From Malachius bipustulatus (taxonomy: Eukaryota > Arthropoda > Insecta > Coleoptera > Melyridae), in NCBI GenBank assembly GCA_910589415.1, contig OU342632.1:40251637-40315636 (forward strand): DNA of 64,000 bases, in the 5' to 3' direction. Below are positions 1-64,000 of the stretch, in pieces. The number at the start of each line of letters is the position of its first letter. Positions within the stretch are counted from its first letter, which is position 1. A program made the position numbers and the translations under genes. The notes below the pieces were generated by a model. That model did no database searches. It worked only from the letters and a program-made list of their open reading frames with translations, and was not told the origin of the DNA.

Positions 1-1894
1 CATAAGAACATAGGTGCTCATTTTTCGAACCCTATATTCGTACCAAAAATTTGTGTTTTATTAATTTTAGTTAAGATTTCCTCTCTTCTTCAACTTCAAA
101 GATCGCTCGCGATAATAAGTTTTGGGGAAGACTTTTGTCCAAGAATTATCAAAAATATTTTATGTAGCAGAGATAAGATTCCTTATCAAAGGTATAAGTT
201 CTGATGCTTATGAACTGATGTCAGATAAAGTGTCTAAATCTAGGTGACCTGCTAATGCTGTTTTATAGTGATACCTACTGCGGTTCAAAATAAAAATCTT
301 TCTGTTGAGACTACCTTTCAGAAAACGAAAAACATTTCCTGTTCAAATATCCTAAGACCATTCAGAGGTCTCTCTTCCTGAAAGGGTGATCATGACAACG
401 GGCATCCAGCCCTTCCAATCCAAGGGTCAAGCATTCATAGTAATCCTTCATATTATACGTGTCGCCACAGGTAAATAGTATCGTTGACACGGCTATTATT
501 ACACTGCTTATTCTTTCAGGGTCGTCTTTGAAGCACAATAATTTATTAGACGTACAACGCCGAGCCCTTTGGCTATTTGGTTTTTTTCTTTTATACAACT
601 GACCCATGAAGGGGTGATGCAGTGGACATTTACAGCTTGTAACGTATCGGATTATTTGCAGGCATTCTTTGTGAAATCGTATGGGCTTGATAGATGTCGT
701 TAAAGTCTTATTATGATTTCGTTATTTTACATTTTACCTGTCATCTTTTATGAAATATTAATAAATTTTATGCTATTACTGCCTATTATAGACTAACCCT
801 TCAAACCGTTTAAAGTTCCTTCAGTTTTGTCTATCATTTACACCCAATAAAATTGAGTCGTCGGAGAGCTTTTATGAAATAATGAATGGTACCTATACAT
901 TTTTTAGGTGAAAGCTCGACGAAATATAAGCAGTTTTAGAAATATACAATTATTATTGGACATTTTAAATGAGTCTTAATTACTTACTCAACTTCTCTCG
1001 AGAAAAAATAAAAACAATTTCAGAAAGAAAACGTTCACATAAACTATAGGATTATTATTGTTATTAGAAGTCATAAACATCGCTCTTTATACCTGTTTTT
1101 AGAAGAGATTGCGATGCACCAAAAGATAATAAGCACGCATAATTTATTTCAACAGAAAACATCAGGGTCCACCCATATACCTCTTTATCACTTTTACCGT
1201 GGAACTGTATAATCTTCTTATTTAAAGTCGTAGAACCCTAGATTTGTCTTGGTGATAAATGGAAATATGTCGCCGAGTCGTTGGATCTGTCAATTTTAAA
1301 TGCAGTAGGCCAGTAGGTAGCTGCATGACGACTCCTATATAGACAAATCACTGTCTCGGTATTTCGGCAGTTTTAATTTTAAAGGGGTCACATCATTTGT
1401 TGGGACGCGTAGTAGAGACATAATTTATATGTGCATAATTGATTATAAAATTTTAAATTGACTGACAAATATTCGTTCAATAAAGAGTGAAGTTCATCAT
1501 TTATTATGTTCTAAAATGACAATAAAAAACGTGAGAATTCGAAATTCTACAACATAAGAAGTCGTCACAAGAAACTTTAGAAGATTTATGATTTGGTGGT
1601 TCTTTATTAAAATTTATGACTTTGATCACCCCCCCTCCCCATCAGGAAGACCGAAACCGTTGTGGTAGGGGGTAGTTTAGGATTATTTTTATTTCGTCCA
1701 AAATATTTTGCAAATTTCTGTCATATAGAATCTACTACCATTCTAATCAATCCGATCATTCCAAATTTGACTTCAAAGACTTCAAATAATGGACATAATG
1801 GTAAACGGCTTATTAAAAAAAATTAGCTTGTTGAGTTTGCATGCATGGTGGTGGTGGTTCTTAGACCTCTTTTTTCGGGGGAGGGAAAATCCTC
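1..1894. other. AT-rich non-coding stretch
   Basis: I see no coding region, RNA gene or clear repeat here. A C-rich run sits near 1627-1640, and the open frames are short and without recognisable motifs. It lies downstream, in the minus-strand sense, of the retrotransposon remnant that follows. Confidence 0.5.
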
Positions 1895-3600
1895 ATGGAC
1901 ACCTTGGGTGGTTCTTCCCTCCATGGGTATAGTGCCGGAATTCTACCGGCTAAAATCCCTCCGTTTTATCTGTATGGACCGCGGCGGAATACCTTGCTAG
2001 CAGTCGATCTTCTGGCTATTTCTCGCTCATCACCTCGCGGACGTATCGGTCGATCTCCTCCCATTTATCTTCTGATGACAGCATGTGCTCCATTGTATCG
2101 TTCATCTGAAGCCGTCTGTGTAATTCTGTTCTGTGGGATGCCCATCTCCTGCATCCCCATCTTCTTCGTGTGCGTTCCGAAAGTTCCGTGCACAGTTAAG
2201 AGCTGATGGGTGAAAAAATCTTCTATGCTTTTGTGCCGGCTTGATATCCATTTTCCTATATGCCTGGAATCAGTCTCCGGTTCCACTCCACTTGTTCCAT
2301 ATCACTTTCCCACCCTTCCTGCCAGGCCTTCACTGTATTGATTCTCTCTTCGGCCTTTACCCTGCCCAAGTGGTCATTCTCTCTCCTATGTAATTGCATC
2401 ATATATGCCACCAGGTGTATGGATTGCATTCCCGCTATGACCTATGCTGACACACCCGACATGCACCGTTCTGTAGCCCCGGATGAGTCGAAGCAAACCC
2501 CACCTCTGAACGAATCAGTCTCTGTCTGTAGACGTTTTTCTTCAGGGATTCTGCCCACACTGCCGCGACGTAAAAGATTATTGATTCTGTTATCCCTTAG
2601 AATAACTACTTTCCTCTTCGCGTAACCAGGCCCACCGATGTCGCTTTATTCTGCTTAGCTTGGCGACCCTTTCTTCGGCCTTCGCGGCCATGTGCTCGAC
2701 GTGCTTAGATCTGCAAGTTATCCAGTACAATCTCGAGGCATTTTAGCTGTCTTATATATGAGCCATTTTTGTCTCCCATGGGTTCTAAGGTGAAGCCCTC
2801 TCTTTTTCTGGGTCCCATCATGATTACGGAGCTTATGTGTCTTTTGGGATGCGATATCTAATGCCTCTCCATCTACCTGTTAATTTGCCTCCTTACTGTC
2901 TGCCTCCTCCACAATAGTCAGATCATCGGCAAAGGCAACCATGGTGGCGCCCGGCGGCATCAGATTCATTCTCCAGACCCATGTGGAATGGGAACCCCAG
3001 CCGTCATTTTCAAAATAGCTGCCAACAGGTTGATCATTGCATCGCTTATCCTTCTTTTCTCCAGTGCGTTCTTCATGTGCGTCCACGAGGTCGTATTAAA
3101 CGCATTTTTATGTCTACCGCGATAACTGTCACCCATTTTCCATTGAGGCCTTAACGATGCTCTTAACGCTTTTGATAGCTTTTACCTTCGAACGGCCTTT
3201 CCTGAACCGTATTGGTTGCCGGACAGGGAGAGGTATCTCGTCTCCTCGACCTCGCTCTCTAGCCGAGCCCTAATCAATCCCTCGTAAAGCTTGCTAATCT
3301 TGTCTAATACCAGGTACACAGATCTAATATATACCACACAGCCTCCTGTTTCTCTCTTACCATTATTGATCAGTACGACGACTGCTACTTCCTTCCACTT
3401 TCGTGGAAAGCTCTCGTCTGTCAATGGCCTGTTAAAGATCGGCGTAAAACTCTCTGGGGCCACCTTCACCGCTATTTTGAGTTCTACTGGCTAGATGTGA
3501 TCTGGTCCTGGGGTTCTCTTTCCTATCAACCTTCCTGCCGCTTCTTTGACATCCGCTACGGTGAAGGGGAATATCCCTCCTTCAGTCACGTTTTTTCGTC
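1895..3600 (-). pseudogene. Degenerate R1-like non-LTR retrotransposon, reverse transcriptase portion
   Basis: Minus-strand translation gives a broken series of reverse-transcriptase blocks in the right order. Near 3590-3490 is a segment like the RT entry region (FTVADVKEAAGRLIGK..PGPDH). At 3469-3182 comes the block with SFPRKWKEV, KISKLYEGLIRARLE and SGNQYG. Near 2950-2890 is the catalytic-type FADD motif. Near 2560-2500 is a VWAESLKKNVYR..L.. segment, and at 2286-2065 a C-terminal HGTFG block. These match the layout of R1-clade elements, which copy themselves by target-primed reverse transcription. Stops and frameshifts separate the blocks (one stop falls just after PGPDH), and neither the endonuclease nor the first ORF is present, so this is a dead, 5'-truncated copy. 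Clade assignment is from recognition of the blocks, not an alignment. Confidence 0.75.
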
Positions 3601-6600
3601 TTGCGGTCTCACGTTTTTGTTACCTCTCTTGAAGAGTTCTTGCAGTATTCCGCCTTTTTGACCGATGTTAAATTGTATAAGTACGTCATCTTTTTATCCC
3701 ATGCTGTTCATGACAATCCGGGTTCGTATATTAACGTGTGTCCGCGAATGCACCTTTTTTGGAGATACTCAAAAAAAGGCGAAGAAAAATTATTCTCTAA
3801 TGCTAACTATTTTTTCTTCATATGATCAGTGGCGGAAGATTTGAAGGTTGCGTGAGGTTTTTGGCCCCTGTATGTAATATATACGACACTAGGCACATTG
3901 CCATTTTAAAATCTTTTTTAAACCGCCAACATTTTCTACACAAAAAAGTCATAACTGCTATCGCGAACCGTTTTCGAAAAAACTGCCATCTACGATGAAA
4001 AACTCGCTTACAATGTTCAAAGACCAAAAAAAACTTCGCTCAATCCTAAAATCTCTGCCAAAGGCACATGAAAAAAAAAGAATTGGCACCAAAAAAAGAG
4101 CTTATTGTATCAATAATAATATATACAAAAGCTGAGTTCTGCGTGAACCTCAAGTAATAATGGTTCCCGAAATATCTTCAAGAAACTGGAAAAATAATAT
4201 TATTTTGACACCCTTGTATCTCAAAAACGGTGCATTTCCATACACGCATTAATATGAACTTTTTTCTTTAGGATGAGCCAATGTATAATTATTTGTTGTT
4301 ATATTTCGAAGAAATCCTTCCTTACCTATCTCTTCAACGGTATAAATACTTAATTAATTCCCATCATATTGACCGGAAAGCATCTTATTCCAATTATTAA
4401 GAAATATTTTAATTAACATAATAATAGTCTTCTAATTTTACTCTATTGCTGCTTTGTCCTTGGATGATGAGATTGAGAGATCCGAAACGTAGAGAAAAGT
4501 AGAATTCCGGGTGACCTGTAGAATTTAAATGGTCCTCTTGAACGCATACAAGGTGATTAACTAAAGATTCATCATCTTTAGTTAAATGTTATTTAATTGA
4601 AGATAAATGAGTCGAAAAAGTTACTGGGAAGACAAGAAATTACCGAATAGATAGATGAATATATTGGAAAAATTAATTAACATTTCACCTAATGGTTTTG
4701 TACTTTGTAGGTATACCTATATGCATCGGGTAGGCGAGTCATATACATGGAACTTTCACACTCTAATAATAACATATTCTACTTATTAAGTTTATAAAGT
4801 TCATAGTGTAAAAAAATCTAATTAATAATGAATGGTATAGGAAGCTACTAACGAGTCCAAAGTCGAAATTCTCCCCCTGAAGTGTATATGGCATGTCAAG
4901 GGATGAATTATTCGGTCATCATCCCTAATTTGGTCACCTTTGATGCTCCCTCATATAATGACCCAAAACATCTACTCATCTGGAATAAGAGCATCAGCAT
5001 TGTGCGGCTGATGCATTATAGCCACCCCATTTCATCCCCTAGTGTGTACATTGACACATGATCATCAACAACACCTTTATTATGATATGATGAGCATTTT
5101 TGTTAGATTTGTGAAGGGAATAAATTAAGAGATAGTATAATTATTATTAGTTCTAATCAAATTTATAAATATGTATAATAAACCATCACTTTCGTTTTCC
5201 TCACTGATGTAGGAGTTTTCACACTTTTCTGTAGCAAAATTTTATACATCAAGTGTTTTTGTGAGTGCGAGAATTTTGGAAACGCAAAACAAAGAGAGAA
5301 TATTGTATATTTGCATGATCAAGATCCTTCACTTCATTAACAGAAGACAGTAATTCATGTTCAGTTCAAGCTCATTATGTCTCTCGACCAATTCGCAATC
5401 ATATCATGCACATCTCTCCACAGCGAAAACAGTTATAGATATGTCAAGTACTTATGCTGTCGGATCATTGATAAAAATTAAAGAGGACTTAAATTAGATC
5501 CTTTTGTGGCACCTGACACCTGGACCACTGAGCTGCATATCTGTTTTTTTTTTTTGTAATTGGCGGCGAAAATACACGTAAAATTGACAGGTTGCCAAGT
5601 AAGAAACAAAAAATGACACAAGACAATCAGAAGAATTAAACAATCTCTACTTCCTCAACAACACACACGCATAATCGAGCCGATCAAAGGCCTTGATCGA
5701 ATTGAAGAAGACGTGTATAAAATAAAAACCATTTCTGAAAGGCCAGTCAATAAATAATAATACAAATATAGATTAATATATCCATGTCATTTTGAAGTTT
5801 GCGGTTGTTCAAAAAAATGTTTTTTGCGAATTGAAATTTGCGAATGTTTTTTGAAATTCACAAATTTCAAAAAATTACTTGTAAAGGTACCACTACCTAC
5901 GACTTAAAAATCTCTATCTACACATAACAATAAACAACCCTCTAAAGAAGTGAATGCCCTGCCGAGGAATTCCTTCAATTTTCCAAGAACAACCGGTCCA
6001 AATACTACATTCCACATAAATCTGAAAGATGATGTAAACACTCAACACTCAGAATATTATCTTGAACCGTATATGAGTCCGGAGACGTAAGTTTATCTTC
6101 AGTTCTAAAATACAAAATACGGTATTACAATGTCGAATTCAGGTGTCATTTAAGTGACCTACGGCCTTCTTTATTGTGAGAGAATCCACCACTGACAATC
6201 AAAACAGTGTCGATTAAGAAACTAAGAAACCGGGGACGTCTGAAACAGGTCCATTATGTTCTCTCTTACCTCGTACACATCTACGTAAATGTAATGTAAT
6301 AAAGCTGTTATCAGATCACACTAGCAACTGTATATTTTATATAACTTTTAATTTAGAACAATTATGTGTAACGACAAGGCTCTTTAATATTTTTTCTTGT
6401 TAGTCGAGTAAGTGACTTGGCTTGGTATTTCGAAAAGGTATTCTTGCTTCGTGGAACCACGATATGAGGTCCAGTAATGTCTTCTTTTGATTTAAAATTG
6501 TTGCGTTCATGCAAGAAACGCAACTAAAGCAGTAAAATTAAATATACATAATTGCATCTATCCAATTATTTTCGTACCGTGTCGTTTTTTTATGTATTTT

Positions 6601-7176
6601 TTATTTTTTATTTCTCAAATAATTATAAATGAAAGTAGTGAAATAGTTCCTGAATCCTTATGTCTACTCCCAAGTTTTCGCATCCCGATAAAAATAACAA
6701 GTTACATCATATAATTTTTGTGACTAAAATAAGACTGTGCAGGCAAATTTTTTATCGATAGCTGATGGAAAGTTCCTGAGAAAATCGTTTGTGATATAGA
6801 CAGAATAAAGAAAAAGTCTTGTCGGATTTTTCAGAGACAGAACATTTTACGTATTTCCGGTCTTTAAATTTTCCTTTATCAAGAAACGTTGATTGCTGGA
6901 AATAGATTCTCCATTTATTATACAGGCTGATCAGAAACTCGCCCACTCTGAACATGTTGTGGTAAACTTATCTTTTTAGGAGTAGTATTTTTTTTTACCG
7001 CAGTGCTGTAAGTTTTTTTTTACAAAGATGTGACCATTTTTGTAAAAATTAAAGTGCCAACCATAATGCATCGAACATATAGGTCCCCAAAAGCTTCGTT
7101 ATCGTTACCGATCTACACAGGGTGTTGAAATTTCAAGATTTTTACATTTTTTTCTAGCTCCTGCAGTTGTCAAACT
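3601..7176. other. Intergenic or intronic stretch without a supported gene
   Basis: AT-rich sequence with only short open frames lacking motifs. A hammerhead-like but incomplete segment ending in CCGAAACGT lies near 4457-4490 (see findings). I see nothing else that can be named. Confidence 0.45.
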
Positions 7177-7187
7177 TTAGTCAAACA

Positions 7188-8459
7188 CCCACGTCAAGTT
7201 AGCCACACTTCGGCTAGCCACGCTTTCGGCCAGGGAGAGGGACTTCTCCGTCTCCCTCTCTTTTTATTACTTTCAGCAATTTTTTTGTTTCGTTTTTAAC
7301 GGCTTGAATGGAAAAGAAATAGTTTGTTTTTGTTGATAATAATAATGTCATTATGAAATTTCACCAAACAATTATTAGAACTAGAAAATAATTCGAAAAA
7401 ATCAATGAAAGAAATATTTTACCAAACGTTTTGCTCAAGGTTTTTGAAAAGAAAACCCTCGTGATCGATTCAGGTCATTCATTTTCAAAAAAAGGCAATA
7501 AAAAAAACTGTTTTTGCCCAAAAATTTGTCCAGGATTTTGGGAAAAAATTATTTGCTAATCATTTTGCTCAAGGTTTTGGAAAAAAAAAAACATCGTGAT
7601 AAATTTAGGCCTTTAATTGTCAAAAAAAGTAAATGAAAAAACCTGTTTTTGCCCAAAGCTTTGTCCGGGATTTTGGGAAAACTCTCGCAGTTGATTTTAG
7701 CTTTTAATTTTCGAAAAAATCAATAAAAAAATACTTTTACCAAACGGATTCCCGAGATTTTTAAAAGAAAACCCTCGTGATCGATTTAGGTCTTCAATTG
7801 TCAAAAAAGTCAATGAAAAAACTGTTTTTCCCTAACCAAACATTTTCCAAGAATATGGGAAAACCCTCTTGGTGGATTTTACTTTAATTTGCGAAAAACT
7901 CAATGAAAAAAATATTTTTACCAAGCGTTTTTGCGTTTTGTCAAATATTTTGGAAAAACCGTCGTGGATCGATTTAGGCCTTTAATTTTCAAAAAAGAGT
8001 TCATGAAAAAACCTGTTTTTGTCCAAACCTTTGTCAAGGATTTTGTCAAAACCTGCATGGTCGATTTGGTCTCTAATATTCAAAAAACAAAAAAAAACGG
8101 AAACAGCTTTTTTGCCCAAAATTTCGCCTAAGATTTTGGGAAAACTCTCGCCGTCCATTTAATCTATATTTCTCAGAAAAAACGCGAAAAATACTTTTTT
8201 GTCCCAAACATTGCCCAAAATGTCCGTGGCTGAACGCGTGGCTGGACGTGGAGTTTTATAGATATTTTTATATTTAAGAATATTTTTTATTTGTTGAAAT
8301 TTCCTTTATTATCAATAATTATTATCAACAAAAACAAACCATTTCTTTTCCACCCAAGCCGTTAAAAACGAAACAAAAAAAATGCTGAAAAAGAGAGGGA
8401 AAAGTCCCTCTCCCTGGCCGAAAGCGTGGCTGGCCGAAGTGTGGCTAACTTGACTTGGG
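7188..8459. mobile_element. Foldback / MITE-like element with long terminal inverted repeats and 11-bp target duplication
   Basis: The ends are inverted copies: left CCCACGTCAAGTTAGCC, right reverse complement CCCAAGTCAAGTTAGCC. Similarity runs inward roughly 150-190 bp with interruptions, through the block GCTTTCGGCCAGGGAGAGGG and the ACGGCTTG region. Both ends are flanked by the same 11-mer TTAGTCAAACA (7177-7187 and 8460-8470), a convincing target-site duplication. The interior (about 7380-8200) is a degenerate tandem array of units of very roughly 100-150 bp, each carrying versions of TTTTGCCCAAA, ATTTTGGGAAAA and CTCGTGATCGATTTAGG. No transposase frame is present, so movement would depend on an enzyme from elsewhere. 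The 11-bp duplication is within the range for Mutator-like or foldback elements, but the superfamily is inferred only. Confidence 0.85.
7380..8210 (+). repeat. Internal degenerate tandem repeat of the foldback element
   Basis: Repeated blocks, with changes, of a TTTGCCCAAA box, an ATTTTGGGAAAA box, a CTCGTGATCGATTTAGG box and a TTTTCAAAAAA..CAATGAAAAAA box. The 66-codon open frame at 7931-8131 is a by-product of this repeat rather than a gene. Confidence 0.7.
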
Positions 8460-8470
8460 TTAGTCAAACA

Positions 8471-11400
8471 GTTACTTAAATATGGTCATCTTAGCTTTAG
8501 TTTTTAACAGGTAATGCCAATTGAAGTGTCAAAATTAACGTAAGCGATAAAATTATCTAAATAAAGCCAGAGCGCGCTTTAAGAATAATTTTTTTCATTT
8601 TTTTTTTAATTTCGACAAAATGATAGAACACCATTTTTCCTCAATAACGATCGCAGATATAGGTACAAAAAATAATACAAGAGAACTATAAAGATTCTAA
8701 ACAAAACAGAAAACTCACTTTGTATTTTAGAATCCACCAGCTGCGGACCGCAAAAAAGTTCAAGAGGAAAAAATGGGACTGAATATAAAAACATCTCCCT
8801 GTATACAGGGGGTCCCTGCTTAAAGTCGGTCTCTGTGGCCCAAATGATGGCATTTTCATAAAAAAGATTTCAAATTCAAGAACAGGATCACAATGGCCAT
8901 TCTGTATATTTTTGACTCTACAGAATATCCCATAGATATGGAGAGTGGCTTATCAAAGTTATGTTTTTTTTTAATTGAATGCTCTTGTATTATTACACTG
9001 TTAGATTGGCATGAGAAAAAAGATTTGTTTTTAAGGTTTGTGTTTAAATTAAGAAGAAAATCGCCATTTCAGCGAGTCGCTAAATTAAAAAAACAAAAAT
9101 AGTGTAAATGTTTCTGTGCCATAGAATACCTTGATACATAAAAAGTTAAAATATAGGGACATATTATGTCAGACGTTTTCCTCTATCTTGAGCCATTTTC
9201 GTCGCCTTGAACTTCACTATAACTTCTCAGTTTAAACACCAACTATGAAAACCAATCTTATATTTTGTGTTCTCGGACAATCTAAAAATGTAATAACACG
9301 AGAGTATTCTCTGTAGTCCAAGAGACCTCTGTATAGTCCAAAATAATTTTAAATTATTGCAAATCCTGCACTTGAAATAAAACAAAAATAATAGAAAGAA
9401 TCCATCTTTTGGCCCACAGACCGACTCGAATGAGCTGGGATACTCCTGGACCTATAAGAAAGAATCACCTATGATGTATACCTACCTAAGTATAATTTAA
9501 CAAAGGCGAGTTTTATGCTAAAACGATTGTAAATCATGACGTAAAAAACGATAAGTGTTTTTTTTATAATGAATAGTAAGTAGATAAATTAAAAAATTAC
9601 ATTGGTAAGTACAATAGGTAATAATAGGTAGAGCGTATAAGTATTATCAATGCGGCTGTCTGAATATTTTTTTTGCTATATATATAGGAGAAAAAGGTTT
9701 TCCTTGAAGTTTTCAAATCATAAAACGTGTGCTAGTTTTCTGCCACGCAAATATCAACCGATAAGCGAGCCTTAATGATGAGTCTTAATGAGAGGCATTA
9801 TAAGCAAAACAATGATAATTTTAATTATAATCACATATTGGACACGAGTGGTGGCTCGGTATCTTCAGTTAGAAATCGTATAAATTCATTTCTCCAATAA
9901 TTGCTCATATTCATCATTATCTCTTTTGTTTTAATTGGCTGACGTGACCCGTGTTTTTCATTTATGTTAATTTACGGTAATTATTACTTAAATTGCTGTT
10001 TTAGTTCGATTTTATTATCCCTAAAAAGATATGACTTATTTTTATTATCTCGTGGGTTGTAATAATGATGAAGTGATTTCCATTCTTCGCATAAGTACTA
10101 CTATGATTATATGTTTTGATTTTTCTCATCATAGTAATGAAAATAAAAGTCAATATTTTCACACCCTTATCAGTAAAATTATTTAGAATAAGTCTGCTTA
10201 GTTTATGCAGGAGATTTACATATAACATGCAATAAATATGGTTAAGTGCAATAATTGTTAAGAATTGTTTAGTATAATGGTAGGTGTATAAGGTACTTAT
10301 ATACTTACCTACTTACATAGATAAATCATGCGCACTTGGAAGATCACGCAATGCAATTAATTTCTTTGAGAGTATATTTATAATAAAGACTCTCATAACA
10401 CATACCTATCTATATGTTTGTGTTTGTTATTGATCAAATTTTCATATTATAAATCTTAAAAAATATATGGTACCTACCTACATAATATTACCCATACCTA
10501 TAATCATAGCTTAGAAATCATAAGTTTCAGTTCTGGCAAGTGGCAGTAATAAAATATAATTAAGTACAAAATTCGGTATTTTATTACATTCCGAATAATT
10601 ATACCTACATACCTAACTTATATGCTAATCCTGGACAATAATCATATTCCAAGAACTTTACGCCAAACAAAAATAAACATAATTCCCCATCAGACCAATA
10701 TTATTATCGCTGATGGTATTACGTTACCTATACGTGATAAAAATCCTCAAATAGAAACGGTGTAGTAATAACATGGAAACATATCTTGGAGAAAAAATCC
10801 AATGAGAATATGATGCAATTTGATCATTGTCATAACTCGGACTAGGTCGTGTCCAATCTGCTTAAATGCATTAATGTAATAAAATACGATTAGATTGGTT
10901 TACCTCGATATCTTTTTAATGTATAACGACAAAAACATCACTTTTTCAAAAACCCCGGCGCTCGTTTCTAAATATTCTACAGGATGATTCATGAGTAACG
11001 TAATGCGAGAAATGCCGATAGGTACCTAAGACGACAAGTTTGAACCAGTGACAAAAAAATTTATCCAACAAATGTAACATTCGCAGTACCTATGCGTAGG
11101 TACCTAGGTAGGTATATGCGTGATGCGTTCCGATTAAAAAGTCCATATTTCATATCATATAACTTGGTTTTTCCGAAAGTCGATCGGAAAATGTATTTTT
11201 CGGTTAAAAAATTTGAAAATATTTTGTGTCAAATATAAGATCTTGAATATTCAATCTTCAAAATCCGTCAAATTCGGGTTATTAATATTCAGCGTGGAGA
11301 AAAACAAACTTTTTAATGAAATTTTTTTATTTCAAATTCGCCCTCGTTCCCTAAACATGCGTAAGACAAAAACGGCGTTCTCGAGGCTTTGTTCAATTTG

Positions 11401-12030
11401 AAATAGGTGGGGGTGGGGGGGTGGGGGTTGTTCTTGTGTGCCTCCCTCAAAACCACACAACTTCTGCCCCCTGCAATTTTTCCTCCAAGCAATTGTCGAG
11501 TCATGACAAATTAATCAAAGTCTCGAGAAAGCCATTCTTGTCTTTCATGTTTCAAAAAAAAATTTCAAACAAGTTTCTTTTTCTCCACGCTGTATCATAA
11601 CCCGCAAAAAAATGGGGATTCCTATATTTAAATCGTCAAAGTCATCCCCACCACTATGCAGGGGGTGGTGGGGTGGTTCTTGTGTGCAAACGATGTCCCC
11701 CTAAAAACCAAACAACTTTTGTCCCAAACTTTTGTTTGGAGAATGTTGCCCCTCCCCAATAATTCCGAAAATAGATTAGGATGGATCACCCGGTATACGC
11801 ATGGAAAGTGCGTCACCATGATAAAAATAATCACGGTAACTTTGCTAATAAAGTAGGTACCTATGCCTTTGCTTATATTTATCTTTACCTTTTTGAAAAA
11901 AAAAAAATAGAATTACCTACCTACCTCAAGAAACAAAATATACGATCCTTATAACAAGCTTCTTGTTGCCATCCTATATCATGCATTACGTCGCATATTA
12001 ATCACCTGATGGTCTATCAAAGTGCGTCTT
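8471..12030. other. Non-coding stretch with scattered TACCTA motifs
   Basis: No gene is supported. The segment near 9720-9830 contains CTTAATGA and GATAAG-type words that could be transcription-factor sites, but this is weak. TAGGTA/TACCTA words are dense near 10280-10320 and 11085-11120. Two imperfect direct copies of a G-rich block (about 11407-11490 and 11656-11740, each with GGTTCTTGTGTGC or a close variant followed by CCAMACAACTT) mark a dispersed repeat. Confidence 0.45.
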
Positions 12031-13898
12031 ATGCAGGATGTCCCAGAATAAAGGGGGCAAATTTTTAAGGAAGAATAGCTATGTATTTACTTGATTTTAA
12101 GACAAAAAGTTTTCATGAACCTACCCTCTAAATTGAGTACCTATTAAAGAAGTTACAGGGTGTTCAATGATGCACAAAAAAAAATTAAATTTCTTTGAAT
12201 AACTCCGAAACGGCTAAATAGGTATTAGTTCGACCTATAAAAATTGTGTTGTTATTCTATTTACTTAGTCTAATGTAACAGCAATAAATACCTCTGTGTA
12301 ATTTGAACCAGGGACGTACGGTAAATAGTGGTCCAACTTTTTTACCCCCAAATTTTTACGCCACTGGATAAATTTTGCTTATGACATATTTTTTCAAAAA
12401 AGGGGATAGGTTTGTTATGTAAATTCTCTACAGATTTTGAGATATGTACCTACAATAATTAAATAGGTTGTTCAATAAAATTTACATATAAAAATTAAAA
12501 AATAATAAAACCAAAAAAAGTTGAGCTCATAATAGGGCTACGAAACGCGGCTTTTTTCGTGGTCGAGGGATCTGGAGACGAAAAAACCCCACGTCAAATT
12601 GTAAATTTTTCCAAAAAGTTGAAAAATCTTGACGAAAACCTATAGGTAATTTTTTTTCCTTCTCGAATGCCTAAATCGTATATACAGGGTGAATTATAAA
12701 AAACGCCCCAAGCGATAACTCCGGTAATTTTGAAGATATGACAAAACTTTTTGGAGCAAAGTGGCGTAGTTTATCATCATTTATATGTTGAGATAAACGC
12801 TCGATCAACACAACTTCCTGTTTAACCGGAAGTAACATCAACTTCGGGTTTTTAAATAGAACACCCTGTAAAACTTTATATTTTTTAAATATCTGAAGAA
12901 ATCTAATACAGGTGGTTTTCACCATTGGAATTTAGATTGAGCGGTTTATGAGTTATAAACAAGTGAAGATCGAAAATTTTCAACTTCAAAGCAGCGTAGA
13001 ACTAGAACGGCTCAAGATATCTAAAAACGGTTTACATGTCCCTATCTTAACTTTTGACCTAGTATCCTACTATGTGGTTTAAATTTTAATACAGGGTGAT
13101 GTTAAATCGGATAATTTTCATCACCCTGTATTAAAATTTACTCCACATAGTAGAATAAAACATGAAAAGTTAAGATAGGGACATGTAAACCGTTTTTAGA
13201 TATCTTGAGCCGTTCTAGTCCTACGCTGCTTTGAAGTTGAAAATTTTCGATCTTCACTTGTTTATAACTCATAAACCGCTCAATCTAAATTCCAATGGTG
13301 AAAACCACCTGTATTAGATTTCTTCAGACATTTAAAAAATATAAAGTTTTACAGGGTGTTCTATTTAAAAACCCAAAGTTGATGTTACTTCCGGTTAAAC
13401 AGGAAGTTGTGTTGATCGGACGTTTATCTCAACATATAGATGATGATAAACTACGCCACTTTGTTCCAAAAAGTTTTGTCATATCTTCAAAATTACCGGA
13501 GCTATCGCTTGGGGCGTTTTTTATAATTCACCCTGTATATATTATGTCTTATTTCAAAAACTGTTGAGGATTACCTCATGCCTTTTTTGAACCAGAAATG
13601 TCTACAGCTTTTGTAAAAATATGCGAAAATACAAATTTATCCATGCAGTGGCGTAAAAATCGGTGGTAAAAGATTTGGAGCCCTATCTACCGTACTCGTC
13701 CCTGGTTCAAGTTATACTAATAATTATTGCTGTAATATTAGACTTTTTTATAGAAAAACGGCACAAAAAATTTCATAAAAAAATATTCAGCCGTTTTGGA
13801 GTTATTAAAAAAAAAATCAAAAATTTTGTACATAAACACCCAACTCAATATTCTACTTAGGTATAAGTTTGTTCCCTTCATTCTGGGACACGCTGTAT
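12031..13898. mobile_element. Outer inverted-repeat element containing a second foldback
   Basis: The left end (ATGCAGGATGTCCCAGAATA) and right end (TTCATTCTGGGACACGCTGTAT) are inverted copies. A second pair of matching blocks lies further in: CCAGGGACGTACGG..ACGCCACTGG at about 12309-12367 against GCAGTGGCGTAAAA..CCGTACTCGTCCCTGG at about 13645-13708. The region between is occupied by the foldback at 12679-13541. No transposase is visible. Confidence 0.75.
12679..13541. mobile_element. Foldback element with about 430-bp arms, nested insertion
   Basis: Arms begin and end with TATACAGGGTGAATTATAA and its complement, and mirror each other almost base for base up to a centre near 13110, where GGGTGATG..CATCACCC forms a short inner palindrome. 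The minus-strand frame at 12671-12925 and the plus-strand frame at 13295-13567 translate to nearly the same peptide because they are the two arms. They differ at few positions, so the copy is fairly young, or conversion keeps the arms alike. No catalytic protein is present. Confidence 0.85.
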
Positions 13899-13999
13899 AT
13901 ATACCTAGGCAAAAGAATGCGCTTTTCTGATGCATAATTATTACGATTTTCGTCCAAATCGGTAATTTTTTCAAAGATAGGTAGGTAACTAATTATATC

Positions 14000-14815
14000 C
14001 TCATTTTAGTAAAGTGAGGCGAAATAAGGACCCCGCTGAATTCGTATGGGAATTGGTCCCCGATCAAGTTTTGTATTTTTGGGGATCAGTTAGTATTCGA
14101 TGAGCCGATGCAGAATTCGATCAGGGCATTACCCACCCAAAAACACCTGTTCTCGGGACATTCACCTCTGCGAAGGTGGATTTTTTTTCTTATCATTGTG
14201 ATCAGTCATTATATTTTCAAATATTGGCCGCCTTACTTGTTTTAAAGAGAAATGTTATAAATGAATCATTTTGTTAAGATTGAAAAGCTGCTTCTGCGCG
14301 TTACATTTTAGATCTGCTGAGCCATTTTTTTTTAATCAGGAAAAAGTTTTCAATTTGTGTGTCATTTTTGTAATAAGTATAGACTTGATTTTGATGTGAG
14401 CTGCTGCGACTTTAGAATTGGATATTTTTTAATTGTTGACGTTTTTTTTTGTTTGTTGTAATTTTTATTGTTAAAGTCATGCAATTATTGGTGCAAAAAT
14501 GATAACACAAAATGAAAAAAAATCCTTCTTTTCTCAAAAAAAACTACTGCATAACAGAAGCAGATTTTCAATATGATCTATTTAACATTTTTCTCTTTAA
14601 CAATTAGGGGGTCCCAATATTGAAAAATATATATGCATGACCGTCATTAGAGAAAAATCCATCTTCAGAGGTGAATATCTCCAGAACAGGAATTTTGAGG
14701 GGTTAAGCAGCGCGCGTGGAGGACTTCTGATCTACTCATTGATCAAATTTGACCGGGAGCCAATTCCCATAAGGATTCTGCGGTGTCCTATATTTGAGTG
14801 GATCACTTTAATAAT
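14000..14815. mobile_element. Degenerate foldback element
   Basis: Inverted blocks pair across a centre near 14405. TATGGGAATTGGTCCCCGATCAAGTTT (about 14047-14073) pairs with a complement near 14740-14773. CACCTCTGCGAAGGTGGATTTTT (about 14163) pairs with AAAAATCCATCTTCAGAGGTG (about 14653). GATTGAAAAGCTGCTTCTG (about 14278) pairs with CAGAAGCAGATTTTCAATATGATC (about 14555). Arms are visibly diverged, so this is an older copy. No coding capacity. Confidence 0.7.
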
Positions 14816-15854
14816 TATTGTCCAGTTTATAAAAACGGTCAAGAACGCAGTGATTTCTGAAATATTTTGAATTTGAACATAATGGAGAGAGATCCATCGT
14901 ACTGAAAACGACTCCATTTTTAAATAAGTTTTCTCTTCTAATATTTTTGTTACTGTCGGATCAATAGTGTTTTCGTGTTTGCACGCAGATTAATAAGCAT
15001 CACTCTTTAGATTTTACTATGCATTTATGAAAAAATATACCCTACAATTTTGTATTCAAAACATTATCTTTAAGGGTAATAAGAATAAGTCTTCTTAATT
15101 TTTTTAATAGGTATAACACTGTAAATGGCAGCTCCAGAATCGCTAAACTCGGCCTAAATGAGTTCAACAGTGCATGATTTTTAGGAAGGGTTGTTATTAA
15201 GAACCGTTGCATGCAACTCACCCGGAAATGCTCTTCACAGGACTACATGTAATAGCTTTCAGGCCTCGCCTTCAGCATCGACCTGAAATTTAGGAATCTA
15301 CACGTCGAAGATGTCTTTTCTGTATACTTATAGGTACTTACCTACCTGTTACCTATACACATACCTACTCGTATGATAAAAAATACATATCCAGTTTTTC
15401 TTCGTAAACAGCGTTGAATTGAAAACAAAAAAAGAAAAAATCCTCAGCAGGGGAAGCTTGAAAAAATGTAATGGAATTTTCTGTAGGTAGGTATCTACTG
15501 ATTATTTTCTATTAAATTTGTGCCCATTTAACCCATAAGAAGAAGTTCATAAAAAGAACCAAATCAGTGAAAAGTTTAAAAGTCTATTATGTTAAATAAT
15601 TTTGGGAAAATTCTATTAAAAAACTAAAATTTATTTCACACCAAATGACTTTTTATTAGAAATTTCCAATGGATTCACCAATAATTATTATATTCTGTTG
15701 ATGGTATCAGGAGAAGTTTCCTTATTAATGCTTAGAAAAAAGTGCTAGTGGGTGATTTTGATTAGACATAAACAATGCGAGGTTGCTATAATCGAAAAAG
15801 AAAAATTCAAATAACGTAGTTCTCTTAACAGCAACGCTCAATACTTCATCCACC
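14816..15854. other. Non-coding stretch upstream of the candidate promoter
   Basis: AT-rich sequence without an open frame of interest. It may hold upstream regulatory sequence for the segment at 15855-16328, but I can name no site. Confidence 0.4.
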
Positions 15855-16328
15855 TATAAAACACCTGTTACAATAAATATCGCAACAGCCGGCAACAAGG
15901 CACCTCTCTCCTCATCTCGCGATTGTCTCGAGTGTGTTCTCTCTCCGATTCGTCTCACCTCAGCCCCCACTAGAGAGCGTCAGCCAATCCCGAGCGCGAG
16001 TCACAAACTACTCGAGTTTTCATCTTTTACATCAAGGCGAGTCATTCCTCGTTTTGTTTCTACGGAGACAACATCCTGACAGTTGTCGGACTCTTGTCAT
16101 CTCGAATTTGTGAACTGTTTGGACTTTAGTGACTGATACTCGAGGATTTTAATTGGGTTTCAGAGCCATCGATTAATTTTCTTTGGTGTTGTTTTTAATC
16201 AAATGTTCCATTCTGATGCTGTGTCCTTATTATCAGCGACTGTTTTCTTTACCGGTTGTTTGTTTGTGCAAGTGAGACTGATAACAGTGATCTATGATAG
16301 TTATGGATTATCTGTATTGGATTCTAAG
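15855..16328 (+). promoter_or_regulatory. Candidate promoter and 5' non-coding first exon of the pebbled/RREB1 gene
   Basis: TATAAAA at 15855-15861 is followed by GC-richer, CpG-containing sequence (about 15895-16010) that stands out from the AT-rich surroundings. Near 16328 the sequence TCTAAG|GTAAGAATT is a strong splice donor. A 42-codon frame opened by the ATG at 16203 runs up to the donor but has no recognisable motif; as part of a 5' leader it would be an upstream ORF. Assignment to the zinc-finger gene rests only on strand, position and the lack of another gene in between. It could instead belong to an unrelated or non-coding transcript. Confidence 0.35.
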
Positions 16329-18177
16329 GTAAGAATTTATTGCTAGTTTATGAGATGATTTTATTGCATAAGGAATAATATAATTGGGAATATATTTAAG
16401 AAAAAGGATGTGCATCGCTAATATAAGAACCTCTATGCCCTATGCCTACCTGTGATTTTTTTATGAGTATAGGTATAGACTCAAAAAGTGTGATAAAATT
16501 TTAAGTCCTACCTGCGGGAACCAATTTAACGCCAATTTTGATTTATGAAGAACTAAGTATTAGGTGAACTTAATTCCTATGTTCAACTGAAAATAATTTC
16601 TCTATAAGGTTCTTTACATGAGGTAGGTACCACGAACATTGTTTTTGCTCCATTACTTCATTTCTCTAATAAATTAATATAAAATAAAAGATACTTAATG
16701 AAAACTTACACCTGTCGTCTTTCCTAGATCATGCATAGAACATATAGGTATAGATTGATAGGTGAAAAAAATGGGAGATTTCGTTGATGGGCTTCTCAAT
16801 AATTAATTTCTAAGGTATAGGTAAATTAATACCTACCGAAAAATGGTCAACATCTTTTTGCCAGGTTCTATTATTTTTTAAGGACTTATTTAATGCTTTT
16901 ATATACCTATATGCTTTGCTATGGTAAGGTAACCGTTGTCAATCAATCAAAGTATAAATGGCGCATGTATAGGTAGGTATAATTAGAGGGTCATTCTTTA
17001 AACTGCTTTCAAAATTCAAATAGGTACCCAATCATCAGTAGCGCTATAGCGCTTCATAATTTTTGGCTATACACATGAATTTTTTATCGGGGTATAATTA
17101 ATATAGGTATAGGTACGATATGCACACAGTATATAGGTAATACAGTGTGTTTCCGGATTAAGTTTAGATACCTACCTACATCAAGAGGAACATTTCTCTT
17201 ATTTTCTTTAATAATTCCTGAATAGGAAATTTTAAATTATTCTTTTCGCCCACTCTTAGTTTGGCTATTAAAGAACAAAAATTCTCTTATTGGTGAAGAA
17301 ACCGTATCTTATTTGTAGATATCTTTATACTTAAATATACTCAAGTGAAAACGTCCTCATATAAAAAATCCAGTTCTCGATGCATGATGACCACAAAATA
17401 ATGGACATAGTTCTTTTATTATCTCCAAATTCTTAACCAATTCACATCAATTTTTGCATATTGGACAGGACATACATCTTGTTGAAAATACCCACCTTTA
17501 TTGGAACGATCGTACCTAAATAATTTGATAGTCAAATTATTTACAAATTCTTCAGGCAAAAGTTTTATAATAAGTATATTTGGTATCTACCTATATAGAT
17601 TCTTAGGTATTCTGTAAATGTGAGTGTGCTTGGAGTAACATTGATCTCGAATAGATCAATTTGAATAATAAATAGTTTTTCATCTATTCACTATCCCCAC
17701 CCACATCAAGCAAATCGTCACGTTTAGCAATTTAGCCATTATCACCTGCCTCTGAGCAGGGACGAAACATTTTTGTAACGCAGAATCCTCAAGAAGATTC
17801 ATAATGATCGTCTGGACTGAAGGGAGAGTCTTGGATGATTCCATACTGATGATGATTCAACAACCATTGTTATTAAGGTTTACTGTGATGAAGGTGAAGA
17901 TGATGCTGCTATAACTGTAGGTATATGTATAAGCAGCATCATCGCTTCATCTCTGCATGCGAAACTTTCTTTTTCTGCTTTAATGTATCTACCTAATTTA
18001 TTGATTATTTTAAATAACATTGCGAGGTAATTTCAATCTTCTAAACCAAAGAAATTATAAGTTATAGCAGTTACCTTAGGTAGATAGGTATAGGTATAAA
18101 GGTCCAATATTTCTTAATAATAAAAGTTAGAAATATTCGCAAATTAAAAAAAAGGAGTTTTTCTCTTATAAATATTA
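16329..18177. other. Probable intron sequence, no gene seen
   Basis: AT-rich, with many TAGGTA/TACCTA words. A small hairpin (CCTGC..GCAGG) followed by GACGAAAC near 17748-17770 was considered as a ribozyme and rejected. Confidence 0.4.
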
Positions 18178-18960
18178 TACAGGGTGTTTCAGAGACAAAG
18201 GGCCAAATTTAAAGGGACCGTTCCTCTCATGCAATATACCTACCTATACTAATTTGAAAAAATAAATTTCAGCTCAAAGTATCAAAGTGACGTTTCGCTT
18301 AAAAGATGCAGGGTGACAGCTTTTTTTTTTTATTTAGCTGTTTTTGGTTATAACTCGTGTAAATATTTGAACCGATTTTGATGACACTAAGCAAACAAAG
18401 CTCTTTAATTTTGCTATTTCAGTTTTTTGGACGTCTTCCAGGGGCGTAGATATTCAGGATTGGAGCCCCTTTTCCCTCCCTATATTTTACGCCACTGGAC
18501 TTTTTTGCAATTACAAAACCGCCATTCAGTTGCCCATACAATTTAGAACAAAAAGTATTCTGTATTTTTTTTTCAAACTTTTTTTTTGATATTTGAATTT
18601 TGAGATATTTGAGAGTTTTTGAGATATTTTAAGTTTCCTCAGGCAATGTCACTAATCTTTATGAATAACGTTACCTACCTGTGTGCATAAAAATTCTCTT
18701 CGGATAACTTTTAATGAAATCAGCGATTTTGCAATGTAGGTAGGTATATAAATGGACCAATATTACTCGAGAAAAATTGAAATATCTCAAAAACGGTGCG
18801 GCGTATGAAAAAAAAACTGTTATTTTTTTAAAACTTTCCCACATCCTGCATGTATCTTTGGAACGAACTGTCATTTTTAGCTGAAATTAAATTTTTAACT
18901 TATATTCGTCAGAGAAACTACCCTTTTAAATTTGGCCCCATATCTCTGAAGCATCCTGTA
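18178..18960. mobile_element. MITE-like element with TACAGGGTG-type inverted ends
   Basis: The left end TACAGGGTGTTTCAGAGA..GGGCCAAATTTAAAGGG is mirrored at the right by CCCTTTTAAATTTGGCCCC..TCTCTGAAGCATCCTGTA, with a few substitutions. The interior contains ACGCCACTGG at 18489-18498, a word shared with other repeats in this window. No transposase frame. Confidence 0.75.
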
Positions 18961-21483
18961 GGTAGTGTAGGTATATCAATTAATACCAAGTGGTAAAAAA
19001 AAATTGTCACCCACGAATTTATAGAAGGGTGATCTGAAAATGAAAAAAAACTCGATTGGCCAATTTTACATAATTTGATTTACTTTCTATTTATATGTAA
19101 AAAAATTTATACAGGGTGTTCCTTGGCTCATCAGTAATGACGGCATTTTTTATTTTTTTAATAGCACATCTTGCAGATTATTTTATTTTGAGTTTGTCTG
19201 AGAAAATCCAGTAAGAGTTGGTTTCACAAGTTGCCTAAGAACTTCTCTTGAACCTCACCGCATCCTTATTTAGGACAAACGTTTAAATAAACTTTTCTTC
19301 TTGAATTTAGTTCAGGAATACGCCCTTAATTGTTATACAGTTGTATCATAATATGCCGACAAACTTTTAGGGGCGTCAAAACAAAGTATTTTTCTTAAAC
19401 AAGCATTCCCCAAAAACTCTTCGTTTTTAAAACACAAGGTGTGAAAGTTCAAAAAAGAATTCTGTTTTCATTATTATCACAAAGATTGTTTTGCCTATTT
19501 TGATGAAACTTGGCAGTCTTGCATGTTCGTTGTGAAAAAAAGCTATGCTAGCTACTAAGATAATTATGAATTCCAGTGGCGTTCTATAGGGACCACTTTG
19601 ACGAATAATATTGACAAACAAATGTACGCCACTGGCCATTTTAAAATTTTGATATTTTTTTCATATTACACAACTAAAAATTAATCTTTTATGTCTCCTG
19701 TCTCCCAATAAGAGAAAATATCTTTACGCACTCCGTCACTAAGATTCTTTCTTATAATTTCACGCCCTCTTAATTTGTCGTTTTTTGCAACGAGAGCGTT
19801 ACTTGATGATGCTCCTGCTGGATTTGAAGCAATTATTATTGATTAATTAGGTATGTATATGGATTCCCGAACATTTTCCATGAAAATACCTAAGTAGGTA
19901 TATAATAGAATCAATTTTTTGCAAATACTTCCTGCACGATATCCTGCAGGACAATTTTGATGCATAATGAAAGTCTATTTTTAAATAAATTATTTCGTTA
20001 ATCGCAGCACGCTAATGACATAATTACTTGGAATAGTTATTTATGCATGTTTATCAAGGGCGTTTCTAGAACGTGCATGGTGCGAAAATAATATGATCCC
20101 AATGCGCTATAATAACAGGATGAGAGCCAAAAGATGCACGCGGTGCTGATACAGGCAATACAAAGATTTTTTTTATATTATAAGAAAGTGCAATTATAAT
20201 TTGTGACAAGATCTTAATATACTTTAAAAGAAACCATCATCAAAAGCCAGAATTTTGTGACAGATGTCTTCACGTAAAGATGCTCTATAAATATTATACC
20301 TGCTTCAATTTTCTCATGTATTAGGTATCCTTATTATTTAAAAAGTTCTACAAGATCTATATTTTCACCTTATAAGTATAGGGATTGGAGCTTGAATTAA
20401 TAAAAACATTAAGGAGAACGAATCATTTTCAGCATCTTTTCTTCAAATGTTTTTTATTAATTCCCAGTTTTGAGGATATAAGAAAAAAATCTAGTTATTT
20501 AAAGTTCTGGGAGTTATTTTGATAGGTGTCATGCAAAACTAATAATTTTGTTAATTATCTCGTTATTGTGATGAATATGTTAATTTTTTAAGAGTTGCAT
20601 TCATCATTAGTGTGGAACTTCATGATAGTTATGCTTACTTAAATGGACTATAGAATTTAAATATTTTGACCCCTTATACTTTGACATTGAATAATAATTA
20701 TTCTATATAAATCGCCGGGTATGACAACTTTAAATCAAAACCGCAGTCGATTAGGTAACTAATCTGCGTCATGCAATCAGCAAAACTGCATTATTAGTGT
20801 TTGTCTACATTTTTTGAATCATATGAAAAAAAGCACTTTTTGTAAATCGTTTTATTAAGTTGCCATTTTGTTTGTCATTTTAGCTTCGAAGTGACACTGT
20901 TTAGGCACTAAATGTCTAAAAGTGACTTAACCCTTAAACTACCAAGTTTATTTTGGTTACCAGTATTCCCAATGGTGGGTAAAAAATGACCACTTTAAAA
21001 ATCGTAGTATTCCCAAGGGTAGGTACGAAATGTCCACTTCTAAAATGATTTCTACTGCGTTGAAACAGTCTGAATAACCAACAACAACAAGCGTATGCAA
21101 GCCCAAACACATAAAGTTTCTTATGACTCAATTTTCAGATGTTGCCAGATTGAAATAAATGCCATGATGTACCTAATTTTTTGTCCCAACTCTTACCAAG
21201 GGTGGGTACTTTGTGTCCACCTCGATATAATATTAAATTATAAATTCAGTTTTAGAAAAATCTAAGCTTATCAAAATGGCATTCGATAACGGCATGATTT
21301 TCAAACAATAAATTTTTATTGATTGATGGATTGATGGATGATCTGACAGAGCTTATGGATAGAACGGCAGACATCTTGCTGATGTGAACTGATCTCAACA
21401 TCATTCACCGGGGATCGACGCTATACACGTCGGTTCACCGTTTTACTTGCCTTAATTAAAAATTTTCATTTTCACAACCCTCT
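18961..21483. other. Non-coding stretch with short repeat fragments
   Basis: A lone TACAGGGTGTTCC end occurs near 19112 with no clear partner. CCAGTGGCGT (19573-19582) and ACGCCACTGG (19626-19635) form an inverted pair. Three loose direct copies of a CCAAKGGTRGGTA..ATGWCCAC block lie at about 20968-20995, 21012-21040 and 21193-21220. No gene is supported. Confidence 0.45.
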
Positions 21484-21850
21484 CTAATTGATTAACGCCA
21501 CTCTTCCACTCTGGAAGGGTTTTAAAATCAAAAATTCAGTATTATGTGTTTGTAATTTATTGTTCTGTGGAAAGATCTTTCGAAGTTTTAGCACTTTTTT
21601 AATTTTATGACCACGTGTCCCATATTTTACATCTATCCTATATAGACTCTCAACATGTATTGTCAACCTTTTGTGTTTAGACTGCGATTCTTGTAAACTG
21701 ACAAGCGAGTAGCGCAAGAACTTTATAATTTTATAACACCTACACCTACTACATTTAAACCTCTTGCAGTTGTCCTGAGGATGGGTTAACACCCGAAACC
21801 GGTCGACAAGATATTTATGTGATTGGAGAAAATATATACTCATTGGCCTA
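21484..21850. mobile_element. Possible Penelope-like or retrozyme-type remnant carrying a hammerhead-like motif
   Basis: The only direct evidence is the motif at 21770-21809 (separate entry) near the end of a unique-looking segment. The 119-codon minus-strand frame across the region has no recognisable domain and I do not regard it as a gene. Assignment to a Penelope-type element is inference from the known association of minimal hammerheads with those elements. Confidence 0.25.
21770..21809 (+). ncRNA. Hammerhead-ribozyme-like motif, one base off consensus
   Basis: In order: stem I strand TTGTC (21770-21774), core CTGAGGA (21775-21781), one extra T, stem II GGGT/ACCC with loop TAAC (21783-21794), GAAA (21795-21798), a minimal palindromic stem III region ACCGGT ending in TC (cleavage expected after 21804), then GACAA (21805-21809), which pairs with TTGTC. 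All core letters fit the family. The unpaired T at the start of stem II (21782) is unusual and may lower or abolish activity. Confidence 0.45.
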
Positions 21851-22097
21851 TTTGCTGTTGTTTTATTGATCTATAAGGGATCTGAAATTTGGAATTTGGC
21901 AACATAAACCAATAACGAGTTAAAATTAAATATTGCCAAGACGGCGGCACATTTTTTTTTAATGGCGAAAGAGTATTCCACCTTTGGGCTTTCAAACGGG
22001 ATATAAATAAATATATTATTGCATTTTCAATTTGTCTAGAAAAGTCTAATAAGAATGGTTTTTACAGTTGAAGTTTGAAATAAGTACCTACCTACTT

Positions 22098-22330
22098 ATA
22101 GTTTGTGAGTTATAAACAAGTGAAAATCGCAAATTTTCAACTTTGAAGCTATTTACAACAAAAACGGCCCAAGATATCAGAAAACGGATCAAGTGTCCTC
22201 GTCTTATCTTTTTATCTTATTTATTTATCTGATGGTCTCCTTTTATTGTGTAGTTCAAATGTTTATATACATAATAGAGTGGTGAGAATAATCAAATTTT
22301 TCATCACCCTGTATAAAAATTTAAAGTACA
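22098..22330 (+). repeat. Diverged half-copy of the foldback family at 12679-13541
   Basis: The words GAGTTATAAACAAGTGAA, AATTTTCAACTT, ACGGC.CAAGATATC.RAAAACGG and CATCACCCTGTA occur in the same order as in one arm of the 12.7-13.5 kb foldback, with many substitutions. No second arm is present here, so this is a partial or eroded copy. Confidence 0.6.
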
Positions 22331-23380
22331 CAGTAGGTATGTATACTGTATACATTTTTGTATATACAGTGATGACCGCGACGTCAAAAACTTGCATGGC
22401 ATCATGTGGGAAAAATTTTATTTTTGACTTGTCAAAAAAGCTTTCAGAACAAAAAAATTTCTATATTTCTCGAAAACTTATTTTGCCGTTATCAGATTAA
22501 GTATACAGAGTGATTTTTACTTGTCGAAAAAATAGCTTTTATAGACTTTTTTTACTGTACCTACCTAAGTATACCTAAGAAAAATTTATGTAGGTATGAT
22601 AATTATTTGTTAAAGTAACAATCGAAATTAATTTCCAACTATTATTATGTAATATACCTACAAGACATACCTATATACCTACCTACCTATTTGGTACGAG
22701 TATTTCCCAATTCACAGTCTATTAGGCGCCACGAATTTTTTGGACACCGTATAGGTATGAGCACATACTTACCTATAACTTTCACGAAAATCTTTAAGTA
22801 ATTTATTATTGTTGTGCCTACCAAAGTCATTAGATTCTGTATAATGGGAAATGTGATTAGAGGAAGTTTTTCTCATACTTAATATGATCTTTCACGAGAA
22901 AAAAAAATAACGAGATCTTATTGTGCATGGTTCATTTTACGGAACAAAAAGGTATAATATGATGAAAATATTGCATCTATACGTCTATTGCACCTACCTA
23001 TATTGGTGAAAGATCTAAAGAGAATAAAACTCGACATATATTTTCACTTCATGCATGCTAATAATTAAAAGGAGTGCTCCATTTTTATTTTATATTTTTT
23101 AAATTGTAATGCGATAACATTTTTTAACAAATCGGTTCATGATATTCATCTTATCGCTCTCTAAAAGTAAGTATTCACGCGATCATACTATTCCACCCCC
23201 TCTACAGGATATTAATGCAGCAGCTTCGGAAGCAGCCAAATGTAACATCCTGTATACCTACCGTTAAAATTCACCTCTTCCCTTCTCACTGTCACAGTAG
23301 TAGATAGGTAAGCAGAGGGAGCTGTATATAGACGCGGAGCTAAATAAAAAGGACATATAGGGCAGGTGTCTGTATGTGAT
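22331..23380. other. Non-coding stretch, no gene seen
   Basis: AT-rich with dense TACCTA words near 22660-22690. Short open frames have no motif. Confidence 0.4.
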
Positions 23381-23580
23381 ATGCAGCCATGGCGACGGCG
23401 GCATGTGTGCAGACTCGCTACGGGCTCGATCAATACCGCCGCCTCCCGCCATCTTGACACCGCCGCCGCCTGCTCTCCCGAGATACGCCACGGGGGCGGC
23501 ACACCCCGATGCATGACCCCAAACTCGCGGCTCGGCTTCCATAAAGCCAAACTCGCGTTCTCCTCTGCTCTCATTTAGGT
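23381..23580. promoter_or_regulatory. GC-rich island, possible regulatory element or first exon
   Basis: About 200 bp rich in CGCC/GGCG words stands out sharply from the AT-rich surroundings. It includes GCCATGGCGACGGCGGC-type and CGCCATCTTG words that resemble YY1/Pleiohomeotic sites. Frames on both strands are open here, as expected from base composition, and none shows a domain. It could be a promoter, a Polycomb-type element or an untranslated exon. Confidence 0.3.
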
Positions 23581-25249
23581 ATTTCAGGTTTCGTGTCCTT
23601 GCTTTGTTCTTTTATTATTCTCACTTCTAATGTCAACTGTATTATTACATACCGTGTCTTAAAAGTCTTAACTCGAGTTATAGAGATTGGGATCGAATGA
23701 AATAAAATGAAAACAATCAGGACTTGATCATCAGAAAAAATGAACCATAAATCGGAATTGATGAGGAAACAAAAAACGGCATAAAAATCGATTTCAAATT
23801 TCTTGGATTATATACCAAGATGTAACTTATTGGTATAATGAAACACATTTTTTCTAATGCACCTCTCCTGTTTATCACATCATTTCTGAGGTGGTCATAA
23901 TATAAAGGATGACATCCTCATCATGCATGAATAGGTTGAAGTACGAGTATAAAATGTTGAACTTTATGCCTAATATAGCTAGGTAACAGAATATGTATAG
24001 ATGTCAAAATTCCCTTTAAAACTCAAAAAATACAAAGTATTTCCTAGGATATGCAAAAAAAAGTATGGTTGAGCACAAATTGAAAACAAAAATCAGTGAG
24101 ATAATTTTAAAGAAACAAACATGAATAAATTCTCTCTTTCTCTCTCTCGTTGCTTGCATGTGTTAATATGATATTTCATTAAAACGCCTGGCCTTTTTTA
24201 ATTAAATTAGCTTCGACCGTTTGCGGAGAGAAGTATATACCTATAGGCAGCAGGCATATACTTATTCACTCATACGACTATAAAGAGGAAAAGCACATAA
24301 GTTTAACTTTGCGCCTATACAAGAACTATCACAGTTCCATGCAGTTTTTAATTATTACAAATTGAAATACACAAGTTGTAAAGTACTATATACCTACTTC
24401 GGTAGAGAAACGGTCAAATGGAAAAACTAGTGCAGTTTTATGACCTAAACACAAAACAAATTTTTTATTTTAATCTTCATGCGTTCCTGGATATTTGACA
24501 TAAACAAACTCATGCACGAATTTCTTCAGGTATTACTGAGATAGCACTGTTTGTTTTTGAGATTAGAGAAAAATCGCAAAAAAAAACGGTTTAAATAATT
24601 TTATAACCAATAAAATGGCGTTATCAGTTTTTTTTTTTATTTGTCGTGTCATTTTCGAGCCATATGACATAAACTTGTGTTTTTTTAATGTAAATCATGA
24701 TTGGTTATGACATCATTAAATACAGGTCTTTTTTCTAAATACAATGATATAAAACTCCTCATGGTTTTTAATGAAAATAAAGAAGCTATGGCGGTTTTTA
24801 TACACTTTAAAAAAATAAGTTTATGTCAAAACTCGAACGAAAATGAAAGGACAAAAAATATATACCTAATGCCGTTTTCTTGTGTTATAAAATATTCTAA
24901 AACGTTTATTTCCTTTATCATTTTTCTCTAATCCCATGCAATAGGTAATAAGTGTGCTATGCTCTTTGAAGAAATAGCGAAATTTGGTTTATGTAAAATA
25001 TCTAGGAACCCATGAAGATTTTTATAAAAACAATTTAACCGTTCCTCTAATTGCATGCAGTAGTATACAAGATCCCTGTACTAAACATTATTGAAAGAGC
25101 TCACCCTATAGATAAAATTAGTCTTTTTTTAGAGTCTTTAAAATTTTAGATAAAATATTTGACCATATTATAACCACAAGCATGAAGAAAAATCTTCCAG
25201 GTCTATACGACCCTTATAATTAATGCCACTTCTTATTGACGTAGGGCAC
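23581..25249. other. Non-coding stretch, no gene seen
   Basis: AT-rich. A CTCTCTTTCTCTCTCTC microsatellite lies near 24132-24150. Nothing else is supportable. Confidence 0.4.
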
Positions 25250-26090
25250 AGGTAAATTGCACACCAGTAATCCTTTTACGACTTGGACATATTTAAGTCC
25301 CTGTAATCTCATAGGTAAATTCCACACCGAGATCCAATAGGTAAAGATACTCGTACGCTGATATCTTAAAGTGGTATAGTCGACCAACAAGAGATATAAC
25401 GAAATGATCTAATTGTTAACTAAACTGTTTTTTGCGCCGGCAAGAGTAATAGTTGAGAAATAAGGCCTGCAAAGTATGATCCTTACCCTAATACGTACCA
25501 TCGAACATAATAATGCGCTCGAACAGGAAGCCCGCTCTCCACGAGACCGCAATAGTAGCTACCGGTTCCGTCAGGTTTTTGGTCAAGGTAGGTTTTTTTT
25601 CATTTTACGAGAATTTGAAGGAAAAAAAACCTACCCTGACCAAAGACCTGACTTACTGCAGCAAATAAGTTTAAGGCAGTAAGTTACACTTTAAGGCCTT
25701 ATTTCTCAACTACTACTTGCCGGCGCAAAAATTCAATGGTAGGTACTAAAATTCAATTTTTCTAGAGACACAAGCTATCCGAAAGTAGAAGACAAATCGC
25801 CCTATACCCATGCCACTCAAGTAAATATTCACCAAATAAAACTACTATTTTATCAGAAACTTTTTATCTCCATTATTATGCATTATTGCATGCATTAGGA
25901 GACTTATTTAACTATTTACAAGAAAAAATCTACCTGTAGGTATCTTTATTCTGGTTCCTCTGTAACAGCATTAAATTATACTTCCTTGGTGTGGAAATTA
26001 CCTATAAGGATTAAAGACCTTTTAAAGGTTGGTGTGCAATTTACCTCTGGGATTAGAGAGCAGGTAGTCTTAGTGTGGAATTTACCAACT
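25250..26090. repeat. Large loose palindrome built from GGTAAATTSCACACC blocks
   Basis: On the left, GGTAAATTGCACACC (about 25251) and GGTAAATTCCACACC (about 25314). On the right, in mirror order, GGTGTGGAAATTACC (about 25988), GGTGTGCAATTTACC (about 26031) and a further GTGTGGAATTTACC (about 26074). The symmetrical order G, C | C, G suggests one element with inverted sub-terminal repeats that encloses the MITE at 25429-25731. Confidence 0.6.
25429..25731. mobile_element. Compact MITE with 38-bp inverted ends and an internal palindrome
   Basis: Left end TTTTGCGCCGGCAAGAGTA..TTGAGAAATAAGGCCT (25430-25468) is the mirror of the right end (about 25692-25730) with two or three mismatches. Inside, TTTTTGGTCAAGGTAGGTTTTTTTT pairs with a downstream complement to make a second stem. 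The open frame at 25476-25682 is produced by this symmetry and is not a gene. Confidence 0.8.
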
Positions 26091-29000
26091 CCGTTGACGT
26101 ATTGTGAGGTATTCTGATGTGTAATTGTTTCTACAAAACAAAGAACTATTTCCCTTCTCCCTTTAAATGGATATGTAACAACGCAGACACACTAAAGAAA
26201 ATCGGGGTTACTGGGAGCATTAATGAGAACAACTGATCACTTTTTACTATAATATAGGATGAAATATTCAGTTAAATTTATTTTTATAAAATCTTATAGT
26301 TTATGACGTGTTCATCGCCAGTAATTCCTGCGGATCCATTATTCAGAATTGTTGTCTTAGGTATATTTGTATTGATTTAGAGACGGCGTTGTGATTTTTT
26401 TACAGTTAATTATTCATAAATAAAATGTATAGGTACTCCATTCCTTGTAAATAATTTACTCCCATCAGTAAGCAACATTTTACTTACATAATAATATAAA
26501 AACTTTTGGGTAGAATTTAAAAATTAACAATTTTGTTCACCTCAGGAAATTTTATTTGAAATTACATATCTATAGGTACAGGGTGGATTCGCATAAGAAC
26601 GACACAGAGCAGGGGCGTGTTGGAGGAATCCATCAAAATAGGATGCTTTAACGCAGTTTATACACAAGTTGCACCCCTGAGAAGTTATGGGCCTTGAATT
26701 TAGAGTTCAAAATTTCGAAAAACATTCAATATCTCAGCTATTACTTGAACTTACAAAAACTTACAAATTTGGTACATGTTGTGCGAGCAGAGTATCAAGA
26801 GCGCATTCATCAACAGAAAGTATGAGTTAAATTGTGGGATTTTAAAGGGTTGATATAAGGGATGATGCACTCTTAAAATGTTACAGAATTTTTAACCCGC
26901 CTGGCCGATCTAAGAAATTATTACTTTATTTTGCGAGGAATTTGAGCCTCAAACTTTTATATTTTATTTTTCAAAAAACTGTCGTTTTCCAAAAAAATTC
27001 TTCCATTTATAACTAATACCAGCTTTAAGGAATTTTTAATAATAAAAAAAATTCTCCTATGAACCTGAAGCAAATCTCGTACACATATGCCAAAAGGTTG
27101 GGCTTTTTCTTCTAATTAGTTATATTACAAAACCATTTTTGGGGCATTTTTTTACATTTTATCCCCTATTACAGGACTTTTTTTAATGGATTCGGAATTT
27201 AGGCAGTTTTTAATCTTTAAGTGCAATCGCAAGTCACAATACCTTTGAAGCTCTGTGCACTCTACTATATCATTCAGAAAATAATTATCTGCATGAGATG
27301 CTCAAAAAGATACATGGAGAGAATATCAAATTAATAAGAAGTTTTCCGCTAAACAATTAAAATATTTCCAAGAGAAGTCCTGATGTAAACACCGTGCCCT
27401 GTTTACAAGTAGGCAGGTAGGTATATCCAAATATCGATATTATGATAATTATAATTAGACTGAAATCTAATATGGGAATGATTTGATATAGGAAGCTTTT
27501 TTGAGCAATTTGAGTTAATTTGAAGTGAGCAATGATAATAAATTAATGCAAACTTTAAAGCTGATGCTTAAAATAATTCATCAAAATAGATATACATGAA
27601 TCCAAATAATTGAAAGAAAAAGTGATCTAGGATTGATGTATATAGAAATGTGTTTTTTTTTAGAAAAAAGGGTTTTATGTTAAGAACTTATGTAAGTATT
27701 GTTGTATATGTAGGTATAGGAAAATTATCATCATGCAGCGATTTACTTTATTATTAACGTGAAAGAAAAAGTAATTGGGTAATATACAAAATATCAAATT
27801 GACACAAATATTAAACTAGATTAAACTTTTGTATATTTTTTGTATAATAGGTAAATGTATAGATAACATTAATTATCAATTATGACCTCTGTCACATCTT
27901 TTCATATAAAAATATATAAAAATAAACGCAATCACTTTATCTATCCTAGACTGAATCCAAACAAATTGTTTTCATTTATACCTCACCTATGCAGAACGTG
28001 ACCTAATTGGTATCCTAGCTATAGATTTATTAATACCAATACACTGTAGAGCGTTGCAGTCAAATATTAGTATTTTTCCTGCTTTTCTGAACAAAGTGAG
28101 TTATTATGAGGTAATTATTTATTCAAGACCCAAGTAGTAGTGTAATTTTCATTTTATAGTCAATATAATTTTTGTAACCTGTTGAATTTTGTTATGTACT
28201 CGCGCTCTAAATATCTACTCCTATAACATTGAAATATTGTATTAATCTCAAGAGTTTAATAATATCTTATTGATGCGAGGCTATAGGAACTTTGAAAGAT
28301 TTTTATTTTTCAACTTATCATTTCACGGTGAACATTAGGTACTCATAATTTTTAAAGGATTGGTATTAGAAAAGTTCTGATTAGGTATAGGTACTTAAAT
28401 TTACGTTTTATTACAACTCATCATAATATGCAGGAATGGCTATATAGGTATATTGTCAATTGTCATTTATTCAAGACAAAACGCTTTGTATACACATTAA
28501 TAAATAATATTCCTATATGATTCAATAAGCTGATGATGTACCTATAGTAAATAATTACTCTCTTATAGGAATACCTAAGTATATCAGATCGTTAATTTTT
28601 ATACAACATAAAATATAGGTAGGTGATTTCGTCTATTTTAAGTAGATACAAAATTTATTTATGTAGGTATTTTATACATAATAATAATCTTTGACACAAT
28701 ATGTGTTATCATGCATAATGATTCTTAAAGGAATTCATAAATAAAATTAAAATTGAAAGAAGACTGCAATTAAAAAAAATACGTACGTTATCATCGTTTT
28801 GTTGTCATTGCAGACTAAATTTTATTGCTCAACTATTATTTATTTTCAAAGAAGCTTATCATTGCATGCTATTGTCTGAAACAAAAACAATTTACCAGCA
28901 ATTTTGCAGATATATTGTAAGTAGGTACCTACCCATATCTAGGTAAAGTATATGCAACAACTATTACGTTTACATAATTATTAGCAGTTTCTGCGGAAGT

Positions 29001-30150
29001 AATATATAAATATTGGTCTATATCTTTCATATAAGTACCTAAATAGGTATAGAATTTAAAAATTGAATTAAGAAAATCTTTTTGGGAGTAACGGGAGCTT
29101 ATCACACAGCGGAACTATTATTATACATTGCACCAGAATAATTGCAATAATTATCAGTATAGACCACATAATTTCATATAAATAGGATGCAAATAAGTTT
29201 CTGCTTGAGCTATATTATACTCTTTCAAGATAAGCTTTTCTCACCAGTAGGTACCACGGTGTGTAAGATATTTTTCAGACTGACTTGACGGACTCATCAG
29301 GTACCCACACCTTTATTAACCGACAATGCGAACTTATTAGTCTGACGTAAATTCTTACCGAACTGTTGTTCTGATGGTCCATTACATCGAGGAAAATTTT
29401 GACTTCGTTTTGGTTGGCGGTTTTTTTTTTCTTAGGAGGTGCAATGAGATATTTATATGGAAATTATATATTTTTTTAAATATGCATACTTATATAAGTA
29501 GAATAGAGTAGGTATATTTGATTTTATCATTAACAGGTCATCAGCCTTAAGTGCAAGAATATCTCTTGAATATTTCTTTCTGACTTTATCCGACATAACC
29601 AGGAAGGTTTTTTTTTTAAATTTATTTATTTGATGGGAACCACAGGGATTTATAAAAAGTAATTTCGGAGCAGCGACAAGCAGAAAATTTTCCTCCGAAA
29701 ATGAGTTTTGGCTTGCCGCTTCTCTGAAATTGCTTTTTTTCGTCTTTTTACCTATATTTGATCCTCACAAAAGGGACAAATCGATTTCGCGAACTAGAAA
29801 ACGTTAAAATGTAAATCATCAAAATTTTTTAATCAAAATTGGTAAGGGTGTACCTGAAAAACAAAATATATGCAATTACATGAAATATTGTTTCATTAAT
29901 CCATGTCCCTCTCGAGGGAGAAATATACTGAAAGCAGGGTTAAATAATGTAAAATAAATTGTATAGAAACTATTATGAAACAACGGTAAACATTTTTGTT
30001 TCAGAAATAGTACTCGTCAACTCAACGGTAATAATCCTCTTGGAATGATTATTTATTTGTGAAAAATCACCCTCTAATATATTTATTTTAGTAAGTAATA
30101 CCTAGATCATCCCGGTGAAAAAAGCATTAACGATATCTTCCCGAGTCACC
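26091..30150. other. Non-coding stretch with one repeat fragment
   Basis: The segment about 26575-27200 begins with ACAGGGTGGATTCGCATAAGAACG and has the look of a dispersed repeat (phrases such as CTGAGAAGTTATGGGCC), but I find no second end. The rest is AT-rich, with TAGGTA words and no gene. Confidence 0.4.
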
Positions 30151-30480
30151 GGCAGACAATAACACGTCCTTCTCCATGCATGTGCAACCCCAATCACACC
30201 AACGTTATCGGTATAATTCGGTTGTCATGGTAATCAGGACGTACACACGGCCCCCATATGATTAGGGGCAGGTGGGGTGGCGTCATTGGTTACTCCCCGC
30301 TATCTGTCTCCCATCGGTTTCCCCTGTGTGGTGTTGTCGCCTTAATTATTCATCTATCAGGGGTTAGTTCTCCCGTGTGGATCGGATTGGGGATTGCGGG
30401 TGGGTGCAGAGCAGTGGCGGGGCAACTTGATGGATATAATTGCGGCTTGGACAGATTAGAGGGTTGTCTGAATGGATAGA
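30150..30480. promoter_or_regulatory. GC-richer island, candidate intronic cis-regulatory element
   Basis: A block of balanced composition in AT-rich intron-like DNA, with TTAATTATTCAT (homeodomain-type), GGGGTGGCG and similar words. The 73-codon frame starting at 30258 shows no domain. A role as enhancer of the zinc-finger gene is inference from composition and position only. Confidence 0.25.
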
Positions 30481-31880
30481 TTATTGTTATTATTGTTTTG
30501 AAATCTGATTGATTATAGTAGTAGTTTTTCTATTATTATATTAATTAGAAGATAATTTTACTTATTCTTGTATTGCAGTGATGTATTTTCGAATAATTTT
30601 CCGTAGATATAAGGGTTCCACGCACATGGTATGTTATAGGAATAGTGATCTACGAGTATAAGATTGAGCATTAGATATTCTATAAAGTTGAATGAATTTT
30701 ATAAAATGTCATTTTCTTATACAAATATACAAATACCTGTATAATAGAGGGTTGTATACTTCTCCGCGTTAGTTCGATCAGGAATATTAATTTTGTAGGA
30801 AAAATTTGATGTAGGTATATGTGAAATGTCAAGAAGAAAAATATTGTTTGATTTTAAGGATTTTTTTATAAATACTTCAATCCACTGTATTCCACGACTG
30901 ATTCTGTTTTTTATCTGTATCACCTATATTTGTGTTCTATATGCCACTATGACTATACTGCGCTACTATTATACTGGACAGCTACGTCATTCAAATCAAT
31001 CCTCTTACATTTTCTCGTAATAGAATTTTCCTGTCCGTAAACCACTCATCCGGAAGGAGGAAATAATTAACGAGGTTCATCTTATAGGTTTAATACCTTA
31101 TTTAACCTTCTTATGACGTCATGTGGTGAGTTCCCACAATATTTACTTCATGATTAATTTTTCTTAGAATTCTTCTATATTTTTTGATAGTTTCGGTTGT
31201 CGGAAATTATGAGTTTTATGTTTCTTCGCATCATTTTTTGGTATTGAGTTTCGATTTTAAAACTTAAAAATATGAAAATCCCTGTTATGGGATGCGCCAT
31301 TATATTTAATCTTTCTATGGATAGGTATTATCATACATATAAAAAATATACAAGAATTATGAGATAGATCAATTAGGTATAGATTTAAATTAATCTTGAG
31401 CTTAATAATTACTTATTATTTTTGTATAATTAAATCAGTGTTGTAATTCAGATTATTATGCGTATGATGGGAAGGTTTATAAGTACAATTACGCTATCTA
31501 AATAGCCAATCAAGCATAAAGTAATTTAATCTTGCACATCAGTTATAATTACTTTGAAAAACCTTAAGAATACTAATCAGATTGACGAGTCCATCCAACA
31601 ATGTAAGTTACCTGCTCTTTACGTATAATTATTAATGGACGTAGAAAAATTTTTCAAATCGACATAAACGTTGTTTAAAGATTTTTAAAGTGGGCAGCAG
31701 TATGACAGCTAAACATCAACATTTTTGATTGAAAAGAAATTCGTTTTCAAAATAATTAATTCTGTAACGGACCTGACTTGAGCCGAGATTTTCTTGTAAA
31801 ATGTTTAATATTTTATTTTTCATTTATCTAGACTTAAACTAGTCTGAATGCTTATAAACATGTTTTGCATTCAGCGACTA
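30481..31880. other. Non-coding stretch, no gene seen
   Basis: AT-rich, with short overlapping open frames on both strands at 30717-31020 that lack motifs. Confidence 0.4.
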
Positions 31881-31883
31881 AGT

Positions 31884-31925
31884 CATTGAGACTGCCTCAA
31901 TGTGGGTTCGAATCCCAGTCTCGCC
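31884..31925 (+). tRNA. tRNA-like 3' fragment (pseudo-tRNA or SINE head)
   Basis: The B-box/T-arm is intact: TGGG (31903-31906), loop TTCGAAT (31907-31913), CCCA (31914-31917), followed by GTCTCGCCA ending in a CCA-like 3' end. Just 5' is a perfect 7-bp hairpin CATTGAG/CTCAATG (31884-31902), but its loop does not fit an anticodon loop: there is no T at the place of U33. No matching 5' acceptor strand or clear A box is found, so a working tRNA is unlikely. Confidence 0.45.
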
Positions 31926-32039
31926 ATCATGGATGTTTTTGTGTTTCTATTTAACTAGGTACTTATATGAATTAAAAATTTGTGTGTGGTTTATTACAGG
32001 GTGAAAAAATAATATAAATTAATGCTTGTTCTAAAAAAC

Positions 32040-32200
32040 ATTGCCTTATGAACCAGAGGCGTATGCGTAGGGAAAGTTGGGGGGTCAACTTATTCTTCAA
32101 CCCCCGTTGCCTTCATCCGTGATTCGTTTCTCTGTGAACAAAATCTGGCAAAAAATGTGCCGTCATGAGAAAGAAATTTGTGCAAAAAATATCTTGAAAA
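32040..32200 (+). repeat. Dispersed repeat, copy A
   Basis: Shares the ordered words AACCAGAGGCGT, a GGGG..TCAA run, CATTGCCT-like, AAAATGTGCCG and TGTGCAAAA with the segment at 45450-45600. Both copies are diverged. Class unknown. Confidence 0.5.
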
Positions 32201-33661
32201 AAAAAACGAAGATGTTTAGTTAGTTCTTCAAATCAAAATTACCACAAATTAATTTTTCCAAGATGAGTTAGCGCACCATCATGCTTGACACCAAATAATA
32301 ATATTGATAATATTATATGATTCCTAGAATATAGAATAGATTTGGGGGACCCTGCTATTAACTTTAATAGTCAACTGCCATCCATCAATCATTCAATTAT
32401 CATTTATCTGATGATGATGAGATAAAATTAACGAATGTAATTTGTATACGCCACTGATTAAGACCAGGTATCAGTTTTCATTAATCGTCATAGTTCCAAG
32501 TCACTAAATCTTACCTCCTTCCAGTATACCTACGTACCTATAAATGCGGACGACGCAATTATTATGTGTGCGGGCCCGTTTCTATTGAACAATAATGACA
32601 GACGTATTTGGAAAGTAAGAACAACGCGCAGGTGAAAATCAGTCCAGATGAAAATCGATCGAGTCATGCAAAACTAAATGAGAATTCTCGACGGACGAGG
32701 ACTATAATAATAGCCTTCAGGATCAATTATTGCGTAGTGATGGAGGTGATTGGATTGGAGTTTCAAATTAAATTATATATCATATGAATTATGTCAATAT
32801 AGGCAACAGCGTCTTCAGGAAAGAAAATTGAATGATGGTCTCTGGACACTTCCAGTAGAAGGCTCTCAACGAAAAGGTCCGAGATGTGAATCTGGAAGAA
32901 CAATTTATTACTCACTCACCAATAGATGGTGCTCTATATTAACAGAACGAAGCAAATATTAAATCCTAAATAAATATAAGTAAATACATTGCATCCGAAA
33001 AGTAAAGTATCAATTCAATAAAATTGTTACAAGTAGCAGGTACCTAGTAATAGTTTCAGCAATTTATCACAAAATAAAATGGTGGAGCAATTTGTAACGG
33101 TTATCATAACGGTTACCATCACTAAATCAATAAGAGAATAGCAGCCTATTAGTATTCACCACATTGATAATAATTCCTATGAAATATTGTCTCGTGAAAA
33201 TCTCAAGGGAATGAAGTATGTTCAGAATTTCAATTAAACTTTTCTTCTTCCCCCCCTCCCCTCTCCCATAATACATGTTCTATTAGGAAACCATTGGCAT
33301 CCGTTTAGAGCTTTGATGTCTTCATAATTCATTTATAACTCGTCGGTGAACTAAATACCTACCATAAGGTGGGCTAAAGTATTATTGTCACACTAATTAA
33401 TTGATCAGTGGCGTTTCATGATTAAATCAATCTCACTCTAATGTTTTATACATTTGTTATTTATTTATTGTTTCATTAGAGAGTTCTTTTTTAAAGTCAC
33501 TGCACGAAAATTTGAATTTTGCGAATGATTTTTTTCAGAGTATCGTATATGAATTCATGATTTTTCTGCGAATAAATGATTTTATGTCAATTGAGAAATC
33601 GGAAAAGAATTCCGGAAAAGACATCGGCATCCTGACTAGCTTGTCTGTCAATGCTCGCATA
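32201..33661. other. Non-coding stretch, no supported gene
   Basis: Balanced-composition sequence near 32500-32960 includes a 70-codon frame (32750-32962) with no recognisable domain and no convincing splice context. A C-rich run lies near 33251-33268. Confidence 0.35.
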
Positions 33662-33828
33662 TACAGGTTGATCCACTTTTTTATTTTTTTGAAATCACTG
33701 ATAGAGCCAAAAACCACCACCCACCCTTAACTCCTTGCCAATTACCCCGACCCCCAATATTAAGGGGTTAGTTGAAATTTTTATTCAGGTTAGGGGTAGT
33801 TATAGAGATTAAAATGGATCACCCTGTA
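33662..33828. mobile_element. Short MITE with TACAGGKTGATCCA ends
   Basis: Left TACAGGTTGATCCACTTTT and right AAAATGGATCACCCTGTA are inverted copies about 165 bp apart. The interior contains C-rich and complementary G-rich segments (ACCCCGACCCCCAATATT against TTAGGGGTAG). No coding capacity. Confidence 0.65.
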
Positions 33829-36030
33829 GTATGTTTGTTCCTATTTGCCCCCTAGCTACCTAAAAATTTAAATTCTAAGATAAAATCATTAGAGGTGATT
33901 CCGGACTATTATTGGTCATGCTCTTTTTGGGGATTTGCTCTGAACGTTTTGTCTATAGCTGCTGCACTGCGACAGACATAATCAGCGGTGTCGTGGATAT
34001 GTCATCATGCTTCCGATTCTCACGTTCTCGGTAGCTGGATGTTTCTATGTCTCTATCATCTGGAACAATTCTGGTTTTTCGACTGGAGCTTTTTAAAGAT
34101 CTTCAAGTATAACTAATTCCATCCATGTATCTATAAAGAAGTAGGTACTATTCTCGTTATCGTATAACGTTAATCTTATGTTTTTAGTTTTTCATTTTAA
34201 TTGGATAATGTTTTCTTTTCGCTTTCGTTAGTAATACCTAGCAAATATTTTAATTTCATTTTTTTTGTGAATAATTTTAATTTTATATAACACATTAGCT
34301 TATTATCATAGATCTGTAATCAATTTGATGGAGAGTTTCTACGACGGCCGATGCCTCCACGGTCTAGCGGTCGGAATAGCGAACGGTCAGGCGAAAAGGC
34401 GGTTCATCTGAAAATTCAGAAAGCGTGCAGAAACAGCAGCGTGTTCCTCTCTGGCTCTGTTGCTGCAGCCTGTAGTAATAATAATTTCAGCGCTGCTGTT
34501 TATGTAATTATAAGAAATCTGCAATTTTTTCCACATTCGCTAGACATCTAGAGCGAGAGGATGCGCGGTACTCTGTCCGTGTCACAGAAATCATGAAAAA
34601 ATTCTTGGGTGCTGTTGCATGTTGCTATTATTGTTGTTGTTTCTGTCTCGATCACTGAGCAATCTCACTCTCGTTTGATTATAATTAATCGCAATAATTT
34701 TAATCTATACATGCAGACAGAGTGATTCCAATAATGAAAACTTATAACTACACACAGAACTAACGAGCGAATTTAAATGATTCTAATTTCTAGCGCATCG
34801 ATTTTACTTTCAAGGACTGGAAGTTGACGAATTTCTTAATTTAATTTTACCTTTTATCAACTCTTCAATAATTACCGTTTTTCTGAACGATTAAAGAGCC
34901 TTAAATGCATGTTTCCCTGATTATTTCCAGCTCATCAGGTTGGTTTTCTTTCTGCTCGACACATTCCTCTGGTGGTGGTGATATGTCAGGCTGACGTGCT
35001 GGAGATAACCAGTGAAACACGCATCGATGTCTCTATCTTCACCATACCACTTAAGGTCGTGTTGTTCAGAAAAGCGTTATTATTGTTCAATATATTCTAC
35101 TTCTGCATACGATTCAGCTTGCATGGGTTCAGGGGACCTCCAAAACCTCCCCTCGCCACTGAATTTGAAGTTTCTTTTTTGGGAGTTCTTCAGTTATCTC
35201 GTTTTCTTGCCTCTTCTGGGTTTCCATTTTGTCCCTCGAATATTGGAGGTAATAAATTTACTACCCCATAACCCCTTACGCTTCATACAACGAGGAGCTT
35301 CCACTCCCTCGACCATGGTCCCAGCAGCGCCCACGATATTTTGGGTTGAGGTTTTAATAGTGGTACCTACTTCATCCACGCGTCAGCCGCTAAGCGCATC
35401 AGCTCCCGCCTGATGTCACTACCCTTAGGTTCGATCTCAGGAGTCATTAGTACCTCAGACGGCATTCACGGAAGTGGTAGGTATACCACGTAGACCAGTC
35501 CCCATGATATTGGAATCGTCTTGGCTTAGAGCAGTTGCTAGTGAACATTGGGGACCAAAACGTCAAGTATACTTAGTAAAAACCTATTCTATTGGGAATG
35601 TGGAGTTCAGGGGAAGTGATTGGTTGAAACGCTCTGAAAAACTTATTGGACGATATTTGGACCAAAGTTTCTGATCTCTTGAAATAGTTTTATCTTTTCA
35701 TTTGACCATAAGACGTAATTACAGAGCAATAAGTATTGGATCGAACATGCAAGGGTTAATTTTGAGCTTTCAGCGGGTTGAAAAGTTTTCATATCGCAGG
35801 CCGAACCTTCGAATTTTGTTCAAATTTTCATCAAAAATTCGTTTTTTGGTTTCATTTTTCTGAAAAACTTTTCGAGTATAAAATTATCCCATAAGTAATT
35901 TTTATTTTCCTTTCAGTGAATTATTCGGTCTAATTAATGATTCAGATCATCTTGATTCGTCGATTTATTTAAAAGTTTCTAAAAGATTACACCGGGTGAT
36001 AAATTTCAACGTAATTACGGCCACAAAGAC
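33829..36030. other. Non-coding stretch with overlapping open frames of doubtful meaning
   Basis: Frames at 34972-35271, 35012-35413 (133 codons) and 35474-35674 overlap on the plus strand, with another on the minus strand at 35194-35379. None shows a domain, signal or splice context, and composition here is somewhat GC-richer. An old repeat or pseudogene fragment is possible. The segment at 34330-34690 is GC-richer and could be regulatory. Confidence 0.3.
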
Positions 36031-36400
36031 GCACGTAACAATCCACCCTCTCCCCTTATTCTATTCTACAACCCGCGGCTCTTGTATTTCATAGTTTACA
36101 GCTCATCATCGCGGTGTATCCAATCTAGATGATGAATTGGGGGAAGTTCCGAGAGATCGCCACCCATTCCGTACAATGGCCAGAGTTGGTACAGATTGTT
36201 AACATATTGACTGCTGACGTGTGTCAATAATTAGCTCTTCGAGGGGGCGCCACCATCATCAGATCCATGCGAAAGTAGCATATGATGAAAGTTATTATAT
36301 CAGCGCGTCGTAGAGCTGGGGGCTTTATTCTGGATTCAATAGGGATTGCGACCCTTCTATTGTTGGTTTAGGGGATGATACGGATTATGCAGAGTTCACC
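36030..36400. promoter_or_regulatory. GC-richer island, candidate intronic cis-regulatory element
   Basis: Balanced composition in an AT-rich setting, with words such as GTCAATAATTAGC, GAGGGGGCGCCACC and TAGATGATGAATTG. There is no open frame of interest. Function is inference only. Confidence 0.25.
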
Positions 36401-39400
36401 TGCAGAGGTTAAAAGTTAAACGGTTTTAAAACTCGTCTTTAGATAGGCGCTTCGATCTTATTGTGGTTTTGATAAAAGGGTGACGACCTGTCATTATTTG
36501 TTACTTGACTTTGTTTCGCGGCCCACTTTAGGTACAACTAGGACCATCTTGTCGGTCGTCTGTAATTTTTTTTCATCATAGACTTAAACATAATGTCTAT
36601 CAATAGAGATTCTTATACCTATAATACTGTTCGAATTCGTCAACGCGTGATATTGACTCTTCGGGGTTCACGGGGATGAAGCATACTAAACCATGCAGGG
36701 AACTTGACATAATTGTGTTCGCATAACGTAGGTATAGAGAAGAACATTTTGTTATTTTTAAATGAAAATAGACCTCGACAAGGGGGAAATAAGAACATAG
36801 AGGAAATACGAATTCACTATAATATTTTTCTTGTAAATCATTCCAACTCTCACATAAAAGTATATAATTTTTGATGAATTTCGACTGCTAATTAGATACT
36901 AAAGATACTAAATTAATAATCTGATAAACAAGATAATTCGTAGTTGTATGAGGCACGCAATTAACGAGCAGATTAAATCTAGTTCTTTTCCTCGTAAATC
37001 CATCCTAGAGTGATTCGCGCAAGCACGAAAGCAGATACAGAAATGAGTAGTAGCTCGTCCGTGAAAATTTGTGAAAAGAAATCATTTCAATTTTCTATTT
37101 AGTTTCGTTATCAGAATTCTAAGGTGGCTACACAGAAGTTATTTATTGGAGTTGAGTTAGCTATAGGTAGTTACCGGCAGCCGCACAGAAATTGCCTAAA
37201 AGTGAACGTGATTTATGATATTACGACCACCTCATTATTAATAGGCAATTTTGTAATATGGCAATTAAAAATGAATATACGTGAATTTATGAAATTAAGC
37301 CAATTTATGTTCCAAACCTAAACATTCTTTCGTCACGCAAATATTTTAAGTGTACCTACCTCTACCTCGAGATCGAAAGTTACCTGCTACCACTGGCGGT
37401 CAATGGTAAAATAATTATGTACCATATATGCATGTATATACCTACGCATATACATATGTATAAAAATATGTTTAGGTAGGTAATATTTTACAAATTTTTT
37501 ACAATTTTTACGTTAATTCTTACATTATTTTATAGGATGGATTAAATAAAGACGATTTTATGATCTAGAAACTTTCTAAATTTAATAGCCCAAACAGGTA
37601 TAGGTAACATTAATTTATAAATATGTATTATACCCAGCATGCACCTGGATATTAAAATATGATGAATTAGCCAAGTTTGGCTTCTATATTTGTACCTAAT
37701 TATTATAGTAACAATCAATAATAAATCACATTAAGAAGGGAATGTTTTCAAATTTAATTCTAGAATCTACGTGAAACAATTACATCCAATAATTATATAA
37801 AAAAAAAACAAATTAAATTATATTCTGCATCTCCTGGCAGTTCCAGCCAAGATCCGCCTATGATGATGAATAACTCCAGCTCACGTCATCATCAGCGTCT
37901 CAGTATTATAATAGTAAGTCTCTTTAAAGCACGTAATAACGAGCTCTTATTTTTCTAATAACCCGGAGAAAATCACCGACTGTTACCTAACTTGAAAATT
38001 TTAAATTCACTGGACGAATCTTGTCACAACTTACAACAAAACAATAAAATTCAGGTATTTCGTCTGCGGCGTTACGAAATAGGCAGCGCTGCCAACATCG
38101 CGTGACCAAGCTCATGCAGCTTCTACTATGAAATCTCCCCTCAATGCTCCATCTCCATCAGGCCGTAACTAACAGCAGATCTTCCTTCTTCATTTGCTAA
38201 CTTTTGCTAGTTTGAAACTTTATAATAGATTTAATTAGATCTATATAAAATATAAAATAATATCGTCTGTTCTTTAGTCCATTGACGATTTTTTTGGCTG
38301 TTTTTTCTTGTTAAACAAAAATGTATCTCCTTTTATTGTCATTTTTCGGACGTTAATGAACATTGGTCTCTGCTCCTGGTATACCTAAAGTCAACTTGGT
38401 GCCTTTTCCGTAATTTCCCAAAAATTTTATTCACTATGGTGGTTTTAAAATACTTTTAGAGCTTATTATTACTATTTTTTTGTTAATTTTCGGGGGAGAA
38501 TTCACGTTCCCCCGCATGATCACTGGGAAACTTTCCGTACCCCTAGGCCAGCCTATAAATAACTGCTGTGGCTTCCCTTCCCAAATCTCTATAGAGGGTG
38601 TCACAAATTAGTAGGGCAAGCTCTTAACCACAGAGTATTTGGCCAAAAGTAACGAGACTTTCCTATTGCCATTTTTCATTTGAACTCAGAAGCAGGGGTC
38701 AAAAAAACAAGATGCAGGGGGTCAAAGTTAAATTTTAAAAGAAGTTTTTTCCTTTGCTGTTGGTCGCCAAAACCTAAATTTTGTATACAGAGAATCGAAG
38801 CGCGAACAGAGGAAACGGGGGTTGTAGAATGCGTGGACCCCAAATTTTTGCTGCCTACGTCTCTGGTATAAACTATTTTTTTACAAGACTCGAAACAGAC
38901 CCATTTTAGTGAATTTGACCTCAAAGCGTTACGCTGTTCTTAGTGTGCTTCTGGTCCCTGTAGAGTACTAAAGGAGCTGAATCAAATTACAGTGTTCAAA
39001 TAAGGACAGGAAAAAATGCGATGAAAGAGAAAGAGCGATTAATCTATCAGAAGTATTATATTCTCTCGTAAAACCTATCAAACTGTAATATCATTTTTAT
39101 CAAGTCAAGATAATATACCTACTCTGAAACAAATATAACTTTGCGTACATATGTAGTGCATAAGTAAATATAAATATCGGGAACCATCAGCATCACTATA
39201 CCATCTGTTTTACAGGAAATCATTCTAAAATCGGCAAAACTCTTATCTATTTTAAGTTATATTTTTTATCCAGTTAATTCGGTAATTCCCCCGGTTTATT
39301 ATGTAAGTAATGTCTACAAAAACCATTCAGTGCAGGTAAGAACTGATAACAAAAAGTCAACCAACATCTCTCTATATTTACCTACTCAATATCCTCTTTA

Positions 39401-39538
39401 ATATTCGTAACAAATAGAACTGCTGAGAGTAAATGAGATAAAATGTTATCTGGCAGGATGCATTCTAAATGTAGATGAGATAAACCTAAAAAAATCTCCT
39501 ATCTCGTCGGATATAGAAGGGTCGCCGGGATTCTGCAT
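36401..39538. other. Non-coding stretch, no supported gene
   Basis: AT-rich, with TACCTA words near 37350-37480. Two short frames on opposite strands at 38676-38924 overlap and have no domain. Confidence 0.4.
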
Positions 39539-39539
39539 T

Positions 39540-39838
39540 CAGGTGTGTTTCTGTAGTACAACAGTATACGTTCAAGCACGTTCGTTCATATTGTTTAACG
39601 GAAGTGTACTTACCTAAGAATAACAGATCTTGAGCGTTTTTGTTTCTTGTATTAGTGATGTTGGTGCTATTTAATTCAGTTTAATTTTTGCATATTATGG
39701 TTATGCCAATAATTTAAGAAGCGATTGTTATGTTTGATTTGCACTAACCAACAGTAATCGATAAATATAAAAATAAATGGACTATTCTGGGATATATTCC
39801 TATTGTATCGAGTATTCCCTGGGATTATAATATTAATA
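39540..39838 (+). promoter_or_regulatory. 5' leader of the first coding exon, possible alternative promoter
   Basis: The sequence just before the ATG at 39839 has an in-frame stop at 39755-39757, so translation cannot start further upstream in this exon. TTTTTGTTTCTTGTATTAG ending at 39655 would serve as an acceptor if the exon is joined to the candidate leader at 16.3 kb. Alternatively, GGGATTCTGCATTCAGGTG near 39541 followed by CACGTTCGTTC may be a TATA-less start. The sequence cannot decide between these. Confidence 0.3.
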
Positions 39839-39878
39839 ATGCAGATAGTAGATGAAATATTTTTTGATGATGAAAGAG
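39839..39878 (+). CDS. peb: peb coding exon 1
   Basis: Thirteen codons plus one base from the ATG at 39839, translating to [13 protein letters not shown], then donor G|GTGAGT at 39879. It joins in phase 1 to the exon at 53919. The short acidic N-terminus has no domain. Support comes from the matching phase and the stop upstream. Confidence 0.6.
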
Positions 39879-42800
39879 GTGAGTTAATTTTTTTAATGTC
39901 TCTTTTTCTTTTTCTTTTATTATTTCAATTCAAAAATTAATTGCGTTTCTGCTATTAACATAGGTAGGTACTAATTACAAAAAATATCAATAAGTAGATA
40001 TTAATAAACTACTTTAATAATGTTAAAATCCAGAATCTGTTATAAAAAGTAAGTTTCGTTACAATAAGCCAATAAGCAAAGCAATTTTCGTCTTTCCATC
40101 AACCAACCAACCACCTGCCATTCTTTTTATACTAAAGACTACGAATAATTAGATAGTATAAAAAAATCCACAGCATCTCTTTTTCAACAATTCCGATCAT
40201 CATTGAACCGTTGATGTCCGCGTTCATCGTCCTGTGTCGAGCATATGCCGTCGTATGAGAGCGGTTTTTCACCTGCCCTCAGTGTTACCAGTATAACGAG
40301 CCCCAAACACCTGCTGCCAGCGTGTGCCTGCTATCAGCCTGCAGAGTGGACCCCTTCTCGTCGGCCCCACATAATGCCAGGCACGATCCTCGCCTGAGGG
40401 GTAGAGAGGATATCCCAACCACCGACACCACAGACATACAACCTGAAAGTGATATTATTAGAAATACACCTATCCCTGATTAGTCATAGTTTCCATGTTA
40501 TAATTATTTTTTATTCCTGAACTTCTAATTTAATCCTGATGGAGAGATTTTTCTAAATAAGTTCTAACTTCATATCAACTTATTTTCTTTTAATCCAAGA
40601 ATAAACAGAGCTAAACAGAAGTTTCCCATTTTTTCTAATTATCATTTTTTGATGGGTATTACGAAAGGCAAACAATATTTTCTTAAAAACGATCTTCCTG
40701 TAATAAAGAGGTTCCTATTGATTTTTCCAATTTCTCAAAGTATAGTCAACATTTTCCTCAAAAATAGGTTCGACTATGATAACCGAAAAATGTTTTGCTT
40801 GCTTCAATAAAAGTAGGTAAATATTTTTAAAATAAAAAATTTAAACGCCAAGTCATTTGCAATTTAATGTAAATTGAAAGAAATCAAAAAATCATATACT
40901 TTTTACCAAGAAATTTGAATGAGAAAATTTATCAAAAATTGCTTAAAAACTAAAAATCCAAAGTTAACCAACATCGAAAATTATTTAAGTAAAATCTATA
41001 TAAGTACCTACCTAAATGAAAATATGAACAGAAAATAAGGTACTTTGACCGCTCATATTTTTTGTCTTGGACAAAATTCTCAAAATCAATTTTTTTATTT
41101 ATCTATTTAGGTATTTAATTTATCAAAGTTTTCAATTTTGATCAAACTTTGGATATGCTCTTTTTTAACAGAGCGATTTTGAAGAATTTTCCTTTTTTAA
41201 AATTTTCAGAAAAATCCCTTATACAGGGTGTTAAGAAAATGACGGATAAACTCTTCAGTACATTGTAGGGGACACTCAGTAAAGTACGGGAAAAATAATT
41301 TAAAAAATTCCAGAGCTACATTTTAAAAGATATAAGCAAAATATTGAACAATAAATTTGGCAACGTTTAACACAATAACAGTTGCTATTTGGTAATTTCG
41401 TCTAATTTCTAACAATGTAGGTAGTCAAGGTATCAAAACCGTTGTTGCCAAATGCTTTTTTTTTCAGCATCTTAGAAAAGAAAAAAATCTTATTAAATTT
41501 TCCAAGCCAGTACTACATCTTAAGCAATCTTTTTAATTGATAACGATTAAAGTACCCTTTTTTATATCTGTAAAATCATCTAGTTTTTGCAAATACCGAA
41601 AATATTATAAAATAAAATATGCAAATAATAAAATGTTAACTTTGGCATTTTTTATCTCACCAAATTGAAGACCAGAATTTTTTAAATTATTTTTCCCGTA
41701 CTCTACTGAGTGTCCCCTACATTGTACTGAAGAGTTTATCCGTCATTTTCTTAACACCCTGTATGTATAAATTTTTCAGTTTTCAATTAGGTATTTATTT
41801 TTTAGACGGCATTTGAATATTTTTTAGCATTTTTTCATCACTATCCGAATGAAAAATGGCACATTTTTCTGTTTACTCGTCAGCGTGCGCGAAGTTTTTC
41901 GCACACTAGAGTTAAAACTTACATTTGCTTCCCTAGCAACAAAGAAACAAACAACTTTGCACTAAATAAAAAATTTCCTTATGTCATTTTTAAGATTTTT
42001 AATTCGTTTTTTTTTTCGTTTATTCCAATAAGCTGTCTAAAAAAGTTGTATGCATCTCGAGCGCGAAATTATGGTGCACGTCTTAAGAAACCTTTTTTTA
42101 GTTTTTATTAAACTATTTAATGAGAGCTTATTAATTCAAGTTTTCAATAAAGCTTCCCAATAATTTTTCATAAGGGCTTGTCTACATTGTAAAAAATGAA
42201 AACTGGTGAAAAACGAGAGAACAGAGAGAGAGGCGGGGGGGGGGCTTAATAAAGGAGAAGGCTAAAAATATTAAACAATTGTTCAGGGTGTGATTCTTGA
42301 AACCTGAAATAATCAAATATATCGAAAAGTATAGGTGAGCATTCTGCAGAAAAATGTTTTTTTACAAATATTGTTTTGTTCGATGGGGGACGTTGTTGAA
42401 ACTCAAAAACTTCAGAAGTATCAGATAAATCTCACACATTTTTTGTCGCATGATATTTAAATACAGGCTGTAAGACAGCCCAGTAAAAATTTTAGCATTA
42501 TAAAATCGCAAAGCTTGATTAGTTTTGGTTTTTTAGTATGTTATATGATATGGACCAATTAGGGTAGTATGAATCCAAATTTGAAAAACTTGTGCTCGCT
42601 GCGCACCGCCCGAAAACCTGCAAAATATTTGGGATTATTTTTACTTTTTGTTCTAAAAATCATAAACTATACGTTTTTCGACAAAAACTTAAGTACTTTC
42701 TTAAAGCCAATAAAATTTGTACCAATTCTTCGCAGCTCTATATAAACTCTAGGGACTAAGCTACCTACCCTTCAAAGATGGTAAATTTTTTGGAAAGACA

Positions 42801-45800
42801 AAATCTGCAGAGCGCTTGAGACGATATAATACTGATTCTCCTATACGATCATTGCAAGACCCCGGGAAAATATGTTCTCGAATGAACGAAACAAAGAACG
42901 CTTCATTCAACATGTATGCTCTGTATGATCTCTTGAACGGATTGAAGCGAAGACAGCAACGGAAGACACAGACCATATAGGATATCGTTCTGATGGCATT
43001 GGAGAAAACTACGAGCCACGATCACGTTCGTTCTCCTCTGTGGATTGCGTTTACCATCCACAACTTGCGCTTTCAGAAACGTGGACATGGCAGAAGTGAG
43101 GTAGGATGCCGTGCAGTATAGTACCACCAAGTGCGTTCAACCGAAGGGAAGTTGAAGTGCCCAGCGGATTTGAACGGTTTCTTCAAGCTGTTATACTGAA
43201 TGTGACACAACCTCTGCACTTTTCTGGAAGGAAAAAGGAAATTTTGGTGTCAATTTCAGAAGAGGCAGGACCTAGGAGACCTGGTTACTATCTTCCTCCT
43301 AATATGACAGTATTGCTGAATATGGCGAAAAGTGGTGGCTCTTTACGAAGGTAATCCAGCCACTCAGAGACTGCAAGATTTGTGGTATATCTTCTAAAGA
43401 CAGCGGCAAATACCTACAAAGGTCAATCTAGGATGTTTACCTCCAACCACCAAGACTGCCTCTTTCCATGCGTTCCGCAACTACCACCAAGTGCAAAAGT
43501 GGCTGGAAGTAGAGAAAAACGCCATGGAGTGGAGTTAGGAAATGAGCTCCTGCGGCCTCATCCCACCGACAACAACTCACAAAGAGCCAGTCTTACCACA
43601 TCTTCTCAAAATCACTGCCTACAAATGTAAGAAGGGACACAGGGGGAGTCTTGCCTGAAAGCTGGGTTCAAATGCTCGACTCTTTTCGATAGACGAAGAC
43701 GAGAACGAGAACACGAACCGGAAGAGCTTGTCGAACCTGAGGACCTTTATTTTAATTGACATTTCTCATAGAACAAGTGATTTTGACGCAATATTATGCT
43801 CCAGACCTCGATAACACTTCAGGGTGTCAATTTTCGGGAAAAATTGACCATTTTTGAAGGGTCATAGGTTGGTCCCTATGGGTTTATAGAGTTGCGGTTT
43901 GACATAAGCTATTACTACAAATTTAATTCAATCAAAATTAATAAACTTTGAAAAGTACTAATTTTATTTGTCGAAAAATGCATAGTTTATGACTTTTAGA
44001 GCAAAAAGTGACAAAAGTCACAAAATTCCGCAGTTTCCGAAGTTGCAAATTTGAATTCACAGCACCCTAACTGGTCCATACGCAACTTACTAAAAAACCA
44101 GAACGAATTTGTGATTTTAGCCTTTATCAGGGTCAATTTCTACTGAGGAAAAAATCATCCTTAATCATCATTAATTGTATTTTTTAGCACTTTTTTCAGT
44201 TTAAAATCACACAAAATAACATTTACAGTAGAAAGCAGCTAAAGAGTGGATGAAAAAGAAACCTGAAAAATTATTTAATGCTGTCTATTTATAGATAAGT
44301 TAAAAGGTATACTGACCTTTGATTTATTGTACTTCTGAGAATTTAATCATCGTAGACGCACTCAGTGCAAATTTCTTATCTACATTTTTATTTTTTATTT
44401 TTTAATACATTTTTAAAGCTATTGTATTTCATAAATTATGCTCGATATTTATTGCTCGTTCCTGGTAATATACCGTCCACCGTCCAGAGTAGTTACCTAT
44501 TAGTTTACAACTATTCCGTCTATCAGAACATAACAATAGATCTCTTTCTTAGAACAATAATTATTAGATATTATAATACATCAAGAAAAATCTTAATCTT
44601 ATTGTTAAACAAATAATTGTCTATACATGGACCGGAAACTGCATGCAAACAATAATATCCTCGTATGTATCTGTTTTAATGGTTCGGCGTCTGGGATTTG
44701 TAATTATATATAGCAACTTAATTTATGTAATTTTTTACGAATTCTTTCTAAATAATAATTAAAAAAGCTGTCTTCAGTTATGTTAGGTACCTACTATAAT
44801 ACCTATTACTATTCAATGCATAGCTGCATATAAATAATTATGCAAAATTGAGATGGGTAATTAAGAATTAATTCAACACATCAATTTTTTTACTTGCCAT
44901 GCAGAATTAAATCATATTTTACGACTCTCAGTAAATGATACCTTTCGTTACCGCATACTTATATTTTAGAAATTTTTCAATTGAAATTCAATACAAATTT
45001 TTAAATTTGTTAAAATTTCAGTGAAGCTTTCAATTTTCAATTTAGAAAACAGTGTAATACACGTTAATTTTAGAAAGTAAAAACATCCCTGAGTGTGAGA
45101 CGCATCGTTTTTTACCAAGAAATGAAGACAAAAACTTAAGAAAGGGATAACTTTCAAACTGATCGCCTTCCCGCCCCCACCCTCGAGGATCCGCGGGATA
45201 GACCTTTTTTTAGGACCTTCAGGGTCTCCTAATACATTTCCCAACATATTCCCGAAACTCTGCGCCATTACATGGTTTAATGCAGCAAAACCAACTTTTT
45301 TGGATAATTTAACAAGACTACCTATACCTATACTAGCCAGAAACACAGAGTTAATCACATAAGTATAAGTTGCAGGCATAAATCAAAATCTTACTAGAGT
45401 AAGAAAAATAAAATAATAATTGAACTCTTGATCTAACCAATAACACCGTTAAACCAGAGGCGTGCACGCAGGAAAAATTAGGGGATTAATGTATTCAATA
45501 ACCCTCATTGCCTCCCTTCGCTCATCGAATCTCTAAGTAAAATTTCTCAAAATGTGCCGGCAGAAGAAAAAAGTATGTGCAAAATATCAACTGATATCTT
45601 AATCATATCTTATCATAAACAGCCTTATCTTCATACCTTCAAAGGACTAAATGATAAAAGTGCGTTAAGAAGGTCCTATTATTTTTAACAAAAAGATGAA
45701 CGACATATCGTAAAACGATACGTCATTCATTGATTTCATGCTGTGAGTCAGGGGTGGAAATTGTAGACACGTGTTTCGTCCTAATTGGGACTCTTCAGTA

Positions 45801-48800
45801 CAATGTATCTTGCTAACACACAGCACAATCTTAGTCACTTAATAGTGAGAAAAATGATAAAAATAAATTAAAATAAAAATAGCACGGTGGGTTCGGCTTT
45901 CGCCATAGGATGCAACCCCAGGCAGCTAAAACGCATGCCAACAACTGAGTGCAGTGCCTCCCGATGTGCGTAAAGGTAGGAAAGGCCTACTTCCAAAGTT
46001 TAACAAAAAGATGAACGACATATCGTAAAACGATACGTCATTCATTGATTTCATGCTGTGAGTCAGGGGTGGAAATTGTAGACACGTGTTTCGTCCTAAT
46101 TGGGACTCTTCAGTACAATGTATCTTGCTAACACACAGCACAATCTTAGTCACTTAATAGTGAGAAAAATGATAAAAATAAATTAAAATAAAAATAGCAC
46201 GGTGGGTTCGGCTTTCGCCATAGGATGCAACCCCAGGCAGCTAAAACGCATGCCAACAACTGAGTGCAGTGCCTCCCGATGTGCGTAAAGGTAGGAAAGG
46301 CCTACTTCCAAAGTTTAACAAAAAGATGAACGACATATCGTAAAACGATACGTCATTCATTGATTTCATGCTGTGAGTCAGGGGTGGAAATTGTAGACAC
46401 GTGTTTCGTCCTAATTGGGACTCTTCAGTACAATGTATCTTGCTAACACACAGCACAATCTTAGTCACTTAATAGTGAGAAAAATGATAAAAATAAATTA
46501 AAATAAAAATAGCACGGTGGGTTCGGCTTTCGCCATAGGATGCAACCCCAGGCAGCTAAAACGCATGCCAACAACTGAGTGCAGTGCCTCCCGATGTGCG
46601 TAAAGGTAGGAAAGGCCTACTTCCAAAGTTTAACAAAAAGATGAACGACATATCGTAAAACGATACGTCATTCATTGATTTCATGCTGTGAGTCAGGGGT
46701 GGAAATTGTAGACACGTGTTTCGTCCTAATTGGGACTCTTCAGTACAATGTATCTTGCTAACACACAGCACAATCTTAGTCACTTAATAGTGAGAAAAAT
46801 GATAAAAATAAATTAAAATAAAAATAGCACGGTGGGTTCGGCTTTCGCCATAGGATGCAACCCCAGGCAGCTAAAACGCATGCCAACAACTGAGTGCAGT
46901 GCCTCCCGATGTGCGTAAAGGTAGGAAAGGCCTACTTCCAAAGTTTAACAAAAAGATGAACGACATATCGTAAAACGATACGTCATTCATTGATTTCATG
47001 CTGTGAGTCAGGGGTGGAAATTGTAGACACGTGTTTCGTCCTAATTGGGACTCTTCAGTACAATGTATCTTGCTAACACACAGCACAATCTTAGTCACTT
47101 AATAGTGAGAAAAATGATAAAAATAAATTAAAATAAAAATAGCACGGTGGGTTCGGCTTTCGCCATAGGATGCAACCCCAGGCAGCTAAAACGCATGCCA
47201 ACAACTGAGTGCAGTGCCTCCCGATGTGCGTAAAGGTAGGAAAGGCCTACTTCCAAAGTTTAACAAAAAGATGAACGACATATCGTAAAACGATACGTCA
47301 TTCATTGATTTCATGCTGTGAGTCAGGGGTGGAAATTGTAGACACGTGTTTCGTCCTAATTGGGACTCTTCAGTACAATGTATCTTGCTAACACACAGCA
47401 CAATCTTAGTCACTTAATAGTGAGAAAAATGATAAAAATAAATTAAAATAAAAATAGCACGGTGGGTTCGGCTTTCGCCAATCATTTTTCTCACTATTAA
47501 GTGACTAAGATTGTGCTGTGTGTTAGCAAGATACATTGTACTGAAGAGTCCCAATTAGGACGAAACACGTGTCTACAATTTCCACCCCTGACTCACAGCA
47601 TGAAATCAATGAATGACGTATCGTTTTACGATATGTCGTTCATCTTTTTGTTAAACTTTGGAAGTAGGCCTTTCCTACCTTTACGCACATCGGGAGGCAC
47701 TGCACTCAGTTGTTGGCATGCGTTTTAGCTGCCTGGGGTTGCATCCTATGGCGAAAGCCGAACCCACCGTGCTATTTTTATTTTAATTTATTTTTATCAT
47801 TTTTCTCACTATTAAGTGACTAAGATTGTGCTGTGTGTTAGCAAGATACATTGTACTGAAGAGTCCCAATTAGGACGAAACACGTGTCTACAATTTCCAC
47901 CCCTGACTCACAGCATGAAATCAATGAATGACGTATCGTTTTACGATATGTCGTTCATCTTTTTGTTAAACTTTGGAAGTAGGCCTTTCCTACCTTTACG
48001 CACATCGGGAGGCACTGCACTCAGTTGTTGGCATGCGTTTTAGCTGCCTGGGGTTGCATCCTATGGCGAAAGCCGAACCCACCGTGCTATTTTTATTTTA
48101 ATTTATTTTTATCATTTTTCTCACTATTAAGTGACTAAGATTGTGCTGTGTGTTAGCAAGATACATTGTACTGAAGAGTCCCAATTAGGACGAAACACGT
48201 GTCTACAATTTCCACCCCTGACTCACAGCATGAAATCAATGAATGACGTATCGTTTTACGATATGTCGTTCATCTTTTTGTTAAACTTTGGAAGTAGGCC
48301 TTTCCTACCTTTACGCACATCGGGAGGCACTGCACTCAGTTGTTGGCATGCGTTTTAGCTGCCTGGGGTTGCATCCTATGGCGAAAGCCGAACCCACCGT
48401 GCTATTTTTATTTTAATTTATTTTTATCATTTTTCTCACTATTAAGTGACTAAGATTGTGCTGTGTGTTAGCAAGATACATTGTACTGAAGAGTCCCAAT
48501 TAGGACGAAACACGTGTCTACAATTTCCACCCCTGACTCACAGCATGAAATCAATGAATGACGTATCGTTTTACGATATGTCGTTCATCTTTTTGTTAAA
48601 CTTTGGAAGTAGGCCTTTCCTACCTTTACGCACATCGGGAGGCACTGCACTCAGTTGTTGGCATGCGTTTTAGCTGCCTGGGGTTGCATCCTATGGCGAA
48701 AGCCGAACCCACCGTGCTATTTTTATTTTAATTTATTTTTATCATTTTTCTCACTATTAAGTGACTAAGATTGTGCTGTGTGTTAGCAAGATACATTGTA

Positions 48801-51800
48801 CTGAAGAGTCCCAATTAGGACGAAACACGTGTCTACAATTTCCACCCCTGACTCACAGCATGAAATCAATGAATGACGTATCGTTTTACGATATGTCGTT
48901 CATCTTTTTGTTAAACTTTGGAAGTAGGCCTTTCCTACCTTTACGCACATCGGGAGGCACTGCACTCAGTTGTTGGCATGCGTTTTAGCTGCCTGGGGTT
49001 GCATCCTATGGCGAAAGCCGAACCCACCGTGCTATTTTTATTTTAATTTATTTTTATCTATTATTTTTAGCCAAACAATCTGTAACTAATAGTTTGGCCT
49101 ACTTTTTGACAACACCCTGTAGTGTGATTCGTAAGTGATCTGTTCGCTAATCAGTTTTTATCAAAATTTTAATCAGGTATAGTGCTTCTTGCTGGTGTAT
49201 CCTGCTAGAACTCCTATTATAAAGGTTGCGGTTATCTGCAGACAATATTTAGATGAAATATAAGACATCTTCAGCTTCTCCCATTTCACAGAATGTGTTC
49301 CATAGCATTATTCAGTTTACCACGAAATGATTATAAAGCTATTAGTTTTATCAATCTAATTCCAGCGGTAATGAATCCGTATGGACAATGGACATCTCAA
49401 CTGTTGATGGATCATCTGATTGTTTTAAGTATATTAATATTGTAACTCAACTATAGCACTGAAAACGATCTGCGTTGTGTGATAACAAACGTGCCTGTAT
49501 CTTTTCTAGGAACACTCTTATCAAATTTGTTTTGGAATCTTATTTTCATGCGATTATTGATATTCCTAGATCATCTTTCTACAATAATTGTTAGTTGATG
49601 TCTGGTTATTTCACACTTTTATCTAGTTTCGCGTAGGTAGTTAACATTTTATTACACACATTCCTCTGTAATCGACAAGGGAGATTTTCAAGTCAAAGAA
49701 TTTAATTTTCAGAGCCTGGCCTGAGGTTAATGTCAAGATGATTTAATAATTAATTATAATACAATGGATTTCCATGGAGGATAATTTTTTTATGTACATA
49801 TTTATGTAAGTATACCTAAAAAATGAACTATGAAAAAATGATACCGTATAATGACGCCACAAAATTTTTACAATAAGTTTTATCCTGAAAACTTTAATTT
49901 GAACGAAATTATACGGCTATACAACTCCTGAAATGTGGCCCATCAGTCATACCTACTAACTTCTTCTTCATCTAAGATTAGGTATGAGTTTTAAATGCAT
50001 TACCTATTTAAAATTTTCTAAGGCAAAATTAATTTCTATAGTTTATCAATTTCTCGCATTTTTATAATATAATTTGTCCTCCAAAGAGGATTTTTGTATA
50101 ATTTATCCTTCTATAAAGTAATTTTTTCGGTTTTTAAAATCGTGGAAATCAGTAATGAATACGTCTGCATGTGATGGAAAAAATAATTTTCGTAATTCAT
50201 ATGATCGATTTGATTTTCTCCAAAAATTATCTTTCCTGAAAATTTCCTGAAAAAGTCCGAATTAACTCATGTTTCACAAAAATCTACTTTCTCCGACCAG
50301 ACCACATCATCATCGATTTTCCACACTCAGCAAAAACGAACTGAGTTCAATGGCGACTATTTTCAAAAAATGACAAAATCAGCGGGGGATATGTTATGGG
50401 TTTCTGGAATAGGGAGCTTAACAGATTTAGGTACCAGAAAGCTCTTGGCTATTTTTTAAGATGATTTTAAAACCGAATTTATTGATATTGATGTTCGATC
50501 GCAGCTGACTGATTTGCTCTTCGATCTTCATCAGTCTCTCTTCACTCTTCAGTGGTTCAAAGTTGACTCAATCAATTGCTCTGCTTGCGCTTGTCAGTCC
50601 ATAACACGGTTAAAATCGAGACAACTTTTAAGAAATTTCTCCTATACATTTCACAGTTGTTGATGTAGACAAGATTCTAATAAATAATTCAAATTTTATG
50701 GTCCAAAATACTTTGTATGACAAATTAAGCTTTCTATGATCGCGTGTACATTCATCTAATCCTCCAAAAGATAAAAAGCTTCAAGTCAAAAAATTATTAT
50801 CACGCAAAAAACATTACACCCCTGATGCCATAAGTATTTTCTTCAGATGTTCCCTCTATACTATGCAGTTGCCAATTAACGTTGTTTAATCCCCGGTGAA
50901 AACATTTTCAAAGAAGTAGGTATAGATATAAGTATTATGTTGTACTATAAAATTGTATACTTAGGTAATTGAAACTTTCAAATAGTGGTATATAAGTTAA
51001 TTTTTCCAAATGAGATTTTTTTATCATGTTATTATAATAAGGTATATCATGTTAATCGAGGCAGTTTTTTTTCTATACCTAGGTAGGTATATAAATATAC
51101 GAATTATTATTGTAAAGCTTTTTTTATAGAATGGGTCAATGATTGATATTTTAATTTATCATTAGCTACCTCGTAGTTGAGCAAAATTGCTGTAATTCGC
51201 GATTTTTTATGATGCTTAGCAAATGCAGACATCAATAATATGATACTCGTTGATGGTTACTGTAATAACGATATAGCGCTATTCGTGCAGTTAATGAATA
51301 TCGACGTCATTTGCATTTGCCGAATCGAATGTTCTTGATATAAAAAGAGTATAATTATATGACTGTATTTGCCAAAGCGCGAGAGGGAAAGTTATTGCTT
51401 ATAAATAAACGGACTCTTTCTGATAAAAAGAAGATCTTATACATGGATTGGAACTTCTCTATACACTTAGTTTAGTCAATTTTCTCTAAATATGTATAGT
51501 ATAAACAATGCATGGTCAACTTAAAAAAAAACTTTTCTGTACTCAATTCTCCGTAGTTTCTTTATGATGGTGAAAACGACACTTCGATATCTGATTCCTA
51601 TCTCGAAATATAGCCATGCGTCAATTAGTTGCGACTGTCTACACATGTGCCCTATACAGTGTGTCCGGCATAATAAGTGAATTTATAAGTATAATAGCAA
51701 AAAAAATTCGCGGTGAAATTTGACCATTTAGGGTCCAGGCCTGCTTGATTAGATATATTATTTGTGTCCCAAATGAGTGTAATTTGAAAGACTAATTAAA

Positions 51801-54800
51801 ATATTGCTTTTAACGACCATAGAGCATTTTTTTTATCAATAGCCTAGAAAATAAAATTTTGTATTAAAATGTTATTTCTGAGACATTTTTTTATATAAGA
51901 AAGGTGTTTACCGTTTTTTCTGAAACAAAAAAAAATAATAAATAAAGTAGATGGTTATAAAATTTGTTATGCTTGCATAATTTTGAATTATCAGCATTTT
52001 TTTCAATATTTTTTTTATATTTCGTGTAAAAGGGTACTTTACCTATACACATCAGAAAACAAAAAGAATGCTACTGTCAAGGCATGCTTGACTTATTAAA
52101 CATGAAAATATGGTATGGTAAAATTTATTATCTAATCAAGAAGGCCTGGACCCAAATGGTCAAATTTAAACTCGAAATTTTTTTGTCATTTATACCTACC
52201 TATGAATTAGCTAATCCTTGGACACACTGTACATTTCGTATAATAATTTTACAGTTTTGCACGCACGCACAGTGTCTTATTGTTCAAACTCCCTTTGCTA
52301 TGTGGTACAGCGGCTGTTGTGACGTCAGAATTCTGACTTCAACAGCCCTTAATTCACTTATTTAAAACACCGCAGCAAACTCAGATAAAAACCTACCTTC
52401 ATACAATAATTAAAATATTTGATTTGCTTTGGTTAGGTAATAAATAAAATCCATAAGTACTACCTATACTTAATATACAATCAAATACCTAATCAAATTT
52501 GTTTGAAAATCAAATTTGGACATGCAATCAAGTGGTTTTTATTTTTTTTCTCGAAAATAAAGTAAGATATGAAAAAACTTAAGAGCTAAAAAAGTTGTAT
52601 TTGTAGTTGCTTAATTCTAAAAAAAAACATAATTAAAAAAAAAGACAGACCGCGCAATTTTTTGTCAAAAATATTAGTTAGACTGGTCTTCCGTGCCACT
52701 GGACTTAATAATTTTCATAATAATTGAGGCATTCTCTTGTTACTACAAACAGAATTGCCAAATTTCATAACAAAATCGAATAAAAGAATATTGAGATATT
52801 TACGAACATTCAATTTTTTTTTTAATTTTGACACCCTGTATCGTAAAAACTGTAAAAAATTTAAAAAATGCATTATTTGCATTTTTTTTCATTGCGAACT
52901 GGGAATGTTTTCGATGCTGTTATACGCATGCCTTGATTATTATTCTTTATTTAAATTTCCCACAAAAGCTTTTGATTTAAATACACTACTATAATTATTT
53001 ATAGTAAGTATTGTTTGATTTTTCAAGCCTGTACACGTAGGTATTTAGGTATTTTGAATTTTTATAGTGTTTGATTTTCTGCTTTGAAAAGAACGGTGGG
53101 TACGAAGGTGAATCTCGCTGATGACGAACTATTTTATCTTTAATTGCTCTGATGATTATTTACGATCGATGGTGTAAAAAATCATCTAACACAGATCTCC
53201 ACTTAGCATACACGTTCCAATTAGCATGTCTTTCGAATTGATGCGACAAGATTAAAGCTTTGTCCTATACTTACATGTTTCTCATTAAGCTATTACGTAT
53301 CCCCATTACAAACCACCTTGACAGAAAATCACCGTCAGGAAACATCACAGTCATATTTTATAGTAGTCATGATACCCAGATAGTCTCATGTCATCTCAGC
53401 CATGCAAACTCGAAAATAATGGGAGGTTTTATTGTTCGAGCTATAACGCAGAAAATTTAAGATGAATTAACTTGATATTTTTGTTATGTTTCAATTAATT
53501 GACCTTATTATATTGTTGATGTATTTACCGAGCGGGTGTTTCAGTCTTTACTCGACCGTAACACGAAAGGTAACTTAAGTGCATCGTGAGATGTGAGAAT
53601 AAGTTGGTGTTGATGATTTTTATAATTTTTAATAAAACGTAATACGAAGCAATTTTAATGAGTCCGAGATGTTAATTGATTTATCTTGAATCATGCTGCT
53701 GGATAAATTATGCATCGATTAAAACAAGCTTTATACCTGATTTATGTGTTTTCGTTCAGAGAAAGTTGAAAAAACTATCAAGAAATTAGCATTTTCAAGA
53801 AAAAAAATATATAAAAAGTTATGTAATAATTAGACTTTACACCTTTATTTGCTTTGCAATTATGTGTACTTATATTTATAATATTTTTTACTTAAAAGAA
53901 ATTGTGTTTTTTTTCCAGAACGTGATTTCGAAATGCAAGGGGTGGCCGTCACCGCTCAGAATCCACAACAAGGGTCCCCGCCCCCTAATACATCAATAGG
54001 TAAGATATCAATTCTCTGAATAAAATAAATTAAGGGTAGGTACATACATTCATCATATCTTTGAGGTCAAACATTGATCATTTTTCATACCGAGAATATT
54101 TACCCCCAACTGTCAGATCTCGCAAGACTGTTCATATATCCTCGAAGGCTGGAATAGTTTTGAAAGGATTAAGTCCCAGCGCTCAGGCATAAACAGGCTG
54201 CAGGAGCCAAGGAGATCTACCTACATAATATTACTCCTGTCCATTCCCCTAATATTCTAGTGTATGCTATATTCGAGTGTTCGAACGTGTCGTCAACGCG
54301 CTGATGCCATGAGTCACTACTTTTCGCATCGTTTCTGGTTACCTCTATGAATGACAAAAAATGTTGAGTGACGCTCATTTTAAAACTGACGCCGAGAGGC
54401 TTGCAAATTTTATGTTTTGTATATATGTACTTATTATTATATATACATGGGTGTAACAGAATAATTGTGAAAAATTTTAGGTGCATGGTGATCCTTACAT
54501 AATTTCAAGCAAAACAGTTCGAGAACATGGGTCAAAATGATCTCTTAATGAATTTGTAGCGTCTCAATGAGCTGCAGATGATATACCTACCAGAAGAAGA
54601 CGGTGCTCTAAAGCGGATGCTTTAGAGGATATGTGGGAATAGAGTTTTGTCCACTTAAGAGAAGTAACGAAGGTCCTATAATGAAGGCCTGGGTACCAGT
54701 GAGAAGTCACCCCCTCTCTGACACAACCCAAATCCAGAACTGAAGATGGCTGCATGGTCATTCAATATTTCCAAAACTATTTGATTTAGATACAACGCAT

Positions 54801-57800
54801 GAAATTGGATAAAGTCACATTTATGTTCATTTGGATGGGAAAAACAAAGGGATGCATGGTTAATAGAAATATCCTCACTTCTTATTTTTCATTTTTGCTT
54901 AAGAAATTTCTAGAAAATCAATAGGGATTTTTGAAATAATTAGATTTTTACACGAACGATCTTCATGGTTCTTTCAAGTTTTATCATTTGCGAGTATACG
55001 CAGGGTGTAAATTAATTACCTAGTGTAAAAAAATCAAGGGTGATACCTTATTGAAAAATAAAAGATGGGTCTTTCATAAAAAAATGCAATAGAACATCCC
55101 CTGTTTAGATACAGCCCTTCATAGGGGCGCTGAAAACAGTTTTTTTGCGAATTTTTTAATTTTTAAAAATAATTACGAAATTAATTATCGTCTTCAAAGA
55201 ACAACATATTTCTAGAATAATTCAGGGAACAGCCCTTTGATTTTTCGCCGTATGTTTAACAAACACAGTTTGTAGAAAAAAATAGAATTGAAGAACGGTA
55301 TATACCTACCTAATCAAAATCAACCCAGAAAATGTTCCACAATCATCGGAAACAATAACTCTTGTATCGGTGTCAGAGTACACATTATCGTTTCCGATAT
55401 ATTAATACAAATAATTGTCTCTCCCATACTAAGAAATAAGACAAAGGATTTTATCTCTCCACGAGTGTTCATCAGGTGTATAATAACATGCACTCCTATA
55501 CGACAAAGAGTTATCTTCTCTTATATTTGGTGAGCCAGTGAACCATGGACGAGATGTTAAAACTGTTTCAAATCAAACATTACAGTATTTGCTCTGGCAT
55601 TATTCATCTTTTTCCGTTTGTCTTTAGATATGAGTTATGCTGCTCCCAAAGAATCAGTTTACATTCCTCAGGAAAAGAATGATATTTTCTTGATGAACTT
55701 ATTAATATTCCTTTCTCTTCTACATATATGTTTAATGGTTTATTTTTTATATTCATTATCTTATCAGTCACTTTTAGGAGAACTATTTTGACTTAACGTT
55801 AATATTTTTAGACGATGCTAGAAGAACTTTAAAATTATTATATGCGGAACTAAATCCATAGATTCCTTCATTTTTTTATGGGACCCTTTTTTTCAAATTA
55901 TGCTGTTTTCGTTTATTTGGACTGTCTTTTTCCTCGTTAGAGCTCTTATTTTATCAAAACCTCCTTGTTCCCCAGAGTTTAGATGTTTAGTAAAATAGAA
56001 AAATAGTATTAGAAAAATATTACCTAAATAATCATCAGCTCTTATATGTTAGACGTATAAGTACATATAAAGGAAATCTTATTCTACTCGTTTAAATTTC
56101 CGATTATTGTACTGATGATGGTAAAACCGGACAGGAAACACGTTCCCCAGCATCTTGGGGAATTCGTTTCCTGATGGGAAGTTTAAGGTTTTAATAATCC
56201 CTATCAGTTCCTGAAAATAACAATTACCTAATAAAAAAATATTAACCCTCAATCTTACCTGTGTAACGGCTACTTAGACATGCACTACAGGAAATATCAC
56301 TCACAGCACAATGTCAGCGTTGCATTTTAAAAGAAGTTAAAAGTTAAGTTCCATCTGCTCATGCCAAGATCTGCGATGATAATAATTAATCCGGGGTATG
56401 GTTCTTAAGTTCTCATGAAATTATACGTTGCTCTCTTGAATAAATTTAATTTTCGTCCTGCAAATGGTAAAGGTTGACGTCCTTGACTTTGGATTGTTTA
56501 GAGAGGAAGCGAAACCTGTGTAATGTGGTTTTTTGTTGCCTTGCTATATCTTATTGTGGTCCATTTTAATCACTTGTCTTTCCGTTCCCCGTTCAGACTC
56601 AGTTTCCTCTGAAAACAAAGCCGGAGAGTCTCCGGTCCTAGCGATAAAGTCTTTAAAGATCTTTATCATCTCCATTGCCACCTTAGTAATTTATTCAAGC
56701 GTCTGTAACGAGTTTGTTTACGCTTGTTGCTGCCACTTCTCCTGCCTTATGTTTCGGTGTATTGTTATTCATACCTGCAGATGCGGTTTGTCAAATGATC
56801 ATATTTATATGCAAGGTGGCCTGAATGGCCCATTAAATGCGCAAAATTTCCTTTCGTCAGAATGTTAATTTAATGTCTTCGTTTCAGCGACCAATATCAG
56901 CATGGATGGTTCGCTGGAATCGAATCGGATCATCTCCAAAGAGAAATCCGTGCAGAGTGAGAAGAGCGATTCTGGAATATTCTCTTCGACTCATAGCTCG
57001 GATCAGATGGATCTCTCATCCACCAGTACTCGCAATAACACCACAAACTGCAGCAATAACACCGAGCACAGCGAGTCTGATGATCGTAGCGACTGCAGTT
57101 CGCCTGAAAGAAAATACTTTTGCCCCATTTGCGATACCATATTAACATCTCAACACGAATTCACCCTTCATATACGATCTCATAACAACGAATCAGAGAT
57201 TCAAGACACCGATCGAGGATTTGTGTGCCGTATTTGTAACAAAATACTCAGCTCCAGCTCAAGTTTGGATCGTCACGTTCTCGTTCATAGCGGAGAGAGA
57301 CCGTTCAATTGCAAGTACTGCGGAGATTCCTTCACCACCAACGGGAATATGCATAGACATATGCGTACTCACAAACCTGACAGTTACGAATCCGATGGTA
57401 GTTCCGATAGTACCGGATCCAAGATCGAATACAACAACAATAAAGTGGAGAAAGAAGCAACGAGTCTGAAAAGGAAAGCTACCGACACCACCATGGACCT
57501 TAGCAACAAGAAACATTCCGGTGATTCTGTGGATGAATCTGAGAGTGATAACAATCAGCAACATTTCGAATGTCCTGTGTGCCATAGGACCGATTTCGAT
57601 TCGTTATTGATATTGAAGACTCACTTGGAAGACAACCACCCGGAATATCCCGCTAAATGTGACCACTGTCAGCAGATCTTTCCGAATAACAAGCAGCTAA
57701 TTTCTCATAGAAATTCTGTCCACGACAACTTGAACTCCAAGCATCCTGTCTTGGGTTTCAGAGATCTCACGTTCGTAGACTTCTCCAGTGAAAAATTCAA

Positions 57801-60800
57801 GCATATCGCTAGGTATGAATGCGAGAAAAATCTCCACAAGGTAACCGGTAGCTTGAAATTTCAATGCAAGAAATGTTCGAGGGGTTTTCCGTGTTTGGAT
57901 TCTCTAGATATACACGAGCAAGACTGCACCAATCATTTGGATCTCACTAAAAGTGGTCTCGATTTAACAAAATCCACATCTATGACGGAAACTGACATCA
58001 GAAGAAACGAGTTTTTCTCTAGACTAGATTTACAGGACAACTCTCCAGAAAAATCACCTCCTCTTCCAGCTTTACCTAAACCTGAAATACAAACAAACAA
58101 CAAACTTCGTCAGCAACTGTTGGGAAAACACCTAAACATTGAAGGACCGAAAGATTTGGCCGATATTCAGTCTATTATTTCCATGACAACGAATGAAAGT
58201 CTTTTCCCACAATTACAATCGAAACCTCATGACGTTACCAGTAAGTCTTATGCAGAATCAATCGAATCCAAAGATCAAGAAGAAGAAAGTCAAGACTTCT
58301 TCGCAATAGAATTTCGAAAAATGAAAATAAGGGGTGAATTTCCTTGCCGATTGTGCACGGCAGTTTACCCGAATTTACGAGCACTGAAAGGCCACAATCG
58401 AGCTCATCTGAATGGAAACAACAACGGGACATATCGATGCAACATGTGTCCACATTCCTCCTTTGACAAAGCTGCCCTGATTCGTCATATGCGCACACAC
58501 AACGGTGATCGCCCATACGAATGTTCGCTTTGTAATTATGCATTCACTACCAAGGCAAATTGCGAAAGGCATTTACGTAACAGGCATGCCAAAAATAGCA
58601 GAGAAGAAGTGAAGAAGGCAATAATATACCATCCTTCAGAAGATCCCACCAACGATGAGCTTAATAAACTAGCAGCCAAAGATAAAGATGAGTGTAAGAA
58701 GATTACCATGACACCAATGAATGACATTACCAAAGAAGCGATAACGCCAGAAAGAGTCCTCAGCTCGACTCCAAAGCTATCAGAAATCAACAGGTCAATT
58801 CCAGAGCCAAAGCCAGATTTATTGAAACCGGATATTTCTCCACTTATGCCAAATTTACAGTTATTAAAAGGAACTTTGAGCATGCCGATTCCCAAAGAGC
58901 AGCCACCTACCCCGAAGGTGTTTCCAAATGTGAACGACATCATAAAGAGTGAAAATTTGAAAACATTGCGTGAGCATAAGATTTTATCAAATTATTCTCA
59001 TATTCCTTATGATTTTGCATCAAAACTTCCAAATTTACTTACACCCGGCAATGCACCTTTGAATATTCCTGCAGTGACGTCAAATCTTCAAGATAGTAAT
59101 TATGAGAGTCAATCTGAAGAAGAATTTGAACAGGAAGAACCTTTAGACTTGGTTTTAGATCTTAGCAAGAAGAAAAGTAGCACCAACGAGAAAATTGATA
59201 CTTTTCACGATGACTCACCTCAAGATTTGTCCAAAAAATCTAATCCTCAGACTCCTCAAGTAAACGTCAATGAATTATTCGCTCACCAGCTGCTTAAGAC
59301 GCCGCCAAAGCTAGATCCAGCTGCTCTCTATGCTGCCACTCAGCTTGCGATGTACCAAAGATTCCCAGGTTTCCCGAATTGGCCTAACTTTCCCTTGAAT
59401 CCTATGATGTTTCCAGCCCTACCTACTCCCATTATAAACCCCGAACAAGAGATGAAGGAAAGGCTAAAACTTCAGCTTTCTGGGGGTCAAATGGTATCTG
59501 ATAACTTCGCTGAACGTCTGCAGACTTTACAACATCAAGCTTTTGCTGGTCACAAAATTCCACCTTTTAATGGCTTGAAAGAGGAAGATGTAAAACCAGA
59601 AATAAAAATGGAAAATAACTTCATGCAACCCAAAAATGACATAAGTCAGCCTTTAAATGTGCATTTAGATGGCAATTTCGGAGACGGTTTGAATAAACTG
59701 AGAAGTCCTTTGGCACCTCCAAAACAAGAAATCATCCATTCTCCAAATTCAGTAAAAATGGTTATTAAAAATGGTGTATTGATGCCAAAACAGAAACAAC
59801 GTCGTTACAGAACAGAAAGACCATTTACATGTGAACACTGTTCTGCTAGATTTACCCTACGTTCAAACATGGAACGACACATAAAACAACAGCATCCTCA
59901 GTTCTGGTCTCAAAGACAAAGAGGCAATGTCGGCAACCCGGGACGTAAAAGCCATTCCTTGTCTTTGAAACCCAACTATTGTGATATTAATGTACCAAGC
60001 TACGATCTACCAAAGAACCCAAACATGGAAGACACCAAAGAACAAATTAGTGAGAAAATCAAGTTTGCCATTTTAGCTCAACATCTTAAGAACCAAGCTC
60101 AAATCAGTCAAGTTGAGATAAAGAGAGAAGACGACGATGATCAAGAATTGATCATTGACGAGAATGATATGGGTGACTCTAAGCAAGAGGACGATCTGAA
60201 TAAGGTTCACGACTTCAGCGCAGGTGATAAGAGCAGAATATTGGAAGAGAAACTGAAAGAACTCCATGCAAGGCACTTTAAAGCTGATAGTAAGAGTGAT
60301 GAGAACCAAGATCTGGTACCTGTATCGCGATTATTGGATAACGCGTCTCAACAGCAATTCAAAGAGTATTTCAAAAGAGATAGAGAAGAACCTGAAGTTT
60401 GCGGGGGAAGTGAAGAAGATGAGGAAGGTTTAGTCGCTAGTGGAAGCACTAGTGAAGGAAATGTATCTGGAACAGACGAAAACAGGTAAGAAATTTTAAT
60501 TCTTCAATCTAAGTTTACGTGTGTAAATGGATAATTTATTTGCAGATCTGAATGCGAAACTGCAGCTCCGGTGAAAAAGAAATCCGCATACTCCCTAGCA
60601 CCAAACAGAGTGAGCTGTCCTTATTGCAGCAGGAAGTTTCCATGGACTTCTTCACTACGTCGCCATATACTCACTCATACTGGCCAAAAACCATTCAAAT
60701 GCAGTCACTGTCCCCTTCTCTTCACTACAAAATCAAACTGCGATCGCCATTTGTTGAGAAAACATGGAAATACTGCCACCACAATTAGTACTGAATGTAC

Positions 60801-61792
60801 AACAAACTCGGTTAATAATTATCTCATGAGGAACGTCCCTGAGAGACCATTCAAATGCTCCAATTGCCCCAGCAGTACATTCTCGACTTACTCTAATCTG
60901 AAGAAGCATATCACCTGCAAGCATGTAACCAAAGCTCTAGAAGACGATATCAAAGCCCAGGGATACGAAGCAGGAAGCTCTGAAGATGAGAAAATCAACC
61001 AAGACAACAAAACCGATTGGGAAAATCAGATATCCATCCCAAAATTACCTATCGCCAATCAAGAAATCCCAAACAGTCAAGTACAAAATTCCGACTTACC
61101 CTTCAAATGCCATCTTTGCGAAGGATCGTTCTCAGAAAGACAGGAAGCTTTAGACCATATTCGGGACAAACATGCATCGGAATACGATCTACTTATGTCC
61201 AAGAACGCTCTCGATTTGAACGCTACCACACCTGACGAAACTGCTCATAACGAAGAGGAAGACGGTGAAGTTAGAGGAAAGTTCCCAGATTACTCTAACA
61301 GAAAGGTAAGGGATAAATAAAATTTTTCCACAACCACATTACTGACGATTTCATTCTATTTTATAGGTGATATGCGCCTTCTGTATGCGACGCTTCTGGT
61401 CGGCGGAAGACCTGCGCAGACACATGCGCACTCATACCGGGGAACGACCGTTCAGCTGCGACATCTGTCGGCGACGTTTCACACTTAAACATAGCATGCT
61501 TCGACATAGGAAGAAACACAACGTTAATTTCGATCACGACACTCCGAACAGTGACGAAGATCAGCCGCTCGGATCGGAACAGAAGCATAATTCCCCTCCC
61601 GAGGAGGGCAATGATGAACCTTCGGCTCCGGGAGGAAAGGGAACAGATGAATCTGATGGTAACGAGGGCGGCAGCGATCTTATCAGCAATCTTCTAGGAA
61701 TAGGCGACAGATCGCTTATTGACAAGGTGCTGACAGCGTCTGCTGATGATGCAGCTAAGATGTTAGGTGTAAAAAACGGGGTAAAGGAATGA
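39839..61792 (+). CDS. peb: Pebbled/hindsight (RREB1-family) zinc-finger transcription factor, complete five-exon CDS
   Basis: Join 39839-39878, 53919-53999, 56888-60485, 60546-61305, 61367-61792. Every junction is GT-AG and the phases match (1, 1, 2, 0), giving 4905 nt and 1634 residues. The family acts in the nucleus as a DNA-binding regulator of epithelial morphogenesis and Ras/Notch-linked differentiation. C2H2-type fingers start near residues 117, 152, 180, 267, 296, 365 (irregular), 525, 556, 584, 1020, 1262, 1290, 1342, 1426, 1494 and 1522. Fingers such as [17 protein letters not shown] and the final [17 protein letters not shown] are RREB1/hindsight signatures. [11 protein letters not shown] (792) and PQDLSKK (818) fit CtBP-recruitment motifs. 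Length is close to what I recall for human RREB1 and somewhat shorter than the fly protein. The ATG at 39839 is the first after an in-frame stop. The first two exons carry no domain, so they are less certain than the rest. Confidence 0.9.
39879..41220. other. Intron sequence with a GC-richer block
   Basis: The block about 40190-40440 (with CACCTGCCCTC, CACCTGCTGCC and similar E-box words) is GC-richer than its flanks and may be a regulatory element of the gene. The rest is AT-rich and featureless. Confidence 0.3.
41221..41764. mobile_element. MITE with about 95-bp terminal inverted repeats
   Basis: The left end ATACAGGGTGTTAAGAAAAT, continuing through GGGGACACTCAGTA and GGGAAAAATAATTTAAAAAA, is mirrored nearly perfectly at 41670-41764. 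The interior (about 350 bp) has no open frame of note. The right arm contains ACATTGTACTGAAGAGT, also present in the ribozyme satellite (see findings). Confidence 0.85.
41765..42760. other. Intron sequence, no gene seen
   Basis: AT-rich, with a poly-G run near 42235-42244. No motif-bearing frame. Confidence 0.4.
42761..43759 (+). pseudogene. Decayed copy of a multicopy transposon-associated protein
   Basis: Plus-strand reading, with frame changes, gives segments recalling a protein repeated in many arthropod genomes. First is [15 protein letters not shown] (about 42780), like the family phrase around a KSAERQRR motif. Next is RLQDLWYIF (about 43367), then [20 protein letters not shown] followed by [13 protein letters not shown] (about 43435-43530). 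[18 protein letters not shown] (about 43585-43640) matches the start of a Cys-rich region. [12 protein letters not shown] and a stop at 43757-43759 close it. Several stops and frameshifts interrupt it, so it is not expressed as one protein. Similarity is from memory of the family's phrasing, not an alignment, and the enzymatic role of the intact protein is unknown to me. Confidence 0.55.
43760..45683. other. Intron sequence with a dispersed repeat fragment
   Basis: The segment 45450-45600 is copy B of the repeat at 32040-32200. A 137-codon minus-strand frame (44966-45379) has no recognisable domain and typical AT-rich composition, so I do not treat it as a gene. Confidence 0.4.
45760..45804 (-). 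ncRNA. Hammerhead ribozyme, left arm copy 1
   Basis: The outermost left copy, in the partial first unit. Stem I strands are at 45799-45804 and 45760-45765, and cleavage is expected 3' of C45766 on the minus strand. Confidence 0.9.
46075..46119 (-). ncRNA. Hammerhead ribozyme, left arm copy 2
   Basis: Same sequence as copy 1, shifted by 315 bp. Expected cleavage 3' of C46081. Confidence 0.9.
46390..46434 (-). ncRNA. Hammerhead ribozyme, left arm copy 3
   Basis: Expected cleavage 3' of C46396 on the minus strand. The core letters are unchanged. Confidence 0.9.
46705..46749 (-). ncRNA. Hammerhead ribozyme, left arm copy 4
   Basis: Expected cleavage 3' of C46711 on the minus strand. Confidence 0.9.
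47020..47064 (-). ncRNA. Hammerhead ribozyme, left arm copy 5
   Basis: Expected cleavage 3' of C47026 on the minus strand. Confidence 0.9.
47335..47379 (-). ncRNA. Hammerhead ribozyme, left arm copy 6 (nearest the centre)
   Basis: Mirror image of the first right-arm copy. Expected cleavage 3' of C47341 on the minus strand. Confidence 0.9.
47434..47480. other. Asymmetric 47-bp spacer at the centre of the palindrome
   Basis: Left-arm sequence from AAAAATAAATTAAAA to GGCTTTCGCCA that has no mirror partner at the junction. The right arm starts directly with ATCATTTTTCTC at 47481. The break within the unit gives the only asymmetry between the arms. Confidence 0.9.
47535..47579 (+). ncRNA. Hammerhead ribozyme, type I minimal, right arm copy 1
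   Basis: All required elements are present in order: stem I strand ATTGTA (47535-47540); core CTGAAGA (47541-47547), which fits CUGANGA with the free position 7 as A; stem II GTCC/GGAC (47548-47551, 47558-47561) with loop CAATTA; GAAA (47562-47565); stem III region ACACGTGT (47565-47572), either 2 bp with an ACGT loop or an 8-bp palindrome between two molecules; cleavage residue C47573 in GTC; and stem I strand TACAAT (47574-47579), perfectly complementary to ATTGTA. The stem II sequence closely resembles hammerheads of animal satellites such as those of schistosomes. The short stem III suggests it works best as a dimer, as in tandem transcripts. Confidence 0.93.
47850..47894 (+). ncRNA. Hammerhead ribozyme, right arm copy 2
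   Basis: Expected cleavage 3' of C47888. With the preceding copy it would release a 315-nt RNA. Confidence 0.9.
48165..48209 (+). ncRNA. Hammerhead ribozyme, right arm copy 3
   Basis: Expected cleavage 3' of C48203. Confidence 0.9.
48480..48524 (+). ncRNA. Hammerhead ribozyme, right arm copy 4
   Basis: Expected cleavage 3' of C48518. Confidence 0.9.
48795..48839 (+). ncRNA. Hammerhead ribozyme, right arm copy 5
   Basis: Expected cleavage 3' of C48833, the last copy before peb coding exon 2. Confidence 0.9.
49059..51654. other. Intron sequence, no gene seen
   Basis: A lone ACACCCTGTA repeat end occurs near 49112-49121, just beyond the satellite. The rest is AT-rich. Confidence 0.4.
51655..52231. 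mobile_element. MITE-like element with TACAGTGTGTCC ends
   Basis: The left TATACAGTGTGTCCGGCATA and right CTTGGACACACTGTA are inverted. Further in, TTTGACCATTTAGGGTCCAGGCC..TTGATTAGATA (about 51719-51756) mirrors TATCTAATCAAG..GGCCTGGACCCAAATGGTCAAA (about 52129-52168). The 93-codon frame from 52084 is a by-product. Confidence 0.75.
52232..53918. other. Intron sequence, no gene seen
   Basis: AT-rich. A lone ACACCCTGTA end sits near 52831. Short frames have no motif. The polypyrimidine tract at about 53906-53916 serves exon 2. Confidence 0.45.
53919..53999 (+). CDS. peb: peb coding exon 2
   Basis: Acceptor TTTTTTTTCCAG, then 81 bp open in the frame demanded by exon 1, translating to a Gln/Pro-containing stretch that includes [15 protein letters not shown] and SPPPNTS. 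It ends in ATAG|GTAAGAT. Phase 1 at both ends means the exon could be skipped without a frameshift. The internal ATG at 53934 is a possible alternative start if exon 1 is not used. Confidence 0.75.
   Translation, partial: NVISKCKGWPSPLRIHNKGPRPLIHQ
54000..56887. other. Intron between peb exons 2 and 3
   Basis: A CAGGAAAC..TTCCCC/GGGGAA..GTTTCCTG stem-loop occurs at 56132-56173. The segment about 54998-55135 starts with CGCAGGGTGTAAATTAATTACC and resembles the ends of other repeats here. No other gene is supported. A 111-codon frame at 56533-56868 is intronic, with no motif. Confidence 0.5.
56888..60485 (+). CDS. peb: peb coding exon 3 (large exon, fingers 1-10)
   Basis: Acceptor GTTTCAG at 56881-56887, donor AACAG|GTAAG at 60485. 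It encodes residues 41-1240 of the joined protein: a Ser/Asn/Asp-rich lead, the finger pairs at residues 117-202 (including [17 protein letters not shown] and [17 protein letters not shown], typical of RREB1/hindsight), and fingers at 267-319. The finger at 365 has Cys in place of the last His. Next come the triplet at 525-607, CtBP-type motifs at 792 and 818, a Pro/Phe-rich segment (about 880), a basic KQKQRRYR stretch just before the finger at 1020, and acidic runs toward the end. Reading through the donor meets TAA at 60487, so an unspliced or alternative form would end after these ten fingers. Confidence 0.95.
60546..61305 (+). CDS. peb: peb coding exon 4 (fingers 11-14)
   Basis: Acceptor TTATTTGCAG, donor AGAAAG|GTAAGG. 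It encodes residues 1240-1493: the signature pair [17 protein letters not shown] and [17 protein letters not shown] (1262-1313), a finger with a CPSSTF insertion at 1342, a polar linker, and a finger at 1426. If the donor is not used, TAA follows at 61318. Confidence 0.95.
61367..61792 (+). CDS. peb: peb coding exon 5 (fingers 15-16 and C-terminus)
   Basis: Acceptor TTTTATAG at 61366. The frame continues in phase 0 with [19 protein letters not shown] and the last finger [17 protein letters not shown] (1494-1544). There follows an acidic, Gly/Ser-rich disordered tail and a helical-looking end ([20 protein letters not shown]) before TGA at 61790-61792. Confidence 0.95.
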
Positions 61793-62170
61793 TCTAATTG
61801 TACCTAGTAAGGCTGAAATAGTTTGATAATTGAGTAAAAGTTAAAAAACTTTTCTTATTAGTGATGAAATATCATTATCTCTTTTTTTTCTGTGGTACCT
61901 TTCTATATAATAATATGTAGATAAAAGTGAAATGTTCACATTCCATAATAGACGTGATTCGTGATAAGTAAATAAGAAATAGGTAGCTCAAATGAAGAGT
62001 TTAAGATGCATGTGTATGTATGTAATACTTAACCAGTATTTAGGCAATTACTGTACAGATATAAAAAGGATTTTTATATATTGACCACTCGCAGGCTTGC
62101 ATGCTGTTTTGACTGATTTATTTCAACAAAATAAAGCAGGTTTAATAAATATTGGGTAAAAATATATGTA
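61793..62170 (+). terminator. peb 3' untranslated region with polyadenylation signals
   Basis: AATAAA occurs at 62130-62135 and again at 62144-62149, about 340-355 bp after the stop codon. These are the first canonical signals. The transcript end is expected 10-30 bases later, but longer forms using later signals cannot be excluded. Confidence 0.55.
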
Positions 62171-64000
62171 GAAGACATAAAAAAGTATGCTGAAACGTCT
62201 AAGAGTTAAATTCTTTGTTTCGGTTTGAAGATTCAAAAAATTCTAACTTTCTGAAAGTAATATCGTTGAAAAGAAAGGTCTAGCACCATTTTTGAGACAA
62301 GGTGGCATATTTTTACTCGAATTTTTATTATCTTGAAGGATTTATTCCGAAATCGAGTGTAGGTACAAATTTGGAGAAGTCAATATATATTTTTGAAATT
62401 ATATACTTTTTGTGTATATAACTATCAAATATTGTAATACATAATTGTATATCATTGGCTTGTATGTAGTATAAGGTGGTAATTAAAAGTTTAGGGTATC
62501 AAGCAGCTTAGGTAAATTAATAAGAAATATCCGATTTTCACGGAACATGATGTAGTACCTATACCTCTTAAAAGTATCTATACCTAAAAAAAGCGAAAAT
62601 TTACAAAATTTCAGTAAATATAATCAAATGTTTTGAAATATTTTATTTAACTCTCATCCCCCCCCCCTATTTTAAATTAAGTTGAGGAAAATTTCTTGTA
62701 AAATTTTTACCCCCAGTTCATCACCTCTATCTACGTTCGACCTGATAAATATAGTATAATAGTGACTTAAAGGTTATACTTACGTTTTGCTTTCTACGCA
62801 GCAAAGAGTTCTTCTTCATCTGATCGTGTCTCCTGTCTTACTCTGTTTCGCTGTACTGCCCAAATTCCTCTCTTCCAGATGTTTTCAGTAAAAAATGCCC
62901 TAATTTACTAAAGTGGTAAGATATTAAACCAGCAACTTCTAATAATTAATTCAAAACCAATTCCAAATTTGTTTAATTTACAAAAAATAGAGACAATAGA
63001 GTCCTACTTTTTGAAAAAGTCAACTTTGTGATTGGACAGTAGCCATCTTGCATTTCGACCAATAGAGATGAAGAACTATGAATGTGTGGTTGATAGGATA
63101 TGTTAAGTAAAATAGTAACTTCAATTTTATTTATCATAATTCAACTTAAGAGATGCAATAAGGCGGATGGGGGAAGTTGTAAACATATGAATCCAGAAAA
63201 CGTATGAATTCCAATTTTTCAAGTTGATACTATGCGCGAAGACTTTAAAAATTATTTATTTTCAAACTTTAAACACCCAATGGAACAAGCGTAATCGCAC
63301 GTGAACAAACAGGAATAAGCGCTCTATATAGCGAACACAAATGTACAGGTGAGGGAGGACATTATAATGACAAACACGAACGAACCCAAACAAGCACCAC
63401 ACGCGCCACACGACGACGATCCGCTAGCGCCAGTTGTCGATATTTCAAAGGAGTCGTCTTTTTGTCTGTGTTTCTGTCATCTTTTCGTTTGTGTTTATTT
63501 AAATTCGTTTTCATTGTCAATGGAAACTATCCCAGAATTTAAACAAACTTTCGACTCATTTCCCATCGCCAGCCCTAAGAGTCCTTGATTAGGGTTAGGG
63601 TAGAGCCAGGTTGTCTTTCGTCGCCCTTTGCCGCCCCCCTAAATGCAAAGAAGGTGATTTTTTTTTAAATAAGGTCATTCATCGGTTTTCTAGTGCTAGT
63701 GTATAAATATCTACCTGACTTTCGTTAACCCTAAATTGCTTTAATGTTTAAACTCAGTTGAAAGTGGGGTTACGAAGATAATTGGGAAGAAGGTAATAAA
63801 GATTTAATAAAATTTAGGGCGTTGCTATATTGCCCCGACCACTGTGGTAATTAATTTGGCCACTAACTTCACGTCCATTTTATTTTCTTGAAATTTCAAT
63901 TAGGTGGAAACGTAACAATGACCAAATGACTTGTCCACCTTCTAATCAGTCATCTCCAAGTAAAAATATCAATTTTCAAATTTCAAAATCATTATCATTC
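62171..64000. other. Downstream flank, no supported gene
   Basis: AT-rich, with a poly-C run near 62659. A TATATA-containing segment near 63325 precedes a small frame (ATG at 63367, to 63588) whose first 29 residues are polar and acidic. This could be a first exon of a neighbouring gene, but there is no domain and the frame ends without a clear splice site. Confidence 0.3.

Follow-up and report, generated by a model that had tools for sequence, protein, structure and literature searches.

Two-Armed Retrozyme Insertions in a Beetle Genome Suggest That a Penelope-Type Enzyme Primes Both Strands of a Cut Target on a Single RNA

Introduction

Among the described systems closest to the locus analyzed here are the animal non-LTR retrozymes, which likewise have a type I hammerhead, non-coding tandem units of a few hundred bp, a GC content under 45-50%, target duplications of more than 4 bp (12 bp here), and Penelope elements in the same genome (PMC7229834). 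Cervera and de la Pena (2020) proposed for these elements that a primed circle gives rise to tandem cDNA, and named Penelope elements as strong candidates (PMC7229834). The main text of that paper contains none of the words inverted, head-to-head, or opposite, and neither two fixed starts nor two arms were found in it. No description of a head-to-head or two-site retrozyme insertion was found in the part of the literature that was searched. The published work covered does not settle what enzyme is responsible for the mobility of animal retrozymes, or by which route so small a circle is turned into a tandem array in the genome.

Penelope-like elements resemble the locus in that their copies lie head to head as well as in tandem, in having a hammerhead, internal starts, and AT-rich targets, in the cutting and extension of both strands in vitro, and in a tail that is optional on one inverted repeat (PMC11167929; PMC3846280). 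They differ in that they encode a reverse transcriptase and a GIY-YIG endonuclease, whereas the retrozyme encodes no such protein. The duplications of rotifer Penelopes are 8-10 bp long compared to 12 bp here (PMC3846280), and the start site of Penelope in vitro shows no strand difference, unlike the pattern of two sites described below (PMC11167929). Plant LTR retrozymes are also non-coding hammerhead elements thought to move via circular RNA (PMC4918200; PMC7761336), but they have type III hammerheads, LTRs, PBS, PPT, and 4-bp duplications (PMC7761336). The Schistosoma W-elements and the cave-cricket pDo500 are likewise animal repeats with hammerheads (PMC8490949; PMC2837043); for the W-elements, the text consulted gives a putative target duplication for one element and describes no two-armed insertion (PMC8490949).

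One Insertion With Two Arms

The window is the whole stretch of DNA analyzed, 64,000 nucleotides in length. Its segment 45684-49058 consists of two arms in opposite orientation, arranged head to head (Table 1), and is, to judge by its sequence, a single insertion of a non-coding retrozyme, because one exact 12-bp duplication pair encloses both arms. Copies of CTATTATTTTTA adjoin both ends of the array, and a match of at least 12 in the same register was obtained in 1 of 30,000 random position pairs with whole-window flanks and in none with local flanks (slack of up to 6 on each side). Two separate insertions are rejected, as both arms lie inside one duplication pair, and so is a fold-back artefact in view of the unlike flanks and the recurring layout. 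The outer coordinates given in an earlier note on this DNA proved correct. Its description of the segment as one tandem satellite, a head-to-tail array, was wrong here in view of the two opposed arms and the target-site duplication, and a simple satellite, i.e., one head-to-tail array without target duplication, is rejected. The two-armed architecture is the informative part of the locus.

Table 1. Positions in the window of the arms, ribozymes, and flanking repeats of the retrozyme insertion.
Feature	Position	Strand	Description
Target-site duplication, left copy	45676..45687	.	12 bp, CTATTATTTTTA; last 4 bases common to array
Left arm	45684..47480	-	5.7 identical 315-bp retrozyme units, 6 ribozymes; sense is the minus strand
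Left arm ends			Outer, site A (monomer 78/82); inner, monomer 176
Type I hammerhead	45760..45804	-	RF00163, 53.5 bits
Type I hammerhead	46075..46119	-	RF00163, 53.5 bits
Type I hammerhead	46390..46434	-	RF00163, 53.5 bits
Type I hammerhead	46705..46749	-	RF00163, 53.5 bits
Type I hammerhead	47020..47064	-	RF00163, 53.5 bits
Type I hammerhead	47335..47379	-	RF00163, 53.5 bits
Head-to-head junction	47480..47481	.	0 bases shared, 0 added
Right arm	47481..49058	+	5.0 identical units, 5 ribozymes; sense is the plus strand
Right arm ends			Outer, site B (monomer 224/225); inner, monomer 223
Type I hammerhead	47535..47579	+	RF00163, 53.5 bits
Hairpin directly 5' of site A	47609..47643	+	First plus-strand copy; monomer 36-70
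Type I hammerhead	47850..47894	+	RF00163, 53.5 bits
Type I hammerhead	48165..48209	+	RF00163, 53.5 bits
Type I hammerhead	48480..48524	+	RF00163, 53.5 bits
Type I hammerhead	48795..48839	+	RF00163, 53.5 bits
Target-site duplication, right copy	49058..49069	.	12 bp, CTATTATTTTTA, exact; first base common to array

The retrozyme unit is 315 bp long with a GC content of 0.41, and there are no mismatches at period 315 in either the left or the right half of the array. Together the arms form a perfect inverted repeat of 1578 nt with a spacer of 47 nt. The longest stop-to-stop reading frame within the unit is 75 aa (among frames of at least 55 aa), no long reading frame is present in it, and the unit is apparently non-coding. 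One type I hammerhead is present in each of the 11 units (11/11), matching the Rfam type I model RF00163 with an E of 4e-11 over positions 1-45 of 45 (gathering score 34). This search, which the earlier note had proposed, bears out its 11 copies as full length, and in the alignment stem I has 6 bp and stem II has 4 bp, in agreement with its description; helix III is short, as it had also claimed, while the motif is still full length on the model. The ribozyme at 47535..47579 is predicted from its motif to cut between 47573 and 47574. Folded alone, the 45-nt ribozyme has a z of -0.15, and its exact pattern has 0 matches in genome_contigs and 0 in viral_contigs.

Long inverted repeats built of sub-repeats also occur in Foldback-type DNA transposons, with which the inverted repeat and its flanking duplication would agree. 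The outer ends, however, lie at different monomer points and differ in sequence (A and B), in place of the identical inverted termini of such an element, and single-orientation insertions bear the same duplications; a Foldback DNA element was rejected, and its probability is close to nil. Identical units are hard to assemble and unit numbers may be off, but an assembly artefact is barely credible in view of the unique flanks with their duplication and of the independent loci that share the layout.

The Family and Its Target-Site Duplications

The 315-bp unit has 394 matches genome-wide, many of them 100% identical. The host is a beetle, and the named best matches to the RREB1/hindsight reading frame (56869-60486) come from beetles, the first being Asbolus verrucosus (61%). 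The traits published for retrozymes and found here include a hammerhead in each unit, low-GC tandem units of about 150-450 bp, the lack of coding sequence, a duplication of more than 4 bp, and Penelopes in the same genome. Together with the genome matches and the beetle host, these traits give good support to the suggestion that the 315-nt monomers form a retrozyme family of insects, and the perfect identity of the units fits the recent activity suspected for it.

All mixed-orientation loci of the family among the matches listed are head to head (9/9). Loci were picked by ribozyme matches, and short arms without a ribozyme are consequently under-sampled. Exact flanking repeats of at least 12 bp are present at 31 of 55 insertions (17 of exactly 12 bp, none of 11 bp) and absent from 24, and such repeats occur in 5 of 2970 mismatched flank pairs (0.17%). 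Single-orientation insertions carry duplications of the same kind as two-armed ones. Head-to-head arms with a target duplication, a trait of Penelope-like insertions, are found in this family. Inversion or recombination within an ordinary satellite array would likewise leave identical tandem units, and animals do have ribozyme satellites, but the target duplication at both edges and the same layout at independent sites, each with a different duplication, leave this origin extremely improbable.

Recurrent Outer Ends and Scattered Inner Ends

Along the monomer, the outer ends of the arms are concentrated at two positions, site A at about 80 nt and site B at about 225 nt past the ribozyme cut. 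Site A at one arm is combined with site B at the other in 25 of 28 BLAST-called head-to-head insertions, A+A does not occur, and B+B occurs once (exceptions L020, L030, and L039). This rule was derived from the window together with the 20 loci fetched first; of the BLAST-called head-to-head insertions among the later-fetched loci, 14 of 16 follow it. Single-orientation loci end at A or B in 22 of 25 cases (A 17, B 5; exceptions L044, L046, and L053). The inner ends are scattered, with 4 of 49 falling in the intervals of A or B compared to 4.7 expected. Internal start sites common to independent insertions, another trait of Penelope-like insertions, are also found here.

The hairpin that directly precedes site A lies at 35-69 in a consensus fold of 11 monomers and has 16 bp there; 2 of its pairs have double-sided changes, and 1 cell is broken. 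Site B sits in a U-rich tract. The 11 monomers came from a set of 20, of which 18 were rotated copies and 2 were references; L019 was too short. A 5-bp helix between 80-85 and 225-230 in the same fold (3 double-sided changes, 7 broken cells) would juxtapose A and B, which is only a hint.

Twin priming with a LINE-type enzyme, the model for L1 inversions, likewise gives head-to-head arms, target duplications, and weak microhomology. It does not predict, however, that starts are internal and fixed at two points or that the footprint stays close to 12 bp, and the ends are without poly(A); twin priming has a slim chance of being correct. Self-priming of the cDNA or of an antisense transcript is the reading that the authors of a rotifer study, in the part consulted, give to palindromes at the inverted junctions of head-to-head Penelopes, which they interpret as snap-back (PMC3846280). 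Snap-back predicts inner ends that meet at the same monomer point, but these lie at 176 and 223 in the window and differ in many other insertions, and the outer ends differ as well; we regard it as very improbable here.

Penelope-Like Elements of the Same Genome

Penelope-like elements, for which the earlier note had proposed a genome search, are present in the same genome, with GIY-YIG matches in ORFs of 823-855 aa, and their insertions have a similar architecture. GIY-YIG neighbours within 8 kb are arranged minus-to-plus in 23 cases and plus-to-minus in 2, and of the 15 Penelope head-to-head insertions examined, 8 combine a proximal end at +56 to +86 with a distal one at +93 to +128. Among the other seven, C4:27.09M (+74/+4) breaks the two-end rule, L072 may do so, and five are ambiguous. 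Repeats of 13 bp flank three insertions of the Penelope-like family F2, a member of which has an 823-aa ORF at C6:1.07M. The spacing between the two start sites is 34-44 nt in the Penelopes compared to about 145 nt in the retrozyme.

A search with Rfam at E up to 10 found no hammerhead on the eight GIY-YIG loci L057-L064; in family F1, the core string of a hammerhead is visible despite the Rfam miss. The start sites of Penelopes and of the retrozyme resemble each other weakly in sequence (best fraction 0.016 in 36 comparisons, reached by F1 and F2 alike), a resemblance that may serve as a lead. The F2 leader and the window monomer share TTTATCATTTTT across site B, and 3% of 300 shuffles yield words of at least 11. 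An 11-nt word at that place of the monomer is also present in F1, but away from F1's own start.

A Model of Two-Ended Copying

We consider it reasonably probable that the two target strands are both primed by a Penelope-type enzyme on a single retrozyme RNA, which is probably a circle. The RNA would be cut by its own hammerhead and probably closed into a circle, which would be the template. The enzyme would presumably be a Penelope-type protein with a reverse transcriptase and a GIY-YIG endonuclease, encoded elsewhere in the genome, and would make cuts staggered by 12 bp, in a presumed order, in AT-rich target DNA. From each of the two DNA 3' ends, reverse transcription would then begin on this one RNA, for one end at site A, just beyond the hairpin, and for the other at site B, in the U-rich tract. 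Each cDNA would circle the RNA for a variable distance and thereby yield identical head-to-tail units, the two cDNA ends would be joined in some presumed manner to form the head-to-head arms, and fill-in of the stagger would give the duplication. For a Penelope protein of Anolis, cutting as well as extension is published for both strands, with internal starts and AT-rich targets (PMC11167929). In the same assay the start site is the same for both strands and the main substrate is unprocessed RNA, and as far as consulted the Anolis study consequently supports neither one site per strand nor a circle (PMC11167929).

Two-ended Penelope-type priming might instead take place on a long uncleaved linear multimer transcript, without a circle. 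The Anolis protein accepts unprocessed RNA in vitro (PMC11167929), the arms read through the ribozyme cut, and a homogeneous source array would likewise yield identical units. Against this, the right arm in the window begins and ends at the same monomer point (225 and 223) after five turns, a coincidence of about 2%. The nine successive units at C2:35.29M, all of 314 nt and of equal score, fit one monomer copied repeatedly, and in 5 of 16 insertions both arms carry a variant absent from every other compared insertion, which fits one recopied monomer, but neither observation is decisive. Arms within one insertion also differ privately, the extreme being L025 with 16 such sites compared to 1 shared. 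A linear multimer appears unlikely, though with some plausibility.

Priming of both strands on one circle may be part of a more general relationship, a proposal that we hold in even balance, in which animal retrozymes are SINE-like parasites of Penelope elements. Both would use an insertion mode of their own, two-ended rolling-circle target-primed reverse transcription, with two different start sites on one circle, one for each 3' end of the 12-bp staggered cut, and both chromosome ends would copy that circle simultaneously.

Conclusion

The genomic copies appear to record the reaction in their two recurrent starts, usually one per arm, in the 12-bp footprint, and in the similar Penelope layout of the same genome. 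This record names the class of the partner and gives exact points that are testable with purified protein. The two-end rule could explain why, of the inverted repeats of a Penelope element, just one has a tail. The repeated mirror-image design points to the copying of a single RNA, by an enzyme of Penelope type, at both chromosome ends left by the cut.

The Window Array Is One Two-Armed Insertion

The ribozyme observation of the earlier note is right: all 11 type I hammerheads in the window are full-length against RF00163 (53.5 bits each), and the copies of the 315-bp unit show no mismatches. The single tandem satellite that it described is, however, a two-armed structure of six minus- and five plus-strand ribozymes, whose arms make up a perfect 1578-nt inverted repeat around a 47-nt spacer. 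An exact 12-bp repeat, CTATTATTTTTA, adjoins the array at both edges, a length reached in 1 of 30,000 random draws with whole-window flanks and in 0 of 30,000 with local flanks; the locus is therefore one insertion. No bases are shared or added at the arm junction. The window occupies C3:40251637-40315636 of a 544 Mb assembly in 52 contigs.

Features of the window
Feature	Position	Strand	Remarks
Left array	45684-47480	minus	6 ribozymes
Right array	47481-49058	plus	5 ribozymes
RREB1/hindsight reading frame	56869-60486		named best matches are beetles, top Asbolus verrucosus, 61%
Sub-threshold RF03926 (miRNA family) match	47374-47541		spans the arm junction; 51.6 bits, gathering 94; probably reflects the inverted repeat only
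Short element	41221-41764		inverted ends 115 nt, 88%; its end has an 18-nt exact match to the hammerhead 5' half (E 0.003 within the window), which may be chance
Inverted repeat	12679-13541		423 nt, 96%, spacer 17 nt

Counted from the ribozyme cut, the outer (RNA 3') end of the left arm lies at 78 and that of the right arm at 224, or at 82 and 225 when bases common to arm and duplication are counted in, while the inner ends lie at 176 (left) and 223 (right). The right arm thus starts about where it stops, with five turns between, an agreement to which our own arithmetic gives about 2% as coincidence. The element is of a known kind, and its reading as a retrozyme, from an insect family of 315-nt monomers as first proposed, is well supported; the suggested search for further units in the genome gave 394 matches to the window's subfamily.

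Outer Ends Mostly Fall at Two Sites

In the genome search, 74 of 73,468 first-look candidate ribozymes were scored, all 74 above the cut-off. Loci (L-numbers) were taken from ribozyme matches, the first 20 in 8-kb stretches and then 12 and 16 in shorter ones, and 8 of those listed were left out of the reading. The majority of those read belong to a sister subfamily of ~320 nt, mostly with 75-81% BLAST identity to the window unit. Outer ends in the first 20 loci lay near 79 (site A) and 227 (site B), and the rule drawn from these loci, that one arm of a head-to-head insertion ends at A and the other at B, was then tried on loci retrieved later, where it held for 14 of 16 BLAST-called head-to-head insertions. 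Of all 28 so called, 25 are A+B, none A+A and one B+B (L039), while L020 and L030 each have one end away from both sites; the B end of L016 is at position 220, within an A-rich stretch. L031 and L032, apparently A+B by eye, stand outside these counts.

Among the matches listed for the 315-nt subfamily, both orientations occur at nine loci including the window, always head to head. Both ends were retrieved for the other eight, every one of which pairs an A arm with a B arm; in five the A end was already evident from the listed coordinates, and the second end was sought at the expected B position. Seven are flanked by exact 12-bp repeats and the eighth, C2:35.29M, by one of 10, or 7 under stricter slack. 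Single-orientation loci (n = 25) end at A in 17 cases, at B in 5 and elsewhere in 3; sampling by ribozyme match favours ribozyme-holding arms, which may account for this excess of A and for sampled A arms crossing the cut site.

Exact flanking repeats of at least 12 occur in 31 of 55 own flank pairs vs. 5 of 2970 mismatched pairs (L043 and L054, whose loci do not contain both ends, lie outside the 55). The length is exactly 12 in 17 insertions and 11 in none; it is below 12 in 24, 11 of which have 5 or less.

Inner ends fall within the A or B windows in 4 of 49 cases (4.7 expected). PMC3846280 describes rotifer Penelopes as mostly head to head, with duplications of 8-10 bp and a tail optional on one inverted repeat, and reads the inversions as self-priming. 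Self-priming does not predict the usually different inner ends and unlike outer ends of the beetle arms. Close to the ribozyme cut, at most 7 nt away, are three inner ends (monomer positions 1, 4, and 7) and an internal jump at position 2 (L034, L023, L016, L032); this is slightly above the ~1 expected and possibly reflects run-off on self-cleaved RNA.

A Probable Single Template per Insertion

In 5 of 16 head-to-head insertions (L014, L016, L022, L026, L028), the two arms have in common at least one variant absent from the other 15, although the overlap compared is short in several; arm-private differences are also present, most in L025 (16). C2:35.29M holds nine consecutive units, all of 314 nt and equal score. 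These patterns fit the copying of one monomer, which makes a circular template probable; a homogeneous multimer is a less likely source. PMC7229834 proposes that a primed circle yields tandem cDNA, with Penelope elements as a strong candidate.

Penelope-Like Elements in the Same Genome

The search for Penelope-like elements, also suggested earlier, found them: 150 of 775 GIY-YIG (endonuclease domain) candidates were scored, many lying in tandem or head-to-head arrays, within ORFs of 823-855 aa. Family F1 has both RVT_1 and GIY-YIG; for the other families the features recorded were the GIY-YIG match and the ORF length. Among the scored matches, 23 neighbour pairs within 8 kb run minus-to-plus against 2 plus-to-minus, and each of these 2 lies between families unlike in score and profile range. 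Arrays of ~3.3-kb units with intact-size ORFs occur on C11 and C9, that on C11 running through six minus and then eighteen plus units. A CTGANGA...GAAA core lies 105-167 nt upstream of the first ATG in five families, and F5 also has the core; an Rfam scan of eight GIY-YIG loci reported no hammerhead.

Measured from the ribozyme cut, 8 of 15 Penelope-like head-to-head insertions examined pair a proximal end at +56 to +86 with a distal end at +93 to +128, the two being 34-44 nt apart (F1: L073, L059/L060, C13; F2: L070, C17, C6:1.07M; F3: C1:48.21M; F4: C4:31.83M). C4:27.09M (+74/+4) goes against a two-end rule and L072 (+78/-319) may break it; L071, L074, C14:42.47M, C6:36.50M, and C16:7.16M were counted neither way.

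Target choice may differ between families. Three F2 insertions lie outside TA microsatellites with 13-bp repeats (TTCTTTAATAGTG, TTTTTTTAAAATG, TAAAAATCTATTG), unlike the F1, F3, and F4 insertions with resolved ends, which are located in TA-rich repeats or TA microsatellites, and F2 is for this reason the best candidate for the retrozyme's partner. Penelope and retrozyme sequences resemble each other weakly around their start sites, and this resemblance does not set F2 apart.

The Anolis Penelope protein of PMC11167929 cuts and extends both strands, starts internally and uses AT-rich targets; by our arithmetic it starts 85-92 nt past the ribozyme cut, near retrozyme site A. Within the literature searched, the two-site, both-strand insertion signature of the retrozyme and its likeness to co-resident Penelope-like elements are new.
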